The notes under the pieces: generated by a model | The model's input: only the letters and a program-made list of their open reading frames with translations | The model's database searches: none | Told to the model about the DNA's origin: nothing | In this document: positions 1-64,000 of the stretch, in pieces | Layout: each line of letters begins with the position of its first letter | How positions within the stretch are numbered: position 1 is the first letter of the stretch | Translations under genes and position numbers: made by a program | From: Terrimonas ginsenosidimutans | Lineage (GTDB): Bacteria > Bacteroidota > Bacteroidia > Chitinophagales > Chitinophagaceae | Assembly (NCBI RefSeq): GCF_022012415.1 | Contig: NZ_JAKLTR010000020.1 | Location: 1 to 64,000, forward strand | Reading direction: 5' to 3' | Length of the DNA stretch: 64,000 nt

Positions 1-62
1 TACCTCACTCGAATTCCGGACAACGGACAACGGTCAACGGTCAACGGACAACGATCAACAAT
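1..62. repeat. Right end of a heptamer repeat element (copy 1)
   Basis: Six tandem 7-nt units of the form CGGACAA, CGGTCAA or CGATCAA lie at 17-58. They are preceded by CCTCACTCGAATTCCGG, which resembles the flank CCTCCCTTGAACTCCGG found before the right-hand heptamers at about 37077 and 63561. The window probably begins inside an element whose left half lies outside. It abuts the stop codon of the DUF3347 gene at 67. Confidence 0.75.
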
Positions 63-66
63 CCTT

Positions 67-693
67 CTACCGCGCTACAAAATTAATCGTATCCTTCGGC
101 GCACCGCAATGCAGCATACCATCTTTGAATTTCGGATGGCTGGTCCCGAGATAGGGATTGCGGACGGAATCCGTTTTGCTGAGCCAGAAGCCGGATTGGT
201 CTTCGCCAAAGGCCATTGGACATTCCTGCCAGTAGATCTTTTCCTGGTCATAGCGGGAGATAATGAACAGGAGACGGAGATTTTCGGACAGGGAGTTAAA
301 AGCGGCGCGTTTTGCGTCAAGAGAAGGGTTTGAAAGAATATTGCCGGTTTCATTGCGGGCATTGTTCAGCGGATCGAGCGCTGACTCATAGATGCCCGTG
401 GTATCTTTTTTTAGTTCATCGATTTTGAGGCTGTCCAGCGCAACTTTCAATTCATGGCTGGATCTCGTCACAGCAGCAGTATCCCACTGCACCAATGCTT
501 CGGACAGGGAATAATAGGCAATGAGGGACGAATGAACCGAAGAGTTGAAGGCTTCGCTGTGTTTGCTGACAGTCAACGGCACCGGGTCAGGACCGTCAGG
601 CCCCCTTTTTCCGGTACGGAATTTAAAAACCCAGAGCAGGTATCCGGCGGCTATCAGTATGAGTACAAGCAAAATGAGGAAAACTTTTTTCAT
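67..693 (-). CDS. DUF3347-domain membrane-anchored protein
   Basis: A 208-residue protein with a short basic N-terminus and one hydrophobic segment (about residues 4-24), followed by a periplasmic domain. The C-terminal half carries the features I associate with DUF3347: YWQECPMA near residue 154, then a W, an NPYLG motif and a final MLHCG. The Cys and Met pairs look like metal ligands, and DUF3347 proteins are often found with copper or heavy-metal efflux systems, but none is visible here. An upstream in-frame ATG at 711 lies inside a TATCTTTG promoter box (709-716, minus strand), so I chose the ATG at 693. No partner gene is visible because the window starts just downstream. Family fairly sure, function unknown. 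Confidence 0.8.
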   Translation of the reverse strand: MKKVFLILLVLILIAAGYLLWVFKFRTGKRGPDGPDPVPLTVSKHSEAFNSSVHSSLIAYYSLSEALVQWDTAAVTRSSHELKVALDSLKIDELKKDTTGIYESALDPLNNARNETGNILSNPSLDAKRAAFNSLSENLRLLFIISRYDQEKIYWQECPMAFGEDQSGFWLSKTDSVRNPYLGTSHPKFKDGMLHCGAPKDTINFVAR

Positions 694-708
694 CGAACAG
701 CATTTGAA

Positions 709-716
709 CAAAGATA
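709..716 (-). promoter_or_regulatory. -7 promoter box (TATCTTTG) of the DUF3347 gene
   Basis: A perfect match to the Bacteroidota -7 consensus TAnnTTTG, 15 nt before the ATG at 693. It excludes the upstream ATG at 711 as a start. Confidence 0.6.
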
Positions 717-768
717 ATCGCCGGATCGGGAATCGGGAATGCTTTATTTTTGCGAAATTATTGAGGTT

Positions 769-865
769 CGTTGACCGTTGACCGTTGACCGTTGACCGTT
801 GACCGATCAGCGATCATCGTTATTTCAGACGGGGAATCCGGACAACGGACTATAGTCAACGGACA
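769..865. repeat. Heptamer repeat element (copy 2), degenerate
   Basis: Five exact units of CGTTGAC occupy 769-803. After about 35 nt an inverted arm follows (about 838-865) that contains CGGACAACGGAC and GTCAACGGACA. No long hairpin core is present, unlike copies 3 and 4. The element fills the divergent gap between the DUF3347 gene and the ABC-F gene. The rest of the gap shows nothing else recognisable. Confidence 0.8.
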
Positions 866-897
866 TCGATCCAAACGGAGATTAACAAAATAAAGCA

Positions 898-2877
898 ATG
901 CTAGCAGGTTTACAGAACGTTACATTCGAATTTGGCGCCCGGGTGATCCTTGAGGATTCAACCTGGCATATACAGCCCGGAGAAAGGATCGGGTTGATCG
1001 GTTATAATGGAACAGGGAAATCGACCCTGCTTAAATTACTGGTTGGACAGTACAGTCCGTCAGCCGGCACGGTGGAGCGAAGCCGTACCACTTCTATCGG
1101 TTATCTGCACCAGGACCTGCTGAGCTTTGATACCACTGAATCGATACACCAGGTGGCGATGAGTGCTTTTGAGAAAGTGCTGGCGCTGGAGAAAGAGATC
1201 GAGGAACTGGGAAAGGAACTGGAGAGGACCGGCGACGAAAAGACGCTGCATGAATATTCCGACAAACTGCATGAGCTGGAGACACTTGGCGGTTATGACA
1301 TCCATCATCGCACCGAAGAAGTATTGCAGGGGCTTGGCTTCTCCAATGCTGACCTGCAAAGGCCCTACAAAGAATTCAGTGGTGGTTGGAGGATGCGTGT
1401 GCTTCTGGCAAAAATGATCCTGCAGGCGCCGGATCTGCTCTTGCTTGATGAGCCTACGAACCACCTTGACCTTCCTTCTATCGAATGGCTGGAAAAATAC
1501 CTTTTACACTACCAGGGTTCAGTGGTGATCGTCAGCCACGATAAATACTTCCTGAACCGGATGGTTACAAAGATCGTGGAGCTTTACCAGCAGGAACTTC
1601 ATGTATATAACGGCAATTATGAGTTCTATGAAAAAGAGAAAGCGGTCAGGATCGATCTGCAACAAAAGGCATTCGAGAATCAGCAGGATTATATCCGTCA
1701 GCAGGAGCGATTCGTAGAACGATTCAAGGCAAAAGCAAGTAAAGCTGCACAGGCACAAAGTATACAAAAACGCCTTGACAGGCTCGAACGTATTGAAGAC
1801 GTGGCCATCGAAAGACCTAATATCCGCATTAACTTCCGCGTGGATAAAACACCGGGTCGCGTACTTGTTGAGCTGAAAGACATCACCAAAACCTTTGGTG
1901 AAAACACGATCGTGAACGGCGCTTCCATTGAAATTGACCGTGGTGACAAGATCGCATTGATCGGTGCGAACGGTAAAGGGAAGTCGACACTTCTGCGCAT
2001 CATCGCAGGCGTTGAAACGTATGAAGGCGAACGCAAATGGGGACATAACGTAGAAGAAAGCTTCTATGCACAGCATCAGCTGGAAGCCCTGAACGTGAAC
2101 AATACCATTCTTGATGAAATGAAAGAGTGTGGCAGCCAGATGACCGAACTGGAACTGAGAACACTCCTGGGATGTTTTCTTTTCAGCGGTGATGACAGCG
2201 ATAAAAAGATCCGTGTATTGAGCGGTGGAGAAAAAGCAAGAGTTGCACTGGCAAAAACCATGGTCAGCAAAGCCAACTTCCTGATGCTCGACGAACCGAC
2301 GAACCACCTGGATATGCACAGTTGCGATCTGCTGATCGATGCCCTGAAAAAGTATGAAGGAAGTTTGATCCTCGTAAGTCACGACCGGTACTTTGTTTCT
2401 AAAACGGCTAATAAGATCTGGGAAATCGTTGATCAGCAGGTAAAAGAATTCAAAGGAGGATATGATGAATGGGTAGCCTGGAAAGAGCGCATGGCAAAGC
2501 AGGAAGCAGAGCAGAAAAAAGCTGAAAGCAAAAACAATAAGGCTAACGAGAAACAGGAGCAAAAACAGGAACAGAAACCTGAACCCAAACCCGTTGCTGC
2601 ACCCGCTCCCACTCCGTCTGCTCCTATTAACAAAGAAGCAAAGAAGGAACTTCAGAAACAACAACGGATCTTTCAACAACTGGAGGAAAAGATCGCACAG
2701 CTGAATAAAGAGAGGGCAAGACTGGAAGCAGCGCTTGCTGACCCGGGCACATATACTGATAAGTCAAAATTCAGAGAAGCCGAAGATGCTTATAAAAAAG
2801 CGGAAGCAGAGCTTTCGAAAATGAATAAGGAATACGAACAGGTTTTTGAAAAGATCATGGAGCTGGAAAAGAACTGA
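898..2877 (+). CDS. ABC-F family ATPase, Uup-like
   Basis: A 659-residue soluble protein with two ABC ATPase domains and no membrane segment. Walker A motifs are GYNGTGKST (about residues 35-43) and GANGKGKST (about 352-360). Signature motifs are FSGGWRMRV and LSGGEKARVAL, and both Walker B motifs end in LDEPTNHLD. The interdomain linker is long and charged, as in ribosome-acting ABC-F proteins. After the second ATPase comes a Lys/Glu/Gln/Pro/Ala-rich linker (about 540-585), then a coiled-coil tail typical of the Uup C-terminal domain. Family members act on ribosomes or, for Uup, on branched DNA. Which role applies here cannot be read from sequence. ATG start; a strong hairpin terminator follows. 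Confidence 0.95.
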   Translation: MLAGLQNVTFEFGARVILEDSTWHIQPGERIGLIGYNGTGKSTLLKLLVGQYSPSAGTVERSRTTSIGYLHQDLLSFDTTESIHQVAMSAFEKVLALEKEIEELGKELERTGDEKTLHEYSDKLHELETLGGYDIHHRTEEVLQGLGFSNADLQRPYKEFSGGWRMRVLLAKMILQAPDLLLLDEPTNHLDLPSIEWLEKYLLHYQGSVVIVSHDKYFLNRMVTKIVELYQQELHVYNGNYEFYEKEKAVRIDLQQKAFENQQDYIRQQERFVERFKAKASKAAQAQSIQKRLDRLERIEDVAIERPNIRINFRVDKTPGRVLVELKDITKTFGENTIVNGASIEIDRGDKIALIGANGKGKSTLLRIIAGVETYEGERKWGHNVEESFYAQHQLEALNVNNTILDEMKECGSQMTELELRTLLGCFLFSGDDSDKKIRVLSGGEKARVALAKTMVSKANFLMLDEPTNHLDMHSCDLLIDALKKYEGSLILVSHDRYFVSKTANKIWEIVDQQVKEFKGGYDEWVAWKERMAKQEAEQKKAESKNNKANEKQEQKQEQKPEPKPVAAPAPTPSAPINKEAKKELQKQQRIFQQLEEKIAQLNKERARLEAALADPGTYTDKSKFREAEDAYKKAEAELSKMNKEYEQVFEKIMELEKN

Positions 2878-2897
2878 TCCCCCACTTGATCGTTCAT

Positions 2898-2940
2898 AAA
2901 AAAAGCATCAACCCCCGCATTTATGGTTGATGCTTTTTTT
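2898..2940 (+). terminator. Rho-independent terminator after the ABC-F gene
   Basis: The stem AGCATCAAC (2904-2912) pairs with GTTGATGCT (2926-2934), with A-runs before and a T-run after, so it could work in both directions. Confidence 0.85.
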
Positions 2941-3047
2941 ATGCGGGCCGTTTACACTTAAAACCGGCCAAATAATTGTTTGTGGCACGTGTATTGGGAG
3001 ACCTTGGCGGGTATCAATACAGGTATCCGTCATTTAAAAATCAGTGT

Positions 3048-3539
3048 ATGAAAAAATTATTGGTAGCAGTAGGATTACTGGCTGCGACTTATTATTTGCC
3101 AGCCTGTAAAAGCGGACCCAAAGATGCAGACATCAAAACAGAAGTTCAGGCAGCTTTATCCGCACAGCCTGGCTATATGGGAGTTTCTGTAGAAGTGGCA
3201 GATGGAGTGGTAACGGTTGATGGCGAGGTGGCCGATCCGGCAGCAAAATCCGGCCTGCAATCGCGGGTAGAATCCGTGAAAGGTGTAAAATCTGTAAAGG
3301 ACAATACATCTGTTGCTGCTCCGCCGCCCCCAGCTGAGCCGGTGATTGCAGCCGATGATCCGCTGACGAAAGGCGTGGCAGATGCAGTGAAAGATTATCC
3401 GGGTGTTACCGCGACCGTAAACGACGGTGTGATTGCCCTGAGCGGTGAGATCAAAGCGGCTGACTGGAAAAAGCTTAAGAAATCGCTGGACGGACTGCGT
3501 CCTAAAAAAACAGATCCGGCTGGTTTAAAAATTAAATAA
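3048..3539 (+). CDS. BON-domain lipoprotein
   Basis: A 163-residue protein starting MKKLLVAVG with a lipobox LPAC (Cys20), so a probable lipoprotein. Two BON-type modules follow, at about residues 28-88 and 98-160. Each contains the characteristic 'v.V.v.dGvVtLsGev' pattern, here DGVVTVDGEV and DGVIALSGEI, separated by a Pro/Ala-rich linker. BON domains are thought to bind phospholipid or stabilise the envelope. I chose the ATG at 3048 rather than an upstream in-frame start because only this one gives a signal peptide. It is followed after 14 nt by the SH3b protein, which also carries a BON-like N-terminus, so the two are probably co-transcribed and function in the same compartment. Confidence 0.85.
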   Translation: MKKLLVAVGLLAATYYLPACKSGPKDADIKTEVQAALSAQPGYMGVSVEVADGVVTVDGEVADPAAKSGLQSRVESVKGVKSVKDNTSVAAPPPPAEPVIAADDPLTKGVADAVKDYPGVTATVNDGVIALSGEIKAADWKKLKKSLDGLRPKKTDPAGLKIK

Positions 3540-3553
3540 TTAAAACGTTTATC

Positions 3554-3976
3554 ATGGCATTGCAAGATAAATACAGGGAGTTGCTCGATACGGCGAAAAC
3601 TGCGGGCGTTTCAAACTTCCAGGTGATCGAAAGAGACGGCGTGTTGTATATTGATGGCGAAGCCCCTTCCGGAGCGGTCAAAGATCAGCTTTGGAATCTT
3701 TATGATAAGATCGATCCGAACTTTCTCGCCGGTGATGTCGTAATGAATGTAAACGTCGCTGCCTCCGCGCCTGGTACAAAAGCGAAAGTGACGACGGAGA
3801 AGTCGAATCTAAATATCAGGAAGGGACCGGGAACAGATCAGCCCGTGATCGGCAAAGCAGCGCATCATTCTATTGTGACGCTTGTGAGTAAAACAAATGA
3901 TCAATGGTGGTTAGTGAGAACAGAGCAGGGGGAAGAGGGATACGCCTATGCGGAATACCTTACGCCGGAAGCGTAA
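3554..3976 (+). CDS. BON-like plus bacterial SH3 domain protein
   Basis: A 140-residue protein with no visible signal peptide. The N-terminal ~65 residues resemble a BON module (DGVLYIDGEAPSG). Residues about 78-137 form a bacterial SH3 domain (SH3b), recognised by the LNIRKGPGTDQPVIG motif and the later WWLVRT and GYAYAEYL motifs. SH3b domains usually bind cell-wall peptides or mediate protein contacts. The missing signal is odd for such a domain and suggests either a cytoplasmic role or export by another route. It forms a two-gene unit with the preceding lipoprotein and is closed by a terminator. Confidence 0.8.
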   Translation: MALQDKYRELLDTAKTAGVSNFQVIERDGVLYIDGEAPSGAVKDQLWNLYDKIDPNFLAGDVVMNVNVAASAPGTKAKVTTEKSNLNIRKGPGTDQPVIGKAAHHSIVTLVSKTNDQWWLVRTEQGEEGYAYAEYLTPEA

Positions 3977-3990
3977 GATGTTTAATTTAC

Positions 3991-4026
3991 TAAAAAAGCC
4001 TGGCTTTAATAGCCGGGCTTTTTTAA
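3991..4026 (+). terminator. Rho-independent terminator
   Basis: AAAAAAGCCTGGCT pairs with AGCCGGGCTTTTTT around a TTAAT loop (one mismatch or wobble), just after the SH3b gene. Confidence 0.85.
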
Positions 4027-4160
4027 TTTATTGTTTATTATTATTGAAGATCTTCCTGTTAAAGCCTGTACTTCCTGATCGGTCGCGTAGCTACGAGCAT
4101 TATGAAGAAATACTTAACAGAACGGCCTTGAATTGAACGTGGAAAGCGCCTTTAAAATCG

Positions 4161-4168
4161 TTATTTTG
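4161..4168 (+). promoter_or_regulatory. Possible -7 box of the patatin gene (TTATTTTG)
   Basis: One mismatch from TAnnTTTG. If real, transcription starts near 4172. That rules out the first in-frame TTG at 4133 and favours the TTG codons at 4208 or 4211 as translation start. Confidence 0.35.
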
Positions 4169-4207
4169 TGCTCAATTCATTCTCGAATCCATCGAAAAAT
4201 TCAAAGA

Positions 4208-6433
4208 TTGTTGAAAGTTCGTTTCATTCTCCTTTCCCTGCTTTTTCCTGTCTGCCTGTTAGCCCAGCGGCCTAAGATCGGCGTCACACTTAGCGGCGGC
4301 GGCGCGAAAGGCCTTGCTCACCTGGGAATCCTGAAAGCCATCGATTCCGCAGGAATCAAGGTGGATTATATCACCGGTACCAGTATGGGTGCGATCCTCG
4401 GCGGACTGTACGCGGTGGGATATTCGGCAGATACACTGGTAAACATCGTTGAAGAAATTGACTGGGAGGCCCTTTTCCGCAATCAGACCAGTCTTCGGAG
4501 TCTTTTAATGGAGGAGAAAGAAGAGTCCTACAAATACGTTGTTGAACTGCCATGGATCAACAACAAATTTCACCTGTCCACGGGTCTGCTCGAAGGGCAG
4601 GAATTATGGTTAAAGTTTTCAGAGCTGTTCTTCCCTGTTTATAACGTTAAGGATTTTTCCAAATTCAATATCCCATTCCGTTGCATCACTACGGATGTAG
4701 GCAGCGGCGAAGCGGTTGTCATGAAGAATGGAGAAGTGACAAATGCCATCAGGGCGAGCATGGCCATTCCTTCCTTTTTTACCGCGGTGAACTATGAGAA
4801 AGGGAAACTGGTGGATGGTGGCATCGTACGCAATTTCCCGGTGCGTGATGTTCGCGAAATGGGCGCCAATATTGTGATCGGGAGCAATGTGGCTTCGGGA
4901 CTTCTCCCCTCTGATAAGATCAGGAATGTATTCCAGATACTCTTGCAGGTAGCTTTTTTCCGCGAAAGTGAGGATGCAAAAAAAGAGATCCCGCTTTGCG
5001 ATATTTATATCCCGTTTGAACTGGAGAATTACAATATGGGAAGTTTTTCCGATGCAGCTGCTATCATTGAAAAAGGAATGGAAGAGGGACGCAAGCTTTA
5101 TCCGAAACTTAAGCAAATGGCCGATTCCCTGGATGCGATCTATGGAAAACAGGTATACCAGACAGAGCGTCTCCCGGTGGTACCGGAGATAAAGATCAGT
5201 TCCTATAACGTCAAAGGCCTTGATAAGACATCACCCGAGTTCTTTGTACATACCATGGGTTTCGTAACCAATGAACCATATACCGCCAGGAAACTGGCCG
5301 ATATTGTCAGAAGAGCGTATGGAACGCGTTATTATAAACGCATCACCTACGCATTGGAGCCAAAAGCGGATGGTACGGCTCATATAAATTTTGATGTGGA
5401 AGAAAACGCACTGACCTTTGCCAAACTCGGCATACACTATTCGCGTTTCTCCGGGATCAGCCTGGTGGGAAACTTTACAACGCGCAACTTCTTTACTCCA
5501 AATTCAAGAAGTCTTGTTACACTTAACCTGGGTGAAAGCTTAAGATTGAGAGCAGAGCATCTGCAGTACATGGGGCGGCTGAAAAATTTCGGATTCACAT
5601 TGAAGACACAGTTTGACAGGCTTGATTTTATTTCATATGACCAATTAAAGCAAACCGGATTGTATAATCAGAACTACTGGGAAGTTTCTGAAAAGTTCCA
5701 TTACTCGAGTCAGCGTAATCTTACCCTGGGATTTGGACACCGCTTTGAGTGGCTGCGTTTTAAACCAACGATCACCCCGGAACTTGGATTTGATGGCCGC
5801 AGCCAGTTCTCCACGCTGTTTGTTTATCTCAATCGCAACACGCTCGACCGTGCTTATTTCGCCAACAAAGGTTCGAAGCTGGAGATAGAAGGAGGCCGGA
5901 TCGTCCGTCAGGATCTTAAGATCGATTTCCTTCGAAATGGACAACCACTCAGTAACCCTGATTCACTCCGCGCAACAAACAGACCTTTCTTCTATACGAC
6001 TGTTTCGGCTGAAGGCTATCTTCCTCTCACAAGGAAGACAACCGGTTTTCTTGCTGCACAGAGCGGGATCAATTTTGATTATGGAGATAATGTGATGAAT
6101 GAATTTGTGATCGGTGGAATGGTAAAACTATTCCGGAGGCAGGCATTATTTGCCGGCCTGCAGGAAGGCTCAGTTTACAGTACAGCGTATGCAGCAGTGC
6201 AGGGTGGTTTAAGATGGCAGGTATTCAATGCTACATATATCACGGGTCGTGCAAATATCCTGTTCAACAATTTCATCAGTAAGAGCAGGTACTTTCAAAG
6301 CAGGGATGTGTATACCGGATATGCATTGACGTTCTCGTACAATTTTGCATTGGGTCCGCTGGATCTCAGTATGATGTATAGTGATCAGACAGGTAAGGTG
6401 TCTACGTTCATCAACCTGGGTATTCCGTTTTAA
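4208..6433 (+). CDS. Patatin-like phospholipase fused to an outer-membrane beta-barrel
   Basis: About 741 residues. A hydrophobic signal (VRFILLSLLFPVCLLAQ) precedes a patatin domain with oxyanion loop GGGAKG (about 30-35), nucleophile elbow GTSMG (Ser about 59) and catalytic Asp in LVDGGIVRNFP (about 203). These form the Ser-Asp dyad of patatins. After about residue 320 comes a POTRA-like stretch, and the last ~350 residues are rich in alternating aromatic strands, ending in a terminal Phe (INLGIPF) typical of barrels. This is the architecture of PlpD/FplA-like type Vd autotransporters and of the patatin-BamA proteins of Bacteroidota, so the lipase should be surface-exposed or periplasmic. 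The start is uncertain: the open frame begins with TTG at 4133, and I prefer TTG 4208 because it gives a clean signal peptide. Confidence 0.9.
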   Translation: MLKVRFILLSLLFPVCLLAQRPKIGVTLSGGGAKGLAHLGILKAIDSAGIKVDYITGTSMGAILGGLYAVGYSADTLVNIVEEIDWEALFRNQTSLRSLLMEEKEESYKYVVELPWINNKFHLSTGLLEGQELWLKFSELFFPVYNVKDFSKFNIPFRCITTDVGSGEAVVMKNGEVTNAIRASMAIPSFFTAVNYEKGKLVDGGIVRNFPVRDVREMGANIVIGSNVASGLLPSDKIRNVFQILLQVAFFRESEDAKKEIPLCDIYIPFELENYNMGSFSDAAAIIEKGMEEGRKLYPKLKQMADSLDAIYGKQVYQTERLPVVPEIKISSYNVKGLDKTSPEFFVHTMGFVTNEPYTARKLADIVRRAYGTRYYKRITYALEPKADGTAHINFDVEENALTFAKLGIHYSRFSGISLVGNFTTRNFFTPNSRSLVTLNLGESLRLRAEHLQYMGRLKNFGFTLKTQFDRLDFISYDQLKQTGLYNQNYWEVSEKFHYSSQRNLTLGFGHRFEWLRFKPTITPELGFDGRSQFSTLFVYLNRNTLDRAYFANKGSKLEIEGGRIVRQDLKIDFLRNGQPLSNPDSLRATNRPFFYTTVSAEGYLPLTRKTTGFLAAQSGINFDYGDNVMNEFVIGGMVKLFRRQALFAGLQEGSVYSTAYAAVQGGLRWQVFNATYITGRANILFNNFISKSRYFQSRDVYTGYALTFSYNFALGPLDLSMMYSDQTGKVSTFINLGIPF

Positions 6434-6655
6434 ATGACTGGTGTAGGTTCCCGCCGATTACGCTGTTATCATTCGTTATTTGAGAATATATTTAATCTTA
6501 ATAGAGCTCCTAAAAAGAAGTGCAGATTTTGCGGACCGATCTCCATGGATCAGAGATCATCTGCGAAATCTGCGCTTCATAAAAAAGACTATTTAGCTTT
6601 TATAAGCTTTTCAAATCTGCGTCATCTGCGGGAACCTACGCATAGCAGTACAAGA
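6434..6655. repeat. Nested intergenic palindrome with 9-nt units (TCATCTGCG/AAATCTGCG)
   Basis: The gap between the convergent patatin and ftcD genes is a nested inverted repeat. Outer arms are GTAGGTTCCCGC (6443-6454) and GCGGGAACCTAC (6628-6639). Inner arms around 6519-6530 and 6563-6578 are GAAGTGCAGATTTTGCG against TGCGAAATCTGCGCTTC (15 of 17 pair). Tandem 9-mers TCATCTGCG and AAATCTGCG occur at 6557-6574, and a second pair near 6614-6630. I see no credible gene here. Confidence 0.65.
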
Positions 6656-8332
6656 CTATACTCCTATCTTTTCATTAACGATCTTCAGGATCTGCGCTTC
6701 CAAAGCGATCGTATCTTTTTCGATTTTCCGGCCACGTTCTACGATCTCGCTGACGAATGATTTATCATCATATCCCGCTGCATTGATCCGCACGTTCATG
6801 AAGGCTCCCATTACAGACGCACGTGCGCATAAAGCGCCCACTCCGGCGTCAGACACTGAGTTCGGGTTGCCTGTCTCTGCCATTGCTTTGATCACAGACA
6901 TACTGTCAAATGCCGTTTGCATTACCTGGAACGGAATATCAATGGCAAAACGTGTTGCGGCCTGTATCGCAGTATGCCTTGTCGCTTTTTCTGCATCGGT
7001 GGACTTTGGCAGACCGAATGCAGCCATGATCTGATTGAACGCATGAGTATCTGCATCGACCAGTTCTATCAGGCGCGCTTTATGTTGTTGCGCTTTGTCT
7101 GCCCAGTCACTGAACTCTTTCCACCTGTCATCCCAACCCTTTTTGTGTGAAGAAAGATTCGCCACCATTCCCGCGAGTGAAATACCCAATGCACCTGCAT
7201 AAGCTGCAATGGAGCCACCGCCGGGAGCGGGACTTTCACTGGCTGTTTCATCTGCAAATTCAGTGAGGGACATATTGACCAACCTGCTGCCTGACTGATC
7301 TTTCAGCAGGTATTCGATAACACGTTCTTCGGGTTTGAAGGGAGTCAGTTCATCAAGTCCCATGGACTTCACAGCAATACGGATCAATTCTTTTTCGGAA
7401 ACACCCACAGACCGTTGTTGCTTTTGCAGAAAGTACCGGCCGGCATCGAGCAATGATTGTAAAGGCACGAGTCCAACCAGTTCGCTGCCTGTAACGCGAA
7501 TTCCACGCGCATCTGCTTTACGGCAAACTTCATCGAAGGCAATATGAACAGGGGTTACATTCAGGTTTGTAAGATTTATGGAAATCTGCGCGATACCGTA
7601 TTCTTCAATAAACCATCCGATCGCCTTTACTGATTTTAATGACCCGGGAATAGACACAGGTTTTCCATCAGCATCGAGCACTTTCTTCCCGTTTTCCATT
7701 TTAACCCGGCCGGCTTCCCTTACATCAAACGCGATCGCATTGGCGCGCCTGGTCGATGTAGTGTTGAGATTAACATTATAAGCGATCAGGAAGTCCCTTG
7801 CCCCGATGACGGTAGCGCCGCGTTTTGCATCAAATACAGCCGGGCCGAAATCGGGTTTCCATTCCGGCTGGCTGATCTTTTTGAAAAATCCTTCGTATTC
7901 ACCTGCGCGGATCACGGAAAGGTTATTGCGTGTTTTATCAGGTTGTGCCGCTTCATAAAGATAAACAGGCAACGTAAGCTCTTCTCCTACCCTTTTTGCC
8001 AGACGTGTGGCATAGGCAGCCGTTTCTTCCATGGATATATTGGCTATCGGGATCAATGGGCAAACATCTGTAGCGCCCATGCGTGGATGTTCGCCCGTAT
8101 GCCTGCTCATATCTATCAATTCACCGGCCTTTCTGATCGCAAGAAAGGCTGCTTCTATAACAGCCTCTGGTTCGCCGACAAAGGTCACGACCGTTCTGTT
8201 GGTTGCTTTTCCCGGGTCAACATTTAAGAGACGAACGCCTTCAACGGATTCGATCTGGTCAGTGATCTGTTTGATAACAAGCAGATCGTTTCCCTCACTG
8301 AAATTGGGAACACATTCGATGATTTTTTTCAT
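6656..8332 (-). CDS. ftcD: Bifunctional glutamate formimidoyltransferase / formimidotetrahydrofolate cyclodeaminase
   Basis: A 558-residue fusion enzyme of the folate branch of histidine degradation. It moves the formimino group from N-formimino-glutamate to tetrahydrofolate, then deaminates it to methenyl-THF. The N-terminal transferase (about 1-325) shows ECVPNFSEG at the start and the conserved HTGEHPRMGATDVCP segment. The C-terminal cyclodeaminase (about 345-550) shows the APGGGSIAAYAGALG motif and helical repeats. The fused order is that of animal FTCD and of many Bacteroidota. I chose the ATG at 8332, which begins MKKIIECVPNFSEG; seven extra upstream codons are unlikely. A weak -7 box (TACCTTGC, 8357-8350) precedes it. 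hutI lies two genes upstream, consistent with one pathway; hutH and hutU are not in this window. Confidence 0.95.
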   Translation of the reverse strand: MKKIIECVPNFSEGNDLLVIKQITDQIESVEGVRLLNVDPGKATNRTVVTFVGEPEAVIEAAFLAIRKAGELIDMSRHTGEHPRMGATDVCPLIPIANISMEETAAYATRLAKRVGEELTLPVYLYEAAQPDKTRNNLSVIRAGEYEGFFKKISQPEWKPDFGPAVFDAKRGATVIGARDFLIAYNVNLNTTSTRRANAIAFDVREAGRVKMENGKKVLDADGKPVSIPGSLKSVKAIGWFIEEYGIAQISINLTNLNVTPVHIAFDEVCRKADARGIRVTGSELVGLVPLQSLLDAGRYFLQKQQRSVGVSEKELIRIAVKSMGLDELTPFKPEERVIEYLLKDQSGSRLVNMSLTEFADETASESPAPGGGSIAAYAGALGISLAGMVANLSSHKKGWDDRWKEFSDWADKAQQHKARLIELVDADTHAFNQIMAAFGLPKSTDAEKATRHTAIQAATRFAIDIPFQVMQTAFDSMSVIKAMAETGNPNSVSDAGVGALCARASVMGAFMNVRINAAGYDDKSFVSEIVERGRKIEKDTIALEAQILKIVNEKIGV

Positions 8333-8391
8333 ATGTGATGTTGTGATAAGCAAGGTAAAGAAAAAGGAAGTCGCTTCCTAGTGGCTGCGTA

Positions 8392-9612
8392 TCAGTTGTT
8401 TTCCATGAACTGGGATTCCTCCACGATCTGATCAGGTTTCTTTTTGTAAAAAACCATCCCGAGTGCCATGATAATACTGGTGGTCAGAATCACGAAGAAC
8501 AGGATACCATCATTAAAACTGGTGAGCCGTAGATTCTTCGGGATCTTATAGAATAAAACGATGGTGATAAGTCCGCGCGGAATAAAGAAAGACTCCGGGA
8601 AAAGATTTGTTCTTACAAAAAAACGGAGGTACAGGATCCTGACAAGGAACATTGCGGCAACGATCAGGCTTCCGACCAGCAGAATTTCAGATTCTTTTAA
8701 AAAATGAAGCGAGATCGAAAATCCGAACAGGATAAAAAAGAATGTCCGGATCAGAAATGAAGTTTCGGCAGTCACGGAGTGCAGCAGGTGTCTCAAAGAT
8801 TCAACCTGTTCATGCGGGAAGAATTTCAATACCTTTTCCCATTTGAATTTTTCCCAGTTATTGATCAAAAGGCCAAACGCAAGGATAATGATAAGCGAAG
8901 GAAGATGAAAGATCTTTCCGCCCGCATAGATCAGGATCAACAGTGAAAAAATGAGAAAGAACTTAATGTTGAGCTTTGTTTTAGCCATGATCAGCAACAA
9001 AAGGAACGACAGTAATACAGACAGTATGACAGACAAAATAATATTTCCGCCGAAAACACCCAGCGAGTGTAGAGAGAGTGTATCTCCCGCGGTAAAATAG
9101 TTGAATACGATAATGCCTATGATGTCTGAAAACGATGCTTCATACACCAGGAATTCTTTCTTCTGCTCGCTGAGCGGATTAATACTCGGGATCACGATCG
9201 AGCTGCTCATGATCGAGAGAGGGATTGCATAAACCAGGCATTTCTCAACCGGCTCGTGCAACCAATTTTCGAGTATGATCGTGATCAGCGCGGCCGAGAT
9301 AGCGAAAATGATAAGTGCGGAAAAAAATGAATTCCGGATGAGGCCGAGTTTATTCCTACCAAGTTTAAGGTCAAGACCGGCTTCCAGAACGATCATGATC
9401 AATCCTACGACTCCAAGAGATTCGATCAGCTGAGGTGAAAAAGTAATGTCAGCCTTATAAAAATTTGCAAGCGCTCCAAATCCTATCCCCGCAAACAACA
9501 AAAGAAGTACGGAGGGTATTCTAATGTAGCGGCTTACGATCGAAAAAATATACGACAGTACGACGATGCTACAGATAGCAATTAAGACTTCTTCTGTGTT
9601 AAGACTTCCCAT
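8392..9612 (-). CDS. Cation:proton antiporter (CPA2/Kef-like)
   Basis: About 406 residues, almost entirely hydrophobic, with roughly 11-12 predicted membrane helices. It has the Na+/H+ exchanger fold signatures: an early LLLFAGIGFG segment, an LEAGLDLKLG motif, and acidic residues within helices (for example EASFSDIIGIIVF). The regulatory TrkA-N and TrkA-C domains of full-length KefB/KefC are absent; only a short polar tail follows the last helix. The ion (Na+, K+ or H+) cannot be told. The ATG at 9612 lies 3 nt after a TACTTTTG box (9623-9616), so the ATG at 9618 sits in the promoter and the mRNA is probably leaderless. It lies between hutI and ftcD, which may be chance or may link it to amino-acid catabolism. 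Confidence 0.88.
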   Translation of the reverse strand: MGSLNTEEVLIAICSIVVLSYIFSIVSRYIRIPSVLLLLFAGIGFGALANFYKADITFSPQLIESLGVVGLIMIVLEAGLDLKLGRNKLGLIRNSFFSALIIFAISAALITIILENWLHEPVEKCLVYAIPLSIMSSSIVIPSINPLSEQKKEFLVYEASFSDIIGIIVFNYFTAGDTLSLHSLGVFGGNIILSVILSVLLSFLLLLIMAKTKLNIKFFLIFSLLILIYAGGKIFHLPSLIIILAFGLLINNWEKFKWEKVLKFFPHEQVESLRHLLHSVTAETSFLIRTFFFILFGFSISLHFLKESEILLVGSLIVAAMFLVRILYLRFFVRTNLFPESFFIPRGLITIVLFYKIPKNLRLTSFNDGILFFVILTTSIIMALGMVFYKKKPDQIVEESQFMENN

Positions 9613-9615
9613 GCT

Positions 9616-9623
9616 CAAAAGTA
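9616..9623 (-). promoter_or_regulatory. -7 box (TACTTTTG) immediately before the antiporter start
   Basis: An exact TAnnTTTG match, 3 nt from the chosen ATG at 9612. It implies a leaderless or nearly leaderless transcript and excludes the ATG at 9618. Confidence 0.55.
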
Positions 9624-9639
9624 CGATATTCCATCCTAC

Positions 9640-10893
9640 TCACTGGTTGGTGCAGGATACCCATTGGCCATTTATCATCACCCGGTGTATAAGGTTATTG
9701 CCAAATGCGTAAGGAATAAAGGCCAGAGAATTGATCTCTTTGGTGAGAATAAAATTTGCTTTCTTTCCAACTGCGATACTGCCTGTTTCGTGGTGAACTT
9801 CCATGGCGAATGCACCATTGATCGTGGCAGCATTGATCGCCTCTTCGGGCAACATTTTCATCTGGATACAACTCATGGCAACAACGAGATTCATATTACC
9901 GGACGGTGATGAGCCCGGGTTAAAGTCAGTAGCCAGCGCCACGGCGCAATTGGCGTCTATCAGCTGTCTTGCCGGCTGGAACGGCATGCGGAGAAAAAAA
10001 GCCGCTGTTGGCAACATAGTGCCGATCGTATCGGAAGAAGCGAGCAGTTCAATTGTTTGCTGATCCATTGTTTCCAGATGATCCACAGAAACAGCACCAA
10101 GCTTTACGCCAACCTCAACGCCACCGGAAAGATTCAACTGATTGGCATGGATCTTTGCTTTCAGGCCGTATTGCATACCCGCGCGGCAGATCATTTCCGT
10201 TTCTTCAGGAGAAAAGAATCCATGCTCACAAAATACATCGATATAATCAGCCAGTTTTTCCGCGCCGATAACGGGCAACATTTCATGAATGATGGAATGA
10301 ATATATCCCGCGTGATCGTCTTTGTATCCGGGAGGATACGTATGCGCACCAAGGAATGTTGCTTTGATCGATAACGGAGATTTTTCTTTAAGCCTTTTTA
10401 TTACCCGCAGCATTTTTAGTTCCGCTTCCGGCGAAAGTCCGTAACCACTTTTAATTTCAACTGCACCTGTCCCCCATTTTGCAAGTTCCTCCAGTCGCTT
10501 CCATGCGGAAACGAATAGTTCGTCTTCCGACGCTGCCTGTAATTTTCTTGCCGAATTTAGGATCCCGCCACCGCGGGCAGCGATCTCTGCATAGGTTAAG
10601 CCTTTGAGCTTATCGACAAATTCTTCTTCGCGGCTTGCGGCAAAAACCAGATGCGTGTGGGAATCGCACCAGGCAGGCATCAGAAAACGTCCGGACGCAT
10701 CAATCACTTCATCAAACCCCGGAGACTGCTTCAGTTCTTCCATTGCGCCGTAAGCAGCAATCACCTTATCTTCCAGTAAAAGGTATGCATTCTCAATACT
10801 GTCCACCCGGGAAAGATCATTTCCGCGTAAAGGAGCCGCGGGAGCTCCCAACCCAACCATTTTTTTTATATTTTTAACCAGTATAGTTGCCAC
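9640..10893 (-). CDS. hutI: Imidazolonepropionase
   Basis: A 417-residue amidohydrolase-superfamily enzyme that hydrolyses 4-imidazolone-5-propanoate to N-formimino-L-glutamate, the substrate of the ftcD product encoded nearby. Metal-binding and substrate motifs are visible: SHTHLVFA (about residue 79), the IKSGYGL segment, HANQL, SVDHLE and the late DFNPGSSPSGN loop. Length matches the family. The first codon is GTG at 10893. The next in-frame ATG is at residue 12 and would remove the first beta-strand, so GTG is preferred. Cytosolic. It is followed after 27 nt by the antiporter gene on the same strand. Confidence 0.95.
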   Translation of the reverse strand: MATILVKNIKKMVGLGAPAAPLRGNDLSRVDSIENAYLLLEDKVIAAYGAMEELKQSPGFDEVIDASGRFLMPAWCDSHTHLVFAASREEEFVDKLKGLTYAEIAARGGGILNSARKLQAASEDELFVSAWKRLEELAKWGTGAVEIKSGYGLSPEAELKMLRVIKRLKEKSPLSIKATFLGAHTYPPGYKDDHAGYIHSIIHEMLPVIGAEKLADYIDVFCEHGFFSPEETEMICRAGMQYGLKAKIHANQLNLSGGVEVGVKLGAVSVDHLETMDQQTIELLASSDTIGTMLPTAAFFLRMPFQPARQLIDANCAVALATDFNPGSSPSGNMNLVVAMSCIQMKMLPEEAINAATINGAFAMEVHHETGSIAVGKKANFILTKEINSLAFIPYAFGNNLIHRVMINGQWVSCTNQ

Positions 10894-10973
10894 AAAGCAA
10901 TATTACATGCTTTATGGCTATTCATACAAGATTATTACACCAGCACTTTTGTTAACCTGTCATACTTTTACAT

Positions 10974-11741
10974 ATGAATATCCCTGATTTTTCCGACCCG
11001 GCGATCTGGTTAAGTTTACTGACGCTCACCTTTCTTGAGATCGTTCTGGGTGTGGACAATATCATTTTCATCTCCATCATTTCGGACAGGCTTGATCCAT
11101 CGCAGCAGAAGAAAGCGCGGAATATTGGCTTGTTACTGGCGATGGTCATGCGGATCATTTTACTGTTAACGATCACCTGGATCCTCCGGTTGCAAACACC
11201 TTTATTCACGCTGCCTTATATCACTGCTGAAGGTCAGCCAGTGAGCATCAGCTGGAAGGATCTGATCATGATGGCAGGTGGATTATTCCTTGTTGTTAAA
11301 AGCACGCTGGAGATCCATCACAAATTGGAAAAGCCGTCCACGGAAACTGAAAAGAAAACCGTGTACACCGCATTCTCTTCTGTGGTTCTGCAGATCGTAA
11401 TGGTAGACGCAGTATTCTCGTTTGATTCGATCCTTACAGCCATTGGCATGGTAGATGAAGTATTTGTAATGATCGTGGCGGTGATCATTTCCATTGCGAT
11501 CATGATGCTTTTTGCGGGACCTATCAGCCGATTCATCAATAAAAATCCTACGCTGCAGATGCTGGCCTTATCCTTTCTGATCGCGATCGGGATCATGCTG
11601 GTGGCCGAAGGTTTTCATCAGAAGATCAGTAAGAGTTATATCTATACGATGATCGCATTCTCCCTGCTGGTTGAGCTGCTGAATATGCGGTTGAGAAAGA
11701 GGAATGAATCGATTGAGTTGCCGAAGGGGAAGAAAGTTTAA
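10974..11741 (+). CDS. TerC-family integral membrane protein
   Basis: A 255-residue protein with about seven hydrophobic helices. The family signature is clear: LTFLEIVLGVDNIIFISII near the N-terminus and, symmetrically, VDAVFSFDSILTAIGMV in the middle. These buried acidic residues (EIVLGVDN, DAVFSFDS) are the proposed metal-binding sites. TerC proteins have been linked to tellurite resistance and, more recently, to manganese export or metalation of exported proteins; I cannot choose between these. A near-consensus -7 box (TACTTTTA, 10963-10970) lies just before the ATG. The TAA stop (11739-11741) lies inside the first unit of an octamer repeat array, so the last residues may have been shaped by the repeat. 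Confidence 0.93.
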   Translation: MNIPDFSDPAIWLSLLTLTFLEIVLGVDNIIFISIISDRLDPSQQKKARNIGLLLAMVMRIILLLTITWILRLQTPLFTLPYITAEGQPVSISWKDLIMMAGGLFLVVKSTLEIHHKLEKPSTETEKKTVYTAFSSVVLQIVMVDAVFSFDSILTAIGMVDEVFVMIVAVIISIAIMMLFAGPISRFINKNPTLQMLALSFLIAIGIMLVAEGFHQKISKSYIYTMIAFSLLVELLNMRLRKRNESIELPKGKKV

Positions 11742-11807
11742 AAGTTTAATGGTTTAATAGTTTAAAAGTTAAGCATTCAACTATTAAACTTTAAACTTTC
11801 TTCCCCT
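11725..11807. repeat. Octamer array and palindrome joining terC-like and hypothetical gene ends
   Basis: Units GTTTAAAA, GTTTAATG, GTTTAATA and GTTTAAAA run at 11736-11767. The outer arms AGGGGAAGAAAGTTTAAA (11725-11742) and TTTAAACTTTCTTCCCCT (11790-11807) are perfectly complementary over 18 bp. The left arm is coding (end of the TerC gene) and the right arm touches the stop codon of the convergent gene at 11806. Confidence 0.85.
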
Positions 11808-12276
11808 ACAACTTCTTCGCTTCCTTCATGAACTCATACTGCAGATCTTCGTGCAGTCCGTTGATGGCAGCGAAGAGCTTTTTGAGCTGGCTGTGGTAGA
11901 TGTTATTGATCATCGTGTTCTTTTCGAGCGGGATGCCGGTGTCTTTTAATTTGGTGCAAAAATGCAGCAACCACTCCACTTCGGCTTGTTTTGATCCGGT
12001 ATAGCGGATATGTTTGGTGATGCCGCGAAGGATCTTCCGGAGGCTTTTTTTTACGAAATAGAGATGACTGACATTAATGGACTCGAATTGATCATCGATC
12101 TCCTGTTTCACGGATCTGATATAGCCGTCTTCGTCATGGGCTTCAAAAAGAAGGTAGGTCAGCAGTTCCTTGTTCTCTTTTTTAAATCTCGCCAGGCGAA
12201 GGCATAAAGCACTGATCTCCGATGCTTTGAGTTGTGACATTTCCTGCTTTAGCTCATGTATGGTGGCTGATTTCAT
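11806..12276 (-). CDS. Conserved hypothetical protein, all-helical
   Basis: A 156-residue, Lys/Leu-rich, cytosolic protein predicted to be helical throughout, starting MKSATIHELKQEMSQLKAS. There is no signal peptide or membrane segment. I do not recognise a domain. The composition and even helix spacing suggest a small helical bundle. Its codon pattern looks like its neighbours and it is bounded by the convergent TerC gene and the divergent GAPDH gene, so it is probably a real gene. No function can be assigned. Confidence 0.7.
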   Translation of the reverse strand: MKSATIHELKQEMSQLKASEISALCLRLARFKKENKELLTYLLFEAHDEDGYIRSVKQEIDDQFESINVSHLYFVKKSLRKILRGITKHIRYTGSKQAEVEWLLHFCTKLKDTGIPLEKNTMINNIYHSQLKKLFAAINGLHEDLQYEFMKEAKKL

Positions 12277-12468
12277 GGGTGCAATTTATTTATTTTCGAG
12301 GCAACTCCGTCCGGTGCCTGTTATCTGTTGCCCCACACTCCTCCTGCAGATCTCTTGTTTACTCTATCCTTGGATCCATCATGAAGTTTCTCCCGGTCAG
12401 GGCGGGATAACGGACAACGATCATTGCGATTCCTTTTCTTTTACGGATATTTGCGGTCCGAAAAAATA

Positions 12469-13458
12469 ATGACAGATATGAGGATTGCGATCAACGGAAT
12501 GGGCCGGATCGGCCGGCTTTTGTTCAGAAGACTGGTGAATCACCCGAACCTGGAACTGGTTGCGGTGAATGATATTATGCCAACGGATAACCTGGCATAC
12601 CTGATCAGGTATGATTCGGTTTATGGCACCTATCCCGCCCCTGTTTCTGTTGATGGAACCCATCTGGAAGTATCCGGAAAGCGTGTCGCTGCATTTAATG
12701 CGGATCATCCGTCTAAGCTGCCCTGGAAAGATCTTGGGGTGGATGTGGTGCTGGAATGCTCAGGTAAATTCAGTTCGGAAACCGGTGCGCGCGAACACCT
12801 GAAATCCGGCGCTAAAAAAGTGCTGTTGTCTACAACCGGCTCTGCAGAAATTCCTTTAATGATCTATGGATTCAACCATAACAGCATCGATCCCGGAAGT
12901 GATATCATATCTCCGGGCGGTTGCATGACCAATTGCTCGGTGCATGTGATCGACCTGCTCAATGCGATCGGTATCGAGACCATCCAAATGAACATCCTTC
13001 ACTCTTATACCTCACGCCAGGAGTTGGTGGATGCTCCGCATCCTCAGTTTATCCGTGGCCGTGCTGCTGCGGAATCGATCATTCCTGTTGAAATAGATCT
13101 GGCCCAATCACTTGAAAGAGTGTTGCCGGGCATGAAGAACAGGATCGCTGCTGTATCCACGCGGGTTCCTGTTGCCAACGGAGCGATGGCCGATTTCACC
13201 GCACAGTTGAAAAGACCTGCTACAAAAGAGGAAGTGAATGCGCTGTTTAAGAAAGCCGCAGAAGGCGACTTAAAGGGCGTGGTCGGTTACACAGAAGAAC
13301 CGCTTGTTTCGCTGGATTATAAAGGCAACACCCACTCCTGCGTGATAGACGGACATCTTACGACAGTGATCGGAAACCAGGTTAAGCTGATCGCCTGGTT
13401 CGATAATGAATATGGATTCACGAGCCGGATGATCGACTGGCTCGAATACTGGGGATGA
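12469..13458 (+). CDS. Divergent type I glyceraldehyde-3-phosphate dehydrogenase-like protein
   Basis: A 329-residue protein aligning by eye along the whole GAPDH family. It has NAD-binding INGMGRIGRLLFRR, the catalytic-loop equivalent PGGCMTNCSVH, the catalytic His in ILHSYTSRQELVDAPH, RGRAAAESIIP and the C-terminal WFDNEYGFTSRM. The nucleophilic Cys and the His are kept. However, the usual SCTTNC is GCMTNC, and the phosphate-binding TTTGAAK-type segment is VEIDLAQ. Altered substrate or a non-glycolytic role (erythrose-4-phosphate-type or other aldehyde) is possible. The ATG at 12469 was chosen; 12478 is the alternative. It stands alone, with no glycolytic neighbours. A palindrome with T-runs follows. 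Confidence 0.85.
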   Translation: MTDMRIAINGMGRIGRLLFRRLVNHPNLELVAVNDIMPTDNLAYLIRYDSVYGTYPAPVSVDGTHLEVSGKRVAAFNADHPSKLPWKDLGVDVVLECSGKFSSETGAREHLKSGAKKVLLSTTGSAEIPLMIYGFNHNSIDPGSDIISPGGCMTNCSVHVIDLLNAIGIETIQMNILHSYTSRQELVDAPHPQFIRGRAAAESIIPVEIDLAQSLERVLPGMKNRIAAVSTRVPVANGAMADFTAQLKRPATKEEVNALFKKAAEGDLKGVVGYTEEPLVSLDYKGNTHSCVIDGHLTTVIGNQVKLIAWFDNEYGFTSRMIDWLEYWG

Positions 13459-13468
13459 AGTGAGAAGT

Positions 13469-13546
13469 CAAAAGTAAAAAATAGCTTATGCCGGAAGAAA
13501 TAGCCCTTATGTCATGAGCTATTTTTTACTTTTTAATTTTGACTTC
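13469..13546. repeat. Intergenic palindrome, probable bidirectional terminator
   Basis: Left arm GAAGTCAAAAGTAAAAAATA and its near-complement on the right, ATTTTTTACTTTTTAATTTT followed by GACTTC, enclose about 28 nt between two convergent genes. The AGTCAAAAGTAAAAA word recurs at about 49826 near prfB. Confidence 0.7.
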
Positions 13547-14535
13547 TACCTTCCTTCCCGCCTGGTAAAAGAATCCAACAATTCCATTACTGCAACGCCC
13601 TGTTCTACCGTACACGGATTAGGTCCTTTGCCAAGGAAATGATCTGTTACGGCCTGGATCATTGGTTGCTGGACATGGGGAAGCGGATCAAACTCAAAGG
13701 AAGTTGTGTCGCCTCTGACAGCGAGAACAACAGGAGCATGATCGAATATGCTGAACCGGATCTCCCCTTCCGAGCCTGCAATAATGCAGCGGTCTGTTTC
13801 CTGTTCTTTTGATACAGCAAATGACCAGGTGCCGGAGAATACCACACCATTTTTGAAGAGGATCGTTCCCGCTACCATATCATCAGCCGTGTATACGCCG
13901 GCCTGATTCACGGCGATGCCGGAAGCTGTCTGTATCTCTCCAAAGAAATGATACATCAGGTCGAGTTGATGTGGGGCCAGATCATGAAATAAACCTCCGC
14001 CAGCCTTTTGGGCATCCACCCGCCATGCCGTCCTGGGAACAAGCAGTTCTTCTTCAGTCAGCACTGCCTTCCTGAAATCGATAGAAGCAAAGCGGATCTC
14101 TCCGATGGCTTTTTCATCCAGTAATTGTTTCACCTTTTTAAAAACAGGTTGTTGCCTGCGATAGTGCGCAACCACCAGTTTTCCATCGTGTTCTTTCACG
14201 GCCTGGCTCATCCTGCGTGCACTCTCTGCGTTCAATGTCATGGGTTTTTCAACATATACAGGCTTTCCTGCGGCAAGAGCTGCCAATGCATATTCCTCAT
14301 GGGAAGACGGTGGTGTGGCTATATAGATCGCGTTCACCTCAGGATCGTTGATCAGTGCAGCTGCATCGTCATACCATTTTGGAACGCCGTGGCGACGGGC
14401 ATAATCCTCTGCGAGGGTTCCATTGCGCCGCATGACAGCCACAAGAGATGAGTTCTCTGCTTTTTGGAACGCGGGTCCACTTTTCACTTCAGTTACATCA
14501 CCGCAGCCAATAATACCCCAGGAGAGTTTTTTCAT
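13546..14535 (-). CDS. Gfo/Idh/MocA-family NAD(P)-dependent oxidoreductase
   Basis: A 329-residue protein with an N-terminal Rossmann fold (WGIIGCGDVTEVKSGPAF, residues 5-22) and the family motif GKPVYVEKPMT (Lys about residue 96). This is followed by the mixed alpha/beta substrate-binding domain with GGGLFHDLAPHQLDLMY. The GGG-x3-D-x3-H motif is the one seen in sugar and inositol dehydrogenases of the family. No signal peptide, so cytosolic, unlike the Tat-exported Bacteroidota homologues. The substrate is unknown. A near-consensus box (TTTCTTTG) lies just upstream of the ATG. Confidence 0.92.
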   Translation of the reverse strand: MKKLSWGIIGCGDVTEVKSGPAFQKAENSSLVAVMRRNGTLAEDYARRHGVPKWYDDAAALINDPEVNAIYIATPPSSHEEYALAALAAGKPVYVEKPMTLNAESARRMSQAVKEHDGKLVVAHYRRQQPVFKKVKQLLDEKAIGEIRFASIDFRKAVLTEEELLVPRTAWRVDAQKAGGGLFHDLAPHQLDLMYHFFGEIQTASGIAVNQAGVYTADDMVAGTILFKNGVVFSGTWSFAVSKEQETDRCIIAGSEGEIRFSIFDHAPVVLAVRGDTTSFEFDPLPHVQQPMIQAVTDHFLGKGPNPCTVEQGVAVMELLDSFTRREGR

Positions 14536-14651
14536 GCAGCAAAGAAAGGCAAAGTTTGGGAGAGAGAGGGAACGCTGATGTTGTCTTTTCTCTGCGGCCC
14601 ATTCTTCCCCCTCAAAAACTTTTTCCTACATTTACATCAACCTGTACAACT

Positions 14652-15416
14652 ATGGAATTCTTTGTTGACCAACACTCGATCGTCCGGAAGATCTGGGGGA
14701 AGAGTGATACCATCCTGTTTGTTTTTGCCGGAGCATCGGCGGAATTTGCATTGAATAAGGCTGTCGACTGGCTTTATTTTACGGGGAGGCTTCCTGCTGA
14801 TCCGCTCGGGAGATTATTCTCTACCGTTATGTATGCCCGGCGCATCGTTTTCTCGCCAAAAGAAGCTGCGGAAAAAGCGATCGATACCATTACACATATT
14901 CATAAGGCCGTGGAAGAGAATCGGGGTGCTGTTATTCCGGACTGGGCTTACCGGGACGTGTTATTTATGCTGATCCATTATTCTGTAGCATCTTATGAAC
15001 TGCTGGAAAGAAGACTGACGGATGCTGAAAAGGATGACCTGTATGATGTGTTCTACCGGATGGGATCAAGAATGAATTTAAAAGAGCTGCCTGCTACTTA
15101 CAGCGAATGGCTGATCAGTCATGATCAACATTTGCGACAGGATCTGGCAGTAAGCAAATACACCACGGACCTTTATAAACAATACCGTAAGCATTTAGGA
15201 GCAGTGCGTTATTTTATACTGAAGCAATCACAGAAGCTGGTATGTCCGATGATCGTTAAAAGAATGCTGAAGATGGATTCTTTTTCATGGGCGGGCCCCT
15301 TGCTTTTTGTATATAAGATCAGCCGGAAAGTGAAGATGGATGGTGTATTGAAGGCAATCTTATTGCCAAAGGATTATCAGGATCAGATCAGGGCACTGGA
15401 CAGAGAACCGGATTGA
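14652..15416 (+). CDS. MpaB/DUF2236-type oxygenase-like protein
   Basis: A 254-residue cytosolic protein resembling the ER-bound oxygenase MpaB/DUF2236 family (relatives of latex-clearing protein). Visible signatures are the early WGKSDTILFVFAGASAEFALN segment, TVMYARRIVFSPKE, a helical middle with HIHKAVEE and LIHYSVASYELLERR, and the late M-rich helix. The His residues in the helices are the likely haem or metal ligands in this family. The reading frame opens 32 codons earlier, but the ATG at 14652 gives the family-like N-terminus MEFFVDQHSIVRKIWG. Function in Bacteroidota is not established; no linked pathway genes. Confidence 0.75.
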   Translation: MEFFVDQHSIVRKIWGKSDTILFVFAGASAEFALNKAVDWLYFTGRLPADPLGRLFSTVMYARRIVFSPKEAAEKAIDTITHIHKAVEENRGAVIPDWAYRDVLFMLIHYSVASYELLERRLTDAEKDDLYDVFYRMGSRMNLKELPATYSEWLISHDQHLRQDLAVSKYTTDLYKQYRKHLGAVRYFILKQSQKLVCPMIVKRMLKMDSFSWAGPLLFVYKISRKVKMDGVLKAILLPKDYQDQIRALDREPD

Positions 15417-15450
15417 TAGACAGTCAGCATTATTTCAGCCTGGCGCAGAC

Positions 15451-15535
15451 GTATCGCAAAGCGCGCAATGTAAACGCAAAGATCGCTAAGATTCTTTGCG
15501 TTTACATTGCGTCTACATTGCGCGCTTTGCGATAC
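15451..15535. repeat. Long palindrome of the GTATCGCAAAG family (copy 1)
   Basis: The left arm at 15451-15482 starts GTATCGCAAAGCGCGCAATG. The right arm at 15493-15535 is its complement with an 11-nt insertion that duplicates part of the arm (TCTACATTGCG). It lies between convergent genes. The same end sequence recurs singly at about 18261 and as a palindrome at 51107-51175. Confidence 0.85.
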
Positions 15536-15579
15536 CCCTACGCTAAGTCATTCACCAAAAGAACTCATAAGTTAGACGC

Positions 15580-17043
15580 TCACCTCCCGCCCTGCTGTCC
15601 CATCCACAAGACCGAATTACCCGTACCGTGTTCATTTTGTTCCCACAATTTGTTGTTAGGATCCATGATCCACTTATCGTCCACCACAAACTTATACGTG
15701 TGTTTTCCCAACGACAAATTCACCCTGATCACCCAGTCGGCTCCTTCTTTTGTCATCAGGAAAGCATTTGGCGACCAGCCATTGAAATCACCAGCGAGAA
15801 AAACTTTTTTTGCATTCGGATGCCCTTTCAACCTGAACGTATAATTAGGTTCTATTACGAAGAAAAGATTTGATCCGCCGCCGGTCTCCGCGCGTTTTGC
15901 AGCCGAACCATCCACCAGGAAAGTGTATTCGTAGTTACCCGGGCCGAGCGTATACGGCAACTCCCATCCCCCGGCTTTTTTAGTCATATACAATTCGTCC
16001 ACTCTCCATTTGTTAAAAGAGCCGGCGAGTACGACCTGGCGTGCCTCCTGATAGCCTTCGAGGCGGAACAAGTATGGTTTCCCGATGCGGATCACAGAAT
16101 TGAAATCATTGAATTCATTGGGTAGTTTTTCCGCGTTACCCGGGTCGGTCATCCATTTTCCATCAACAATGAATCTGTATGTATGTGTGCCTTTTGCCAG
16201 GTACACAGGCAGCTGCCAGCCGGTCTCAGTTTCCTGCATTGAGAGGCTGCGCTCGCGCCAGTCGTTAAAGCTTCCCGACAGGAATACACGGCGGGCATTG
16301 TTGAAACCATTCAAGCGAAATACATAATTCGTTTTGAAGAAAACAGAATTTACATTTCCGAGGCCATCATTTTCATTAAGCGAGTTGTCAGGATCGGTGA
16401 TCCAGTGGCCGTCAACGATGAATTTGTACCAGTATTTACCCGGGCCAAGTTTTACATTGGCGATCCATCCGCTGTCTGTCCTTTTCATAGAAAGCGCGTC
16501 CGGCGACCAGTCATTAAAACTTCCGGACAGCTTCACCAGTGAAGCATTCGAATTAGCACGAAGAAAGAACGTTACCACGGAGTCTCTGGCGGCAAAACCG
16601 TTACCACGTTTGAACTTATTGACGCCGTAGGTGATCAGGTTGCTGACGGCGGGGAACATTTCAGAAAAATTAGGTTTTTCTGCCATGATGATCTTTTCGG
16701 CAGGGTTCTTCAGGTCATCAAATCCGAATAACGGCTTGCTGATCACAAAGAGCTCGTTATTGTTCACATTTACTTTCCAGCCAAGCCTGGCAAGGGAATC
16801 CAGCATCATGCCTTTAAGGAAATGTTTCAGGCCGAGATCCTGCAGGCCAAATTGGACGATAAAGCTGTCTACTGAAGCTTCTTTCAGTTTTTTACCGAGC
16901 GCGATGAACATCCGCCCATCTTTCACAGTATAGGATTTAACCGGCGTCTGTGCCATACCGTTACCCACTGTAAACAACAGGAGTATCAGCATTGCCACGC
17001 GTATGCGTACCAGCTGGCGGGCGCTATATCTGGTACGGGTCAT
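15580..17043 (-). CDS. Exported protein with four tandem glycogen-binding-like (AMPK-beta/CBM48) modules
   Basis: About 487 residues. A signal-like segment (VAMLILLLFTVGNGMAQ) is followed by a ~125-residue region that may be an STN-like domain. Then come four successive ~80-residue modules, each with the early-set carbohydrate-binding signature: SGSFNDWSPDAL, SGSFNDWRERSL, AGSFNKWRVDEL and AGDFNGWSPNAF. Each is followed by W, KYWYKFIVDG-type and DPxN motifs. Such modules bind glycogen or starch-like glucans in AMPK-beta and branching enzymes. There is no catalytic domain, so it may be a glucan-binding or scaffolding protein in the periplasm or on the surface. The ATG at 17043 overlaps the stop of the upstream protease gene (ATGA), indicating translational coupling. 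Confidence 0.85.
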   Translation of the reverse strand: MTRTRYSARQLVRIRVAMLILLLFTVGNGMAQTPVKSYTVKDGRMFIALGKKLKEASVDSFIVQFGLQDLGLKHFLKGMMLDSLARLGWKVNVNNNELFVISKPLFGFDDLKNPAEKIIMAEKPNFSEMFPAVSNLITYGVNKFKRGNGFAARDSVVTFFLRANSNASLVKLSGSFNDWSPDALSMKRTDSGWIANVKLGPGKYWYKFIVDGHWITDPDNSLNENDGLGNVNSVFFKTNYVFRLNGFNNARRVFLSGSFNDWRERSLSMQETETGWQLPVYLAKGTHTYRFIVDGKWMTDPGNAEKLPNEFNDFNSVIRIGKPYLFRLEGYQEARQVVLAGSFNKWRVDELYMTKKAGGWELPYTLGPGNYEYTFLVDGSAAKRAETGGGSNLFFVIEPNYTFRLKGHPNAKKVFLAGDFNGWSPNAFLMTKEGADWVIRVNLSLGKHTYKFVVDDKWIMDPNNKLWEQNEHGTGNSVLWMGQQGGR

Positions 17044-18065
17044 TTCCATATATACATTTTCCTTTTAACAAAGTTAAATCCTATTTTATGCATGGACAGA
17101 AAGTCAAATCCCAGCATTCCGTCAAGACATTTATTATAGGAGAAACACATCTTCTCCAGGTTTGTAACGAGTACCGGCAAAGTGGCGATAGCCAGTTTGC
17201 CCAGCTTCATATTCTTCATATCGCCATAAAGTGCTTCCACTTTTTTATTGCCGCTGCCGGTCAGTAAGATACGGCGGGTAATGGCGACGTTCTCGAAAAT
17301 CTTGTTGGGAAGCCGGCTATCCAGAACATTTGATTCGGCGCCGGTATCGATCACAAAGGTCAGTTTCTTTCCGACCATTTCGGCATAAGTAATCAGTTTA
17401 TCTTCCAGGAGATCAATCTGAAATTCGTTGTACTGCGATGTGTCTGCCAGCATCTCACTTTTATATGTAGACGCTTCTTTCCGGGTAATGAGATGCAGGT
17501 AGATCAGGCTTTTTTCATAATCAAGGATCATCTCGAATTGCCTGAACAGCTGAACGCCCATTAATCCGAGGATCTTGATGCCTTTAGTGTTTTCTATATG
17601 ACCGAGGTTGACGCGGTCAGCTTCGATCCTGTCATAGTGTACAGGACCAAAATCAAATTTTTTTAAGGCAGTGGGACTGTTTCCGGAAGATCCGCCGGTG
17701 ATACCTCCAGCCTCCTCCTCTCCCGCCAGCGTCGGATAATCCCGGAAATAGGTCATATTCAACACCAGCCTCGGCGCCCCGGTATCCAGGATGAAGTTTC
17801 CCTCCACCCCATCCGCGCTTCCTTTGATCACGATCAGATTTCCCACCCGTGTAAAAGGGATGATACAGGTAGACGAATCTGTTGAGACAATGGGATCGAC
17901 CTTAAAACGAATGGCAGCTCCGGAGGGAGCTAACGAATCTTCAGTATGGAGGGCGTGCTTTTGTAACAACGCTGTTTTCACCGGCGCTGTCTTCTTGTGC
18001 TGCTTCGGAAGCTCCGTAGCAAACAGCAAAAATGGCAATGCCGTCAACAGGTTTGAAAAAAGCAT
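17040..18065 (-). CDS. Retropepsin-like aspartic protease with two active-site motifs
   Basis: About 341 residues with an N-terminal hydrophobic signal (MLFSNLLTALPFLLF). Two Asp-Thr-Gly motifs are present, FILDTGAPRLVLN and FVIDTGAESNVLD. Each is the centre of a retropepsin-type half, so one chain could form the whole active site. Gly-rich flap-like segments and two LG(L/F)x motifs follow. Periplasmic or membrane-anchored. The TTG-initiated extension to 18104 lies within a TATCTTTG box (18109-18102), so the ATG at 18065 is the real start. Its stop overlaps the start of the four-module glucan-binding protein, so both are made from one mRNA. The substrate is unknown; the partner is an obvious candidate. 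Confidence 0.85.
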   Translation of the reverse strand: MLFSNLLTALPFLLFATELPKQHKKTAPVKTALLQKHALHTEDSLAPSGAAIRFKVDPIVSTDSSTCIIPFTRVGNLIVIKGSADGVEGNFILDTGAPRLVLNMTYFRDYPTLAGEEEAGGITGGSSGNSPTALKKFDFGPVHYDRIEADRVNLGHIENTKGIKILGLMGVQLFRQFEMILDYEKSLIYLHLITRKEASTYKSEMLADTSQYNEFQIDLLEDKLITYAEMVGKKLTFVIDTGAESNVLDSRLPNKIFENVAITRRILLTGSGNKKVEALYGDMKNMKLGKLAIATLPVLVTNLEKMCFSYNKCLDGMLGFDFLSMHKIGFNFVKRKMYIWK

Positions 18066-18101
18066 AAGGCTGTTATGGTTCTCCGGTTCAAACGAAGGTT
18101 T

Positions 18102-18109
18102 CAAAGATA
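18102..18109 (-). promoter_or_regulatory. -7 box (TATCTTTG) of the protease / glucan-binding operon
   Basis: A perfect TAnnTTTG match, 36 nt before the ATG at 18065. It decides the start of the protease gene. Confidence 0.6.
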
Positions 18110-18283
18110 AGACGCCGCAAAGTGAGAAAGGTTACCGGTCAAATTCGCGGACAACCATTAAAAGAAAATAACAAGTCTTAAAGTTTGACCGGCCTTCCGC
18201 TAATGCCCGTACAGGCGGCCGGCCCCATTTGCATCCTTTTAAGATTTATTGGGGCAGGAGTATCGCAAAGCCCGCAACAAGTA

Positions 18284-18655
18284 TCAGTTGACTGCGGTGA
18301 TCCACCAGATATTACCGGTTGGATCTTCGACTCCACCACTTCTTCCATAATCTTTATCATCCAGCGGCATGATCACCGTGCCACCCTGGGCAAGCGCCTC
18401 CTTGAAAGTTTTGTCCGCATCTTCTACATAAACGAAGAGATCCGCATGGCGTGGTTTGAACTGTTCAGTGCTATTGGAGAACATGATCGTATTGCCATGG
18501 ATACGTGCTTCGCAATGACCCAGTTTCCCATCATCATTACGGCTTTCATGCCCGATCTCCGCACCGAACACCGTTTTGACGAAATGAAGAAACAGGTCTG
18601 CGTTGTCAAGAATAAGGTAAGGCATTACAGCCTGATGGCCCTGAGGAATTTTCAT
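18284..18655 (-). CDS. VOC-family (glyoxalase-like, PhnB type) protein
   Basis: A 123-residue protein of the vicinal oxygen chelate fold. It opens MKIPQGHQAVMPYLI and includes ADLFLHFVKTVFGAEIGHES, HCEARIHGNTIMFSNS and the closing DPTGNIWWI motif typical of PhnB-like members. One beta-alpha-beta-beta-beta pair is visible, so it should dimerise. Metal ligands are not fully conserved, so catalysis or simple ligand binding cannot be told. It follows the AraC regulator by 69 nt on the same strand and may be co-transcribed with it. Confidence 0.85.
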   Translation of the reverse strand: MKIPQGHQAVMPYLILDNADLFLHFVKTVFGAEIGHESRNDDGKLGHCEARIHGNTIMFSNSTEQFKPRHADLFVYVEDADKTFKEALAQGGTVIMPLDDKDYGRSGGVEDPTGNIWWITAVN

Positions 18656-18724
18656 TTGTTTAATTTTTGTTCAGTCAAAACTAGCTGACCTGAAAATAGT
18701 AAAATTGGAAAAACACGACATCTT

Positions 18725-19540
18725 TCATTTATCCTGTTTTTCTTTCCAACGTGTACTTTCTGTATCGCCTTTGAAATAATGCCGTGGATGATAGCCCGAA
18801 AATTCTTTGAAGTCGTGGATGAAATGCGACTGATCATAATATCCGCATTCATAGGCGACCTCTGTAAGCGTTTTGTAATGATTTCCGAAAGCCGAGATCG
18901 CCGCCTGAAAACGAATGATCCTCGAATACAATTTGGGAGAGAAGCCGGCATATTCTTTAAACCGCCGCTCAAACTGACGCGTGGAGAGACATACATCAGC
19001 TGCAAGTGTGTCCACGTTCACCACACCACGTGTATTGATGATATAACTGATAGATGAAAATATCGACGGAGCTGGCTGCTCATTTTTTTGAAGACGCTGA
19101 TACAGAAATCCCGAAAGAATGGCGGCGCGTTTTTTATTATCTGCAGCCAGCATTACCTGTTCTTCCAGGTCCTTTCCTTCCTGGCCAAGGAGTGATGCAA
19201 GATCAGGCATCTGATTGCTTATAACTGAGGCCGAATGGCCAAGTAAGGCAGGAACGGCAAACGGGAAAAGATATGCGCCGAATATACCGAACTGTCCTCC
19301 TGTTTCATAACGACGGAATTTACTTGATTGTCCATCGATGCCTGCGCGAAATTCACTGGGAACAGAAGGACCGGTCAATGTATTGAACAGCCCCTGGTAA
19401 TGGAAGATCATTTCAGCACTTCCATCAGCGACGGATCTGTGTATATAGGTTTCCCCGCGCCCGGGTTCGCCTTCGAGCACCCAGAAGAACCGCACATACT
19501 TTGCAAGTACCGGCGGCGGAGGGATCTGGTAATAATTCAT
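18725..19540 (-). CDS. AraC-family transcriptional regulator
   Basis: A 271-residue protein. The N-terminal ~150 residues resemble the sensor domain found in many Bacteroidota AraC regulators (YYQIPPPPVLAKYVRFFWVLEG near the start). The C-terminal ~100 residues hold the two helix-turn-helix motifs, with ADVCLSTRQFERRFKEYAGFSPK and the conserved YDQSHFIHDFKEFSGYHPRHY ending. The ligand is unknown. It has its own promoter: TATCTTTG at 19561-19554, 13 nt before the ATG. The probable target is itself and the adjacent VOC gene, by position only. Confidence 0.93.
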   Translation of the reverse strand: MNYYQIPPPPVLAKYVRFFWVLEGEPGRGETYIHRSVADGSAEMIFHYQGLFNTLTGPSVPSEFRAGIDGQSSKFRRYETGGQFGIFGAYLFPFAVPALLGHSASVISNQMPDLASLLGQEGKDLEEQVMLAADNKKRAAILSGFLYQRLQKNEQPAPSIFSSISYIINTRGVVNVDTLAADVCLSTRQFERRFKEYAGFSPKLYSRIIRFQAAISAFGNHYKTLTEVAYECGYYDQSHFIHDFKEFSGYHPRHYFKGDTESTRWKEKQDK

Positions 19541-19553
19541 GAGCAGGTTATGT

Positions 19554-19561
19554 CCAAAGAT
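19554..19561 (-). promoter_or_regulatory. -7 box (TATCTTTG) of the AraC gene
   Basis: A perfect match to TAnnTTTG, 13 nt before the ATG at 19540 and just beyond the 3' end of ligD. Confidence 0.55.
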
Positions 19562-19575
19562 ACTTCTCCTCCAGT

Positions 19576-21999
19576 TCAGATGTCCAGTATTTTCAATGCT
19601 TTGGTAATATTGGTGGAGCCAGTCAGTACGTCCCTGAAAAGATCTCCTTTTTTCTTTACCCGTTCAAAAATATTGGAGATGGTGAATTGCGATGGACTAA
19701 GCCGGTGATCTACCTCCTTCCATTCCAGTGGTGTGGACACCTGCGCTCCGGGAACGGGCCTGAGACTGTATGCGCAAGCAAGCGTCTGCCCTATCCTGTT
19801 CTGGAGATAATCCAGATAGATCCTTGGGCCACGCTTTGCCAAAGAACGCTCCAGTGTGGTAGTTTTGGGTAGAAGTTCCTGCACCCGTTGCGCAACGATC
19901 TTCGCGAAATCCTTTACCTCGTCATACGTGTACTTATTTTTCATCGGAACATACACGTGCAATCCGGATGCTCCTGAAGTCTTGCAATATGACCTGATCT
20001 TTGCGCGGTCAAGCACTTCTTTAACAGCCAGTGCCGTATCAACCACGTCTTTAAAAGTATTCTTATCCGAAGGGTCGATATCTATCACCATCCAGCCGGG
20101 CTTATCCCTGGACGTGGTTTTGCTGTTCCATGGATTGATCTCTATACTTCCAAGATTGGCCAGGTAAAGAAGTGTGGCTTTATTATTACAAACGATATAA
20201 TCAATGATCTTCCCATCCCCGCTTTTATACTTGAATACGTCTACATAATCAGGCGCATTCTCTCCGGCATCCTTATGAAAGAACCCTTCATCCCGGATCC
20301 CATTGGGATTTCTCTTTAATGATAACGGCCGGCCTTTCAAATATGGCAGGATGTAAGAAGATATTTTATCGTAATAATCGATCACATCTCCTTTTGTATA
20401 GCCTTCATCAGGCCAGAATACTTTGTGCCGGTTGCTGACAGTAACATTGAATTTTCCAACTTTGATCTCTTCATTCCTCTTCACCTCTTTGATATCATCA
20501 ACGATCTCTTCGTTGACTTGTTTCGCGGATTTTTCATCACGCAAACGAAGGAATACGGGATGTCTGAAGATCTTATCCCTGGTGATCTCACCGTAGCCGA
20601 TGTCTGCAACCAGCTTTGGTTTTAACCAGGTCACTTCATCGTTTACGGGAACTTTTTGTTTGAAGGGAGATTGATCCGTTTCAAGCGGTTTCATCGACTT
20701 ACTCAGTGACGCAAGTGTTTCATCAGAAAATCCTGTTCCCACATGACCACGGTATTCCCATGCTCTGCCTTTTTTATTTGCAACGATCAATGATCCGAAA
20801 TGCTTACGAGAGCCACGTGGGCGGGTATAACCGGCGATCACCACTTCTGTGGTTTGCACGTTCTTGATCTTCAACCATTCTTTACTCCTGTATCCTTCTT
20901 TATATTCGCTGTCTTTCTTTTTGGCGATGATCCCTTCCAATCCCTGTTTCTTTGCCTGTTCAAGAAAATCGGTACCACGTTCTTCTACATGATCACAATA
21001 ACGGACTGTTTTATTTTTACCGAGCAACTTCTTTAACAATTTCTTTCGCTCGATCAGCGGCAATTTCTTTGTGCTTTTACCATCCAGTTCGAGAAGGTCA
21101 AATACGTAGTATATAAGCGGGCTGTCAATATGATTTTCATAGTGCTGCAGCATTTGAAAATCAGGCAGGCTTTTTCCGTTCAACACAACGATCTCCCCGT
21201 CAAGTACAGCTTTATGCTTTAACTTTTGCAGGGATTGATAAATGGCGGGGTAACGATCGCTAAAGTCGAGACCATTTCTTGAATACAGTTTAACCTTATC
21301 ACCCCCTGTTTCGGCAACAGCTCTGTATCCATCCCATTTTATTTCGAAGATCCAGTCCTTATCATCAAATGGCATCTTGCTGATCGTTGCCAGCATGGGA
21401 CTGGTAAAATTTTTCAGTTTTTTCGATTTGCCATCGCGGATACTTGCGATCGTCCTGACCGGTTTGTTCTTCGCTTTCTCTGCATCATACATTGTATTTA
21501 CAGAGTGTTCATCTTTATGTTTGATGAGCAACCAGTTCTTTTCATTGTCTTTTTTCAGACGGACCAAAACGAACTCTCCTTTCAATTGGGATCCTTTCAA
21601 TTCAAATTTCAGTTCGCCTTTTTTCAACCCGGCAAGCGCCGCGCGTTCGCTGATGGGCTCATGCTGCTGATCAACGGGGATAAAGGTTCCTTTGTCCCAG
21701 ATATCAACATGACCCGCGCCGTAATTTCCTTTAGGGATATCGCCTTTGAAAGTGATATAGTCGACCGGATGGTCTTCAACTTCTACCGCCAGTCTTTTCT
21801 GCAACGGGTTCAATGAAGGTCCCTTGGGTACGGCCCAGCTTTTAAGCGCCCCGCCCAATTCCAGGCGAAAATCATAATGAAGCCGTGATGCTTCGTGCCG
21901 TTGTACCACGAACCGAAGCTTTGAAGCGGCATTCTTTTTCCCACGGGGCTCAGCGGTCTGTTTAAAATCCCGTTTTTTATTATAGGTGGTCAGGCTCAT
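19576..21999 (-). CDS. ligD: Multifunctional non-homologous end-joining DNA ligase LigD
   Basis: An 807-residue protein with the domain order phosphoesterase, ligase, polymerase. The 3'-phosphoesterase (about 1-165) has [14 protein letters not shown] and the [14 protein letters not shown] segment. The ATP-dependent ligase (about 195-500) has the nucleotidyl-acceptor motif EIKWDGYRA (Lys221) and downstream DGEIVVLN and [10 protein letters not shown]. The archaeo-eukaryotic primase-type polymerase (about 530-800) has the [12 protein letters not shown] metal-binding dyad and the [11 protein letters not shown] motif. This is the complete tripartite form. It overlaps the Ku gene by 4 nt (ATGA), a translationally coupled double-strand-break repair operon. 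Confidence 0.97.
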
Positions 22000-22769
22000 G
22001 ATGCTTTCTTTTTACCGGAGGAAAGGCTGGCTTTCAATTGTTCCATCAGGTCCTTGGTTGTTGAATGCACCACCTTCATTGGTTTGAAAGGAGTTTTCTT
22101 TCCTTTTGATTTGGCCTTAATGATCTTCATCAGCTTGTCTGTATACTCGTCTTTGAATGCGCTGATATCAAACGGCTGCGTAAGCTGATCGATCAGGCTG
22201 ACGGCCATTTTTAATTCGGCAGGTTTACTTTTTGTTTTGGGAAGATTGAGATCTTTGGGTGTGCGAATCTCCTGGGAGAAGCGAATGCGGTTCAATACCA
22301 GGACATCATCCAGCGCCTTGATGATGCAAACATGTTCACGATTATGCATCACAAACAACCCCACTCCTGCTTTACCTGATTTGGCCAGGGCCTCTCGAAG
22401 AAGCGCGTAAGCGCGGGTACCGGTCTTATCCGGTTCGAGGTAGTAAGGTGATTCGAAATAGGTGCTGTCTATTTCTGTTTCTTCGACGAACTGGGTGATC
22501 TCTATATGTTTGGTCTTTTCGGGGCTGGCCTTTTCGAAATCCGTCTTATCCAGGACAACATATTTTTCATTAAGAAGATAGCCGCGGACGATATTCTCCC
22601 AGGCGACCTCCCGGCCAGTGTTCTCATTTACGCGTTTGAACCGGATATTAGCGTGGTCTTTTTTGTCCAGCATATCAAGGTCCAGTGTACTTTCTTCCAC
22701 AGCGCTGTACATTTTGATAGGGATATTGACCAGTCCGAAGCCAATAGAGCCCGTCCAGATTGCTTTCAT
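21996..22769 (-). CDS. ku: Ku homodimer DNA end-binding protein
   Basis: A 257-residue bacterial Ku protein that binds DNA ends and recruits LigD. It starts [23 protein letters not shown], the family N-terminus. The open frame extends 11 codons further, but only the ATG at 22769 matches. The core beta-barrel is full length, with [10 protein letters not shown], a PYYLEPD motif and the ALREAL helix. The C-terminal tail is Lys-rich, as in many bacterial Ku proteins. It is the first gene of the Ku-ligD pair. Confidence 0.96.
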
Positions 22770-22953
22770 GAGAAGTATTTTCAGAATGGGGAGAAAAAGC
22801 ATGCCAAAGGTTGCATTTCCATTCCAACGGGTGGCCCAGGGTGCCGGGGAGGGCGGAAAGCGACAGCAAAAGATGCGAAGTATACATTTCCTGGCATCCG
22901 TTGCGATCTTTGCGGAACTCAGCTATACGTCTCTGCCTTTATCTTAGGACGTT

Positions 22954-23400
22954 TCAGCGTCGTTTCATGCGGGAGAATGGATAGCCGTTACAACCTTTAC
23001 GCGGGTTCTTACGGTCGGCAATGGCTTGCACTTCTGCAAGCGAATCTGAAGGCGCGTTATAGACGGTCAGGCAGAAGCCCCAGTGCCAGGGCTCCATGTT
23101 CTGGAAATACATATAATCGATCCTTGAGTAAAGTCCTTTCTCGCTGGGGTTTGCTGTATCATTGCGCGCAACGAAGTATTGTTCTTTTGTATTCCATTTG
23201 AGGATATGATAACGTGCCTGGGGATATTGCGTAAACAGTGAATCTGTCAGGGTATAGCGTATATCGTAATCATCAGCAAAATCTCCTTTGATCAGTGACG
23301 GGATCGTATCGGTATTGGCAGCAACTGGTGTGGCCGCCTGCCTGGTTGAAATGCAGGAAAAAGCCAGCGAGATAATAGCGAGGAAGATAATATATTTCAT
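22954..23400 (-). CDS. Small lipoprotein of unknown function
   Basis: A 148-residue protein beginning MKYIIFLAIISLAFSCIST, a lipoprotein signal with Cys16. The rest is a single domain with several Tyr/Trp clusters (YDIRYTLTDSLF, YHILKWNTKEQYF, EPWHWGFCLTVY) and a basic end. The ATG at 23400 is preferred to an in-frame start 14 codons upstream, because that would bury the signal. I do not recognise a family. It sits between the Ku operon and an SDR gene, with no obvious link to either. Confidence 0.75.
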   Translation of the reverse strand: MKYIIFLAIISLAFSCISTRQAATPVAANTDTIPSLIKGDFADDYDIRYTLTDSLFTQYPQARYHILKWNTKEQYFVARNDTANPSEKGLYSRIDYMYFQNMEPWHWGFCLTVYNAPSDSLAEVQAIADRKNPRKGCNGYPFSRMKRR

Positions 23401-23526
23401 AAAACGGTAAAGAGGTGGCAATCCAATGTGTTTGGGTTGCAATCTACAATATTCCCCTTATGATCTCCGGAAGACAAACAGAAAGATCCCGCGCAGGGCA
23501 GGATCTTTTTGCAAAGGTCGTATCGG

Positions 23527-24363
23527 TCAGGATTTGGGATGATCGGCATTCAGCGTTGTTTCTTCCCATGTATCAAAATCATTCTTCAACTCTGCCAATT
23601 TGTTACGCGCGCCTTTCATGGCACCGGCACCAAGCAGCAGGCGAAGCGGGGGATTTTCTGCTTCCACAGCTTTTACGATCGCTTTTGCTGCGCGGACCGG
23701 ATCACCCGGTTGATTGCCGCTATAGCCACGGATCGTATCCTTATTCGCATGCGCTGTAGTGGCATAGTCATCAATGACGATCTTCGAGTTATTGGCAGAA
23801 CGTCCCGCCCAGTCCGTCCGGAACCCACTCGGGGCAACAACCGTTACTTTGATACCAAGATGAGCTGTTTCTTTTGCGAGCGCCTCGGAATACCCCGTCA
23901 CAGCAAATTTGGTTGCGTTATAAAAGCCTACAGCGGGGAATGCGACCAGTCCTCCGATCGAAGAGATATTTACAATATGCCCACTGCGTTGCTTACGCAT
24001 AATAGGCAGCACTTCTTTCGTAACCTGTGCGAGGCCAAAAAAATTGATCTCGAACATTCTCCTCACCTCTTCGTCTTCACTTTCCTCGATCGCACCGAAA
24101 TAACCAATACCGGCATTATTGACCAGTACATCTATGCGGCCAAACTTCTGGGCGGCCTGTTGAACCGCCGCTTTCACCTCCGCCGGCTTCGTCACATCAA
24201 GTTTCAACGCTAATGCGGCACCGGGATATTCAGAAACAATATCCTGCACATCATTCGGATTACGCGCTGTAACGGCAGCCTTATGACCCAGTTCCAAAAC
24301 CAGTCTTGACAGTTCCCGTCCGAACCCGGTGGAACAACCTGTAATAAACCATACTTTACTCAT
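23527..24363 (-). CDS. Short-chain dehydrogenase/reductase (classical SDR)
   Basis: A 278-residue enzyme with the NAD(P)-binding TGCSTGFGRELSR motif at residues 8-20, VNNAGIGYFG, the catalytic Ser in INISSIGG, and the YNATKFAVTG catalytic Tyr and Lys. After the SDR core the protein has an unusually long C-terminal tail. The substrate is unknown. Overall it resembles the oxidoreductases Bacteroidota annotate as 'oxidoreductase, SDR'. Divergent from the MATE gene. Confidence 0.93.
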   Translation of the reverse strand: MSKVWFITGCSTGFGRELSRLVLELGHKAAVTARNPNDVQDIVSEYPGAALALKLDVTKPAEVKAAVQQAAQKFGRIDVLVNNAGIGYFGAIEESEDEEVRRMFEINFFGLAQVTKEVLPIMRKQRSGHIVNISSIGGLVAFPAVGFYNATKFAVTGYSEALAKETAHLGIKVTVVAPSGFRTDWAGRSANNSKIVIDDYATTAHANKDTIRGYSGNQPGDPVRAAKAIVKAVEAENPPLRLLLGAGAMKGARNKLAELKNDFDTWEETTLNADHPKS

Positions 24364-24568
24364 AACTGCATTAAATTTAAATGAAGATATTACCAGGATA
24401 TTTTAAAAAGATCCTGTCATAAGAACCTATTCAACAATCAATCTACCCTATTGTTGAGCTGTAGGGATGTTTTCAGCAATACATTAATGTATTATTCCAG
24501 TAACTGAAAATAGATCATCTTTGCGGGATTATTGATGATTAATTACAGGTTTGCCTGCCGGATCAGAT

Positions 24569-25906
24569 ATGCAATCAAATTCATTAGTGCATGAAGCGAA
24601 GAAAACGCTTCAGCTTTCTTTACCAATAATTTTTGGCGAGATAGCGCAGATGGCGCTTCACCTGATCGATACAGCGATGGCCGGTGCGTTGGGTTACAAG
24701 CAACTGGCCGCGGCATCTCTTGTACTGGCCGTGCTGAATATTCCTTTTGTGGTCGGAATAGGTATGACCATTTCAGTATCGCAGCTGGTATCCATGTCAC
24801 ATGGACGGCGGGACGCTCAAAAAGTATCTCACTATTTCTATAACGGATTCTGGATTTGTGCCTTAACGGCATTGATCATTTCCCTTGGTCTTGAATTTGG
24901 GAAGGGTATTTTGTTTCATCTGAAACAGGACCCGGAAGTAGCCGCAATGGCGGTACCATTTCTTCAACTGATGGGCTGGAGTGTTATCCCGATGTTGTTG
25001 TTCATGTCATTAAAGCAATTTGCAGACGGGCTGGAAAAAACGCGCACAGCGATGATCATAACAGTCATTGGTGTGCCGCTCAACATTCTCCTGAACTGGC
25101 TGTTGATCTTTGGCAATGCGGGGTTTCCACGCCTCGAGCTGGCAGGAGCAGGCTGGAGCACGCTGATCACACGAACGCTGATGTTCCTCGCACTAGGAGC
25201 TGTGATCCTCTGGCACCCTGTCTTTAACCGGTACATTGCGGTCAGAAAAAACCAGTGGCGGTTAAAAATGCAAACGATCAAAGAATTGTTACACATCGGC
25301 ATTCCCAGCGGCTTACAGATCGGTATGGAAGGTGGTGCATTTGCCGTGTCGGGAATAATCATCGGAAGTATCGGTGCTACAGAGCAGGCGGCGCACCAGA
25401 TCGCGCTGACCTGTGCATCTTTCACATTCATGGCGTCCCTCGGCCTCGCGCAGGGCAGTTCGATCCGTGTAAGCAACGCATTTGGAACCCGCAACAGGCA
25501 GAAGATCCTGAATATAGGGAAGAGTACACTGATCACCGGTCTGCTATATGGGATTTTCTGTGCAACGCTTTTCATTGTGCTTCGCAATATATTACCCACA
25601 GGTTTCAATGATAATGCAAACGTGATTGAAATGGCTTCACTCCTGCTTGTACTCGCAGCGATCTTTCAGATCTCCGATGCTACACAGGCCATAGGTGCCG
25701 GTTTGCTTCGCGGGATCAAAGACGTAAAAATTCCCACTATACTCATCGCGATCGCCTATTGGGTAATTGGTATTCCGCTCGGCTATCTTCTTGCTTTCAA
25801 AGGCAACATGGGGGCATCAGGGATCTGGGTCGGGTTCATTGCCGGCCTTTCCTGCTCAAGCATTTTTCTTTGTATACGGTTTATGAGAATGGCGCGGAAG
25901 GTGTGA
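24569..25906 (+). CDS. MATE-family multidrug/Na+ efflux transporter
   Basis: A 445-residue integral membrane protein with about 12 hydrophobic helices, split into two similar halves. N-terminal motifs IIFGEIAQMALHLIDTAMAG and the later IGIPSGLQIGMEGGAF are typical of MatE domains. Probably exports cationic drugs or metabolites by Na+ or H+ antiport. The open frame begins at a TTG (24551); the ATG at 24569 is preferred. The gene ends in TGA at 25904-25906, 10 nt before an octamer array that continues into the 3' end of the convergent Nudix gene. Confidence 0.93.
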   Translation: MQSNSLVHEAKKTLQLSLPIIFGEIAQMALHLIDTAMAGALGYKQLAAASLVLAVLNIPFVVGIGMTISVSQLVSMSHGRRDAQKVSHYFYNGFWICALTALIISLGLEFGKGILFHLKQDPEVAAMAVPFLQLMGWSVIPMLLFMSLKQFADGLEKTRTAMIITVIGVPLNILLNWLLIFGNAGFPRLELAGAGWSTLITRTLMFLALGAVILWHPVFNRYIAVRKNQWRLKMQTIKELLHIGIPSGLQIGMEGGAFAVSGIIIGSIGATEQAAHQIALTCASFTFMASLGLAQGSSIRVSNAFGTRNRQKILNIGKSTLITGLLYGIFCATLFIVLRNILPTGFNDNANVIEMASLLLVLAAIFQISDATQAIGAGLLRGIKDVKIPTILIAIAYWVIGIPLGYLLAFKGNMGASGIWVGFIAGLSCSSIFLCIRFMRMARKV

Positions 25907-26082
25907 AGGGAGAAGGGTTTAAGAGTTTAAAAGTTTAAGAGTTTAATAGTTTAAAAGTTTAAGAGTTCAGAAGTTCATGTACAATGTTTAGGTTAAAATA
26001 TTAAAGTAGCATACTCTTAAACTATTAAACTTTTAAACTTTTAAACTCTTTAACCATTAAACTCTTAAACCCTTCTCCCTTC
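25907..26082. repeat. Octamer repeat palindrome between MATE and Nudix genes
   Basis: The left array is eight 8-nt units at 25917-25980, of type GTTTAADD (GTTTAAGA, GTTTAAAA, GTTTAATA and two decayed GTTCA units). The right array is seven units at 26014-26069 of type CTNTTAAA. The outer arms GAAGGGAGAAGGGTTTAAGA (from 25908) and TCTTAAACCCTTCTCCCTTC (to 26082) are perfectly complementary. The stop codon and last codons of the Nudix gene (26057-26082) lie inside the right array and arm. Confidence 0.9.
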
Positions 26083-26662
26083 CTCCCACCAACCCATGCA
26101 GTGCCGCATACTGCAGCAGCATGATCGTTTTACCATCTTTGATGTCTCCGGCCTCTATCATCCTGATTGCGTTGGCGAAAGGCAGCTCAAGGACTTCTAT
26201 ATTTTCCTGCTCATGTTCAATGCCGCCGCCTTCAGCTACTTTCATATGATGACTGTATTCAGCCACAAAGAAATAAACGATCTCCGTTACTGAGCCCGGA
26301 GACATATAGGCTTCGAAGATCTTTCTGACATCGGAGACCTTGTAGCCGGTTTCTTCCTCCGTCTCACGACGGATGGCATCTTCTGCATTGTCAGTGTCTA
26401 ACAGTCCTGCACATGCTTCTATCAGCATTCCCGAATCGTTGCCATTCACAAAAGTCGGGAGACGGAATTGCCGGGTAAGAATAACGGTTTTCTTCTCTCT
26501 GTTATAAAGTAAAATGGTGGCCCCATTGCCACGGTCATAAACTTCCCGGGTGTGTGTCACCCATTCGCTGTTCTTCTTTTGGTAATCATAAGTGATCTTA
26601 TTTAAAACGTACCAATGATCGGAAAGTAATTCGGTGTTTGTGATCCTGATATTATCTGACAT
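26057..26662 (-). CDS. Nudix hydrolase, NudK/ADP-ribose pyrophosphatase-like
   Basis: A 201-residue hydrolase with a Nudix box [20 protein letters not shown] followed by GYKV (about residues 86-109). The RETEEETG core carries the divalent-metal-binding Glu residues. N-terminal features ([20 protein letters not shown] and [14 protein letters not shown]) resemble NudK and other GDP-mannose/ADP-ribose pyrophosphatases. Cytosolic. The last ~8 residues (REKGLRV) and the stop are encoded by the octamer palindrome, so the native C-terminus was probably replaced or extended. No metabolic neighbours. Confidence 0.92.
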
Positions 26663-26855
26663 CTGTAATGCTTTGCCGCAATGTAACGAAAGAGAAAATG
26701 AACTGTCAGCAGGAAAGTACCAGCCGTGAAATTTGTTTAGTGAATTGCAGGAAAAAGCCGGCAGCAGGGCTGTCGAAAGAGAAATCGTTTTCGTGAATAC
26801 AGGGAAAAATGATCCTCAAAAAGATTATTTTCATACATTATTAATCAATCCGATA

Positions 26856-27686
26856 ATGACTGCCATTAAACGATCACTGCCGTTTTTATTACTACTGTCC
26901 TTTACCTGTCTTTCCGTATTCTCCCAGAAAGAATCTGCCTTTAACGTGATTGCGTTCTATACCGCCAAAGCCGATCAGGCGCATATCAGTTTTGTTCATG
27001 AAGCGAACCGCTGGTTCCCGGAAGCGGCCGGTAAATATGGGTTTTCTTATGATTCAACGGCTAACTGGGACAACCTCAATGATAGCTTCCTGAAAAAATA
27101 CCAGGTGATACTTTTTCTTGATACCCGTCCTGAAAAACCTGCACAGCGTGAAGCTTTTCAGCGATACATGGAAAAAGGAGGAGCATGGATGGGGTTCCAT
27201 TTTGCAGGCTTTGCATTAACGCCTTCCGGCGTGCAGCAGAACTGGGATTGGTATCATAATCATTTTCTCGGTTCGGGTCAGTATAAAGGGAATACCTGGC
27301 GCCCTACTTCTGCCGTGTTGAAAATTGAGCAACCTTCTCATCCGGCGACGAAAGGTCTTCCAGCAACCTTCAGGTCGGCTCCCAATGAATGGTATAGCTG
27401 GGAAAAAGATCTCCGGAAGAATGATTCCATACAGATCCTTTTATCCATCGACCCTTCAAGCTTCCCGCTGGGAACAGGGCCAAAACAACACGAGATCTGG
27501 CATAGCGGATACTACCCGGTTGTATGGACAAATAAATATTACAGGATGATCTATGTGAACATGGGGCACAACGATATTGATTATGAAGGTGGCACCAACA
27601 AAGAGCTCTCCTTTCATTTCACCAATGAAACACAGAACAAACTGATCACAGACGCATTACTCTGGCTGGGCAAGAAAAATAAATAA
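26856..27686 (+). CDS. ThuA-like domain protein (exported)
   Basis: A 276-residue protein with a signal peptide (MTAIKRSLPFLLLLSFTCLSVFS). The mature part is a flavodoxin/class I glutamine-amidotransferase-like fold seen in ThuA-type trehalose-utilisation proteins: FNVIAFYTAKADQAHISFV, an early W, GGAWMGFHFAGFA, HEIWHSGYYPVVWTN and the final NMGHNDIDYEGG. The catalytic Cys of true amidotransferases is absent. Such proteins in Bacteroidota are usually in carbohydrate loci, but none adjoins it. The ATG at 26856 was chosen because upstream codons would precede the signal peptide. Confidence 0.85.
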   Translation: MTAIKRSLPFLLLLSFTCLSVFSQKESAFNVIAFYTAKADQAHISFVHEANRWFPEAAGKYGFSYDSTANWDNLNDSFLKKYQVILFLDTRPEKPAQREAFQRYMEKGGAWMGFHFAGFALTPSGVQQNWDWYHNHFLGSGQYKGNTWRPTSAVLKIEQPSHPATKGLPATFRSAPNEWYSWEKDLRKNDSIQILLSIDPSSFPLGTGPKQHEIWHSGYYPVVWTNKYYRMIYVNMGHNDIDYEGGTNKELSFHFTNETQNKLITDALLWLGKKNK

Positions 27687-27690
27687 TAAC

Positions 27691-27740
27691 TGCCTGCTCC
27701 CGCTCCAACGGTAATTTGAAGGTTATTGCGGAAGCAGGCA
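27691..27740. terminator. Hairpin between convergent ThuA and MscS genes
   Basis: TGCCTGCT (27691-27698) pairs with AGCAGGCA (27733-27740) across about 34 nt. No strong T-run, so a weak terminator candidate. Confidence 0.4.
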
Positions 27741-27750
27741 TCGTTGTTCT

Positions 27751-30156
27751 TTATGCTTCGATACTTATATCCTCCCGGGCAAGTTGCTTGTGAAGCAGAT
27801 AAATGATGGCACTTCTAGCCTGCGAAGCTTTAAAAACATCCTTGCACCAGAAATACACTTTAAGATCGAATTGCTCCTTTTTTATAGAGATATATTCTAT
27901 TTGCGGTGCAACATTTTCCATCACATACCCTGACGATATGATCGTATCCGTGACGAGCTTGTTAACCTTTTCGATATCGTTGCTGCCACTAACGGATAAA
28001 GAAAGAGCAAGACGCTGCTGATTGTTGGTGAGCGTCCAGTTGGTAATGGGGGTAGAAAGAATATCTCCGTTAGGGATGATCACTTCCGCCCCATCGGTTG
28101 TGAGCAATGTACTTGAACGAAGTCCGATCTCCCTTACTTTACCAGCTTTATCTCCTATTTCAATTGCATCCCCAACCTGTAATGGCCTGTCGAATATCAG
28201 AATGATACCCGACACGAAGTTGCTGACGATATTCTGAAGGCCCAAACCGATACCAACACCAAGAGCGCCGAGAACGATGGTGATCTTATCAACAGGCAGG
28301 CCGGATGCAGCTACGGCAAGAAGATAACCAAGACAAAGAACCACCAGTCGCGCGATCAGCATCTTTGAACGCTGGCGTTTGTTCTCTATTTCTTCACTGC
28401 CTGTATCCCCGAAAAAGTAGCCAACATATTTCTGCAGGAGATGTGCCACCCAGATGATCAGGAAGAAAAGTAATACACCTCCGATGGTGAATGTGGCGCT
28501 GCCGACACTTCTTTGTTTCTGCATAATGAATACGAATACCTCTTTAGAAGTTTCGTAAATATTAAGGTTCGTGGTAAAAACGATCAGCCATAATACGAAT
28601 ACAAGAAATGCGATCGGGCCTTTAAATGCTTGCAGAACCGCCTGGTAATCGAAGGCATTCTTTACTCCCTGTCTGATCCGGCTTGCTTCGATCTGCAAAA
28701 GGATCGCTTCGATGATAACACGGCTGAACACTGCCAGGCCAATGGCTTGCGTGAATGAAAATATAGCAGCACTGCCAAGTATCTGTGCAAGAGAGAAGCG
28801 ACCGAAAAGATTGCATACAACTGCCAGTACATTCATTACATTATGCAGAATGATCACAAAGCGGAGAAAGCCACGGAAATGAAGATGATCTTTCATTCCC
28901 CGAAGAAACAGCGAGCCGAAAATAACAGATAGCACATTAAGAAGGATCAGCCAGCTTCTTTGTAATACACCCGGAACAAGAAGGTGATGCGTAAAGGAGA
29001 AACAGAGATAAAGGAACACCATCACGATCCAGTATACAAATAATTTGCGCGGCCATTTTTTCCAGCAGATAAAAGTCAATGTAAGTATCAGCAGGAACTG
29101 CATCGATTCGATATAAACAGAAGGTGCATCCAGGTCAAAGAGCGGAGCCAGTGAGAACATCGCCAGAAACACAGAAGCGATATAATGAGGGTATAAATAG
29201 TCCACCTGCGGGCCTTTCAATATATCCACCGCGTTCGCCTTCTTTAAACGCAATATGTTACGGTAAGCCCAGATGCCAAACAGCAATCCGATCAACAGAA
29301 GAAATAGACGGGTGTTCACACTGTCTTTAAAATAATACCGCAGCGCTTTCCTTTCGCCCGTATAAGCTCTTTCGTAAGCAGAGCGGAGTTTATTTAGTGA
29401 ACTGTCCGGGGTTGGTTCCCAGAGATAATTGAATTCTTTCCCAAATACGCGTGCGAATGAATTCAACAGCAGGTTGTTTACTTTTTCCTCAAGCGATGCA
29501 GTGGTAATGGCATTGCCGGAATTGTGGGTTTGCAGCTGGTTAATGAGCGCAATGCTTTCCTTTAGTTTTGTAGTACTGGTGCGCCATGCTTCACGCATAT
29601 CTTTTAACTGCGCAGCAAAGAGCTGCCGGTTGGCAGAGTCCCGCCAAAGCTCACGCAGCACTGTATCTGCGATGAGGTTTTTCATTTCCGTACGGAGTCC
29701 GCTCAATCCGGCTTCTGCACTATCAAGCACCATTCGCTGGTGCTCGATGTCTTCATGTATATTGGCAAGGAGTGTGCGGAACATTTGCAGGTTACGTAAA
29801 CTAAGGGCGCTGCTGTTGTTAACGATATTGTCTTTCAGCACAAACAGTGACGAGTCGCTGTCTGCGAGCTTTTCCCTGATAGCGGCGATTCCCGGACCGA
29901 GATCACTTTGATTACGGATCATCGAAAGAACGTCATATGTCTTTTCAATACGGAGCTGGTAATCGCTGGAAGTGAGTTTTGATGAGTCTGCAAAAAGAGA
30001 GTTCATCCCTCTGCGGAAACGGGTTGTATCCCGCCTCGACGTATCATTACGAAGGGTTGTATCCCGTTTAAAACGAAGGCTGTCCTGTGCGGTAGACAGA
30101 ACACTGGCAAGCAATAAAATGCTGACGAATACAAGGGGTAGAGTTGGCTTTTGCAT
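27751..30156 (-). CDS. Large MscS-family mechanosensitive channel
   Basis: An 801-residue protein. A signal-like segment (TLPLVFVSILLLASVLSTAQ) is followed by a ~250-residue Ser/Asp-rich, helical periplasmic domain. A membrane region of about 11 helices follows, with the MscS core near residues 600-700: the pore-lining helix IVLGALGVGIGLGLQNIVSNF and the beta-domain FDRPLQVGDAIEIGDKAGKV (about 640-685). Large MscS relatives with an extended N-terminal domain (MscK/MscM-like) gate under high membrane tension and release osmolytes. The periplasmic domain is short compared with E. coli MscK. No regulatory partner is visible. Confidence 0.93.
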   Translation of the reverse strand: MQKPTLPLVFVSILLLASVLSTAQDSLRFKRDTTLRNDTSRRDTTRFRRGMNSLFADSSKLTSSDYQLRIEKTYDVLSMIRNQSDLGPGIAAIREKLADSDSSLFVLKDNIVNNSSALSLRNLQMFRTLLANIHEDIEHQRMVLDSAEAGLSGLRTEMKNLIADTVLRELWRDSANRQLFAAQLKDMREAWRTSTTKLKESIALINQLQTHNSGNAITTASLEEKVNNLLLNSFARVFGKEFNYLWEPTPDSSLNKLRSAYERAYTGERKALRYYFKDSVNTRLFLLLIGLLFGIWAYRNILRLKKANAVDILKGPQVDYLYPHYIASVFLAMFSLAPLFDLDAPSVYIESMQFLLILTLTFICWKKWPRKLFVYWIVMVFLYLCFSFTHHLLVPGVLQRSWLILLNVLSVIFGSLFLRGMKDHLHFRGFLRFVIILHNVMNVLAVVCNLFGRFSLAQILGSAAIFSFTQAIGLAVFSRVIIEAILLQIEASRIRQGVKNAFDYQAVLQAFKGPIAFLVFVLWLIVFTTNLNIYETSKEVFVFIMQKQRSVGSATFTIGGVLLFFLIIWVAHLLQKYVGYFFGDTGSEEIENKRQRSKMLIARLVVLCLGYLLAVAASGLPVDKITIVLGALGVGIGLGLQNIVSNFVSGIILIFDRPLQVGDAIEIGDKAGKVREIGLRSSTLLTTDGAEVIIPNGDILSTPITNWTLTNNQQRLALSLSVSGSNDIEKVNKLVTDTIISSGYVMENVAPQIEYISIKKEQFDLKVYFWCKDVFKASQARSAIIYLLHKQLAREDISIEA

Positions 30157-30357
30157 AAGATCAATTAATCCGGGAGTAAAAGTAGGAAAGGGATTGGTAT
30201 TTTCAAATTGATACTATTCAACGAAATAGCAAAGCCCGGAATAGGCCTGTATAACGGGCAAATTTTGCCGATGAGTTTGAATGCAGTGACCTGCGTGTAG
30301 AGGTAGACTTGAAATATTTTCTATATTGATTGAATTGATCTGAGTTTTCTTCGGAAT

Positions 30358-30419
30358 GGTAAATTCCGGTTGACAGTGCCCTTCCCTTCTTTTGCTCTGT
30401 CGTCAACCGGAAATTTACC
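30358..30419. repeat. Imperfect long hairpin in the gap after the MscS gene
   Basis: GGTAAATTCCGGTTGAC (30358-30374) pairs with GTCAACCGGAAATTTACC (30402-30419), with a 1-nt bulge. The gap 30157-30508 is otherwise unremarkable; an open frame at 30218-30442 reads through the hairpin and is not credible as a gene. Confidence 0.6.
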
Positions 30420-30508
30420 GGCCATTTTCTGCCATTGCCCAAATAGATTCGAACAATGCTTACACTTGCTTATCGAAATGGCTTGCTTATTAAAATGGTA
30501 TGTGTCTA

Positions 30509-31129
30509 TTAAAATTTCCCAAATTTCAGCGTCGCATTATAGCTGATCCCCCTGATATCCTTATCCTTCATACCCTGCGCATCACTACCAAAGCTTGCAC
30601 GATATGAAACACCCGGGCTGAACCGCATCCATTTGAACAGGTTCACTTCTACCTGCACACCGGGTTCTGCAACAACAAACCAGTTCTCATCACTGATTGA
30701 ATTCACATGATTGCCACTCCAGTTATTCCTGTCATACTGCAGGGTGAAGCCAGCACCGCCAAACATTTGAAAAACGAGGTGTACGGGCTTATTAGATGCG
30801 ACAACATATTCTGTCATCAGGCCAAACTGTCCGTACTGGTAAGTTCTGTTACGGGCCGGATCAGTACTGAATTGTAAAGGGACAGGAAGGTTATTTGTAC
30901 TCGCGGCCCCTGCCAGCCCGATCATCAGGCGATGATTGATATACCAGCCACCATAGATACCGGAAAGGTTGGAATGTTCGCCACGCAACTTTGTGAACTT
31001 ATTGGTGATTGCTCCATAACCGCCAGATGAAAGGATGCCTTTTCTGAATACAGTGCGGATATTATCCTGTGCAACCGCGGTGTTCGCCATCACCACGCAA
31101 AACAGCATTAGTTGTAATGTTCTTTTCAT
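30509..31129 (-). CDS. Predicted outer-membrane beta-barrel protein
   Basis: A 206-residue protein with a signal peptide (MKRTLQLMLFCVVMANTAVAQ). The mature part has many short alternating hydrophobic/aromatic strands (for example SGIYGGWYINHRLMIGLAG and QYGQFGLMTEYVVAS) and ends in Phe (LKFGKF), as is usual for Bacteroidota small porin-like barrels. The ATG at 31129 (MKRT) is preferred to two codon clusters upstream. Function unknown; no operon partner. Confidence 0.8.
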   Translation of the reverse strand: MKRTLQLMLFCVVMANTAVAQDNIRTVFRKGILSSGGYGAITNKFTKLRGEHSNLSGIYGGWYINHRLMIGLAGAASTNNLPVPLQFSTDPARNRTYQYGQFGLMTEYVVASNKPVHLVFQMFGGAGFTLQYDRNNWSGNHVNSISDENWFVVAEPGVQVEVNLFKWMRFSPGVSYRASFGSDAQGMKDKDIRGISYNATLKFGKF

Positions 31130-31551
31130 AATTATCTTATTGTTCATTTCAGATACAACAAGCAACCCTTTGCAGACCCCTACGTGTGGAGTATATTTTT
31201 TAGCGGCCCGGAATAGCTCCAGCCTCCCTTCCCAATGTCGTTAAGTGAAGAGGTTGTTCCGGGTTTGTTCGATGCCCGATGACTGATGCCTGATGGCCGC
31301 ACTCTGCAGTTTGATAGTTCCGAAAAAAGCGTGCATCTCACGAAGGCAGATTTGGACAAACCAAAGAGAGCTCTGCTTGTTGTTTGATTTCGGCCAACGG
31401 CCATCACCATCACTCATCGCCATCGATCTGATACAGGAAGACTTTTAAGGTCTCATGTATGAACTTAACGACATTGCCCTACCCAGCCGGGCTGCGGCGG
31501 TCAGATCAGTGTGACCGGAAATCCTTAGCTTTACGCATATCAATCAGCTTT
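31130..31551. repeat. Intergenic gap with a heptamer array (YGATGNC) and an inverted counterpart
   Basis: Four 7-nt units CGATGCC, CGATGAC, TGATGCC and TGATGGC lie at 31270-31297. An irregular inverted counterpart with CCATCACCATCACTCATC lies at about 31400-31420. The divergent promoters of the barrel gene and the DUF1080 gene should also lie in this gap, but I see no clear -7 box. No gene visible. Confidence 0.6.
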
Positions 31552-32193
31552 ATGAAAAAATCAATTATCGCTTTTTTATGCATCGGTGCTTCAGTCGGTC
31601 TGTATGCCTTCACTTGTGCCCCAAAGACCAAGTGGGTTTACTTGTTTGATGGCAAAACCCTCAATGGCTGGAAGGTAGGAACCAATGCCAGCTCGTTCTC
31701 TGTTGACAGCGGCCGTATCGTTGTAAAAGGACCTGTCGCCCACCTTTTCTATGATGGTCCTAATCACGAGCATGATTTTAAAAATTTTGAGTTCGAAGCG
31801 GAAGTGATGACAAAGCCGGGTGCTAATTCAGGCATTTACTTTCATACTGCTTACCAGGAAAGCGGCTGGCCGGAAAAAGGTTATGAAGTGCAGGTGAACA
31901 ATTCGCAAAGCGATTGGCGGCGTACAGGCAGCCTTTATAATATCCAGGACGTTAAAGAGGTGTATGTAAAAGATAACGAATGGTTCACCGAATATATCAG
32001 GGTAGAAGGCAAGCACGTGATCATTAAAATAAATGACAAGATCGTGGTGGACTATACTGAACCTGCCAATGTTGAACGTTCAAAGGGACAGGAAAAGCGC
32101 CTGATCTCCAGTGGTACATTTGCATTGCAGGCACACGATCCGAACAGTGTGGTCTATTACCGCAATATCCGGACAAGACTGATCCCATGGTAA
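31552..32193 (+). CDS. DUF1080 (3-keto-disaccharide hydrolase-like) secreted protein
   Basis: A 213-residue protein with a signal peptide (MKKSIIAFLCIGASVGLYAFTC), possibly ending in a lipobox-like C. The mature domain matches DUF1080: WVYLFDGKTLNGWKVG, then FKNFEFEAEVMTKPGANSGIYFH and GYEVQVNN, which build the concanavalin-like jelly roll. Members of this family are 3-keto-glucoside hydrolases or ligand-binding proteins in Bacteroidota. It stands alone. The ATG at 31552 follows a 31-codon in-frame extension that I rejected because it would bury the signal peptide. Confidence 0.9.
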   Translation: MKKSIIAFLCIGASVGLYAFTCAPKTKWVYLFDGKTLNGWKVGTNASSFSVDSGRIVVKGPVAHLFYDGPNHEHDFKNFEFEAEVMTKPGANSGIYFHTAYQESGWPEKGYEVQVNNSQSDWRRTGSLYNIQDVKEVYVKDNEWFTEYIRVEGKHVIIKINDKIVVDYTEPANVERSKGQEKRLISSGTFALQAHDPNSVVYYRNIRTRLIPW

Positions 32194-32218
32194 TATAATT
32201 TGCCCGTAATAGCTTTAT

Positions 32219-32263
32219 GATAGCAGATGACCGGCGACTATCAGCCGCCGGTCATCTGCTATC
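32219..32263. terminator. Perfect 18-bp hairpin between convergent genes
   Basis: GATAGCAGATGACCGGCG (32219-32236) pairs perfectly with CGCCGGTCATCTGCTATC (32246-32263), loop of 9 nt. No T-run follows, so either a bidirectional structural end or a repeat. Confidence 0.6.
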
Positions 32264-32296
32264 ACAACGATAGAGTTGTATTTTCAAGAAGGCTAA

Positions 32297-32917
32297 CTAA
32301 CGATGATGCAGATTGATCTTCTTTAGTTTTTCCTTTATACCGTCAAGGCTGTCAAAATGCAGACAGTTGATCCCAAGTACAGATGCTACCTGCGTGAACA
32401 TCGGCCGGTCGTCGACCATAGCAGCCTGATGCGGTAATACTCTTGCGATATCACAGGCTACGCGATAAATATCAAGATCCGGTTTCCTGAATTTCACATA
32501 ACAGGAAGATGCGTAAGCATCAAACAACTCATCCAAACCAAAGTGCCTGATCCGGAAATCGTTTAATTCCCGTCCCTCGTTATTCACCGCTATTACTTTG
32601 AGTCCGTTCTGTTGTTTTAATTCCTTAAAGAACTGAATGGAGTCATTGAACGGCTGAGTTTGTTTATACATAAAGGACTTGAAGTCTTCCATCGAGAAAC
32701 TTCGTTCCTCATAGAACACGATCCGCTCGAGGTATTCATCAAGGCTGATCTTTCCGATCTCATACGTATCGAAAGTGAGATGATGCCGTTCATTTATTTC
32801 AACGAGATCAAGTCCAAAATGTTCAGCAGCCAGTTTCCTTGAACTTCTTCCCCATCCGTTGGTCAGCAGTACGCCGCCAATATCTAAAAACAAAGTGGTG
32901 ACAGGAGCTATTTGCAT
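32297..32917 (-). CDS. HAD-superfamily hydrolase
   Basis: A 206-residue haloacid dehalogenase-like protein. Motif I is LFLDIGGVLLTNGWG (nucleophilic Asp about residue 12; the second Asp of DxD is Gly, as in dehalogenase-like and epoxide-hydrolase-like HADs). Motif II contains the segment IAVNNEG, motif III is VKFRKPD (Lys) and motif IV is AAMVDDRPM. The substrate is unknown; small phosphate esters or a dehalogenase activity are possible. Cytosolic, standing alone. Confidence 0.92.
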   Translation of the reverse strand: MQIAPVTTLFLDIGGVLLTNGWGRSSRKLAAEHFGLDLVEINERHHLTFDTYEIGKISLDEYLERIVFYEERSFSMEDFKSFMYKQTQPFNDSIQFFKELKQQNGLKVIAVNNEGRELNDFRIRHFGLDELFDAYASSCYVKFRKPDLDIYRVACDIARVLPHQAAMVDDRPMFTQVASVLGINCLHFDSLDGIKEKLKKINLHHR

Positions 32918-33009
32918 ATACAGGTTTTACATTTGGTGAGTCTCCAAATGTAATTCTTTTCACTCAGGTAGTTCTTGTACTTCCCGCTGCAAAAATTGTT
33001 CAATTGGTA

Positions 33010-33906
33010 TCAGTCACCTAACAGGGCGAGTACCTGCTCGTTTGAAATGCTGTAGTCGGTAAGAAGGTTGGCCGGTGTATAGAACAGTATGCTTTGATAA
33101 CGCTCGTCATACCTGTTCCCTAACGCGTTTTTCCAATTTGCCACCGGACGGCTGAAACGCACATAATCTACCTGCAGGAGCAGGTCGGCCTTTGCAGTAG
33201 CAACCGTTTCATTAAATGCTTTCGGATCGGATTTCAAGGGAGGTGGAATTGCATTCCAGCAGCTGTATGCATTCAGCCCTACCTGCAATGGCCCCATCAT
33301 TACCGGCCGGTAGAATCTTTCCTGTATCTGCCACTTCTCTCCTTCCGCTCTTGACATTAATACAAATGCGGCATCAACGTGCACAATGCGCAGTTCGATC
33401 CAACCGGCTTTGGCAGGACGAAGTTTTAAGTTCGAAATGCTGTTACTGGTTGTTTTCATTTCCATTACCGGAATACTGATATCATCGGCAACGCCAGTGG
33501 TAATGAACAGCCAGTTCTCCTGGCGAGGGATCCAGTTTGCACTCGTGGTCCGCTTGGGCTGGCGAACCATTAATCCGGCAAGTGACCAATCAACTGATGG
33601 AAGGTCTGTTGCTTCTCCTTTTACACGGATCCTTGCTCTTACATCAAAATTCCCTGTCACCATCTTAAACAGAAAGGGGGCCTGGTTATCTGCGTACCAG
33701 CCGGAGGCTTTCGGTTGAAGATTTAATATTCCGTTGCCGACGGAGATCTTGTCTATTTTATCAGGATAATTTTCTACCTGATGAAAAAAACGCCATTGCC
33801 TCAGGGAAGAAGTGTCGTTGAATTCATCAGATAGATCACCGAGTTCATTCTGCGCAAATGAACAGGTAAAAAGTAAGGCTGCAATTACGGTCAGAATACT
33901 TTTCAT
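33010..33906 (-). CDS. Exported concanavalin-like protein (DUF1349-like)
   Basis: A 298-residue protein with a signal peptide (MKSILTVIAALLFTCSFAQ). The core is a jelly-roll sandwich resembling DUF1349 and the C-terminal domain of beta-xylosidases, with DEFNDTSSLRQWRFFHQ, an SVDWSLAGLMVRQPKR segment and GWIELRIVHVDAAFVLMSRA. The C-terminal ~60 residues are separate. It probably binds or hydrolyses a plant or fungal glycan, but no catalytic residues can be named. It lies head-to-head with the pyrophosphatase gene across a structured gap. Confidence 0.8.
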   Translation of the reverse strand: MKSILTVIAALLFTCSFAQNELGDLSDEFNDTSSLRQWRFFHQVENYPDKIDKISVGNGILNLQPKASGWYADNQAPFLFKMVTGNFDVRARIRVKGEATDLPSVDWSLAGLMVRQPKRTTSANWIPRQENWLFITTGVADDISIPVMEMKTTSNSISNLKLRPAKAGWIELRIVHVDAAFVLMSRAEGEKWQIQERFYRPVMMGPLQVGLNAYSCWNAIPPPLKSDPKAFNETVATAKADLLLQVDYVRFSRPVANWKNALGNRYDERYQSILFYTPANLLTDYSISNEQVLALLGD

Positions 33907-33959
33907 GCTATAACATATTTAAGGATGATTATCCTGAAATTAGATCGTCTGTCCGTGCA

Positions 33960-34497
33960 ACGTATATGTGAATGGCTGAACTGATCAAAACAACTGCTCA
34001 ATGAACAAACATAAAGTCTGGCTGGTGTGAGCAACGTAAGGGCAGGAAGAACGAAACGGATTACTCTTCCCTTCTTGTGCATTTCGCTCTTCGGGATTTT
34101 TTGGGTCCGTTCCGCTACTCCTTAGCCAGTCTACCCCTGAATTGACCGCAATGGTGGACTCATGCAGGTTTATCAGGACATATACTGACCGATATCTCTT
34201 TTAGCATTATTCGTTTATTCTCCATTCATCCTCCACCTGTCAAACGAACGGTTGGCACCCGTTTGGAACCGGAGACCTGGATGGGCGATGATGCTTAAAA
34301 CATCCATCAAACCGCTGCGGGAAACGGAGAATAGAGTCTAAAAAACTGGAAATCATACAATTAAAACATTAAGATCAGTCATTCTGCAATCTGGTCCGTC
34401 CTCTGTCAAATCTCCACTTCAAACCCTATCTTTGCCCTCCCCCGAAGATTTTTAACCCATTTTCGGAATACTTTAAAGTAACTAACACGCTTTGCTT
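33960..34497. other. Structured intergenic gap upstream of the pyrophosphatase gene
   Basis: Two structured segments are visible. One at 34015-34135 contains GAAGAACGAAA against TTTCGCTCTTC (one mismatch). The other at about 34217-34332 could fold as a three-way junction: outer ATTCTCC/GGAGAAT with inner hairpins CAAACG/CGTTTG and TGGATG/CATCCA. A TATCTTTG box at 34427-34434 is downstream of both, so neither is in the mapped leader of the next gene. No tRNA or ORF is convincing. Confidence 0.45.
34427..34434 (+). promoter_or_regulatory. -7 box (TATCTTTG) of the pyrophosphatase gene
   Basis: A perfect TAnnTTTG match, giving a leader of about 55-60 nt before the ATG at 34498. Confidence 0.6.
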
Positions 34498-36732
34498 ATG
34501 GACAAATTGATCTATCTCGTGCCAGTGATGGGCATCATTGGATTGCTTTACACAGTCGTAAAATTTAACTGGGTCTCCAAGCAGGATGCCGGCAATGACC
34601 GGATGAAAGAAATCAGTAATTACATTGCCGAAGGTGCTATGGCTTTTCTGAAAGCTGAATGGAAAGTACTTGGCTATTTCGTTGTGATCGTTGGTATTTT
34701 ACTGGCGGTGATGGCGGGCGCCAATCCTCACTCACACTGGTTGATCGCAATTGCATTTGCGATCGGCGCGGTATTAAGTGCCTTTGCCGGATTCATCGGA
34801 ATGAAAGTGGCTACCAAAGCCAATGTACGCACAGCGCAGGCTGCACGGACAAGCCTTAGTAAAGCACTGAATGTATCGTTTACAGGTGGTGCAGTAATGG
34901 GCGTTGGCGTAGCTGGTCTTGCTGTTCTCGGTCTGGGTGGATTATACATTGTATTGAAACAATATTTCGCGCCGGATGCGGAAGTTAACTCTGAAGCGAT
35001 GCTGCAAACGATCGAGGTGCTTACAGGATTCTCGCTTGGTGCGGAATCTATCGCCCTGTTCGCGCGCGTTGGTGGCGGTATTTATACAAAAGCTGCTGAC
35101 GTAGGTGCTGACCTTGTTGGTAAAGTGGAAGCAGGTATTCCTGAAGATGATCCGCGTAACCCTGCCACGATCGCTGATAACGTTGGTGACAACGTGGGTG
35201 ACGTAGCGGGCATGGGTGCTGACTTGTTCGGTTCTTATGTTGCAACGGTTCTTGCGACGATCGTACTTGGTCAGCAAACTATCGTTCATGATACGGATCT
35301 GCTTGATGGCTTCTCTCCGGTTGTATTACCGATGCTGATCGCCGGTGTTGGTATTATCTTCTCGATCGTTGCCACATTATTTGTTCGTATCAGTGAAAAT
35401 GCCGGCATCAATACATCTACGGTTCAGAAAGCATTGAACATGGGTAACTGGGGTTCGATGATACTTACAGCCATCGTTGCGTTCTTCCTGGTTAACTGGT
35501 TGCTTCCTTATAATATGGAGCTCCGCGGCGTATTGTTTACGAAGTGGGGTGTTGCCGGCGCGATCGGCGTTGGTCTTCTTGTTGGTGCGTTGATGAGCAT
35601 CATTACAGAATATTATACAGCGATGGGTAAACGCCCGGTGATGAGCATCATCCGCCAGTCTTCTACAGGTCACGCTACAAATGTGATCGGCGGTTTGGCA
35701 GTGGGTATGGAATCGACATTCCTTCCGATCCTTGTCCTCGCGGGCGGTATCTGGGGTTCCTACGAGTGTGCAGGCTTGTATGGTGTAGCGATCGCTGCTG
35801 CCGGCATGATGGCAACAACGGCGATGCAACTGGCGATCGATGCATTCGGACCAATCGCGGATAACGCGGGCGGTATTGCTGAAATGAGCGAGCTGCCAAA
35901 AGAGGTGCGTGAAAGAACTGACGTTCTTGATGCGGTAGGTAATACAACTGCTGCGTCCGGAAAAGGTTTTGCGATCGCATCTGCGGCATTGACTGCGCTT
36001 GCGTTGTTTGCCGCATTTGTAGGCGTTGCAAACATCAGCGGTATTGATATCTATAAAGCAAATGTGCTCGCCTCCCTTTTTGTAGGCGCGATGATACCAT
36101 TCATATTCTCCTCCCTCGCGATCCGTGCGGTAGGTGAAGCGGCCATGTCAATGGTGGAAGAGGTTCGCCGCCAGTTCAAGACCATTCCTGGTATTATGGA
36201 GGGAACAGGCAAACCTGAATATGATAAATGTGTGGCGATCTCTACGCAGGCATCCATCAGGAAAATGATGTTGCCGGGTGCGATCGCGATCATCTCTCCT
36301 TTGATCATTGGCTTTATGCCGGGCCTTGGTGCTGAAGCACTGGGAGGTTTCCTTGCGGGTGCAACCGTTAGCGGTGTACTAATGGGAATGTTCCAGAACA
36401 ATGCCGGTGGTGCGTGGGATAACGCGAAAAAATCTTTTGAAAAAGGTGTGGTGATCAATGGCGAAACCTTTTACAAGAAATCAGAACCGCACAAAGCTTC
36501 TGTTACCGGTGATACTGTAGGTGATCCATTCAAAGACACTTCCGGTCCGTCAATGAACATCCTGATCAAATTGATGTCCATCGTTTCGCTGGTGATCGCT
36601 CCAACCCTCGCACAGATCTCTGCAAAAAAAGCGGACGAGGCCAAAGTGACAAAACCAGCTGTTATTCAACCGGTTTCTGAAAATGCAAAGCAGAAAGCGA
36701 CCGAATCAGTGACCGCAAATTTTAATCATTAA
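34498..36732 (+). CDS. hppA: Membrane-bound pyrophosphatase, ion-pumping, probably K+-dependent
   Basis: A 744-residue protein with about 16 membrane helices that couples pyrophosphate hydrolysis to H+ or Na+ pumping. Catalytic and metal-binding segments are visible: [20 protein letters not shown] then [20 protein letters not shown] (about residues 200-250), and a C-terminal [12 protein letters not shown]. The segment [13 protein letters not shown] has Ala and Gly where K+-independent enzymes have Lys and Thr, so I infer K+ dependence. The pumped ion cannot be told by eye; K+-dependent Bacteroidota homologues can pump Na+, or Na+ and H+. The C-terminal tail is longer than usual. The ATG at 34498 is chosen over a TTG two codons upstream. 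A terminator hairpin follows. Confidence 0.96.
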
Positions 36733-36828
36733 TATACTGTGTTGCTCTTGGTTTAATGAAATTTAATCCTGAATTTCGCCGCGTTCCAACACAACGATAT
36801 TTAAGAACTTAATCATAACCATTAATTG

Positions 36829-36866
36829 TAAGTCCCGCTGTTTCTACAGGGGGGCTTATTTTTTTC
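36829..36866 (+). terminator. Probable terminator after the pyrophosphatase gene
   Basis: TAAGTCCC pairs with GGGGCTTA around the loop, followed by eight T residues that run directly into the heptamer array. Confidence 0.65.
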
Positions 36867-37134
36867 CGTTGTCCGTTGTCCGTTGTCCGTTGTCCGTTGT
36901 CCGTTGTCCGTTGTCCGTTGTCCGTTGTCCGTTGTCCGTTGTCCGTTGTCCGTTGTCCGTTGTCCGTTGTCCGTTGTCCGTTGTCCGTTGTCCGACGCAA
37001 ATTAAAAGAGGGGGTTATCGTTTTTAAACGATAACCCCCTCTTTTAATTTGCATACGAAGATGCAATTCTATTCCACCTCCCTTGAACTCCGGACAACGG
37101 TGAACGGTCAACGGTCAACGATCAACGGTCAACG
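36865..37134. repeat. Heptamer repeat element with central hairpin (copy 3)
   Basis: Eighteen exact TCCGTTG units fill 36865-36990. A perfect 24-bp hairpin follows, with arms at 36997-37020 and 37029-37052 around TTTTTAAA. A conserved flank contains TTGCATACGAAGATGCAA, which can itself fold. The right arm has six CGGACAA/CGGTCAA-type units (37091-37132) inverted relative to the left. The hairpin stem is GGGGG/CCCCC rich. An open frame through the array on the minus strand (TTDNGQR repeats) is not a gene. Confidence 0.95.
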
Positions 37135-37215
37135 AAACTGTAACCTTCTTCGTATTTCTACGTCTCATCGTTAACCATTGTTAAAAAACCTTAAATAAGG
37201 CGTTGCCATGTTCTT

Positions 37216-37235
37216 TATACGAAAAAGGTCGTATA
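37216..37235. promoter_or_regulatory. Candidate BlaI-type operator
   Basis: The palindrome TATACGA-N6-TCGTATA has 7-bp arms and overlaps the -7-like box TATATTCG (37232-37239). It lies 24 nt upstream of the blaI-like ATG. A dimeric winged-helix repressor binding here would block transcription of its own operon. Confidence 0.6.
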
Positions 37236-37258
37236 TTCGACCCGTAAAACCGCAAACT

Positions 37259-37642
37259 ATGTCAGTAACCAGATCAATTAAGCCTACAGAGAGCGAGTTG
37301 GAAATATTGCAAATCCTTTGGACAAAGGGCCTGGCAACAGTAAGAGAGGTGCATGAAGAACTGGCGTCTTTGAAAGAAGTCGGGTACACGACCACTCTGA
37401 AACTGATGCAGATCATGCATGAGAAAGGGTTGGTAAAGAGGGACGATTCCATGCGCACCCACGTATACCAGGCAGCAGTGAATAAGGAGAAAACCCAAAA
37501 ACACCTGCTCGGGAAGATGATCGACAGCCTGTTTGGAGGTTCCCCTACTCAACTGGTGATCCAGGCGCTGGGCGAAAGCAATGCAACCCCGGAAGAACTG
37601 GAAAAAATTCAACGCATACTGAACGATCTTAAAAAGCAATAA
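37259..37642 (+). CDS. BlaI/MecI/CopY-family transcriptional repressor
   Basis: A 127-residue winged-helix protein: PTESELEILQILWTKG then VREVHEELASLKEVGYTTTLKLMQIMHEKGLV, the family's DNA-binding core, and a short helical dimerisation tail. It starts MSVTRSIKPTESE at the ATG 37259; a longer frame is unlikely. Such repressors are inactivated by proteolysis by a BlaR1/MecR1-type membrane protease, whose gene follows after 1 nt. A palindromic operator lies just upstream. Regulated genes are unknown; no beta-lactamase is in the window. Confidence 0.95.
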   Translation: MSVTRSIKPTESELEILQILWTKGLATVREVHEELASLKEVGYTTTLKLMQIMHEKGLVKRDDSMRTHVYQAAVNKEKTQKHLLGKMIDSLFGGSPTQLVIQALGESNATPEELEKIQRILNDLKKQ

Positions 37643-37643
37643 C

Positions 37644-39434
37644 ATGATCGCTTTAAGCCAATCAGATTTTCTGCAGGCTTTAGGGTGGGCTGTGATGAAC
37701 AGCTTGTGGCAAATGGCGTTGTTGTGGATAGTATACCAATTAATAACTGCAGTACTTCAATTACAAAAATCGGCGCAACGGGCAACTCTTGCGTCCTCCC
37801 TGCTTTTTGCAGGATTCACCTGGTTTGTGTTCACTTTCCTGGTGGTGCTTGATAAAAATTCAGGCGCCGCGGGTCAGTTCACACTGATCAGTGTAGTCAG
37901 TGAAAATGAAACATTAAGCCAGTGGTTCCGGACAGGTCTTCCCTGGGCCTCGATGGTCTATCTTATTTTACTGATCTTACCTGTTTTGAACTTCGTGCGG
38001 AATTACCGCTATGTTCAGCATATCCGTCACCACGGCATCAGCAAAGCTGGCGTTGAATGGCGGATGTTCGTACAAAAAGTATCCGGTCACCTCGGTGTTC
38101 GTAAGCCGGTGCAGATCTGGATCTCTGAACTGGTGAATTCACCGGTTACCATCGGTTACCTGAAACCAGTGATCCTTCTGCCGATGGCGGCCGTCAATCA
38201 ACTGACCTCACAGCAGCTTGAAGCGATCCTGCTTCATGAACTTTCTCATATCCGCCGGATGGATTACCTGACCAACCTGATCACCCGGGTGATCCAGACT
38301 GTCCTGTACTTCAATCCCTTTGTAAAAGCATTCTCCCGGATCATCGATAGAGAGCGTGAAAAAAGCTGCGATGAAATGGTGATGCAGTTCCAGTACGAGC
38401 CACACGGTTATGCTTCTGCACTCCTGGTGCTGGAGCAGTCGTCCAGGAATTCGGCCAGCAGAATGCTGGCAATGGCCGCTGCAGGTGGTAAAAAGAATCA
38501 GTTGCTACACAGAGTTGAATCGATCCTTGGAATAAAAAAGAAAGAACCGTTCTCATTCTATAAACTTGCCGGTGTACTATCTGCAGTGGTGTGCCTGATC
38601 GCGCTGAACGCGCTGGTGATCATCAGCAAGCCTGTAAAAAGTAAGTCTGCACCCGGTTTTTTCCTGTCCCAACTCTCTTCCCCCATGAGTTTTGTCCCGG
38701 GAGACAATACCTATAGCGAGATCCCCGTAATGGAAGAATTACCTGGTGAGATCCTGGCCAACGTAAAAGCCGACGATGAGCACTCCGCAGTTGCCCGGGA
38801 TGCCCGCAAGGCTGAAGAAGCAGTTGCCGATGAACCATCGGTCGCCCCGCTTACCGCCCAGGCGGTAAATCCGGCTGTTGACGATGAGTTTATCAGAAAG
38901 ACGGTAGAGAACGCCACCTCCCACTTCAAAATGGTCTCTAACTTCGAAACAGTGGTTCCTGAACTGACTGCTCAGCAGGAAGACCAGGTCAAGAAAGCTT
39001 TGGACGCTTCGAAAAAAGTACTTGAAGAAACCCAGTGGAAAGTTTTAGAGAAAAATATCGCTGACGCGATGACCATCGCAGAAAAAGAGAAAGTAAAAGC
39101 GGCATATGAGAAAGTAACCGCCGAAACCCAGAAAGCGAACTGGGATAAGATGTCCGACAATCTGAAGATCGCTTATGATCAGATCGATTGGGAAAACCTG
39201 AATGCCCAGCTGAACTTTGCGGTAAACAATATCCGCCTTGACAGCTTACGCCAGGTGTACAGCATCGCGATGACGGAACTCAGCGGTCTTAGCACCGAGA
39301 TGAAAAAGCAAGGATTAAAAGGAATTCCGGATAGTGATATCACCCTCGATGCGATCCAGAAGAAAATGAAAGACCTGCAGAAAGCACGCACAACTCTTCA
39401 GGCTATCAAAACAAAGAAAATTATCAATCTGTAA
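37644..39434 (+). CDS. M56-family (BlaR1-like) membrane metalloprotease with a coiled-coil C-terminus
   Basis: A 596-residue protein. The N-terminal ~310 residues have about four membrane helices and a zinc-protease motif HELSH (His198, His202) with a later DREREKSCDE Glu. After a final helix (about 310-330) comes a ~260-residue periplasmic region rich in Ala, Lys and Glu, with long coiled-coil potential (for example NIADAMTIAEKEKVKAAYEK). A beta-lactam-binding sensor domain, as in BlaR1, is absent, so the signal is probably something else, perhaps envelope stress. Co-transcribed with the blaI-like repressor gene (1-nt gap). A terminator follows. Confidence 0.93.
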   Translation: MIALSQSDFLQALGWAVMNSLWQMALLWIVYQLITAVLQLQKSAQRATLASSLLFAGFTWFVFTFLVVLDKNSGAAGQFTLISVVSENETLSQWFRTGLPWASMVYLILLILPVLNFVRNYRYVQHIRHHGISKAGVEWRMFVQKVSGHLGVRKPVQIWISELVNSPVTIGYLKPVILLPMAAVNQLTSQQLEAILLHELSHIRRMDYLTNLITRVIQTVLYFNPFVKAFSRIIDREREKSCDEMVMQFQYEPHGYASALLVLEQSSRNSASRMLAMAAAGGKKNQLLHRVESILGIKKKEPFSFYKLAGVLSAVVCLIALNALVIISKPVKSKSAPGFFLSQLSSPMSFVPGDNTYSEIPVMEELPGEILANVKADDEHSAVARDARKAEEAVADEPSVAPLTAQAVNPAVDDEFIRKTVENATSHFKMVSNFETVVPELTAQQEDQVKKALDASKKVLEETQWKVLEKNIADAMTIAEKEKVKAAYEKVTAETQKANWDKMSDNLKIAYDQIDWENLNAQLNFAVNNIRLDSLRQVYSIAMTELSGLSTEMKKQGLKGIPDSDITLDAIQKKMKDLQKARTTLQAIKTKKIINL

Positions 39435-39454
39435 GCGAAAGCTGAACAGTCATA

Positions 39455-39490
39455 TAAAAAAAGCAGGCCTTAACAAGCCTGTTTTTTTAT
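39455..39490 (+). terminator. Rho-independent terminator after the M56 gene
   Basis: AAAAAAAGCAGGC pairs with GCCTGTTTTTTT around a short loop (39457-39488). Confidence 0.85.
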
Positions 39491-41246
39491 GCGCATACAT
39501 GACCAGCTCGCTTTACCCTTCAGTGAACTAACTCAGAAGTATTTTACAGAGCAGTGTTTAGCAACAGGATCTGGTTGCAATGACCTGCTTTCTCCTCTCA
39601 GCTTTGATCAGCACCTAGCCGTACTTGGTGTTTCCGAGACACCGACGCCTGGCTGAAATATGAGCCTGTAGACAGGAACGCAGCAGGCGATACGCCGCAG
39701 ACGCGGCGCAGGAACCATATACGACCTTGTATTTTGTGACGCTCCCCGCGTATCGTTGCGAGCACTTCCTCGACCCTACGCCAATAGCAATTAGATCCTT
39801 CGGTAGCGTTTCAGGCCCCCACTGCAACCAGTTAAGCCTGAGCGTAAGGGTTCTCATGCACGCAAAAAGTTCGGTGATTGAGACTTTCTCAGCAGCATAA
39901 TTCCGGGTCTGCACATCCCTCCAATGCTGCGAACTTCCACAAAATTGGGTTCGGCGGGTAGCCCGAAGACCTCCGGCAAAACCACAAAGACAATCTCCCG
40001 CACTTAAAAAAGCTTAAGGTAAGACGGACAGGTTCCGGGGAAATGGAGAGGCGAGCGTCAGGAGGCGGCCAGTTCCCGGGCCCGGCGATAGTTTCCAAAA
40101 ACGGAGCATAACCGACCGCCGATCCGAACATAAAGCAGGTCAGAACCAGGTTAAATCGCCAGGGCAACTCCCCTTTCGAACCTCAGAAAACACTTTCTGC
40201 AAATGCTGCCGGGGAGTTCAACGGTGGCGGAAATTCCGCTTTGAAAGACTGTCCCGGGCATTATATCCCCTCAAAACTGAAGCGCTTTAAACTGCAAAAA
40301 CGGCAGTCTCGCAATAAATCCAGTTACACCAAAAAAGGTTTTGTATTGCCAGCTATGCCCAGCGAAGTATTCCCGCAATGACCCGATTTTATTACCGGAG
40401 ATCTCAGCTATGGCAGTTAAAATTCTCCCGCCCACTAAACCCGCCAGATGATCCAGAAACCTGGACCACGTATAGCGCCTCATGAAATTCCCGGAAAATT
40501 CCAGGGACCGGAAAGATAGATGGCCTGCATGAGGCTTCGGTGCTTTTCGACACCAGACCCGCAAATTCTTCCATTACGTCAAACTGGCAAATCCAGAGAG
40601 GATGGAAAAGGGCAAGTTTGCCAGCTGAAACTTTTCAAAGTAATCTACTTCGAATCAACAAATTCAAAAATCATCGGGTGAAAAATTATATCCGGTATTT
40701 AAAAATTTACTTTAAATAAAATATTTAATCAGCCTGATAATTAGATAAATAAAATAACCTTCAGATTATATTAAAATATACTTCTTTAATTAGAAGATTA
40801 GATAATTTGAAATAGGATTCATAATAAATTGTTATTCAAATATTTATTAACCTTATTGGTTATTTAGGTGTAAAGATCACAGATATGTGCTGCTTTGGCA
40901 TAATACTGTGAAATTAATTCTGTAATTTAATTATAATTAGAACTCATAATAACTATGATAAACAGTTAAAAAAGTCAATAATATTAATAGTAATAAAATT
41001 GACATGAGTTACAGCATCGGCAGCGGTGGAAAAGTCTATCATTTATTAGCTTAAAGTAATAATTTATATACCCTTCGTATATTATCAGGCTATAATTTTA
41101 TTTTAGGTAAAATCCGTTGGTCTCCCCCACTCTAACTTGGTCCTATATTTGGCTGGTGTAGCCTGAAAATTAGCTACCCATAAACTGTTAGGAAGAATTA
41201 ACGGGTCTCATTGGGTGGGAAATCCCAGCCTTCGTATTTTGCGGTC
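39491..41246. other. 1.8 kb without a recognisable gene; right part very AT-rich
   Basis: Only short open frames with no familiar motifs occur (the longest ~97-99 codons, on the minus strand). The left part (about 39491-40640) has ordinary base composition. About 40640-41150 is markedly AT-rich, with long A/T stretches, unlike the flanks. No DnaA-box cluster, tRNA or transposase is evident. Possibilities are decayed gene remnants, acquired DNA, or a structural/regulatory region. The LEA-like lipoprotein gene begins at its right end. Confidence 0.5.
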
Positions 41247-41705
41247 ATGACAAAATATCTGTTAAGTGCTCTGCTGCTATCAGTCCTTATGAGTTCCTGC
41301 AGGACCCTAAAGGATCCGGTATTTGATGGTATCGAGAGTGTCTCTGTCGGGGAGGTCGGCGTGGACAGCTCTGTGGTAACACTGAATCTGAAATACTACA
41401 ATCCAAATTCTTCCGGTGCAAAACTGACCAGCGCCAGTGGCAGTGCCTGGATGGAAAATAGCTTTCTCGGAACGTTTATGGTTGATTCAACCGTAAGAAT
41501 TCCCGCCCGGGACTCGTTCAGAATTCCGGTCAAATTGTCGGTTGACATGAATAAGCTTCTCAAAAGCTCCATTACACTACTGTTCAAAAAAGAGGTAACT
41601 ATCCGGATCGAGGGAGAGGCCAGGGCAGGTCGTAACGGCTTTTATAAGCGCTTCCCGGTGAAGTATGAAGGCCGCCAGGATATCAGCCAGTTGATCAATT
41701 TTTAG
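41247..41705 (+). CDS. LEA-type-2-like lipoprotein
   Basis: A 152-residue lipoprotein: MTKYLLSALLLSVLMSSCRTL, with Cys18 as the lipidation site. The mature part is a late-embryogenesis-abundant type 2 beta-sandwich, recognised by SVGEVGVDSSVVTLNLKYYNPNSSGAKLTSASGSAW and the later VPIRVSV-like SFRIPVKLSVDM. LEA-2/WHy proteins in bacteria are linked to desiccation or stress. The ATG at 41247 is chosen over an upstream start that would precede the signal. A strong terminator follows. Confidence 0.85.
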   Translation: MTKYLLSALLLSVLMSSCRTLKDPVFDGIESVSVGEVGVDSSVVTLNLKYYNPNSSGAKLTSASGSAWMENSFLGTFMVDSTVRIPARDSFRIPVKLSVDMNKLLKSSITLLFKKEVTIRIEGEARAGRNGFYKRFPVKYEGRQDISQLINF

Positions 41706-41764
41706 CGTTCAGGCGACTTTCAACAGCGGATCATCATCGCGGCCCGGGCATGAAAACCGGGCAT

Positions 41765-41801
41765 AAAAAAATCCCCCCGGATCAGATCCGGGGGGATTTT
41801 T
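41765..41801. terminator. Bidirectional terminator
   Basis: AAAAATCCCCCCGG pairs perfectly with CCGGGGGGATTTTT between the LEA-like gene and the convergent HMA gene. Confidence 0.9.
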
Positions 41802-41852
41802 ATTTCAGTCAGCCCGTTGGTGAGGCGCTATGATTTGTTCATTTTTCCGGGA

Positions 41853-42239
41853 TCATTGTTCCGCCGGAGCCGGAGCTTTGGGCTTGGGATGTCCACCCCC
41901 GTCCTCAAATTTCTTACAGGTTTTCGGCAGACGTTTGTAAGACTCCTCGTTAGCCGGAATGTCATCGGCATCAAAACCACTGTTGGCGATCGCCGTTTTG
42001 ATCTCTTCGATATTGGTCCGGTCACTCACAAACTTTACCGTCGTCTCCCCCCGTCTTGTGTTGATCGCGACGGTCTGTACCCCATCGATCCGGTCAAGAT
42101 AGGTAGTTACCCTTTTCTTGCAATCTTCACAAAGAATGTTCGGCGTCTTGATCTTTGCGGTCTGTGACGGTTTAACCTGGGCAAACGAAGCTGAGGCAAA
42201 ACCGAGGGCCACGAGGCAGGTCAGCAATAATTTCTTCAT
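41853..42239 (-). CDS. Exported heavy-metal-associated (HMA) domain protein
   Basis: A 128-residue protein with a signal peptide (MKKLLLTCLVALGFASASFAQ) and one HMA domain: TPNILCEDCKKRVTTYL with the CxxC metal-binding pair (LCEDC), a D-G-V-x-x-V segment, then VKFVSDRTNIEEIKTAIANSGFD. A Pro/Lys-rich tail follows. Probably a periplasmic copper- or zinc-binding chaperone. It follows pyrE by 22 nt on the same strand, but functional linkage is not implied. Confidence 0.92.
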   Translation of the reverse strand: MKKLLLTCLVALGFASASFAQVKPSQTAKIKTPNILCEDCKKRVTTYLDRIDGVQTVAINTRRGETTVKFVSDRTNIEEIKTAIANSGFDADDIPANEESYKRLPKTCKKFEDGGGHPKPKAPAPAEQ

Positions 42240-42261
42240 AAGGTTTTATTGAACGTACAAG

Positions 42262-42897
42262 TTACAAAACGCCTTTCCAATTGGCCGGATCATCTCGCCA
42301 TTTTAACAAAATTTCCTGCTCCGACGGGTTCACGATCCCTTTTTCCACGGCCAGTTCGATCAGGGCCGGATAGTTGGTCAGGGACTCGTATCGCAGTGCG
42401 TACTTCTGGAAAGCTTCCGCCGCAACAGGAAATCCGTATGTGAAGATGGATACCATCCCGATCACATCCAGTCCCTGGGCTTTCAGCACATCCACAACCT
42501 GGAGGCTGCTTTTCCCGGTAGATACGAGGTCTTCGATCACTACAGTCTTCTGTCCTTTTTCATAAGCACCTTCGATCTGGTTCCCAAGCCCGTGCTCTTT
42601 TGGCTTCGGGCGCACATATATATAAGGAAGTTTCAATTGATCGGCTGCCATGGCGCCCCAGGCGATCCCAGCGGTGGCCACGCCGGCCAGCAATTCCGCC
42701 TCGGGAAATTTCTCGAAAATCACATTGCACATCTCTGATTTAACAAAATCCCGGATAAAAGGAAAGGATAGCACTTTTCTGTTATCACAATAAATCGGGC
42801 TTTTCCAGCCACTCGCCCAGGTAAAGGGCTGCTGAACGCTCAGCTTTACTGCGTTTGCCTGCAGCAATTTGTCCGCTACTGTTTTTTCGTTTGTCAT
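42262..42897 (-). CDS. pyrE: Orotate phosphoribosyltransferase
   Basis: A 211-residue enzyme that converts orotate and PRPP to OMP in pyrimidine synthesis. The PRPP-binding motif is VIEDLVSTGKSSL (about residues 117-129), with the loop YVRPKPKEHGLGNQIEG before it, both as in bacterial PyrE. It lies head-to-head with a Nudix gene across a symmetrical palindromic promoter: its -7-like box TATCTTCG (42909-42902) is 4 nt from the ATG, suggesting a leaderless mRNA. pyrB and pyrR are encoded about 2-3 kb downstream on the same strand. Confidence 0.95.
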   Translation of the reverse strand: MTNEKTVADKLLQANAVKLSVQQPFTWASGWKSPIYCDNRKVLSFPFIRDFVKSEMCNVIFEKFPEAELLAGVATAGIAWGAMAADQLKLPYIYVRPKPKEHGLGNQIEGAYEKGQKTVVIEDLVSTGKSSLQVVDVLKAQGLDVIGMVSIFTYGFPVAAEAFQKYALRYESLTNYPALIELAVEKGIVNPSEQEILLKWRDDPANWKGVL

Positions 42898-42901
42898 GCG
42901 G

Positions 42902-43113
42902 CGAAGATACTAAACGCGAATGAACACGAATTGCCGCGAATTAACACGAATAGGTCGTTTCTGCATTAGCAGGCCATTCAAATTCGAAGACAGCTTAGTT
43001 ATCCTGGCAAGTACAGGATTTGCTATTCCGGATCTGCATCCCGTTCTATGCGGAAACGACCTACTCGTGTTCATTCGCGACAATTCGCGTTCATTCGCGT
43101 TTAGCTATCTTTG
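42902..43113. repeat. Decamer palindrome forming a mirror-image divergent promoter (pyrE / Nudix)
   Basis: Four 10-nt units of type TNNNCRCGAA (42911-42950) and inverted units (43063-43102, including TTCATTCGCG) form ~50-bp arms around about 92 nt. Both outer ends contain a -7 box: TATCTTCG for pyrE and TATCTTTG (43106-43113) for the Nudix gene, each exactly 4 nt before its ATG. The repeat therefore includes both promoters. Confidence 0.9.
43106..43113 (+). promoter_or_regulatory. -7 box (TATCTTTG) of the Nudix gene
   Basis: A perfect match, 4 nt from the ATG at 43118, implying a leaderless mRNA. Confidence 0.6.
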
Positions 43114-43117
43114 CCAG

Positions 43118-43741
43118 ATGCACATCAAAATCTACTTCAACGATAAGCCCCTGTTCCTTTGTGATGCGATCGACCCGATAGTTGAGCCGTTCATGCACCA
43201 TGATGACGCGGTATTTATTGACGAATTGAATGTACATACGGTGAAGTCGATGATTCATGAAATGCAGCTGGAAAAAGTGCACGCCGGGATCTTTCTTCAT
43301 GCTGACCTGCAGGAGCTGAAAGATGCTTTTTTCAAGAAATTCGACCTGATCCAGGCGGGTGGCGGCCTCATCCGCAATGATAAGGGTGAAACACTTTTGA
43401 TCTTCCGCCGGGGAAAATGGGACCTGCCGAAAGGAAAGCTGGATGATGGAGAAACGCTGGAGCAATGCGCCGTGCGGGAAGTATGGGAAGAAACAGGGCT
43501 GCAGGCAAACCTCGAAGCTCCTTTGCTGGTAACTTATCATACCTATCACCAGGGCACTCATTTCATCATTAAAGAATCGCACTGGTATACCATGAAAGTA
43601 GCCGGAGAGCATACGCTCAGGCCACAAACAGAAGAAGATATTGAAGAAGCAAAATGGGTGGACGACTCTTCGCTCAGCTATTATCTGCCGCTCGCGTACC
43701 CGTCTATTGTTGATGTATTAGAGGCTTGGCTGGCGAAATGA
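43118..43741 (+). CDS. Nudix hydrolase with a separate N-terminal domain
   Basis: A 207-residue protein starting MHIKIYFNDKPLFLC. The first ~75 residues form a small extra domain. The Nudix domain has the full box GKLDDGETLEQCAVREVWEE then TGLQ (about residues 110-133), preceded by FRRGKWDLPKG. Probably hydrolyses a nucleoside diphosphate derivative or an oxidised nucleotide. The long open frame upstream is repeat DNA, and the promoter box sets the start. The 3' end overlaps the convergent thioesterase gene by 24 nt. Confidence 0.9.
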   Translation: MHIKIYFNDKPLFLCDAIDPIVEPFMHHDDAVFIDELNVHTVKSMIHEMQLEKVHAGIFLHADLQELKDAFFKKFDLIQAGGGLIRNDKGETLLIFRRGKWDLPKGKLDDGETLEQCAVREVWEETGLQANLEAPLLVTYHTYHQGTHFIIKESHWYTMKVAGEHTLRPQTEEDIEEAKWVDDSSLSYYLPLAYPSIVDVLEAWLAK

Positions 43742-44182
43742 CTCTTTTTTAGGGATCACCGCCACGGTCAGCCTGCTTACACAGATCATCTTTTTAAGTT
43801 CATCATAAATACGGATATCCCACACGTGTGTGTTCCCTCCCAGGTGTAATGGCTTGCATATTCCCGTTACCCAGCCTTCCCGTGCACTACGGATATGGTT
43901 GGCATTGATCTCCAGGCCGACACAGGCCAGCTTTGTATTGTCTACCACCATTGCGGAAGCGACGCTGCCGACAGTTTCGGCAAGCACACAGGAAGCTCCG
44001 CCATGAAGCAGACCGTAAGGCTGTTTGGTACGATGGTCGACCGGCATACGGGCAGATAGAAAATCTGCACCCAGTTCTACCCATTCAATTCCCAGGTGTT
44101 CAGCTATTGTTCCCGGGGCAAAAGAGCTTAATTGACCGATAGACAGGTCTTTTTCAAACCAGATAGGTGTTATGTTGCTCAT
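43718..44182 (-). CDS. Hotdog-fold thioesterase (PaaI/EntH-like)
   Basis: A 154-residue acyl-CoA thioesterase-like protein. Motifs are QPYGLLHGGASCVLAETVGS (the HGG active-site loop) and GLEINANHIRSAREG, typical of PaaI/YbdB. It opens MSNITPIWFEKDLSI. The gene starts within the last codons of coaD (4-nt overlap), so the two are translationally coupled; the cell may use it to recycle CoA or clear mis-acylated products. Its end overlaps the convergent Nudix gene. Confidence 0.92.
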   Translation of the reverse strand: MSNITPIWFEKDLSIGQLSSFAPGTIAEHLGIEWVELGADFLSARMPVDHRTKQPYGLLHGGASCVLAETVGSVASAMVVDNTKLACVGLEINANHIRSAREGWVTGICKPLHLGGNTHVWDIRIYDELKKMICVSRLTVAVIPKKESFRQPSL

Positions 44183-44658
44183 AGTTTATCAGGGCTTAAT
44201 GTTTTATAAACCTCCTCGGGCAGGAAGAGTTTTGCATCTCCACCGTTCCGGATGATATCCCGGACGATCGTGGAAGCGACGGAGGTATATTTTGGTTCGC
44301 CGGTGAGAAAGATGGTCTCTATGCTGCTGTCAAGTGTGCGGTTCGCATCAGCGATTGTTTTTTCATATTCGAAATCGCTGACATAACGGATGCCGCGGAG
44401 GATGAATCTTGCGCCGATCTGCTTGCAATAATTGATGGTCAGCCCCTCATAAACGGAACCTTCCACTCGTTTATCTTCCCGGAAAATTTCATTGATCCAC
44501 TGAACGCGTTGCTCTGCTGAAAACATCGGAGCCTTGGCGGCATTCAGACCAACGCCTACGATGATCTTATCAAATAGCGGAATAGCTCTGCGGAGGATAT
44601 CGACATGTCCGAGCGTGATAGGATCAAAAGTGCCAGGGAACAAGCAAATGCGGCTCAT
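44179..44658 (-). CDS. coaD: Phosphopantetheine adenylyltransferase
   Basis: A 159-residue enzyme, penultimate step of CoA synthesis (pantetheine 4'-phosphate plus ATP to dephospho-CoA). Nucleotidyltransferase motif GTFDPITLGHVDI (residues 8-20), then RGIRYVSDFEYE, SSTIVRD-like VASTIVRDI and a normal family length. The ATG at 44658 (MSRICLFPG) is clearly right; an 18-codon extension is not. Coupled to the thioesterase gene by a 4-nt overlap. Confidence 0.96.
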   Translation of the reverse strand: MSRICLFPGTFDPITLGHVDILRRAIPLFDKIIVGVGLNAAKAPMFSAEQRVQWINEIFREDKRVEGSVYEGLTINYCKQIGARFILRGIRYVSDFEYEKTIADANRTLDSSIETIFLTGEPKYTSVASTIVRDIIRNGGDAKLFLPEEVYKTLSPDKL

Positions 44659-44688
44659 AGTGCTGCGTTGAAGGTTAGAAAATAAAAC

Positions 44689-44752
44689 GTCAAAACTAAC
44701 CCCGCCTTCCAATTGACAATTATTTCAATCATTAAGCGGGGTTAGTTTTGAC
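44689..44752. repeat. Perfect 17-bp palindrome between coaD and pyrB
   Basis: GTCAAAACTAACCCCGC (44689-44705) pairs with GCGGGGTTAGTTTTGAC (44736-44752) around a 30-nt centre. It may terminate pyrB transcription or be another repeat. Confidence 0.75.
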
Positions 44753-44759
44753 TTCGATA

Positions 44760-45689
44760 TTAATTGTTATTACTGTTCGAAAGCAAATACAACACTGCCA
44801 TCCGAACAGCCACACCATTTTCCACCTGCTGAAGGATGATCGATTGTTTACTGTCTGCCACATCACTATCCAATTCGACGCCCCTGTTGATCGGCCCAGG
44901 GTGCATGATCACGATCTTCTTATGGAGGCTATCCAGCAATTTGCGGCTGATCCCATAGGCCAGGTTATATTCACGGAGAGAAGAGAACAACACCTGGTTC
45001 TGTCTTTCCAGCTGGATCCGCAATACGTTTGCCACATCACACCATTCCAGCGTTTCCTTCAGGTCATAGCTGACCTCTACGTTGAGCGCTTCGCGGATGT
45101 ATTTTGGGATAAGCGTTGGCGGACCGCAGACAGTCACCTTCGCTCCCATTTTGTTTAACAGGTAAATATTACTTAATGCCACGCGGCTATGCATGATATC
45201 ACCGATGATGGCAACTTTTTTTCCTTCCAGTCCACCAGTAGCCTGTTTGATAGACAGCGCGTCCAGCAGTCCCTGTGTGGGGTGTTCATTGATACCGTCA
45301 CCGGCATTGATGATCGCTGCGGGAATATGCTGGGCGAGGAAATGGGGGGCTCCGCTGGCGCTGTGCCTCATCACCACCATATCTACTTTCATAGAAAGGA
45401 TGTTGTTCACTGTATCCAGGAGGGTTTCTCCTTTTGATACGGACGAAGCGGATGCCGTAAAGTTAACGGTGTCAGCAGACAGTCTTTTTTCAGCGAGCTC
45501 AAAAGAAATACGAGTGCGGGTCGAGTTTTCGAAAAAGAGGTTGACCACTACTATATCGCGCAGTGAGGGAACTTTTTTCACCGGGCGTTGGAGAACTTCC
45601 TTAAACTGTTCCGCCGTCTGTAAGATCAGGGAAATATCGTTGGGCGACAGGTCTTTAATGCCTAACAGATGTCTTGTAGATAGTTGCAT
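44760..45689 (-). CDS. pyrB: Aspartate carbamoyltransferase, catalytic chain
   Basis: A 309-residue ATCase catalytic chain (carbamoyl phosphate plus aspartate). Carbamoyl-phosphate-binding motif FENSTRTRISFELA (about residues 52-65), then HPTQGLLDALS and HPGPINRGVE. The regulatory chain (PyrI) is not adjacent, so it is probably the unregulated class, controlled by PyrR instead. It follows pyrR by 71 nt on the same strand; a TAATTTCG -7-like box lies just before its ATG. Confidence 0.96.
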   Translation of the reverse strand: MQLSTRHLLGIKDLSPNDISLILQTAEQFKEVLQRPVKKVPSLRDIVVVNLFFENSTRTRISFELAEKRLSADTVNFTASASSVSKGETLLDTVNNILSMKVDMVVMRHSASGAPHFLAQHIPAAIINAGDGINEHPTQGLLDALSIKQATGGLEGKKVAIIGDIMHSRVALSNIYLLNKMGAKVTVCGPPTLIPKYIREALNVEVSYDLKETLEWCDVANVLRIQLERQNQVLFSSLREYNLAYGISRKLLDSLHKKIVIMHPGPINRGVELDSDVADSKQSIILQQVENGVAVRMAVLYLLSNSNNN

Positions 45690-45760
45690 TAAAAAGCGAA
45701 ATTAGGGTAAAGAATGGAAAATTGACCGCTTTTTTATTGACGGTTTTACCGGCCCGGATG

Positions 45761-46288
45761 TTAATAATCCAGCAATGCCACCTCTTCCCTGCCATCCTTT
45801 TTCTTCCAGTACACTTTCACTCTTTGAGATACGATTGAATCGATCGCTTTTCCTACATAATCCGGCTGGATAGGGAATTGACGGCTGAAGCGACGGTCGA
45901 TCAACACGCAAAGCTCTACTTTTTCAGGACGGCCAAAATCAAGAAGTGCATCCAGTGCGGCCCGGATCGTGCGGCCGGTATACAAAACGTCATCTATCAA
46001 TACCACTCTTTTCCCTTCAATAGAGAAAGGAATATCTGTCTGATTGGCGATATGCAGCTCTTTACGGATATCATCACGATAAAATGTAATATCCAATTTG
46101 CCGTAATGGACCTGTGTGCCGGGAAATTCCTTTCGGATCGCATCCACCAGCTGATCTGACAAATAGATCCCCCTGGGCTGAAGTCCGATCAATACCGTAT
46201 TCGCCAGTTCACTGTTGTTTTCCAGGATTTGGTGCGCCAGGCGTTTAATAGTAATGGCCAGTTGCGATTCTGTGAGGATCGATTTCAA
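45761..46288 (-). CDS. pyrR: Bifunctional pyrimidine operon regulator / uracil phosphoribosyltransferase
   Basis: A 175-residue PyrR. PRPP-binding motif VVLIDDVLYTGRTIRAALD (about residues 90-108), flanked by LIGLQPRGIYLSDQL. PyrR binds UMP and attenuates pyr mRNA, and has weak uracil phosphoribosyltransferase activity. The first codon is TTG (46288), with no better ATG in frame. No PyrR-binding attenuator is evident upstream by eye. It heads the unit pyrR-pyrB. Confidence 0.94.
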   Translation of the reverse strand: MKSILTESQLAITIKRLAHQILENNSELANTVLIGLQPRGIYLSDQLVDAIRKEFPGTQVHYGKLDITFYRDDIRKELHIANQTDIPFSIEGKRVVLIDDVLYTGRTIRAALDALLDFGRPEKVELCVLIDRRFSRQFPIQPDYVGKAIDSIVSQRVKVYWKKKDGREEVALLDY

Positions 46289-46340
46289 GAATAATAATTT
46301 CCGTAAAAATAAAGAATTGTACGCAATGTCTTTTCATGAG

Positions 46341-46367
46341 AAAAGCCAGATCGTTTGACCTGGCTTA
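46341..46367 (-). terminator. Terminator for the first beta-barrel gene
   Basis: On the minus strand AAGCCAG pairs with CTGGCTT, followed by a T-run. Confidence 0.7.
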
Positions 46368-46387
46368 TATTGTTCAAGATGATAAGA

Positions 46388-46927
46388 TCATTTCCGGAAG
46401 GAGATATTATATCCGAGGCGAAAACTGATCCATGAATCAGATGATCCATCTTTAGCCGCCCCGGAGAAATTAACGCCAAGATCAACACCATTTTGCCAAG
46501 CATACCCGCCGCCAAAGCCCCAGGCAAATGAACTTTCAGAATTGGTGGCAGAGACATTACCGACAGATGCTTTTGCACTGAAGATGCCTAAACCCAGTTG
46601 TGGTTCGAGATAGACCCCTTTCATATTATGCCGGTAACCCAAAAGCACAGGAATGATCCGGACGCTGGATTTGTCCACTCCGAGCATTTGCCGCAGATCG
46701 CTCTTTACGTTGTAAACGGTATACCCCGTCGTTAAGCTGACCTGGCCGGCATTGCCAATTCCCAATAACCCTTTTGCGTATCCTCCGAATCCGACAGTGC
46801 AAATGTCCCCGAAGTCACCGAGAGGAATACCGACATCAGCTCCAAAGCCGATTGAATTATTTCCTTTTTGAGCGTGTGTGGTGAGGGTGATAATTATGAT
46901 AGCGATCGTTAAAAAAAGCTTTCTCAT
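46388..46927 (-). CDS. Outer-membrane beta-barrel protein (paralog A)
   Basis: A 179-residue protein with a signal peptide (MRKLFLTIAIIIITLTTHAQ). The mature part consists of glycine- and aromatic-rich strands (GFGADVGIPLGDFGDI, LLGYRHNMKGVYLEPQLGLG) and ends in Phe-Arg-Lys (YNISFRK). It is similar to the barrel encoded 200 nt upstream (47125-47610), sharing the AxxPIGDxGDI-type start. A tandem duplication is likely. Function unknown. Confidence 0.85.
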   Translation of the reverse strand: MRKLFLTIAIIIITLTTHAQKGNNSIGFGADVGIPLGDFGDICTVGFGGYAKGLLGIGNAGQVSLTTGYTVYNVKSDLRQMLGVDKSSVRIIPVLLGYRHNMKGVYLEPQLGLGIFSAKASVGNVSATNSESSFAWGFGGGYAWQNGVDLGVNFSGAAKDGSSDSWISFRLGYNISFRK

Positions 46928-47070
46928 AAATAGTGGTTTGGTTTGAATTAATGGATAAATATAACAGGAGTTTCAGAGAAAGTGAAATGTGCTGACCCTG
47001 CGAAAGATAAAATGTAAGTTTATCGGCCAAGAAAGAAAGACATTTTCAAACGACCACCACTGGCGTAAAA

Positions 47071-47106
47071 AAGAATAGCCTTCACGATGTGAAGGCTATT
47101 CTTTAT
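47071..47106 (-). terminator. Terminator for the second beta-barrel gene
   Basis: AGAATAGCCTTCAC pairs with GTGAAGGCTATTCT around an ATG-containing loop, just past the stop at 47125. Confidence 0.8.
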
Positions 47107-47124
47107 GCTTAATTGTTTTTACAA

Positions 47125-47610
47125 TTAGAACTTGATGATACCAGACAGACCCAGGGTGCTGATAGTAACATCATCAGAAATACCCTGATAGCTCAACGCC
47201 AGTTGGAATTTACCTGCGTCATAACCAACCTGAGGTTTGTAAGCGAAGCCACCACCATCAGCATCGCCAGTGAACAGGCCATAACCAACCTGACCAGTTA
47301 CAAAGAAATTCTCAGACAGGTAACCACGAACACCTACGAGGATAGGCACTGCACCGAATTTAATTTTAGTACCAAAGCCAAGATCTTTTCCAAAGAAATG
47401 AGTGTAGCCAGTTGTTGCAACACCTTTCAATTTGTCGCTGAAGCCAAGTTCGCCCTGCAGCTCAAGACCAGCAGCAAAATTAGAGATATCACCAGCATCA
47501 CCGATTGGGAGAGCAGCAACAACACCAGCACCAAATTTAAAATCTTTCTGTGCGTTAACGCCTACGAAACCAGCAACTGTAAAAGCCACTGCTAAAAACA
47601 CTTTCTTCAT
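47125..47610 (-). CDS. Outer-membrane beta-barrel protein (paralog B)
   Basis: A 161-residue protein with a signal peptide (MKKVFLAVAFTVAGFVGVNAQ) and a barrel-like mature part: KFGAGVVAALPIGDAGDIS, LQGELGFSDKLKGVATTGYTHF, then VGVRGYLSENFFVTGQVGYGLF, and a terminal Phe (SGIIKF). It shares the strand pattern of its neighbour at 46388-46927. Short and abundant-looking; an envelope protein of unknown role. Preceded by a gap of ~500 nt. Confidence 0.85.
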   Translation of the reverse strand: MKKVFLAVAFTVAGFVGVNAQKDFKFGAGVVAALPIGDAGDISNFAAGLELQGELGFSDKLKGVATTGYTHFFGKDLGFGTKIKFGAVPILVGVRGYLSENFFVTGQVGYGLFTGDADGGGFAYKPQVGYDAGKFQLALSYQGISDDVTISTLGLSGIIKF

Positions 47611-48106
47611 TGAATTCTTTTTTTAAGGTTTGAATGAATAATGATCGCAAACATAATAACCAGATTCTCAAATACAAAATAAACTAGCTAAAAAAAACTT
47701 AAAGCCGTTGATCAAAAAAATCATTCAAGACTTTGTATTCAGAATATTTTTTTCTATCCTACGACCGGCGTTGGGTATGTACAGCATGTGTGAAATACAC
47801 TAAGTAAAAAACCGATCCTCCACTTATATCACCACAATGAGGGATGCTTTTACATAGGTAAATGTGCGTCGTCTGTTCTGCTTTTGCTGATCTGGTTTAC
47901 TGTTTGTCATTGACGGTGCAAACATAAAGCGGATACACTCAAAGTGTCATACAAAAGGGCTGAGTTGTGAATAAATATGACTGAATTGTTGCTATAACAT
48001 GATAAACACCGTTTATCAAATGATACAAGTCATAATACATCAGTAAGATCAAATACATACAGTACCCTATAAGTAGTATTGCATATAAGCCCAAAAAGTA
48101 CTAAAG
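47611..48106. other. Gap upstream of the barrel gene; no gene seen
   Basis: Slightly AT-rich, with no open frame or RNA I can support. It should hold the barrel promoter, but no clear TAnnTTTG box is visible. Confidence 0.4.
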
Positions 48107-48140
48107 CAAAAAAGCCGTTAACGATCGTTAACGGCTTTTA
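48107..48140 (-). terminator. Terminator of the P5C dehydrogenase gene
   Basis: AAAAAAGCCGTTAACG pairs with CGTTAACGGCTTTT; on the minus strand it ends in a T-run. Confidence 0.85.
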
Positions 48141-48155
48141 TATTTCTTTGTCTGA

Positions 48156-49787
48156 CTACTTTTCCAGGAGGAAAGGATACGTATAGTCTACCGGTGGTGT
48201 AAATGTTTCTTTGATCGTTCTTGCACTTAACCAGCGATAAAGGTTCAGTATCGAACCGGCTTTATCATTGGTACCACTTGCTCTCGCTCCACCAAAAGGC
48301 TGCTGCCCTACAACAGCACCGGTTGGTTTATCATTGATATAAAAGTTACCTGCGGCATTGCGAAGCCTGTTTGTCGCCAATTCAATTGCAGCGCGGTCAC
48401 GCGAAATAATAGAACCGGTCAACGCATAAGGAGAGGTAGCATCAACCAATGCCAGCGTTTTCTCAAACTCATCCGCCGGATAAACATAAACGGTCAGTAC
48501 GGGCCCGAAGATCTCTTCACACATTGTTATATAGTTAGGATCTTTTGTCTCGATCACCGTTGGCTGAACAAAATATCCTTCTGTTTTATTGCACTCCCCG
48601 CCTACCCATACAGAGGCATCTTTATCATTCTTTGCATTATCGATATAGCTTTTGATCTTATCAAAGCTTTTCTCATCGATCACTGCATTCACAAAATTGG
48701 TAAAGTCTTCAACCGTACCCATGTTAAAGCTCTGTGCCCCGGCGATCACTTTCTTCTTTACTTCTTCAGCGATGTTTGAAGGTATGTATGCGCGTGATGC
48801 AGCAGAACATTTCTGTCCCTGGAATTCAAACGCACCTCTAAGCAATGCTGTAGCAACCACATCCGGATCAGCTGTCTTATGTGCAACAACAAAATCCTTA
48901 CCACCTGTTTCGCCTACTATACGTGGATAGCTTTTATAACTTGCCATGTTCTTACCAATCGTTTCCCACATATTATTAAATACACCTGTAGACCCTGTAA
49001 AGTGTACACCGGCAAAATCTTTATGTGCGAAACATACTTTACCCAATGTCGGACCATCCACATAAATAAGATTGATCACACCATCGGGAAGACCCGCTTC
49101 TTTCAGGATACGCATGAACATCTGTGCGGAATATACCTGTGTATTCGCCGGTTTCCAGACAACTACGTTACCACACATTGCAGCGGATGTCGGAAGGTTG
49201 CCGCCGATCGCTGTAAAGTTAAATGGTGTTACAGCCAGGACGAATCCTTCGAGCGGACGATACTCCATACGATTGTGCATGCCCGGACCGCTGATCGGCT
49301 GTTGTTTATAGATCTCGCTTAAAAAGTGAACGTTGAACTTAAGGAAGTCGATCAGTTCACAAGCCGCATCGATCTCTGCCTGGAATGCGTTCTTGCTTTG
49401 ACCAAGCATGGTCGTGCCGTTCATATAGGTACGATACTTCGTAGCGATAAGATCAGCGGCTTTCAGGAAGATCCCTGCCCTGCTTTCCCAGCTCATGTCT
49501 GCCCAGGCCTGCTTCGCGGCAAGCGCTGCCTCTATCGCCTTGTTCACATGCGATTCATCGCCTGCATGAAAATAACCGAGCGTATGTTTGATCTCATGTG
49601 GCGGATGAATAGCTACTTTCTTTCCTGTTCTGACTTCCTCGCCACCGATATACATTGGGATATCGATCTCTTCCGCCTTTAGTTTTTTCAAAGTCGCCTT
49701 TAATGCTTCTTTTTCCTTGCTTCCCGGACCGTAGCCCAGAACCGGCTCATTCACCGGAAGTGGATATGAGAATGTTCCTATTGCCAT
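48156..49787 (-). CDS. pruA: L-glutamate gamma-semialdehyde (1-pyrroline-5-carboxylate) dehydrogenase
   Basis: A 543-residue aldehyde dehydrogenase that oxidises glutamate-5-semialdehyde to glutamate, closing proline and ornithine degradation. The catalytic Cys is in EFQGQKCSAASR and the general base in IVGETGGKDFV. The length and the N-terminal ~50-residue extension match the single-domain P5CDH family; there is no PutA proline dehydrogenase fusion. The ATG at 49787 gives MAIGTFSYPLPVNEPV; an 11-codon extension is unlikely. It ends with its own terminator. Confidence 0.95.
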   Translation of the reverse strand: MAIGTFSYPLPVNEPVLGYGPGSKEKEALKATLKKLKAEEIDIPMYIGGEEVRTGKKVAIHPPHEIKHTLGYFHAGDESHVNKAIEAALAAKQAWADMSWESRAGIFLKAADLIATKYRTYMNGTTMLGQSKNAFQAEIDAACELIDFLKFNVHFLSEIYKQQPISGPGMHNRMEYRPLEGFVLAVTPFNFTAIGGNLPTSAAMCGNVVVWKPANTQVYSAQMFMRILKEAGLPDGVINLIYVDGPTLGKVCFAHKDFAGVHFTGSTGVFNNMWETIGKNMASYKSYPRIVGETGGKDFVVAHKTADPDVVATALLRGAFEFQGQKCSAASRAYIPSNIAEEVKKKVIAGAQSFNMGTVEDFTNFVNAVIDEKSFDKIKSYIDNAKNDKDASVWVGGECNKTEGYFVQPTVIETKDPNYITMCEEIFGPVLTVYVYPADEFEKTLALVDATSPYALTGSIISRDRAAIELATNRLRNAAGNFYINDKPTGAVVGQQPFGGARASGTNDKAGSILNLYRWLSARTIKETFTPPVDYTYPFLLEK

Positions 49788-49822
49788 TGGATTGTGTTGT
49801 TTTTTGTTAATAACAAACAAAG

Positions 49823-49912
49823 CAAAAAGTCAAAAGTAAAAAAGCCTTGAGTCTGTCAATAAATAACAAATCGGCTGTTCCAATTTTTAATGTTGACTTC
49901 TTACTTTTTGAC
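49823..49912. repeat. AGTCAAAAGTAAAAA repeat between P5CDH and prfB genes
   Basis: AAAAGTCAAAAGTAAAAAAG at about 49825 and an inverted TGACTTCTTACTTTTTGACT at about 49893-49913 form an imperfect palindrome resembling the one after the GAPDH gene at 13469. The word occurs in both convergent and tandem gaps. Confidence 0.6.
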
Positions 49913-51008
49913 TTATTCTGTTTCGCTTTCTTTTTCACTCAGCAGATACGCCTTGATAAATCCATCGAGTTCTCCATCCATCACAGGTTGTATGTTACCT
50001 GTTTCAAAATCAGTTCTGTGATCCTTGATCATTTTGTAAGGATGGAAGACATACGAACGGATCTGGCTTCCCCACTCGATCTTTTTCTTCTTGCTGTTGG
50101 TAGCATCTTTTGCTTCGTTGCGCCTGCGGAGTTCTTCCTCATAGAGACGGCTTTTAAGCATGGTCATGGCCTTCTCGCGGTTGCCAAGCTGAGTCCGCTC
50201 TGTCTGACAAACCACGACAAACCCTGTAGGTATGTGGGTCAACATCACCTTGGTCTCAACCTTGTTCACGTTCTGACCGCCAGCACCACCGCTTCGCGAC
50301 GTTTCCATTTTTACTTCGGAGTCCTTTATCTCAATGTTGATGGTATCATCAACCAGCGGGTATACGAATACCGAGCAGAAAGATGTGTGGCGTCTTGCAT
50401 TGCTATCGAACGGAGAGATTCTTACCAGTCTGTGCACACCGCTTTCTGCTTTCAGAAAGCCATAGGCAAAGGGCCCTTCAAACTGAAGCGTGGCAGTTTT
50501 GATACCCGCTCCATCTCCCCAGACCCAGTCGAGTTCCGTTACTTTCCAGCCCTGCTTCTCACCGTACATGCGATACATCCGGGCGAGCATTTCTGCCCAA
50601 TCCTGGCTTTCTGTACCACCCGCGCCGGAGTTGATCTGCAGCACACCGGGCAGTTCGTCTTCCGGTTCATTCAGCGTTGCCTTGAATTCCGCATCGTCGA
50701 TCAGCTCAACGGCTTTGTCAAATGCCTCTTTGGTTTCTTCCTCGGTGGCATCGCCCCCTTTCCAGAACTCAAAAAGCACAGCAAAGTCTTCTACGGCGGT
50801 TTCAGTAACCTCGTATAGCTTCACCCAATACTCATTCAGCTTGATGTTCTTGAGAATTTCGGTAGCCCTTTTGTTGTCGTCCCAGAAACCGGCACTTAAC
50901 GAAAGCTGCTTATCATCTTCTATTTTATATCGTCGGTTCTCGACGTCAAAGAAACCTCCTTACCCCGGCAATGCGGGACCGCATATCTTGTAATTTTTCC
51001 TGTGTCAT
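49913..51008 (-). CDS. prfB: Peptide chain release factor 2 with a programmed +1 frameshift
   Basis: RF2 recognises UGA and UAA stop codons. The gene is read in two frames. Frame 0 runs from ATG 51008 to 50949 and encodes 20 residues ([20 protein letters not shown]), then meets an in-frame TGA (50948-50946). The site reads AGG AGG TTT CTT TGA C, the classic RF2 slippery CTT with an SD-like AGGAGG six bases upstream. After a +1 shift, 344 more residues follow (50947-49913), giving a 364-residue protein of normal RF2 length. The GGQ catalytic motif ([10 protein letters not shown]) and the SPF anticodon-like tripeptide (RISPFDSNA) are present. Promoter box TATCTTTG at 51024-51017, 8 nt before the ATG. 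Confidence 0.97.
50943..50962 (-). promoter_or_regulatory. RF2 autoregulatory frameshift site
   Basis: On the minus strand: AGGAGG, TTT, the slippery CTT and the in-frame TGA followed by C. Low RF2 should delay termination at UGA and favour the +1 shift, so the site regulates RF2 level. Known from E. coli prfB; here seen directly. Confidence 0.93.
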
Positions 51009-51016
51009 AGTGGGCG

Positions 51017-51024
51017 CAAAGATA
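51017..51024 (-). promoter_or_regulatory. -7 box (TATCTTTG) of prfB
   Basis: A perfect TAnnTTTG match, 8 nt before the ATG at 51008; the leader is at most a few nt. Confidence 0.6.
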
Positions 51025-51105
51025 CAGTAAACAGTGGAATTCCGGAACGGTTTTGAGGTTTTTGGCCTGAAGCTACCGCTGGCTCACCAATCCGGGCCGT
51101 GCAGG

Positions 51106-51175
51106 CGTATCGCAAAGAACCGCTTTTTGAAAAGATCTTTGCGCGCTCTGCGGTTCTTTGCTGTCTTTGCGATAC
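51106..51175. repeat. GTATCGCAAAG palindrome (copy 2)
   Basis: GCGTATCGCAAAGAACCGC (51106-51124) pairs with GCGGTTCTTTG and TCTTTGCGATAC (to 51175), with an inserted CTG segment. It shares its end with the palindrome at 15451-15535. Confidence 0.8.
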
Positions 51176-51208
51176 CCATCGGCTAAATATGAAGCCTGTC
51201 CCCAAATC

Positions 51209-53029
51209 CTAGATCCCACCCTTCAACCAGGCCGTCCGTTTCAAATTTTGTCCGGAAGTGGCAGAATAATCAAGCCGTAAGGACAATCCAGGCAATTCGG
51301 TTGTTTTCAACCTCGCATCAATAGTTACTCCCCGGCTGATGAACCTGACCGGGATTTCGTCCCCCGGCTGTTTCGAGCTTATAACCTCGGCAAATGACTC
51401 TGAGGTTGTGATAGGTTTTCCATCGAGGGAAATAATCAGATCGCCCGTTTCCAGGCCTGCCTCATAAAGCGGCGTTCCTTTCTGCACAACGCTGGTCAAT
51501 TCTCCCCTGCCTTCAGCAATCTTAACCTGGTAGTTTCCGATACTGGCCCTGCCCGCGCCGGGAGCGTCCATCAAAACGCCTACAGAAGAAAATACAGACT
51601 GAAGAGACGGCCTGTCTGTTCCATGAACATAGCTTTTAAAGAATTGCTTTGCGAAAGCAATACTGGTGAGTTCTCCCAGCGCCGCCTCAAGTGCACCGAT
51701 CGTATACGGCTTGCCTGTTTTGCCAAACTTTCTCCATAGCAATTGCATATAAGCATCCAGGGTTTGGTTGTGATCTTTTCTCAAGGTCAGATCAAGTATT
51801 CCCGCGATGCCCGCTCCATATGAATAATAGCTATAGAAAATGTTCCCGAAATTAGTTTTATCGATCGCCGTGGCGGCATCTGTGAAAATGGCCATTTCAC
51901 TTGCCTGCACCGGTGTGTAGAATTTTCCTCCGGGAAGGTTTGTCAATCCACCTACATAAAAGCCCAGCGTCCGCAGGAACGCACTGTCAGACTGCAATCC
52001 CGCCCGTACGAGGATGAGCCCGCCATAATATTGCGTAAATCCTTCCGCCACCCACAACCCGTCACTCATATTGGCAGTGGTAAAATCAAACGGTTCCAGG
52101 GTTTCCGGGCGGATGCGTTCTACATTCCATGCATGAAAGAATTCATGGGCAGTTGTTCCGAATCGTGCTTTCAATACATCCAATGTCAGCTTATCCGCCG
52201 GGCGGGTTATCACTGTTGAGTTGCGGTGCTCCATTCCATCACCATGATTGGAAGGCATCAGGTCCATCAGGAACGTATACTTGCCATAATCAAAATCAGG
52301 AAGTTCCCCGAACACTTTGGCCGACTCACTCACGATCTTTTTCACATCACTTGCAAATGCATCCAGTACATCATCGGCTACATCTCCATGCAATACCAGT
52401 GAGATCACCTGCGATTTTCCATTTTTATGCTGAACGGTCCAGTTTCTTTCTTTGAAGTCAGACAATTCCACCGGAGAGTCCATGAAATACTGCAGATCCG
52501 GTGCGAAGAATTGCATGGGTGTTTTACCTGGAAACAGTTGCGTAGCCACTTTCCAGTTGCTTTTTTCCGGAACAATAAAATTCACTTCTACCGGAGACTT
52601 GTCCCGGCCAACCACCCACATGAAAGTAGCAGGTATATTCAGATGCGCATGGTTCCGGTCGATCGCTGAGTAAGTACCATCAACGTGATCACCAAAAAGT
52701 GTATACTCCACCATAAGTGATGTGGTCGTAAAGTTGATACTGTATACATCACCCGCCAGCTTTAATACATCCACTTCTTTCTTTGACGCACTGTCATATG
52801 CTTTAACATCGTAGATATTCTTTCCGAACTCATGTGTTGCATAACGTCCGGGGGAAGAACGGCTCATCCGGATATTGGCATATTCCTTCACCTGCGGGAT
52901 AAACATCCTGATCTTTGCCTCATGGTGAACGTGATCAGGAAACGATACTTCATACCGGATGGGTTGCTGTGCATTTACATTCACGGCGCCACAAATCAAA
53001 AATGCAGTTGCAAAGAATGTATTTTTCAT
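51209..53029 (-). CDS. M61-family aminopeptidase with PDZ domain (exported)
   Basis: A 606-residue secreted or periplasmic peptidase. A signal peptide (MKNTFFATAFLICGAVNVNAQ) is followed by a beta-sandwich N-domain, then the metallopeptidase core with HEFFHAWN (His295, His299) and a downstream Glu (WVAEGFTQYYG). A PDZ domain follows at about residues 490-570 (GAGRASIGNYQVKIAEGRGE, then PLYEAGLETGDLIISLDGKP). Known relatives are glycyl aminopeptidases. The short C-terminal region beyond the PDZ is unusual. It follows the amidohydrolase gene by 23 nt and may be co-expressed with it. Confidence 0.93.
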   Translation of the reverse strand: MKNTFFATAFLICGAVNVNAQQPIRYEVSFPDHVHHEAKIRMFIPQVKEYANIRMSRSSPGRYATHEFGKNIYDVKAYDSASKKEVDVLKLAGDVYSINFTTTSLMVEYTLFGDHVDGTYSAIDRNHAHLNIPATFMWVVGRDKSPVEVNFIVPEKSNWKVATQLFPGKTPMQFFAPDLQYFMDSPVELSDFKERNWTVQHKNGKSQVISLVLHGDVADDVLDAFASDVKKIVSESAKVFGELPDFDYGKYTFLMDLMPSNHGDGMEHRNSTVITRPADKLTLDVLKARFGTTAHEFFHAWNVERIRPETLEPFDFTTANMSDGLWVAEGFTQYYGGLILVRAGLQSDSAFLRTLGFYVGGLTNLPGGKFYTPVQASEMAIFTDAATAIDKTNFGNIFYSYYSYGAGIAGILDLTLRKDHNQTLDAYMQLLWRKFGKTGKPYTIGALEAALGELTSIAFAKQFFKSYVHGTDRPSLQSVFSSVGVLMDAPGAGRASIGNYQVKIAEGRGELTSVVQKGTPLYEAGLETGDLIISLDGKPITTSESFAEVISSKQPGDEIPVRFISRGVTIDARLKTTELPGLSLRLDYSATSGQNLKRTAWLKGGI

Positions 53030-53052
53030 AAAGAAGAAAGGGTGGTTCAGAA

Positions 53053-54129
53053 TTATTCAGGAAATAATGTTTTATCAAGATTCGGTATAATGCGCAATGC
53101 ATTTTTATAGTAGATCTTTTTAAGGATATTATCAGGCAACCCTATTCCGTACATCGGCCAGAATGCGTGATATTTTTTGTGATAAGGAAAATACTCATCT
53201 TCTGTTTCAAGTACACGAAAGTATGTTGCATATTCTTCAGGCACCCAGCTATCCTTGCCAAACAGGATTCGGTCCTGGTATTTTGTAAAGAATGCTTTTG
53301 CTGCTCGGGGCTGTCGCCCTAATTCCGCGATGACGGCACCAAATTCAACAACAACATTGGGCATCGCATCAAGAAGCCCTGACAACTTTTCAAGGTCATT
53401 AGGATACCAGCCAAAATGCGCTGCTATAAAAGTTGTATTCCGGTGTTTGATGAAAATACGATGCTGTTCATTGATCAGCGTGTCCCAGGGAACAGGGTTT
53501 GTTGCGTCACGTTTACGTCCCGGATGAGTAACAAGTTCCAGCCATCTCTCATTTTGCGCATCCACGGGATCCCAGAATGATTTCGGATCAGCTGTATGTA
53601 TCAATACAGGGATCTTTAATTCACCTGCTTTTTTCCAGACAGGATCAAGACGCGGATCATCAACAGCTACACGCTTTCCGGCAATGTCCCTCACTGAAAA
53701 GCCAAGGTTCTTAAAGATCTTTAACCCGTTTGCTCCATTCTTCACATCTTCCTCAAGTTGCTTTGCCGCTTTATCTCCCCATCCCGGTTCTCCTACTCCA
53801 TTGAAATTGATATTCGCAAAAAGAATGAATCGTTTCGGATAACTTGCTTTGATATTGTCCACCGCTTTTTTCAACGGCTCTCCACTCTGTCCGCTCAGGT
53901 TGACCATCACTTTCATATTCAGCTTATCCATTTCTTTTATCAAGCCCGAAAGATCCGTTCCCCCCATATTGTTCTGATGATTATGTACATCAATAAAAGG
54001 GAATCGGGCCTTTGTCAGCTTGTGTTCTTTCACTACCAGTGTGGACGGAGGATTGTATGACTCAAAATCCATCTTCGCCTGTGCCAGGGCGGACAGGGGA
54101 CAGAATAAGAACAGGAGATATTTTATCAT
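53053..54129 (-). CDS. Amidohydrolase-family (TIM-barrel) protein, exported
   Basis: A 358-residue protein with a short hydrophobic N-terminus (MIKYLLFLFCPLSALAQA). The amidohydrolase-2 core carries FIDVHNHQNNMGG (HxH metal motif), then PVLIHTADPKSFWDP and FIAAHFGWYP with further His. No substrate can be read. Amidohydrolase-2 members in Bacteroidota include decarboxylases and dehydratases of aromatic acids. The downstream M61 gene is close, suggesting one operon. Confidence 0.9.
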   Translation of the reverse strand: MIKYLLFLFCPLSALAQAKMDFESYNPPSTLVVKEHKLTKARFPFIDVHNHQNNMGGTDLSGLIKEMDKLNMKVMVNLSGQSGEPLKKAVDNIKASYPKRFILFANINFNGVGEPGWGDKAAKQLEEDVKNGANGLKIFKNLGFSVRDIAGKRVAVDDPRLDPVWKKAGELKIPVLIHTADPKSFWDPVDAQNERWLELVTHPGRKRDATNPVPWDTLINEQHRIFIKHRNTTFIAAHFGWYPNDLEKLSGLLDAMPNVVVEFGAVIAELGRQPRAAKAFFTKYQDRILFGKDSWVPEEYATYFRVLETEDEYFPYHKKYHAFWPMYGIGLPDNILKKIYYKNALRIIPNLDKTLFPE

Positions 54130-54293
54130 GAAGCGAATATATTGATCCCGGGGAGAAAATGACCTTCCGCAGTACGTATTAAGGATAAACGGTGCATTTT
54201 TATTGCTGACATGAAATCAATCCATTCAAAAACCCGGTAGGCCCGGGGCACGGCGCAGGTTGGATATGGAGCAGGGATAAAAGTTTGGGAGCT

Positions 54294-54356
54294 GAAGGTT
54301 TGGAAGGTTTCAAAGGTTCCAGAGGTTTTACAGGTTCCGTAGATTCCATAGATTTT
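54294..54356. repeat. 9-nt tandem array (seven units)
   Basis: Seven consecutive 9-mers: GAAGGTTTG, GAAGGTTTC, AAAGGTTCC, AGAGGTTTT, ACAGGTTCC, GTAGATTCC and ATAGATTTT. The period holds without an indel. On its own it resembles no known family. Confidence 0.85.
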
Positions 54357-54736
54357 ATAGGCTGATATCTCGCAATGGTTTAGTCAGTCAGGGGAATGCC
54401 TTGCGGGGGGGCCGGGTTAATATACCCGTCGCGCGCAACGATCCATTCACTTCTGCGCGCGCTGATTCATGGCGCCGCGCGCGCTGGCTAGAAATGGGCA
54501 TACGACAGCAACCGCATTGCTGCGTTTGACTGTCGTCGCCCACTTTTCATCTGTATAATTCCACAATTCCTATCTCACTATCCCTTTTTTTGATCATACT
54601 AATAAATGAAAAAAAACGCACCGCCCTTTTCAGGACTGCCCTCCTCCACCAGTCCTGAAAATGACGGTGACTAAGAAATTTCTCTGTTGTAAATATCGCT
54701 GTACGCTAAAGTGAATCCATGGGAAAAACACAAGTT

Positions 54737-54883
54737 CTACCGGGAAAATAACGGAAGTATGGCGGTGAATAAACGACTGTTACATAAACTGAAGAACTCA
54801 TTCTTTACTTTTTGCACCTGATCCTTATCCATCGGTTTAAGATCATAAGGTTCCCCGGTAAGACTACTTAAGTTAACGGTCAT
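54737..54883 (-). CDS. Possible small protein (48 aa)
   Basis: An open frame starting at ATG 54883 encodes MTVNLSSLTGEPYDLKPMDK and about 28 more residues, with some hydrophobic character near the end. There is no ribosome binding site or similar neighbour that I can see. It lies in a gap otherwise rich in hairpins. I keep it only as a candidate; it could be chance. Confidence 0.2.
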   Translation of the reverse strand: MTVNLSSLTGEPYDLKPMDKDQVQKVKNEFFSLCNSRLFTAILPLFSR

Positions 54884-55390
54884 GCGTCTACGTGTCAGAA
54901 CACAGCGCCTTTTTTTTAACCGAAAACAATTTAAGAGTATCACCTTAGATAGTTATACCACGTAGTTTTTCAGAACAACCTGCCACAAAAATCAAAGGCC
55001 TAAACAACACAATGATCTTTTCCAGGTTCACGAAATTTTTTTCATTCAACAAACTTCATCCGGGCAGTAAAATATACGCGTGCTTTCACGAAGACATACT
55101 ACTACCCGAAAAACGCAATCGCATTTTTACTTTAATGATAAAGACTTAAGAAAAGGAGTGCTTATATAATATATAGTATCCCGCATTGTTTACAATCGAA
55201 GAGGGCGATCATGCCTGTAATCACACATGCACATCGTAATTGTACTAATAATCTATTCAGGATGGTCTCAATCAAAGTAGATCTACGATAAAAACGCATG
55301 CTTCTATCGTGTTTTTTCTACTACGTAAAAACTACATGAACTTATTCGGGAAATTTCTTGTCAAATGCTATGAAAAATCACGAAGGATAT

Positions 55391-55398
55391 TACCTTTG
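55391..55398 (+). promoter_or_regulatory. -7 box (TACCTTTG) of the T9SS-cargo gene
   Basis: An exact TAnnTTTG match, 38 nt before the ATG at 55437. A TTG about 30 bp upstream is spaced farther than usual for the -33 element. Confidence 0.55.
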
Positions 55399-55436
55399 TA
55401 CTCGCATTCGATACCTGTTAAGAAAACGTACCCACC

Positions 55437-56864
55437 ATGAACTCTAAGTTATCAAAGGCAGCTAATGCCTTTGCAAATCCATCTGCGGCTTTAAGAAACT
55501 GTGCCGTAATTTCTCTCTTCACTTTACCAGTGTCTGCTCTTGGACAACAGGCAGTCACCGGAATTATCACAGACTATAATTCATACTGGAAGACTTCTTC
55601 TGCATCTATGAATACAGTAAAACCTGACAACAGTCATAACCTGTTAGCTTTTACTTATAATGGCGTTCAGTACTCTACCGGTGCCAACAACGGCATCCTG
55701 AATGCAAATGGTCAGACCTATGTTGATGGCGACTTCTGGTCAATGCCTTTATCAAACTTCACCGGAGCTATCAATTCGAATACAAAAGTTGGCCTTGGCG
55801 AAATGTATGATGGAGTACATAACGGAAGGGGAACAACCAACTACGTAAATGATATCTCTTACTACTTGAATGATGGCATCAAAGGATTGAACATCGGAAC
55901 CTGTGTGGCAAACCTTCCCGCAGGTACAATTACATTCCTGGTTAACAACCTGAAGCCTTCTAATATCGGAGATGGTATTCCTGACATCGTTGTAACTCAG
56001 GTTGCAGATCACAGCGGCTCTGCTGACCGTTACTCCTTCACAGATGCAAATGGTAATGTGATCGGCCAGTCAAAAGAAGTTACATTCAACAGCATTCCTG
56101 TTATTGCAAACTGGACTGCCGACTTCTACGAAGCATCGACCAACCCGATGACACTTTCCTCCGGCTTCACTAATACAGACCGCCCGGTGCGTTTATGGGC
56201 AGCTGACCTGAGCGACTTCGGCATCACTGCCGCAAACTATGCCGCTATCAAGAATTTCCGCATCAACCTTTCCGGTAACAGTGACGTGGCATTTGTTGCA
56301 TATAACAACAAGACCATGACCATCGCAACAGTATTACCTGCGGAATTGAAAGATTTCGGTGTCCGCGAAACGAACGGTAAAGCTGCGATCAACTGGACTA
56401 CCACTAACGAAAAAGATGTTGAATACTTTGTGGTAGAGAAATCAACTGATGGCACAACTTTCACTGGCATAGATACGGTAAAAGCAAAAGGAAACAGCAC
56501 GACCATCCAGCAATATGCTTCAGTGGATGCACAACTGAAAGGAGGAATAACATACTATCGCCTTAAGACTGTCGACCTGGGCAAACATTATTCTTACAGC
56601 AAAACAGCACAGATACAGATCAAAGAAAGCGTAGTACGCGTATTCCCCAATCCTGCTGTCGAAAAGATCACTGTCAGCTATTCAAATTCAGCTGCTGAAA
56701 GTATCTTGATCTACAACACATCAGGTGTACTGATGCAACAAAAGAAAGCAGATCGCAACAGTACGCAAACAAGCCTTGATGTTTCTTCTTATGCAAAAGG
56801 CATTTATTATCTCGTAGTAGAAAGCGATCGCGAAAAAACAACCAGATCATTTGTTGTAAGATAA
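55437..56864 (+). CDS. T9SS-secreted protein with C-terminal sorting domain
   Basis: A 475-residue exported protein. A signal-like N-terminus (NCAVISLFTLPVSALGQQ, about 21-38) is followed by a unique ~260-residue domain, then a fibronectin-like/T9SS linker (LPAELKDFGVRETNGKAAIN, then VVEKSTDGTTF) typical of Bacteroidota surface proteins. The type A T9SS sorting signal is at the end: VRVFPNPAVEKITVSY then GVLMQQKKA and the Gly/Tyr KGIYYLVVESD with a final basic residue. Function of the unique domain unknown. Well expressed by context: own promoter and terminator. Confidence 0.9.
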   Translation: MNSKLSKAANAFANPSAALRNCAVISLFTLPVSALGQQAVTGIITDYNSYWKTSSASMNTVKPDNSHNLLAFTYNGVQYSTGANNGILNANGQTYVDGDFWSMPLSNFTGAINSNTKVGLGEMYDGVHNGRGTTNYVNDISYYLNDGIKGLNIGTCVANLPAGTITFLVNNLKPSNIGDGIPDIVVTQVADHSGSADRYSFTDANGNVIGQSKEVTFNSIPVIANWTADFYEASTNPMTLSSGFTNTDRPVRLWAADLSDFGITAANYAAIKNFRINLSGNSDVAFVAYNNKTMTIATVLPAELKDFGVRETNGKAAINWTTTNEKDVEYFVVEKSTDGTTFTGIDTVKAKGNSTTIQQYASVDAQLKGGITYYRLKTVDLGKHYSYSKTAQIQIKESVVRVFPNPAVEKITVSYSNSAAESILIYNTSGVLMQQKKADRNSTQTSLDVSSYAKGIYYLVVESDREKTTRSFVVR

Positions 56865-56884
56865 ACCTTGATCCAAAAATTACA

Positions 56885-56909
56885 TGGCCGCCTCAGTGCG
56901 GCCTTTTTT
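56885..56909 (+). terminator. Rho-independent terminator
   Basis: GGCCGC pairs with GCGGCC, followed by six T residues. Confidence 0.85.
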
Positions 56910-57063
56910 GTTCTATGTCATCGATAGACGATCAGGTTAACATCCTGGGGAGGATGTTCGAAAGTTCAATGGATTGAACCTGGCATACAAGGCTGAATTG
57001 TCCCCATCCCGGGGACGTTTACCTGACCCAAAATGACTAACCCATCGCTCCGGTATTGCGAGC

Positions 57064-57090
57064 CTTTAAACTATTAAACTTTTAAACTTC
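57064..57090. repeat. Partial octamer repeat (CTNTTAAA) copy
   Basis: CTTTAAA, CTATTAAA and CTTTTAAA follow one another in the 56910-57231 gap, the same octamer type as at 26014-26069. No inverted partner is visible nearby. Confidence 0.6.
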
Positions 57091-57231
57091 ACCCCATCTT
57101 CCTCACCTGTCCAACCCGATCCCTCACAAACCAGTCCATGAGTGTTTTACGCCAGTTCATGCTATTACAGCTTCCACAACGATCATATTCAACGCAACTT
57201 TGAGGAAAGGATAACCATTAAACTTAATTTT

Positions 57232-57939
57232 ATGAAACGTTGGATACTTTCTGCCGCAATAGTTGCACTATCACTGGCATCATGTGATAAAGAAAACAGG
57301 GAATGCCCCGGCTCAACCGAGAAAACCTTTACAGCAACTGCTTTCAGCAAAGTAAAAGCCGGTGATGGATTTTATGTGAACATTGTTAAGGGCAATGAAT
57401 TTTCAGTGAAGGCAAAAGGTTGCGAAAATGACCTGAACGATATCAATGTATCTGTCATCAATGGTGGTATTGTTGAAATAAAATACAGGAATCAGAAAAA
57501 TGATCGTTATCGTGTCGATTTCACTGTCACCATGCCGATGGTTTACAGCGTCATACTTGACGGAGCAGCGAAAGGGACCGTTACCGGTTTCAAGGGAGAC
57601 GACTACACAACAAAGATCGTTTTGAGCGGCGCGTCAGAATTGTCCATGAATGAGAATACCGCCTATACTCAGTTTGATATTTCAGGCGCAAGTAAGTTAT
57701 TACTGAAAGGAGCAACGGAGACGCTTAAAGGATTTGCATCCGGAGCGAGCGTCCTGAATGCCTTTGATGCCCCCGCAGACGATATCGACATCGCAGTTTC
57801 GGGAGCCAGCAAAGCGAATATACACGCCACCCGTCTGCTTACTGCTGACGCAAGTGGTGCCAGCCAGATAATTTACAGGGGAAATCCTGTTCAGAAAGAT
57901 CTGTCCACAAGCGGTGGAGGCAAGATCTCAAAAGAATAA
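57232..57939 (+). CDS. Head-GIN domain lipoprotein (DUF2807)
   Basis: A 235-residue lipoprotein (MKRWILSAAIVALSLASCDK, Cys18). The mature protein is a right-handed beta-helix-like GIN domain (DUF2807) with the repeated SGAS/DGA-rich turns: LSGASELSMN, ISGASKLLLKG, VSGASKANIH and ASGASQIIYRGN. It ends in a Ser/Gly-rich tail. Such head-GIN proteins are common Bacteroidota surface lipoproteins of unknown role. The ATG at 57232 is preferred to an earlier in-frame one. Confidence 0.88.
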   Translation: MKRWILSAAIVALSLASCDKENRECPGSTEKTFTATAFSKVKAGDGFYVNIVKGNEFSVKAKGCENDLNDINVSVINGGIVEIKYRNQKNDRYRVDFTVTMPMVYSVILDGAAKGTVTGFKGDDYTTKIVLSGASELSMNENTAYTQFDISGASKLLLKGATETLKGFASGASVLNAFDAPADDIDIAVSGASKANIHATRLLTADASGASQIIYRGNPVQKDLSTSGGGKISKE

Positions 57940-58102
57940 TCAGGCTACGATTTTTAGCAGGTGCAGTTAAGGTTGAAGTAAGCGAGCAGTCCCCGTTGAT
58001 AATGTCAGACATTTTCGGCGCGGGACTGACCGCATAAAAATAATCCCATCTCACCAAAACTTTCCGGAACTTTACCAGATCATTTATTCAAAATCATCTC
58101 AA

Positions 58103-58945
58103 ATGAACCGGAAACATATTTTTTACACCGCGATCTTTGCCGCGGGTTTTTCTCTCACTGCATGTAACAACGAAGACAAAAAACCTGAAGTCCAAACGGA
58201 GAACGTTACAAAAGAACCAAAGATCAAAGAAGAGAACATCTCTTATACGGGCGATGGTATTTCAATGAATGGCTTTGTTGCCTATGATGAGAACAAGGAG
58301 GGAGTCCGTCCGGCAGTGATCGTTATACCGGAATGGTGGGGCCTGAACGACTATCCCAAACACAGGGCAAAGCAGCTGGCAGAACTTGGTTATATCGCGA
58401 TAGCCATCGACATGTATGGAAACGGCAAAACAGCGGACAACCCTGACTCTGCCGGTAAATATGCCACTCCATTTTACCAGGATCCCCAGATGGCAAAAAG
58501 AAGGTTTGACGCCGCACTGCAAAAGCTGAAGTCTTACAGCCAGACTGATACGGGCAGGATCGCTGCGATCGGTTATTGCTTTGGTGGTGCGCAGGTGCTG
58601 AACATGGCGCGTCTTGGTGAAAACCTCAAAGGCGTGGTCAGTTTTCATGGCAACCTGATGGGCGTACCTGCCGACAAGAATACGCTGAAAGCGGCAATCC
58701 TCATTTGCCACGGCGCCGCTGATTCATTCGTTCCCGCAAAAGAAGTAGAGCTGTTCAAAAAAGAAATGGAAAAAGTGGGTGGAAACTACACTTTCAAAGC
58801 ATATGACAGCGCTACTCACGCATTTACAAACCCTGACGCAACCGAAGCCGGAAAGAAATTCAAACTCCCTATCGCCTATAACGCTGCTGCAGATTCAGCG
58901 TCCTGGCAGGATATGAAAGCCTTCTTTGGCAAGATCTTCCAGTAA
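58103..58945 (+). CDS. Dienelactone hydrolase-family protein (lipoprotein)
   Basis: A 280-residue alpha/beta-hydrolase. An N-terminal lipoprotein signal (MNRKHIFYTAIFAAGFSLTACNN) precedes a ~30-residue acidic linker. The catalytic triad is visible: Cys159 in GYCFGGAQ, Asp in HGAADSFVPA and His in SATHAFTNPD. The Cys nucleophile is the usual one in dienelactone hydrolases. The substrate is unknown; export suggests a role outside aromatic degradation. It is followed after a terminator by the LemA gene. Confidence 0.92.
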   Translation: MNRKHIFYTAIFAAGFSLTACNNEDKKPEVQTENVTKEPKIKEENISYTGDGISMNGFVAYDENKEGVRPAVIVIPEWWGLNDYPKHRAKQLAELGYIAIAIDMYGNGKTADNPDSAGKYATPFYQDPQMAKRRFDAALQKLKSYSQTDTGRIAAIGYCFGGAQVLNMARLGENLKGVVSFHGNLMGVPADKNTLKAAILICHGAADSFVPAKEVELFKKEMEKVGGNYTFKAYDSATHAFTNPDATEAGKKFKLPIAYNAAADSASWQDMKAFFGKIFQ

Positions 58946-58969
58946 ACGACTCAATAATTCTACTGTATA

Positions 58970-59001
58970 CAAACCAGGAAAGTCAATTCCTGGTTTTTTT
59001 A
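58970..59001 (+). terminator. Terminator after the dienelactone hydrolase gene
   Basis: AAACCAGGAA pairs with TTCCTGGTTT, then T7, before the LemA gene at 59031. Confidence 0.85.
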
Positions 59002-59030
59002 TTAATTTCAGTTATCCTAAAACCTGCTAT

Positions 59031-59591
59031 ATGTATATTGCTCTTATTGTGCTGGTCGTTATTATCGTCTGGCTTATCTCCTTATACAACTCTCTCGTTA
59101 AGCTACGTAACCGCCGCCAAAATGCGTTTGCCGATATAGATGTTCAGCTTCGTCAACGGCATGATCTTGTACCTCAACTTGTGCAAACAGTGAAAGGTTA
59201 TGCATCTCACGAAAGCGATGTACTGCTGCAAATAACAGCGGCGAGATCAGCTGCGGTCAATGCCAAAACCATCGATGAAAAGATCGTTGCAGAGCAACAA
59301 CTGTCTGGTGCTTTGCAGGGTTTGAAAGTACAGGTGGAAGCTTACCCTGATCTTAAGGCAAACCAGAACTTCCTTCAGTTACAGGAAGAACTAAGCGATA
59401 TCGAAAACAAACTTGCCGCGTCAAGACGATTCTTTAACGGCGCTACAACAGAATACAACAATACAGTTGAATCATTCCCGGGAAATCTTGTTGCCCGAAA
59501 CTTCGGCTTTAAACGTGAACTATTTTTTGATCTTGGGAATGATTTCAGGAGGCAACTTGAAGAACCGCCGAAAATCGATTTCAAATCATAA
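59031..59591 (+). CDS. LemA-family membrane protein
   Basis: A 186-residue protein with one N-terminal membrane helix (MYIALIVLVVIIVWLISLYN) and a cytoplasm-facing helical bundle: LRNRRQNAFADIDVQLRQRHDLVPQLV, then NFLQLQEELSDIENKLAASRRFFNGA, which is the LemA signature. LemA proteins occur next to M48/HtpX proteases, and the M48 gene follows after 68 nt. The true start is ATG 59031; an upstream extension overlaps the previous gene. Its exact role is unclear. Confidence 0.94.
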   Translation: MYIALIVLVVIIVWLISLYNSLVKLRNRRQNAFADIDVQLRQRHDLVPQLVQTVKGYASHESDVLLQITAARSAAVNAKTIDEKIVAEQQLSGALQGLKVQVEAYPDLKANQNFLQLQEELSDIENKLAASRRFFNGATTEYNNTVESFPGNLVARNFGFKRELFFDLGNDFRRQLEEPPKIDFKS

Positions 59592-59659
59592 GAAACCAAA
59601 CATCTCACCCTTTTCAAACATCTACTATTATCAGCCAGGGCTCCTCTCCATACATTGGG

Positions 59660-60574
59660 TTGCATTCGCAGATCACGCGAAACAATCGCTATTCTATTTT
59701 ACTGCTGCTGGCATTCCCGGCCCTGCTGCTGGCATTGTGCTATGCGATCATTCTTTATTCAACCAATGCAGAAATAGAATCCGCTAATATCTCCTTCATG
59801 GAGATCCTTCCATATGTACTGATGGTCACCGGTAGCTGGTTCCTGATCGCCTGGCTTGGACATTCAACGATGATCAGGCTTGCGACGGGAGCAAAATCGC
59901 TGGACCGTGCAACCAATAAGCGCGTGTATAATCTGCTGGAGAACCTCTGCATATCCGTTGGCATGAAAATGCCAAAGCTGTATATCATTCCAGATGATTC
60001 ATTGAACGCATTCGCAAGTGGCATCAGCGAAAGAAGCTATTCCATTTCGTTGTCTTCAGGCATCATAGAAAAGCTGAATGATGAAGAACTGGAAGGTGTG
60101 ATCGCGCATGAGTTAAGCCATATCCGCAACAGGGACGTCCGGCTGCTGATCGTCTCCATTATATTCGTTGGGATCTTTTCCTTTCTTGCGGAGCTTGCGT
60201 TCAGGGGCCTTCGCTTTACCGGAAGAAAAAGTGATAAAGACAGTAAAGGAGGAGGCGCCATAATCCTGTTTGCGATCGTGATAACCGCTATCGCCTACCT
60301 GATCTCCATCCTGCTCCGTTTTGGGATCAGTCGCAAGCGGGAATACCTCGCCGATGCCGGCGCCGCAGACCTTACAAAGAAACCTTATGCCCTTGCGTCC
60401 GCACTTCGCAAAATATCAGGCGATCCACTGATAGAAGCTGTCGAAAGCCGTGATGTGGCCCAGCTATTCATTGATAACCCAAAACCCTCTATCCACAAAT
60501 CTGCTTGCTGGGATAACCTGTTTGCAACGCATCCTCCGATTGAAAAAAGAATAGCCCTTCTGTCCCAATACTAG
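59660..60574 (+). CDS. M48-family metalloprotease (HtpX-like)
   Basis: A 304-residue integral membrane protease with about four hydrophobic helices, two before and two after the active site. Zinc-binding motif HELSH at His150/His154, then NRDVRLLIVS, and the third ligand in the downstream AGAADLTKKPYALASALRK helix. It should degrade misfolded membrane proteins. The N-terminus is uncertain: the frame opens with TTG (59660); an alternative start may lie a few codons downstream. Paired with the LemA gene upstream. A 14-bp terminator hairpin follows. Confidence 0.93.
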   Translation: MHSQITRNNRYSILLLLAFPALLLALCYAIILYSTNAEIESANISFMEILPYVLMVTGSWFLIAWLGHSTMIRLATGAKSLDRATNKRVYNLLENLCISVGMKMPKLYIIPDDSLNAFASGISERSYSISLSSGIIEKLNDEELEGVIAHELSHIRNRDVRLLIVSIIFVGIFSFLAELAFRGLRFTGRKSDKDSKGGGAIILFAIVITAIAYLISILLRFGISRKREYLADAGAADLTKKPYALASALRKISGDPLIEAVESRDVAQLFIDNPKPSIHKSACWDNLFATHPPIEKRIALLSQY

Positions 60575-60586
60575 CCACAGTATAAA

Positions 60587-60627
60587 AAGTAAAAGGAGGT
60601 CTCCTGAACGGAAACCTCCTTTTACTT
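60587..60627. terminator. Terminator between convergent M48 and M43 genes
   Basis: AAGTAAAAGGAGGT (60587-60600) pairs perfectly with ACCTCCTTTTACTT (60614-60627). Confidence 0.85.
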
Positions 60628-60652
60628 ATACGCTCTATACTCTTTGCCTTCG

Positions 60653-61897
60653 TTAATCTCCCAGCCTGAGGAATTTCTTTTTGATAACAGCTCCGTCTTC
60701 CCTTTTACCCAGGATGAAATACATGCCTGGAGGGAGTTTGCTGATATCTATTTTCTGTACCGTTGCTTTGATGGATTGCTGCATAACAACCAGTCCCTGT
60801 GAATTCGCGATATTGATCACTTTACCGATCCATTGCTGGTCATTACCCAGATCTATCGTTATATCCTGGCGGGCAGGGTTTGGATAGACAAGAGCCTGTG
60901 TTTGTTCTTCCTTTACAGGTTCCACCGGATCTACTGGTAAGGGGATTTCGGTGTAAAGCGGTTCGTCCAGGCCTTTGGATGCAAATAATGAGTAACGGAC
61001 GCCTCCGGGTTGAAACAGTGCGAGCATCCGTTTCTTCTGGCCAAGGGTGAACATATTTACGCAGGCATCCTGTGTCTGGTCCATATAGTTCATATACATA
61101 TCGCCATCCGGGCCATTATTACAAGACGGGCGGATCCCGGAGGGGCAACCTGGCGTTCCGGTAGCCTGCTGCGGCGTGTCGGCAACGCCATCATCCCCGC
61201 AGTACTGATCGCCCCAGATATGCTTAAGCCCAAGCCAGTGCCCTACTTCATGAACGATTGCTTTGCCTAATGCCCCGGTTGCGAGTACAATACCATCATT
61301 TACCGCGGCATCTCCGGGAACACTGGAATACCCTGAAATGAAACGGACATTACAGATCCAGATGTTGAGATAACTGGATGGATCCCAGGCGTCATCACCA
61401 GACTGGCTGGATAATTTCATCTTATCATCCATATCCCACTGAGTTCTGGCGGAATATTTCCTGACGATCCCATTCGTGGCCCGTTTCTGCGGATCAGAGC
61501 TCGCGAGCTGGAATTCAATTTCCGTATCAGCCGATAATTTCCAGAACCGGGCAGGCGTTTTTATCGTATCTGGATGCAGTCTGCGGAAACACAGGTTCAG
61601 TGTTTCGATCATGTTCTTAATTGCTTGCTCGCTAACATTCTCATTCTGTTTGTTATACAGAACGTGTACGACTACAGGTATGGTAATAACAGGCTTTCCC
61701 CGTGACGTGGTCTGGGTTGGAAAAGCAGCTTCTCCCTGAGTTTGTATGAATTGTTCTACCTGTTGGACAACATCCGATAAGACCGGGTTTGCCCGCAAGG
61801 CATCCTGCCGGTAATCAAACGAATAGCAGGTCGGTTGCGCAATTACAGGGCTCATTGCCACCAATAGCAGCATGATTCCTATAAATAAATTCCGCAT
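60653..61897 (-). CDS. Secreted M43 (cytophagalysin/pappalysin-like) zinc protease with T9SS domain
   Basis: A 414-residue protease. A signal peptide (MRNLFIGIMLLLVAMSPVIA) and a ~60-residue propeptide-like region are followed by the metzincin domain: VGHWLGLKHIWGD (HEVGHWLGLKH, His216), the Met-turn YMNYMDQTQDAC, and a calcium-binding-like Asp/Gly segment. The C-terminal ~75 residues are a type A T9SS sorting signal (VYPNPARQDITIDLGNDQQW, then PPGMYFILGK). It is thus secreted through T9SS. Extracellular proteolysis of proteins or peptides is likely. Confidence 0.95.
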   Translation of the reverse strand: MRNLFIGIMLLLVAMSPVIAQPTCYSFDYRQDALRANPVLSDVVQQVEQFIQTQGEAAFPTQTTSRGKPVITIPVVVHVLYNKQNENVSEQAIKNMIETLNLCFRRLHPDTIKTPARFWKLSADTEIEFQLASSDPQKRATNGIVRKYSARTQWDMDDKMKLSSQSGDDAWDPSSYLNIWICNVRFISGYSSVPGDAAVNDGIVLATGALGKAIVHEVGHWLGLKHIWGDQYCGDDGVADTPQQATGTPGCPSGIRPSCNNGPDGDMYMNYMDQTQDACVNMFTLGQKKRMLALFQPGGVRYSLFASKGLDEPLYTEIPLPVDPVEPVKEEQTQALVYPNPARQDITIDLGNDQQWIGKVINIANSQGLVVMQQSIKATVQKIDISKLPPGMYFILGKREDGAVIKKKFLRLGD

Positions 61898-62588
61898 GAG
61901 TGAACATTAAACATTGGCGCATAGCAATAAGCTACCACCAGCATTCACTGGATCTGGAAAACAATAAAAAGGATTTGGGAAATAAGGTATTCGAAGGGAT
62001 ATGATTTCGAAGGGTTGAGATTCTGGTCCAATGACCTCGGGTCAAATATATAATCTAAACCTGAAAGTTTTTAGAAAATCCCCTTCGTATTTCTACCCAT
62101 ATTGAGTCTTTCTTTTGTCCTTTTCTCATTGACTAACACTTTCCTCATACCTGGAACGTGAAAACACGTAGAATTACTAGCGCTAAAATCGTCGCATGTG
62201 GGTCTGGGACGGTCGTTTACCGGGTTTTGCTGCCGGTCAGGAGTGCTTTGCTGGTCAGCCGAAAGCTTATTTTTGGTGCCATCCTCCGTTCATCCTTCGC
62301 TGTTCTTCCCCGGCTGCCGGATAGCCAAAGAGGAGGTTTCGGGGAGGCAAAGAGGAGGCAAAGAGGAGGATCCGGGGAGGAATGACCGATTACCATGACT
62401 TTTCGGGCAGGTGGCCCCCGTGTTTGAGCGTTTCACCCACCATTTCACCGTTCTTTTTAAGAGACCCGGACAGACACATACCAGGGCAACGCCGGTAACA
62501 GCGGGAATACTAACGTTTTTTTGCTTTTAAGCATCCGGATTACAACGTAATTTCGCGGCACTTCAGGCCTCATTAACAGACGACAATT
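61898..62588. repeat. Gap with an 11-nt tandem array (62326-62380)
   Basis: Five consecutive 11-mers: CAAAGAGGAGG, TTTCGGGGAGG, CAAAGAGGAGG (two exact copies) and ATCCGGGGAGG, all ending GGAGG. Open frames across it are not credible genes because the array dominates their sequence. The rest of the gap contains nothing I recognise; it should include the promoters of the flanking genes. Confidence 0.8.
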
Positions 62589-63404
62589 ATGAAAAAAATC
62601 TTCTTTTTTACCACTATCGTTGCTCTCTTTTCAGCATGTACCAACGGTGATCAAAACGCAGGTGATGGCGGCAGCAAAACGGCCGACCCCGCTCCGCAGC
62701 GCAATTCACCAAAATCCATCAGCTACTCGATCCTGAATACCTATCCCCACGATACCTCTTCCTTTACCCAGGGGCTCGTTGTATATAATGGCGACCTGTA
62801 TGAGGGTACCGGAGAGTACGGTCACTCCCATTTGCTAAAAACAGATATTACAACCGGTAAGATCCTGAAAAAGACCCCACTCGATGCTAAGTATTTCGGT
62901 GAGGGCATCACGATCCTCCATGACACGATCTACCAGCTCACCTGGCAGGAAAAAGTGGTATTTGCCTATACATTGAAAGACTTTAAAAAAGTTAAGGAAT
63001 TCAGCATCAATACGCAGGGCTGGGGCATTACCACCGATGGGAAAGACCTTCTTGTGAGTGACGGCAGCAGCAATATCTATTATTATAACCCTTCCACGTT
63101 CCAGTTACAGCGTACCCAAACGATCACCGAGAACGGTAGCTTATCCTTCAATCTGAATGAGCTGGAATATATCGATGGCTTTTTGTACGCCAACCAGTGG
63201 CAGGCTCCTTATATCCTGAAGATCGAACCCGGCAGCGGGTCCATCGTCGGCAAAATCGACCTTACCAATATCTGGAACCGCGTCAAAGCAAATGACCCTG
63301 CTGCCGACGTCCCTAACGGGATCGCCTTCGACAGCACCACCAAAAAGATCTACATCACCGGAAAGAGATGGCCGGAGTTGTATGAGGTGCAGTTGGGAGA
63401 GTAA
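62589..63404 (+). CDS. Glutaminyl-peptide cyclotransferase (glutamine cyclase), lipoprotein
   Basis: A 271-residue lipoprotein (MKKIFFFTTIVALFSACTN, Cys17). The mature part is a five-bladed beta-propeller cyclase: YPHDTSSFTQGLVVYNGDLYEGTGEYG, GEGITILHDTIYQLTW, GWGITTDGKDLLVSDGSS, LNELEYIDGFLYANQW and PNGIAFDSTTKKIYITGKRWPELYEV. It converts N-terminal Gln to pyroglutamate, often on exported proteins in Bacteroidota. It ends 10 nt before the fourth heptamer element. Confidence 0.93.
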   Translation: MKKIFFFTTIVALFSACTNGDQNAGDGGSKTADPAPQRNSPKSISYSILNTYPHDTSSFTQGLVVYNGDLYEGTGEYGHSHLLKTDITTGKILKKTPLDAKYFGEGITILHDTIYQLTWQEKVVFAYTLKDFKKVKEFSINTQGWGITTDGKDLLVSDGSSNIYYYNPSTFQLQRTQTITENGSLSFNLNELEYIDGFLYANQWQAPYILKIEPGSGSIVGKIDLTNIWNRVKANDPAADVPNGIAFDSTTKKIYITGKRWPELYEVQLGE

Positions 63405-63413
63405 GGAGTGATC

Positions 63414-63595
63414 GTTGTCCGTTGTCCGTTGTCCGTTGTCCGTTGTCCGTTGTCCGTTGTCCGTTGTCCGTTGTCCGACACAAATTAAAAGAAGGGGGGT
63501 ATCGTTTTTAAACGATACCCCCCTTCTTTTAATTTGTATACGAAGATGCAATTCTATTCCACCTCCCTTGAACTCCGGACAACGGTCAACGGTCA
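63414..63595. repeat. Heptamer repeat element with central hairpin (copy 4)
   Basis: Nine GTTGTCC units (63414-63476) precede a perfect 25-bp hairpin (arms 63480-63504 and 63513-63537 around TTTTTAAA). A flank identical to copy 3 for over 40 nt follows, then three inverted units. The right arm extends into the last codons of the methyltransferase gene: its TGA stop (63593-63595) lies in the repeat. Confidence 0.95.
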
Positions 63596-64000
63596 ACGAT
63601 CCCCCTTCCCTATTACATAAATCACCGAACTGCACTTCTTCACGTCACCTAAGGCTTTCAGGTTCGAAGTGAACCCGCTCCAGGCAGCGCCGGGCCAGTT
63701 GGTCTGGCCATTCTTGTACTTGCTGCTGAGAAGTGAAATATAAAAGCTGTCGTACCACATGGGTTTATGTTCAATTACTTTCAACCCGTTCTTCTGCATC
63801 AGCACCTGTATCGAAGCAGGAGAGAAATGATAGAGATGGCGGGGCACATCGAAGGCGGCCCAGTACTCTTTATAATCCTGTGCGTCTTTTGAAGTATAGT
63901 TAGGAACTGCGATAAAAAGGCGGCCTTTATCGGTGAGCAGATTTCTTAATTGCTGCACGTATGCATGCAGATCATGAACATGTTCCAGCACATGCCAGAG
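63593..64000 (-). CDS. Class I SAM-dependent methyltransferase, C-terminal part (cut by window end)
   Basis: The partial gene continues beyond the window. The visible ~135 residues include LWHVLEHVHDLHAYVQQL (the post-motif helix of class I methyltransferases), GRLFIAVPNY, HLYHFSPASIQVLMQKNGLKV, and a C-terminal GKGDR tail. The first complete codon in frame at 64000 precedes a GTG-coded Val, so no start is present here. The Gly-rich SAM-binding motif I lies outside. The stop is contributed by the heptamer element. Substrate unknown. Confidence 0.85.
   Translation of the reverse strand, partial: LWHVLEHVHDLHAYVQQLRNLLTDKGRLFIAVPNYTSKDAQDYKEYWAAFDVPRHLYHFSPASIQVLMQKNGLKVIEHKPMWYDSFYISLLSSKYKNGQTNWPGAAWSGFTSNLKALGDVKKCSSVIYVIGKGDR

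Follow-up and report, generated by a model that had tools for sequence, protein, structure and literature searches.

What kind of element is formed by the heptamer repeats at positions 36865-37134, where a long uniform array, a perfect hairpin and a shorter array in inverted orientation follow each other, and how does the hairpin stem keep its pairing from copy to copy? The window, by which we mean the whole stretch of 64,000 nt analysed, comprises the first 64 kb of contig 13 (C13) of the 7.14 Mb draft genome of Terrimonas ginsenosidimutans. One sister genome of the same genus, G084, served as the single comparison genome of the genus.

Heptamer arms and hairpins in the genome

The window contains two copies of the hairpin element as well as one heptamer-armed element without hairpin and one truncated heptamer element:

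36866..36994, plus strand: left arm, 18 identical CCGTTGT units followed by CCG
36997..37023, plus strand: left stem of the hairpin, 27 nt
37024-37025: hairpin loop, TT
37026..37052, plus strand: right stem of the hairpin, 27 nt, perfect complement of the left stem
37053..37090, plus strand: conserved unpaired flank common to the hairpin family, 38 nt
37091..37134, minus strand: right arm, about six inverted mixed heptamers (NCAACGG and variants)
63412..63477, plus strand: left arm of the second copy, TCGTTGT followed by 8 CCGTTGT units and CCG
63480..63537, plus strand: hairpin of the second copy, 28 perfect pairs, loop TT
63538..63575, plus strand: conserved flank of the second copy
63576..63601, minus strand: right arm of the second copy
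768..868, no strand given: heptamer-armed element with a 33-nt centre and without hairpin, site empty in G084
17..59, minus strand: right arm of a heptamer element truncated by the contig start

The initial annotation had described 18 exact 7-nt repeats, a perfect 24-bp hairpin, a conserved flank and inverted 7-nt units at the first site, and the same layout with nine repeats at the second. Tandem Repeats Finder agrees with the repeats in all three arrays, reporting period 7 with 18.6 copies and 100% match for 36865-36994, 6.3 copies and 86% for the inverted units at 37091-37134, and 9.3 copies and 100% for 63413-63477. The hairpins are indeed without mismatch but longer than described, with 27 pairs at 36997-37052 and 28 at 63480-63537. 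The flank behind the hairpin is identical between the two copies for more than 40 nt, and each difference between their stems is matched on the opposite arm, both as described. The two copies share one plan (18 versus nine left-arm units, 27 versus 28 pairs), and one whole base pair has gone from both stem arms of the copy at 36997 in comparison with the copy at 63480.

A genome search with the second copy gave 48 matches falling into 27 places, namely 24 full hairpins (both window copies included), L023, which is cut by a contig end, and L025 and L027, in which the family flank is present and the left half is different. The window element is therefore one of at least 24 look-alike inserts in this genome, as expected from the annotation's proposal of many copies with variable repeat number, and its alternative of a recent duplication of two copies is ruled out by the 27 places. 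The array on the hairpin side comprises 4-18 units and is mostly pure (all T or all A), while the far-side array behind the 38-nt flank mostly has 2-5 mixed units; in purity three copies deviate, L006 and L020 with mixed units and L024 with an interrupted array. A pattern of three CCGTTGN units occurs 237 + 210 times in the genome, with no occurrence of the reversed control. Among 147 genomes drawn from the family, the own genome counted, four contain this pattern, with 447 occurrences here, 1 in G084 and 2 in each of two others. The exact flank pattern of the hairpin family gave no match in the named genomes.

The same arms also enclose other centres. A first listing of inward-facing pairs held 87 entries, duplicates and false pairs included, and after filtering 48 heptamer-armed elements with other centres remained, a few of them with CCGATGG-type units; their arms often begin with TCGTTG and end at CCG. 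In the 41 further loci that we read, the arms mostly form inward-facing pairs and enclose centres of 22 to about 240 nt; L094, L138 and L142 are single arms, and some other arms are cut by a contig end. When 39 centres were searched against the genome, the matches listed were mostly of the centres to themselves (40 of 207 first-look candidates scored), and the centres of L062 and L130 are similar by eye, so that we treat the uniqueness of the centres as provisional. Arms of one element resemble each other more than they resemble those of other elements: over the 48 elements the local score of arms compared in mirror order was 0.806 against a permuted mean of 0.750 (reached in 0 of 500 permutations), and the inner-anchored identity was 0.862 against 0.823 (again 0 of 500). 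The outer-anchored identity, which was reached in 76 of 500 permutations, is uninformative, since for this measure the arms had been set against each other with a shift of one base.

We counted 33 inverted repeats with periodic arms in 312 kb here (7 + 26) versus 2 in 320 kb of G084; the count was limited to ungapped arms and missed some elements, including the two hairpin copies of the window. Other repeat units with the same layout were of the AGTTTAAA, AAAAGTCAAAAAGT, CGCAAAGAG, CACGAATGAT and GGAAGGTTT types. In the window itself, inverted arms of AGTTTAAA-type octamers are located at 25905-26082 and 11733-11805, with one arm only at 57066-57103, and inverted arms of a separate unit family, the AAAAGTCAAAAGTAAAAA type, at 13457-13546 and 49804-49912. 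In G084, the inverted arms at C2:45427-45501 and 123408-123476 consist of a CACAAAGAC-like unit that differs from those here. Very long CCGATGG-type arrays adjoin CCGTTGN units in L152 and L139, the former with a higher-order pattern, and the centre of L159 (576-875, contig 23) contains another palindromic repeat, some 125 nt long, for which eleven relatives of 80-84% identity are listed elsewhere in the genome.

Cyanobacterial STRR sequences are tandem heptamers in intergenic DNA, defined without inverted pairing, and intergenic tandem heptamers are what we found here as well. The arrays might then be passive simple repeats of this kind that expand by slippage and owe their symmetry to chance or local inversion, which would suit the variable array number, the local uniformity of the arrays and the few single arms. 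It would not explain why a pattern counting one hit per arm starts at 149 places here (reversed control 9) and at only 15 in the sister (control 5), why most arms face inward in pairs and are alike in mirror order, and why whole elements are missing at orthologous sites (see below). We consider this explanation very improbable. Seven-nt units, intergenic location and patchy occurrence are also features of the TAACTGA repeats of Beggiatoaceae; according to the report on them (PMC4679880) those are nearly all direct, whereas the repeats here form inverted pairs around a centre.

Empty sites and genomic position

Contig 13 is collinear with contig 2 of G084, and the window site 36864-37164 measures 299 nt here versus 42 nt in the sister. 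Clear empty sites in G084 were found for nine heptamer-armed elements: at 754-897, 36864-37164 and 70110-70324 of C13, at 102669, 125986 and 172737 of contig 6 (C6), and, from flank queries, for L145, L148 and L160. We conclude from these nine sites that the heptamer-armed elements are insertions. L148 starts directly at a stop codon, and L160 occupies what is a gap of a few nt separating two genes in the sister. Neither the empty site of the element at 36864 nor that of a non-heptamer element at 42909 showed a target-site duplication, though the sister is distant and the exact ends are uncertain.

Eight flanks were queried against G084 in total, and the other five gave a less simple picture. 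The site of L135 holds a longer, mostly unrelated stretch in the sister, L133 was matched on one side only, L156 was matched at separate places, the flank of L129 had no match in G084, and for L159 a continuous search match fits absence of the element, though the alignment there was poor. At the site of the second window copy (63397-63606) G084 has 2.6 kb of other DNA. The centre of the element at C6:130011-130345 has a local score of 36 against G084 (shuffle maximum 28) and a global score of 8.5, which is inside the shuffle range (maximum 10.5); this centre may be native DNA and would fit poorly to a picture of simple whole inserts.

Over 112 kb, 18 intergenic stretches are at least 60 nt longer here than in G084, under a criterion that also limits total length, and 12 of the 18 contain an inverted repeat well above shuffles, some of these resembling ordinary terminators; by the same criterion no intergenic stretch is longer in G084. 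The AGTTTAAA-type element at 25905-26082 lies within a stretch that is missing from the sister genome. A non-heptamer element with 57-nt inverted arms of ACGCGAATGAACACGAAT-type units is found at 42910-43104, where G084 has only 5 nt.

The inserts are intergenic and often stand against a stop codon: 32 of 45 non-divergent elements end within 10 nt of one. Regarding the orientation of the neighbouring genes, 13 of the 23 placed hairpin copies were located between tandem, 8 between convergent and 2 between divergent genes, compared with 24 tandem, 0 convergent and 18 divergent for 42 other heptamer elements, and 59, 14 and 15 for the 88 neighbouring gene pairs of contig 13. These counts are based on crude gene calls and leave out 7 elements at locus edges. 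Selection against hits in promoters and genes may explain part of this placement.

Covariation of the hairpin stem

For the covariation analysis the 24 hairpin copies were aligned over 25 core pairs, the outermost and two loop-side pairs being left out. Of 598 pair cells 99.7% hold a standard pair, G-U counted, and 12 of the 25 pairs and 46 cells are altered on both sides. All five covariation measures exceed 500 of 500 column shuffles, which ignore the relatedness of the copies, and also the slid controls. Together with the three-unit pattern and its control without any occurrence, this shows that the structure in the window is not due to chance. Uncompensated substitutions, which according to the initial annotation would speak against its reading, are present in the core but rare, amounting to 7 cells that are wobble or broken and one one-sided gap. 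Over all 28 columns there are 644 Watson-Crick, 8 G-T, 3 A-C, 15 mismatched and 2 gapped cells, and the outermost and the two loop-side columns hold more of the non-Watson-Crick cells.

The annotation had left two causes of the compensated changes side by side, selection on the folded form and copying between the arms. Under the first, the hairpin would be a functional RNA, such as a bidirectional terminator, a processing site or a small RNA, and the near-perfect covariation would follow from selection on the fold; this is compatible with copying. The convergent placement of 8 of 23 hairpins against none of the 42 other elements, and a GC-rich stem bordered by A-rich and T-rich edges, agree with it. 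However, the terminator scan leaves the hairpin unmarked and a scan of the window against Rfam matched no family. By eye, the window copy lies behind another terminator-like stem with a T run which is common to the sister species, although that neighbouring stem is omitted by the terminator scan too. We have discarded an intrinsic terminator (a GC-rich stem with a T run directly behind it) as the main identity of the hairpin, given the unmarked scan, and a known RNA family, given the window without an Rfam match; a weakly T-rich edge is present.

The kinds of change in the stem bear on the same question. With a tree built on hairpin plus flank we counted 24 double (12 transitions and 12 transversions) versus 7 single changes when ties are resolved to double, and 21 versus 13 when they are resolved to single; on a tree from the flank alone the figures are 37 versus 7 and 33 versus 15, respectively. 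Single changes are thus fewer under every tree and tie rule tried, and transversions make up about half of the double changes. Transversion of both partners cannot pass via a G-U pair, and this counts against selection on the fold. The changed types show a transition to transversion ratio of 10:10 in the stem and 19:18 in the unpaired flank, and the stem changes at a rate close to that of the flank (divergence 0.123 and 0.126 for the two arms, 0.153 for the flank). L011 has five extra pairs, its palindrome having grown outward into the flank, and loops occur in both orientations (GATA in L018 versus TATC, AA in L007 versus TT).

We favour arm-copying by template switching over RNA selection as the explanation of the stem covariation, because double changes outnumber single ones, about half of them are transversions, the transition to transversion ratio is like that of the flank, an indel is symmetric, the palindrome can grow outward and loops are flipped. 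A hairpin maintained primarily as a functional RNA we regard as unlikely, and some selection on the fold may act in addition. Probably one half of the hairpin is the template for the other when the DNA is replicated, which would keep the stem perfect: a change in one arm would be copied into, or erased from, the other arm at the DNA level, and template switching would produce the compensated change in one step. DNA synthesis probably also slips where the hairpin stalls it, which would leave the adjoining array long and uniform, while the far array, 38 nt from the hairpin, would remain short and mixed. That template switching and slippage are the actual processes we infer from these patterns.

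Template switching in quasipalindromes is described (PMC8604942; PMC8794818) as homogenising arms, flipping spacers and mimicking compensatory mutation, with multi-base compensatory changes among its effects. The marks of a template-switched palindrome, that is compensated changes, spacer inversion and arm identity, are all seen in our copies, for which a one-step origin would be assumed; the difference is that here the pattern spans 24 dispersed copies in one genome. These hairpins offer a natural test bed for template switching versus stepwise selection as the source of 'compensatory' changes, and the result bears on the reading of covariation as proof of RNA structure.

PF05635 genes between inverted heptamer arms

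One of the heptamer-armed elements is coding. In L154 (contig 20) CCGTTGN arms about 470 nt apart enclose a gene of 123 codons which matches PF05635, the 23S rRNA intervening-sequence protein (IVP/S23), a four-helix-bundle family, with an E value of 2.2e-36; its single PDB match is 2gsc (XCC0516). Judged by their translations, the neighbouring genes look like moxR and a DUF58 gene. L154 is the sole PF05635 relative among the sequences of this genome that were read, and the other centres read showed no trace of an IVP gene. The protein also matches PF22296 (bAvd of diversity-generating retroelements, a related four-helix-bundle family) weakly and below the curated cut-off, and in contrast to such retroelements the genes beside L154 include no reverse transcriptase. 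The single RVT_1 (PF00078) match of the genome is a 489 aa protein with retron-like motifs by eye in L228 (955-2424, contig 63). In the plasmid of Anabaena 90, treated below, an annotated DGR Avd gene and reverse transcriptase (L323:9043-10539) are present in addition to an IVP insert.

Of a MITE one would expect target-site duplications (see above) and a full-length insertion sequence with the same ends; among the 100 of 149 arm starts that were listed, the one larger inward pair examined was the carrier of the IVP gene. No transposase or recombinase was identified for the heptamer arms, which counts against the reading that we prefer, and the IVP gene could be a passenger. Movement by a REP-associated tyrosine transposase (RAYT) would make the inserts REPIN-type elements, with which they share inverted short repeats around a spacer, an extragenic location and many copies (REPINs as characterised in PMC3116915), and the genome has two Y1 transposase (PF01797) matches. 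Nevertheless, the surroundings of both Y1 genes are free of heptamer arrays out to about 1.5 kb, one of these genes is accompanied by unrelated palindromes (CCCACGATT..AATCGTGGG), and the arms are tandem heptamer arrays and not single REPs. A REPIN identity was rejected on the distance to the two matches, and we hold RAYT-driven movement to be very unlikely. The Y1 gene in question (L122, contig 2, about position 20963) stands beside several CCCACGATT..AATCGTGGG palindromes; gene and palindromes look like a RAYT and the REPs belonging to it, and they have no relation to the heptamers.

Many genes for IVP relatives in other genomes proved to be armed in a similar way. A plasmid protein search yielded 24 records, mostly cyanobacterial, and at 8 of the 9 plasmid loci examined inverted short-repeat arms, with a different unit in each, were located within 200 nt of the gene; L233 is without such arms, and at L237 the gene limits were guessed. 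As to gene context, cas6 and cas4 are the neighbours in two of the nine cases, and nrdB and nrdA in one. In viral contigs no IVP relatives were found. A one-motif scan of the named genomes gave at least 588 IVP relatives, of which the best 80, by their record titles from many phyla, were analysed and 77 were testable. An inverted repeat with a score of at least 15 across the gene, a threshold set by the analyst after the first plasmid loci, was found at 49 of the 77 IVP loci versus 1 of 138 windows at fixed places in these loci and 7 of 135 other genes for which the sequence on either side was available; the fixed windows, at set distances, are not matched for intergenic DNA, and the gene control is the stricter one. 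When a period-7 match of at least 0.5 was required in addition, the counts were 43 of 77 and 4 of 135. The remaining 28 testable loci are below the threshold for the inverted repeat. L262 and L314, two of the 7 armed control loci, contain second IVP-like genes (L262:3127-3480, L314:2609-2947) about 0.3-0.8 kb from the first, and in these the second IVP gene is probably the control ORF itself.

The IVP arms match themselves at shift 7 with values of 0.68 and 0.69, as compared with 0.23-0.33 at the other shifts tested, and among the 49 armed loci the best period is 7 in 41 and 8 in 7. By a one-sided measure of periodicity, IVP flanks and controls could not be told apart (6 of 77 above the control 99% point). 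In 40 of the 49 the stop of the upstream reading frame lies within 60 nt of the left arm, a count taken without control, and 25 of the 49 left arms have stops in all three frames versus about 8 when shuffled.

Related cyanobacterial plasmids differ in whether they carry the coding insert. In Nostoc C052 the stop codon of a traM-like gene (TAG, versus TAA in the relative) contains the start of the insert, gene and arms together, which replaces about 40 nt; the plasmid of Nostoc C057, 94% identical, has neither the gene nor the arms, and in Nostoc ATCC 53789 this position is occupied by an insert without annotated gene but with similar heptamers at its ends. The cas6-IVP-cas4 insert of Anabaena 90 starts at the stop codon of cas6, and a Dolichospermum plasmid with 98.7% identity lacks gene and arms and has other DNA there. 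In 50 kb of sequence from the C052 plasmid there are two more inverted arm pairs of period 7 that lack the gene, along with pairs of other period; in a 50-kb stretch of the Anabaena plasmid the coding pair is the only one. Judging from these plasmid loci, some of the heptamer arrays of cyanobacteria may be halves of such inverted pairs.

Inverted arms with variable centres also recall eukaryotic foldback (FB) transposons, which have long inverted arms of short tandem units and a variable centre. The arms might accordingly be the termini of a DNA transposon that depends on a transposase gene at another place, with the IVP gene as only one of many captured centres. Inverted short-unit arms around unrelated centres are indeed what we observe (the uniqueness of the centres being provisional), centres were inserted along with the arms at several sites, and some non-IVP genes near IVP loci are armed as well (7 of 135). 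But heptamer elements are prokaryotic, much shorter and without known transposase, within the same loci IVP genes are bracketed by arms much more frequently than other genes are, and this across phyla, and a second IVP gene is present in two of the seven armed control loci, L262 and L314. We take foldback transposition to be an unlikely origin.

The closest described system is the intervening sequence (IVS) of 23S rRNA. It shares with L154 the complementary ends, here inverted heptamer arms able to pair, around an IVP (PF05635) gene, and in the Coxiella IVS, as portrayed in PMC4990558, tandem heptamers precede the S23p gene and RNase III excises the sequence. Otherwise the literature searched, as far as its text was covered, links no IVP/S23 genes to inverted heptamer arms. 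The heptamer-armed inserts differ from the described IVSs in place, in their full heptamer arms and in their gene-less swarms: they lie between protein genes, often at stop codons, the window copies carry no gene, and Rfam scans of the window and of 20 IVP loci (L154, 16 of the 80 and 3 of the 9 plasmid loci) gave no match at all, and hence none that would place them inside a 23S rRNA gene. The initial annotation, which recognised no named family and named STRR repeats as the closest analogue, was in this respect incomplete, as a PF05635 gene of this genome stands between such arms and inverted arrays, mostly of period 7, surround many of its relatives in other genomes.

Since the arms of L154 enclose a PF05635 gene and inverted arrays bracket PF05635 genes elsewhere, we think it probable that the element in the window descends, with no gene left, from IVS-like mobile DNA of a widespread heptamer-armed class, and that its stem is kept by template switching. 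The many copies, the empty sites, the symmetry of the stem, the likeness between the two arms of an element and the inverted arms around IVP genes are what the computations show directly. In such an element the insert would end in inward-facing inverted CCGTTGN arrays, the window copy being a non-coding member; the IVP protein might act as direct agent or as helper of movement, and by analogy with rRNA IVSs RNase III might remove the inserts from transcripts. More tentatively, with chances we would put at just short of even, inverted heptamer arrays and the IVP/S23 gene together form an unrecognised class of mobile elements that crosses phyla and has no transposase of its own. Its members would insert at stop codons, the heptamers often bringing stops in all frames, and would give rise to gene-less swarms and to many of the unexplained heptamer repeats of bacteria; rRNA IVSs would be members that landed in 23S genes, and the IVP protein would act on the arms or on arm RNA.

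This reading would join three puzzles, the intergenic heptamer repeats, the orphan S23/four-helix-bundle genes and the rRNA intervening sequences. Should the connection be borne out, a neglected class of mobile DNA would be open to direct tests, and if the IVP protein moves the arms without a transposase, this class would be categorically new.
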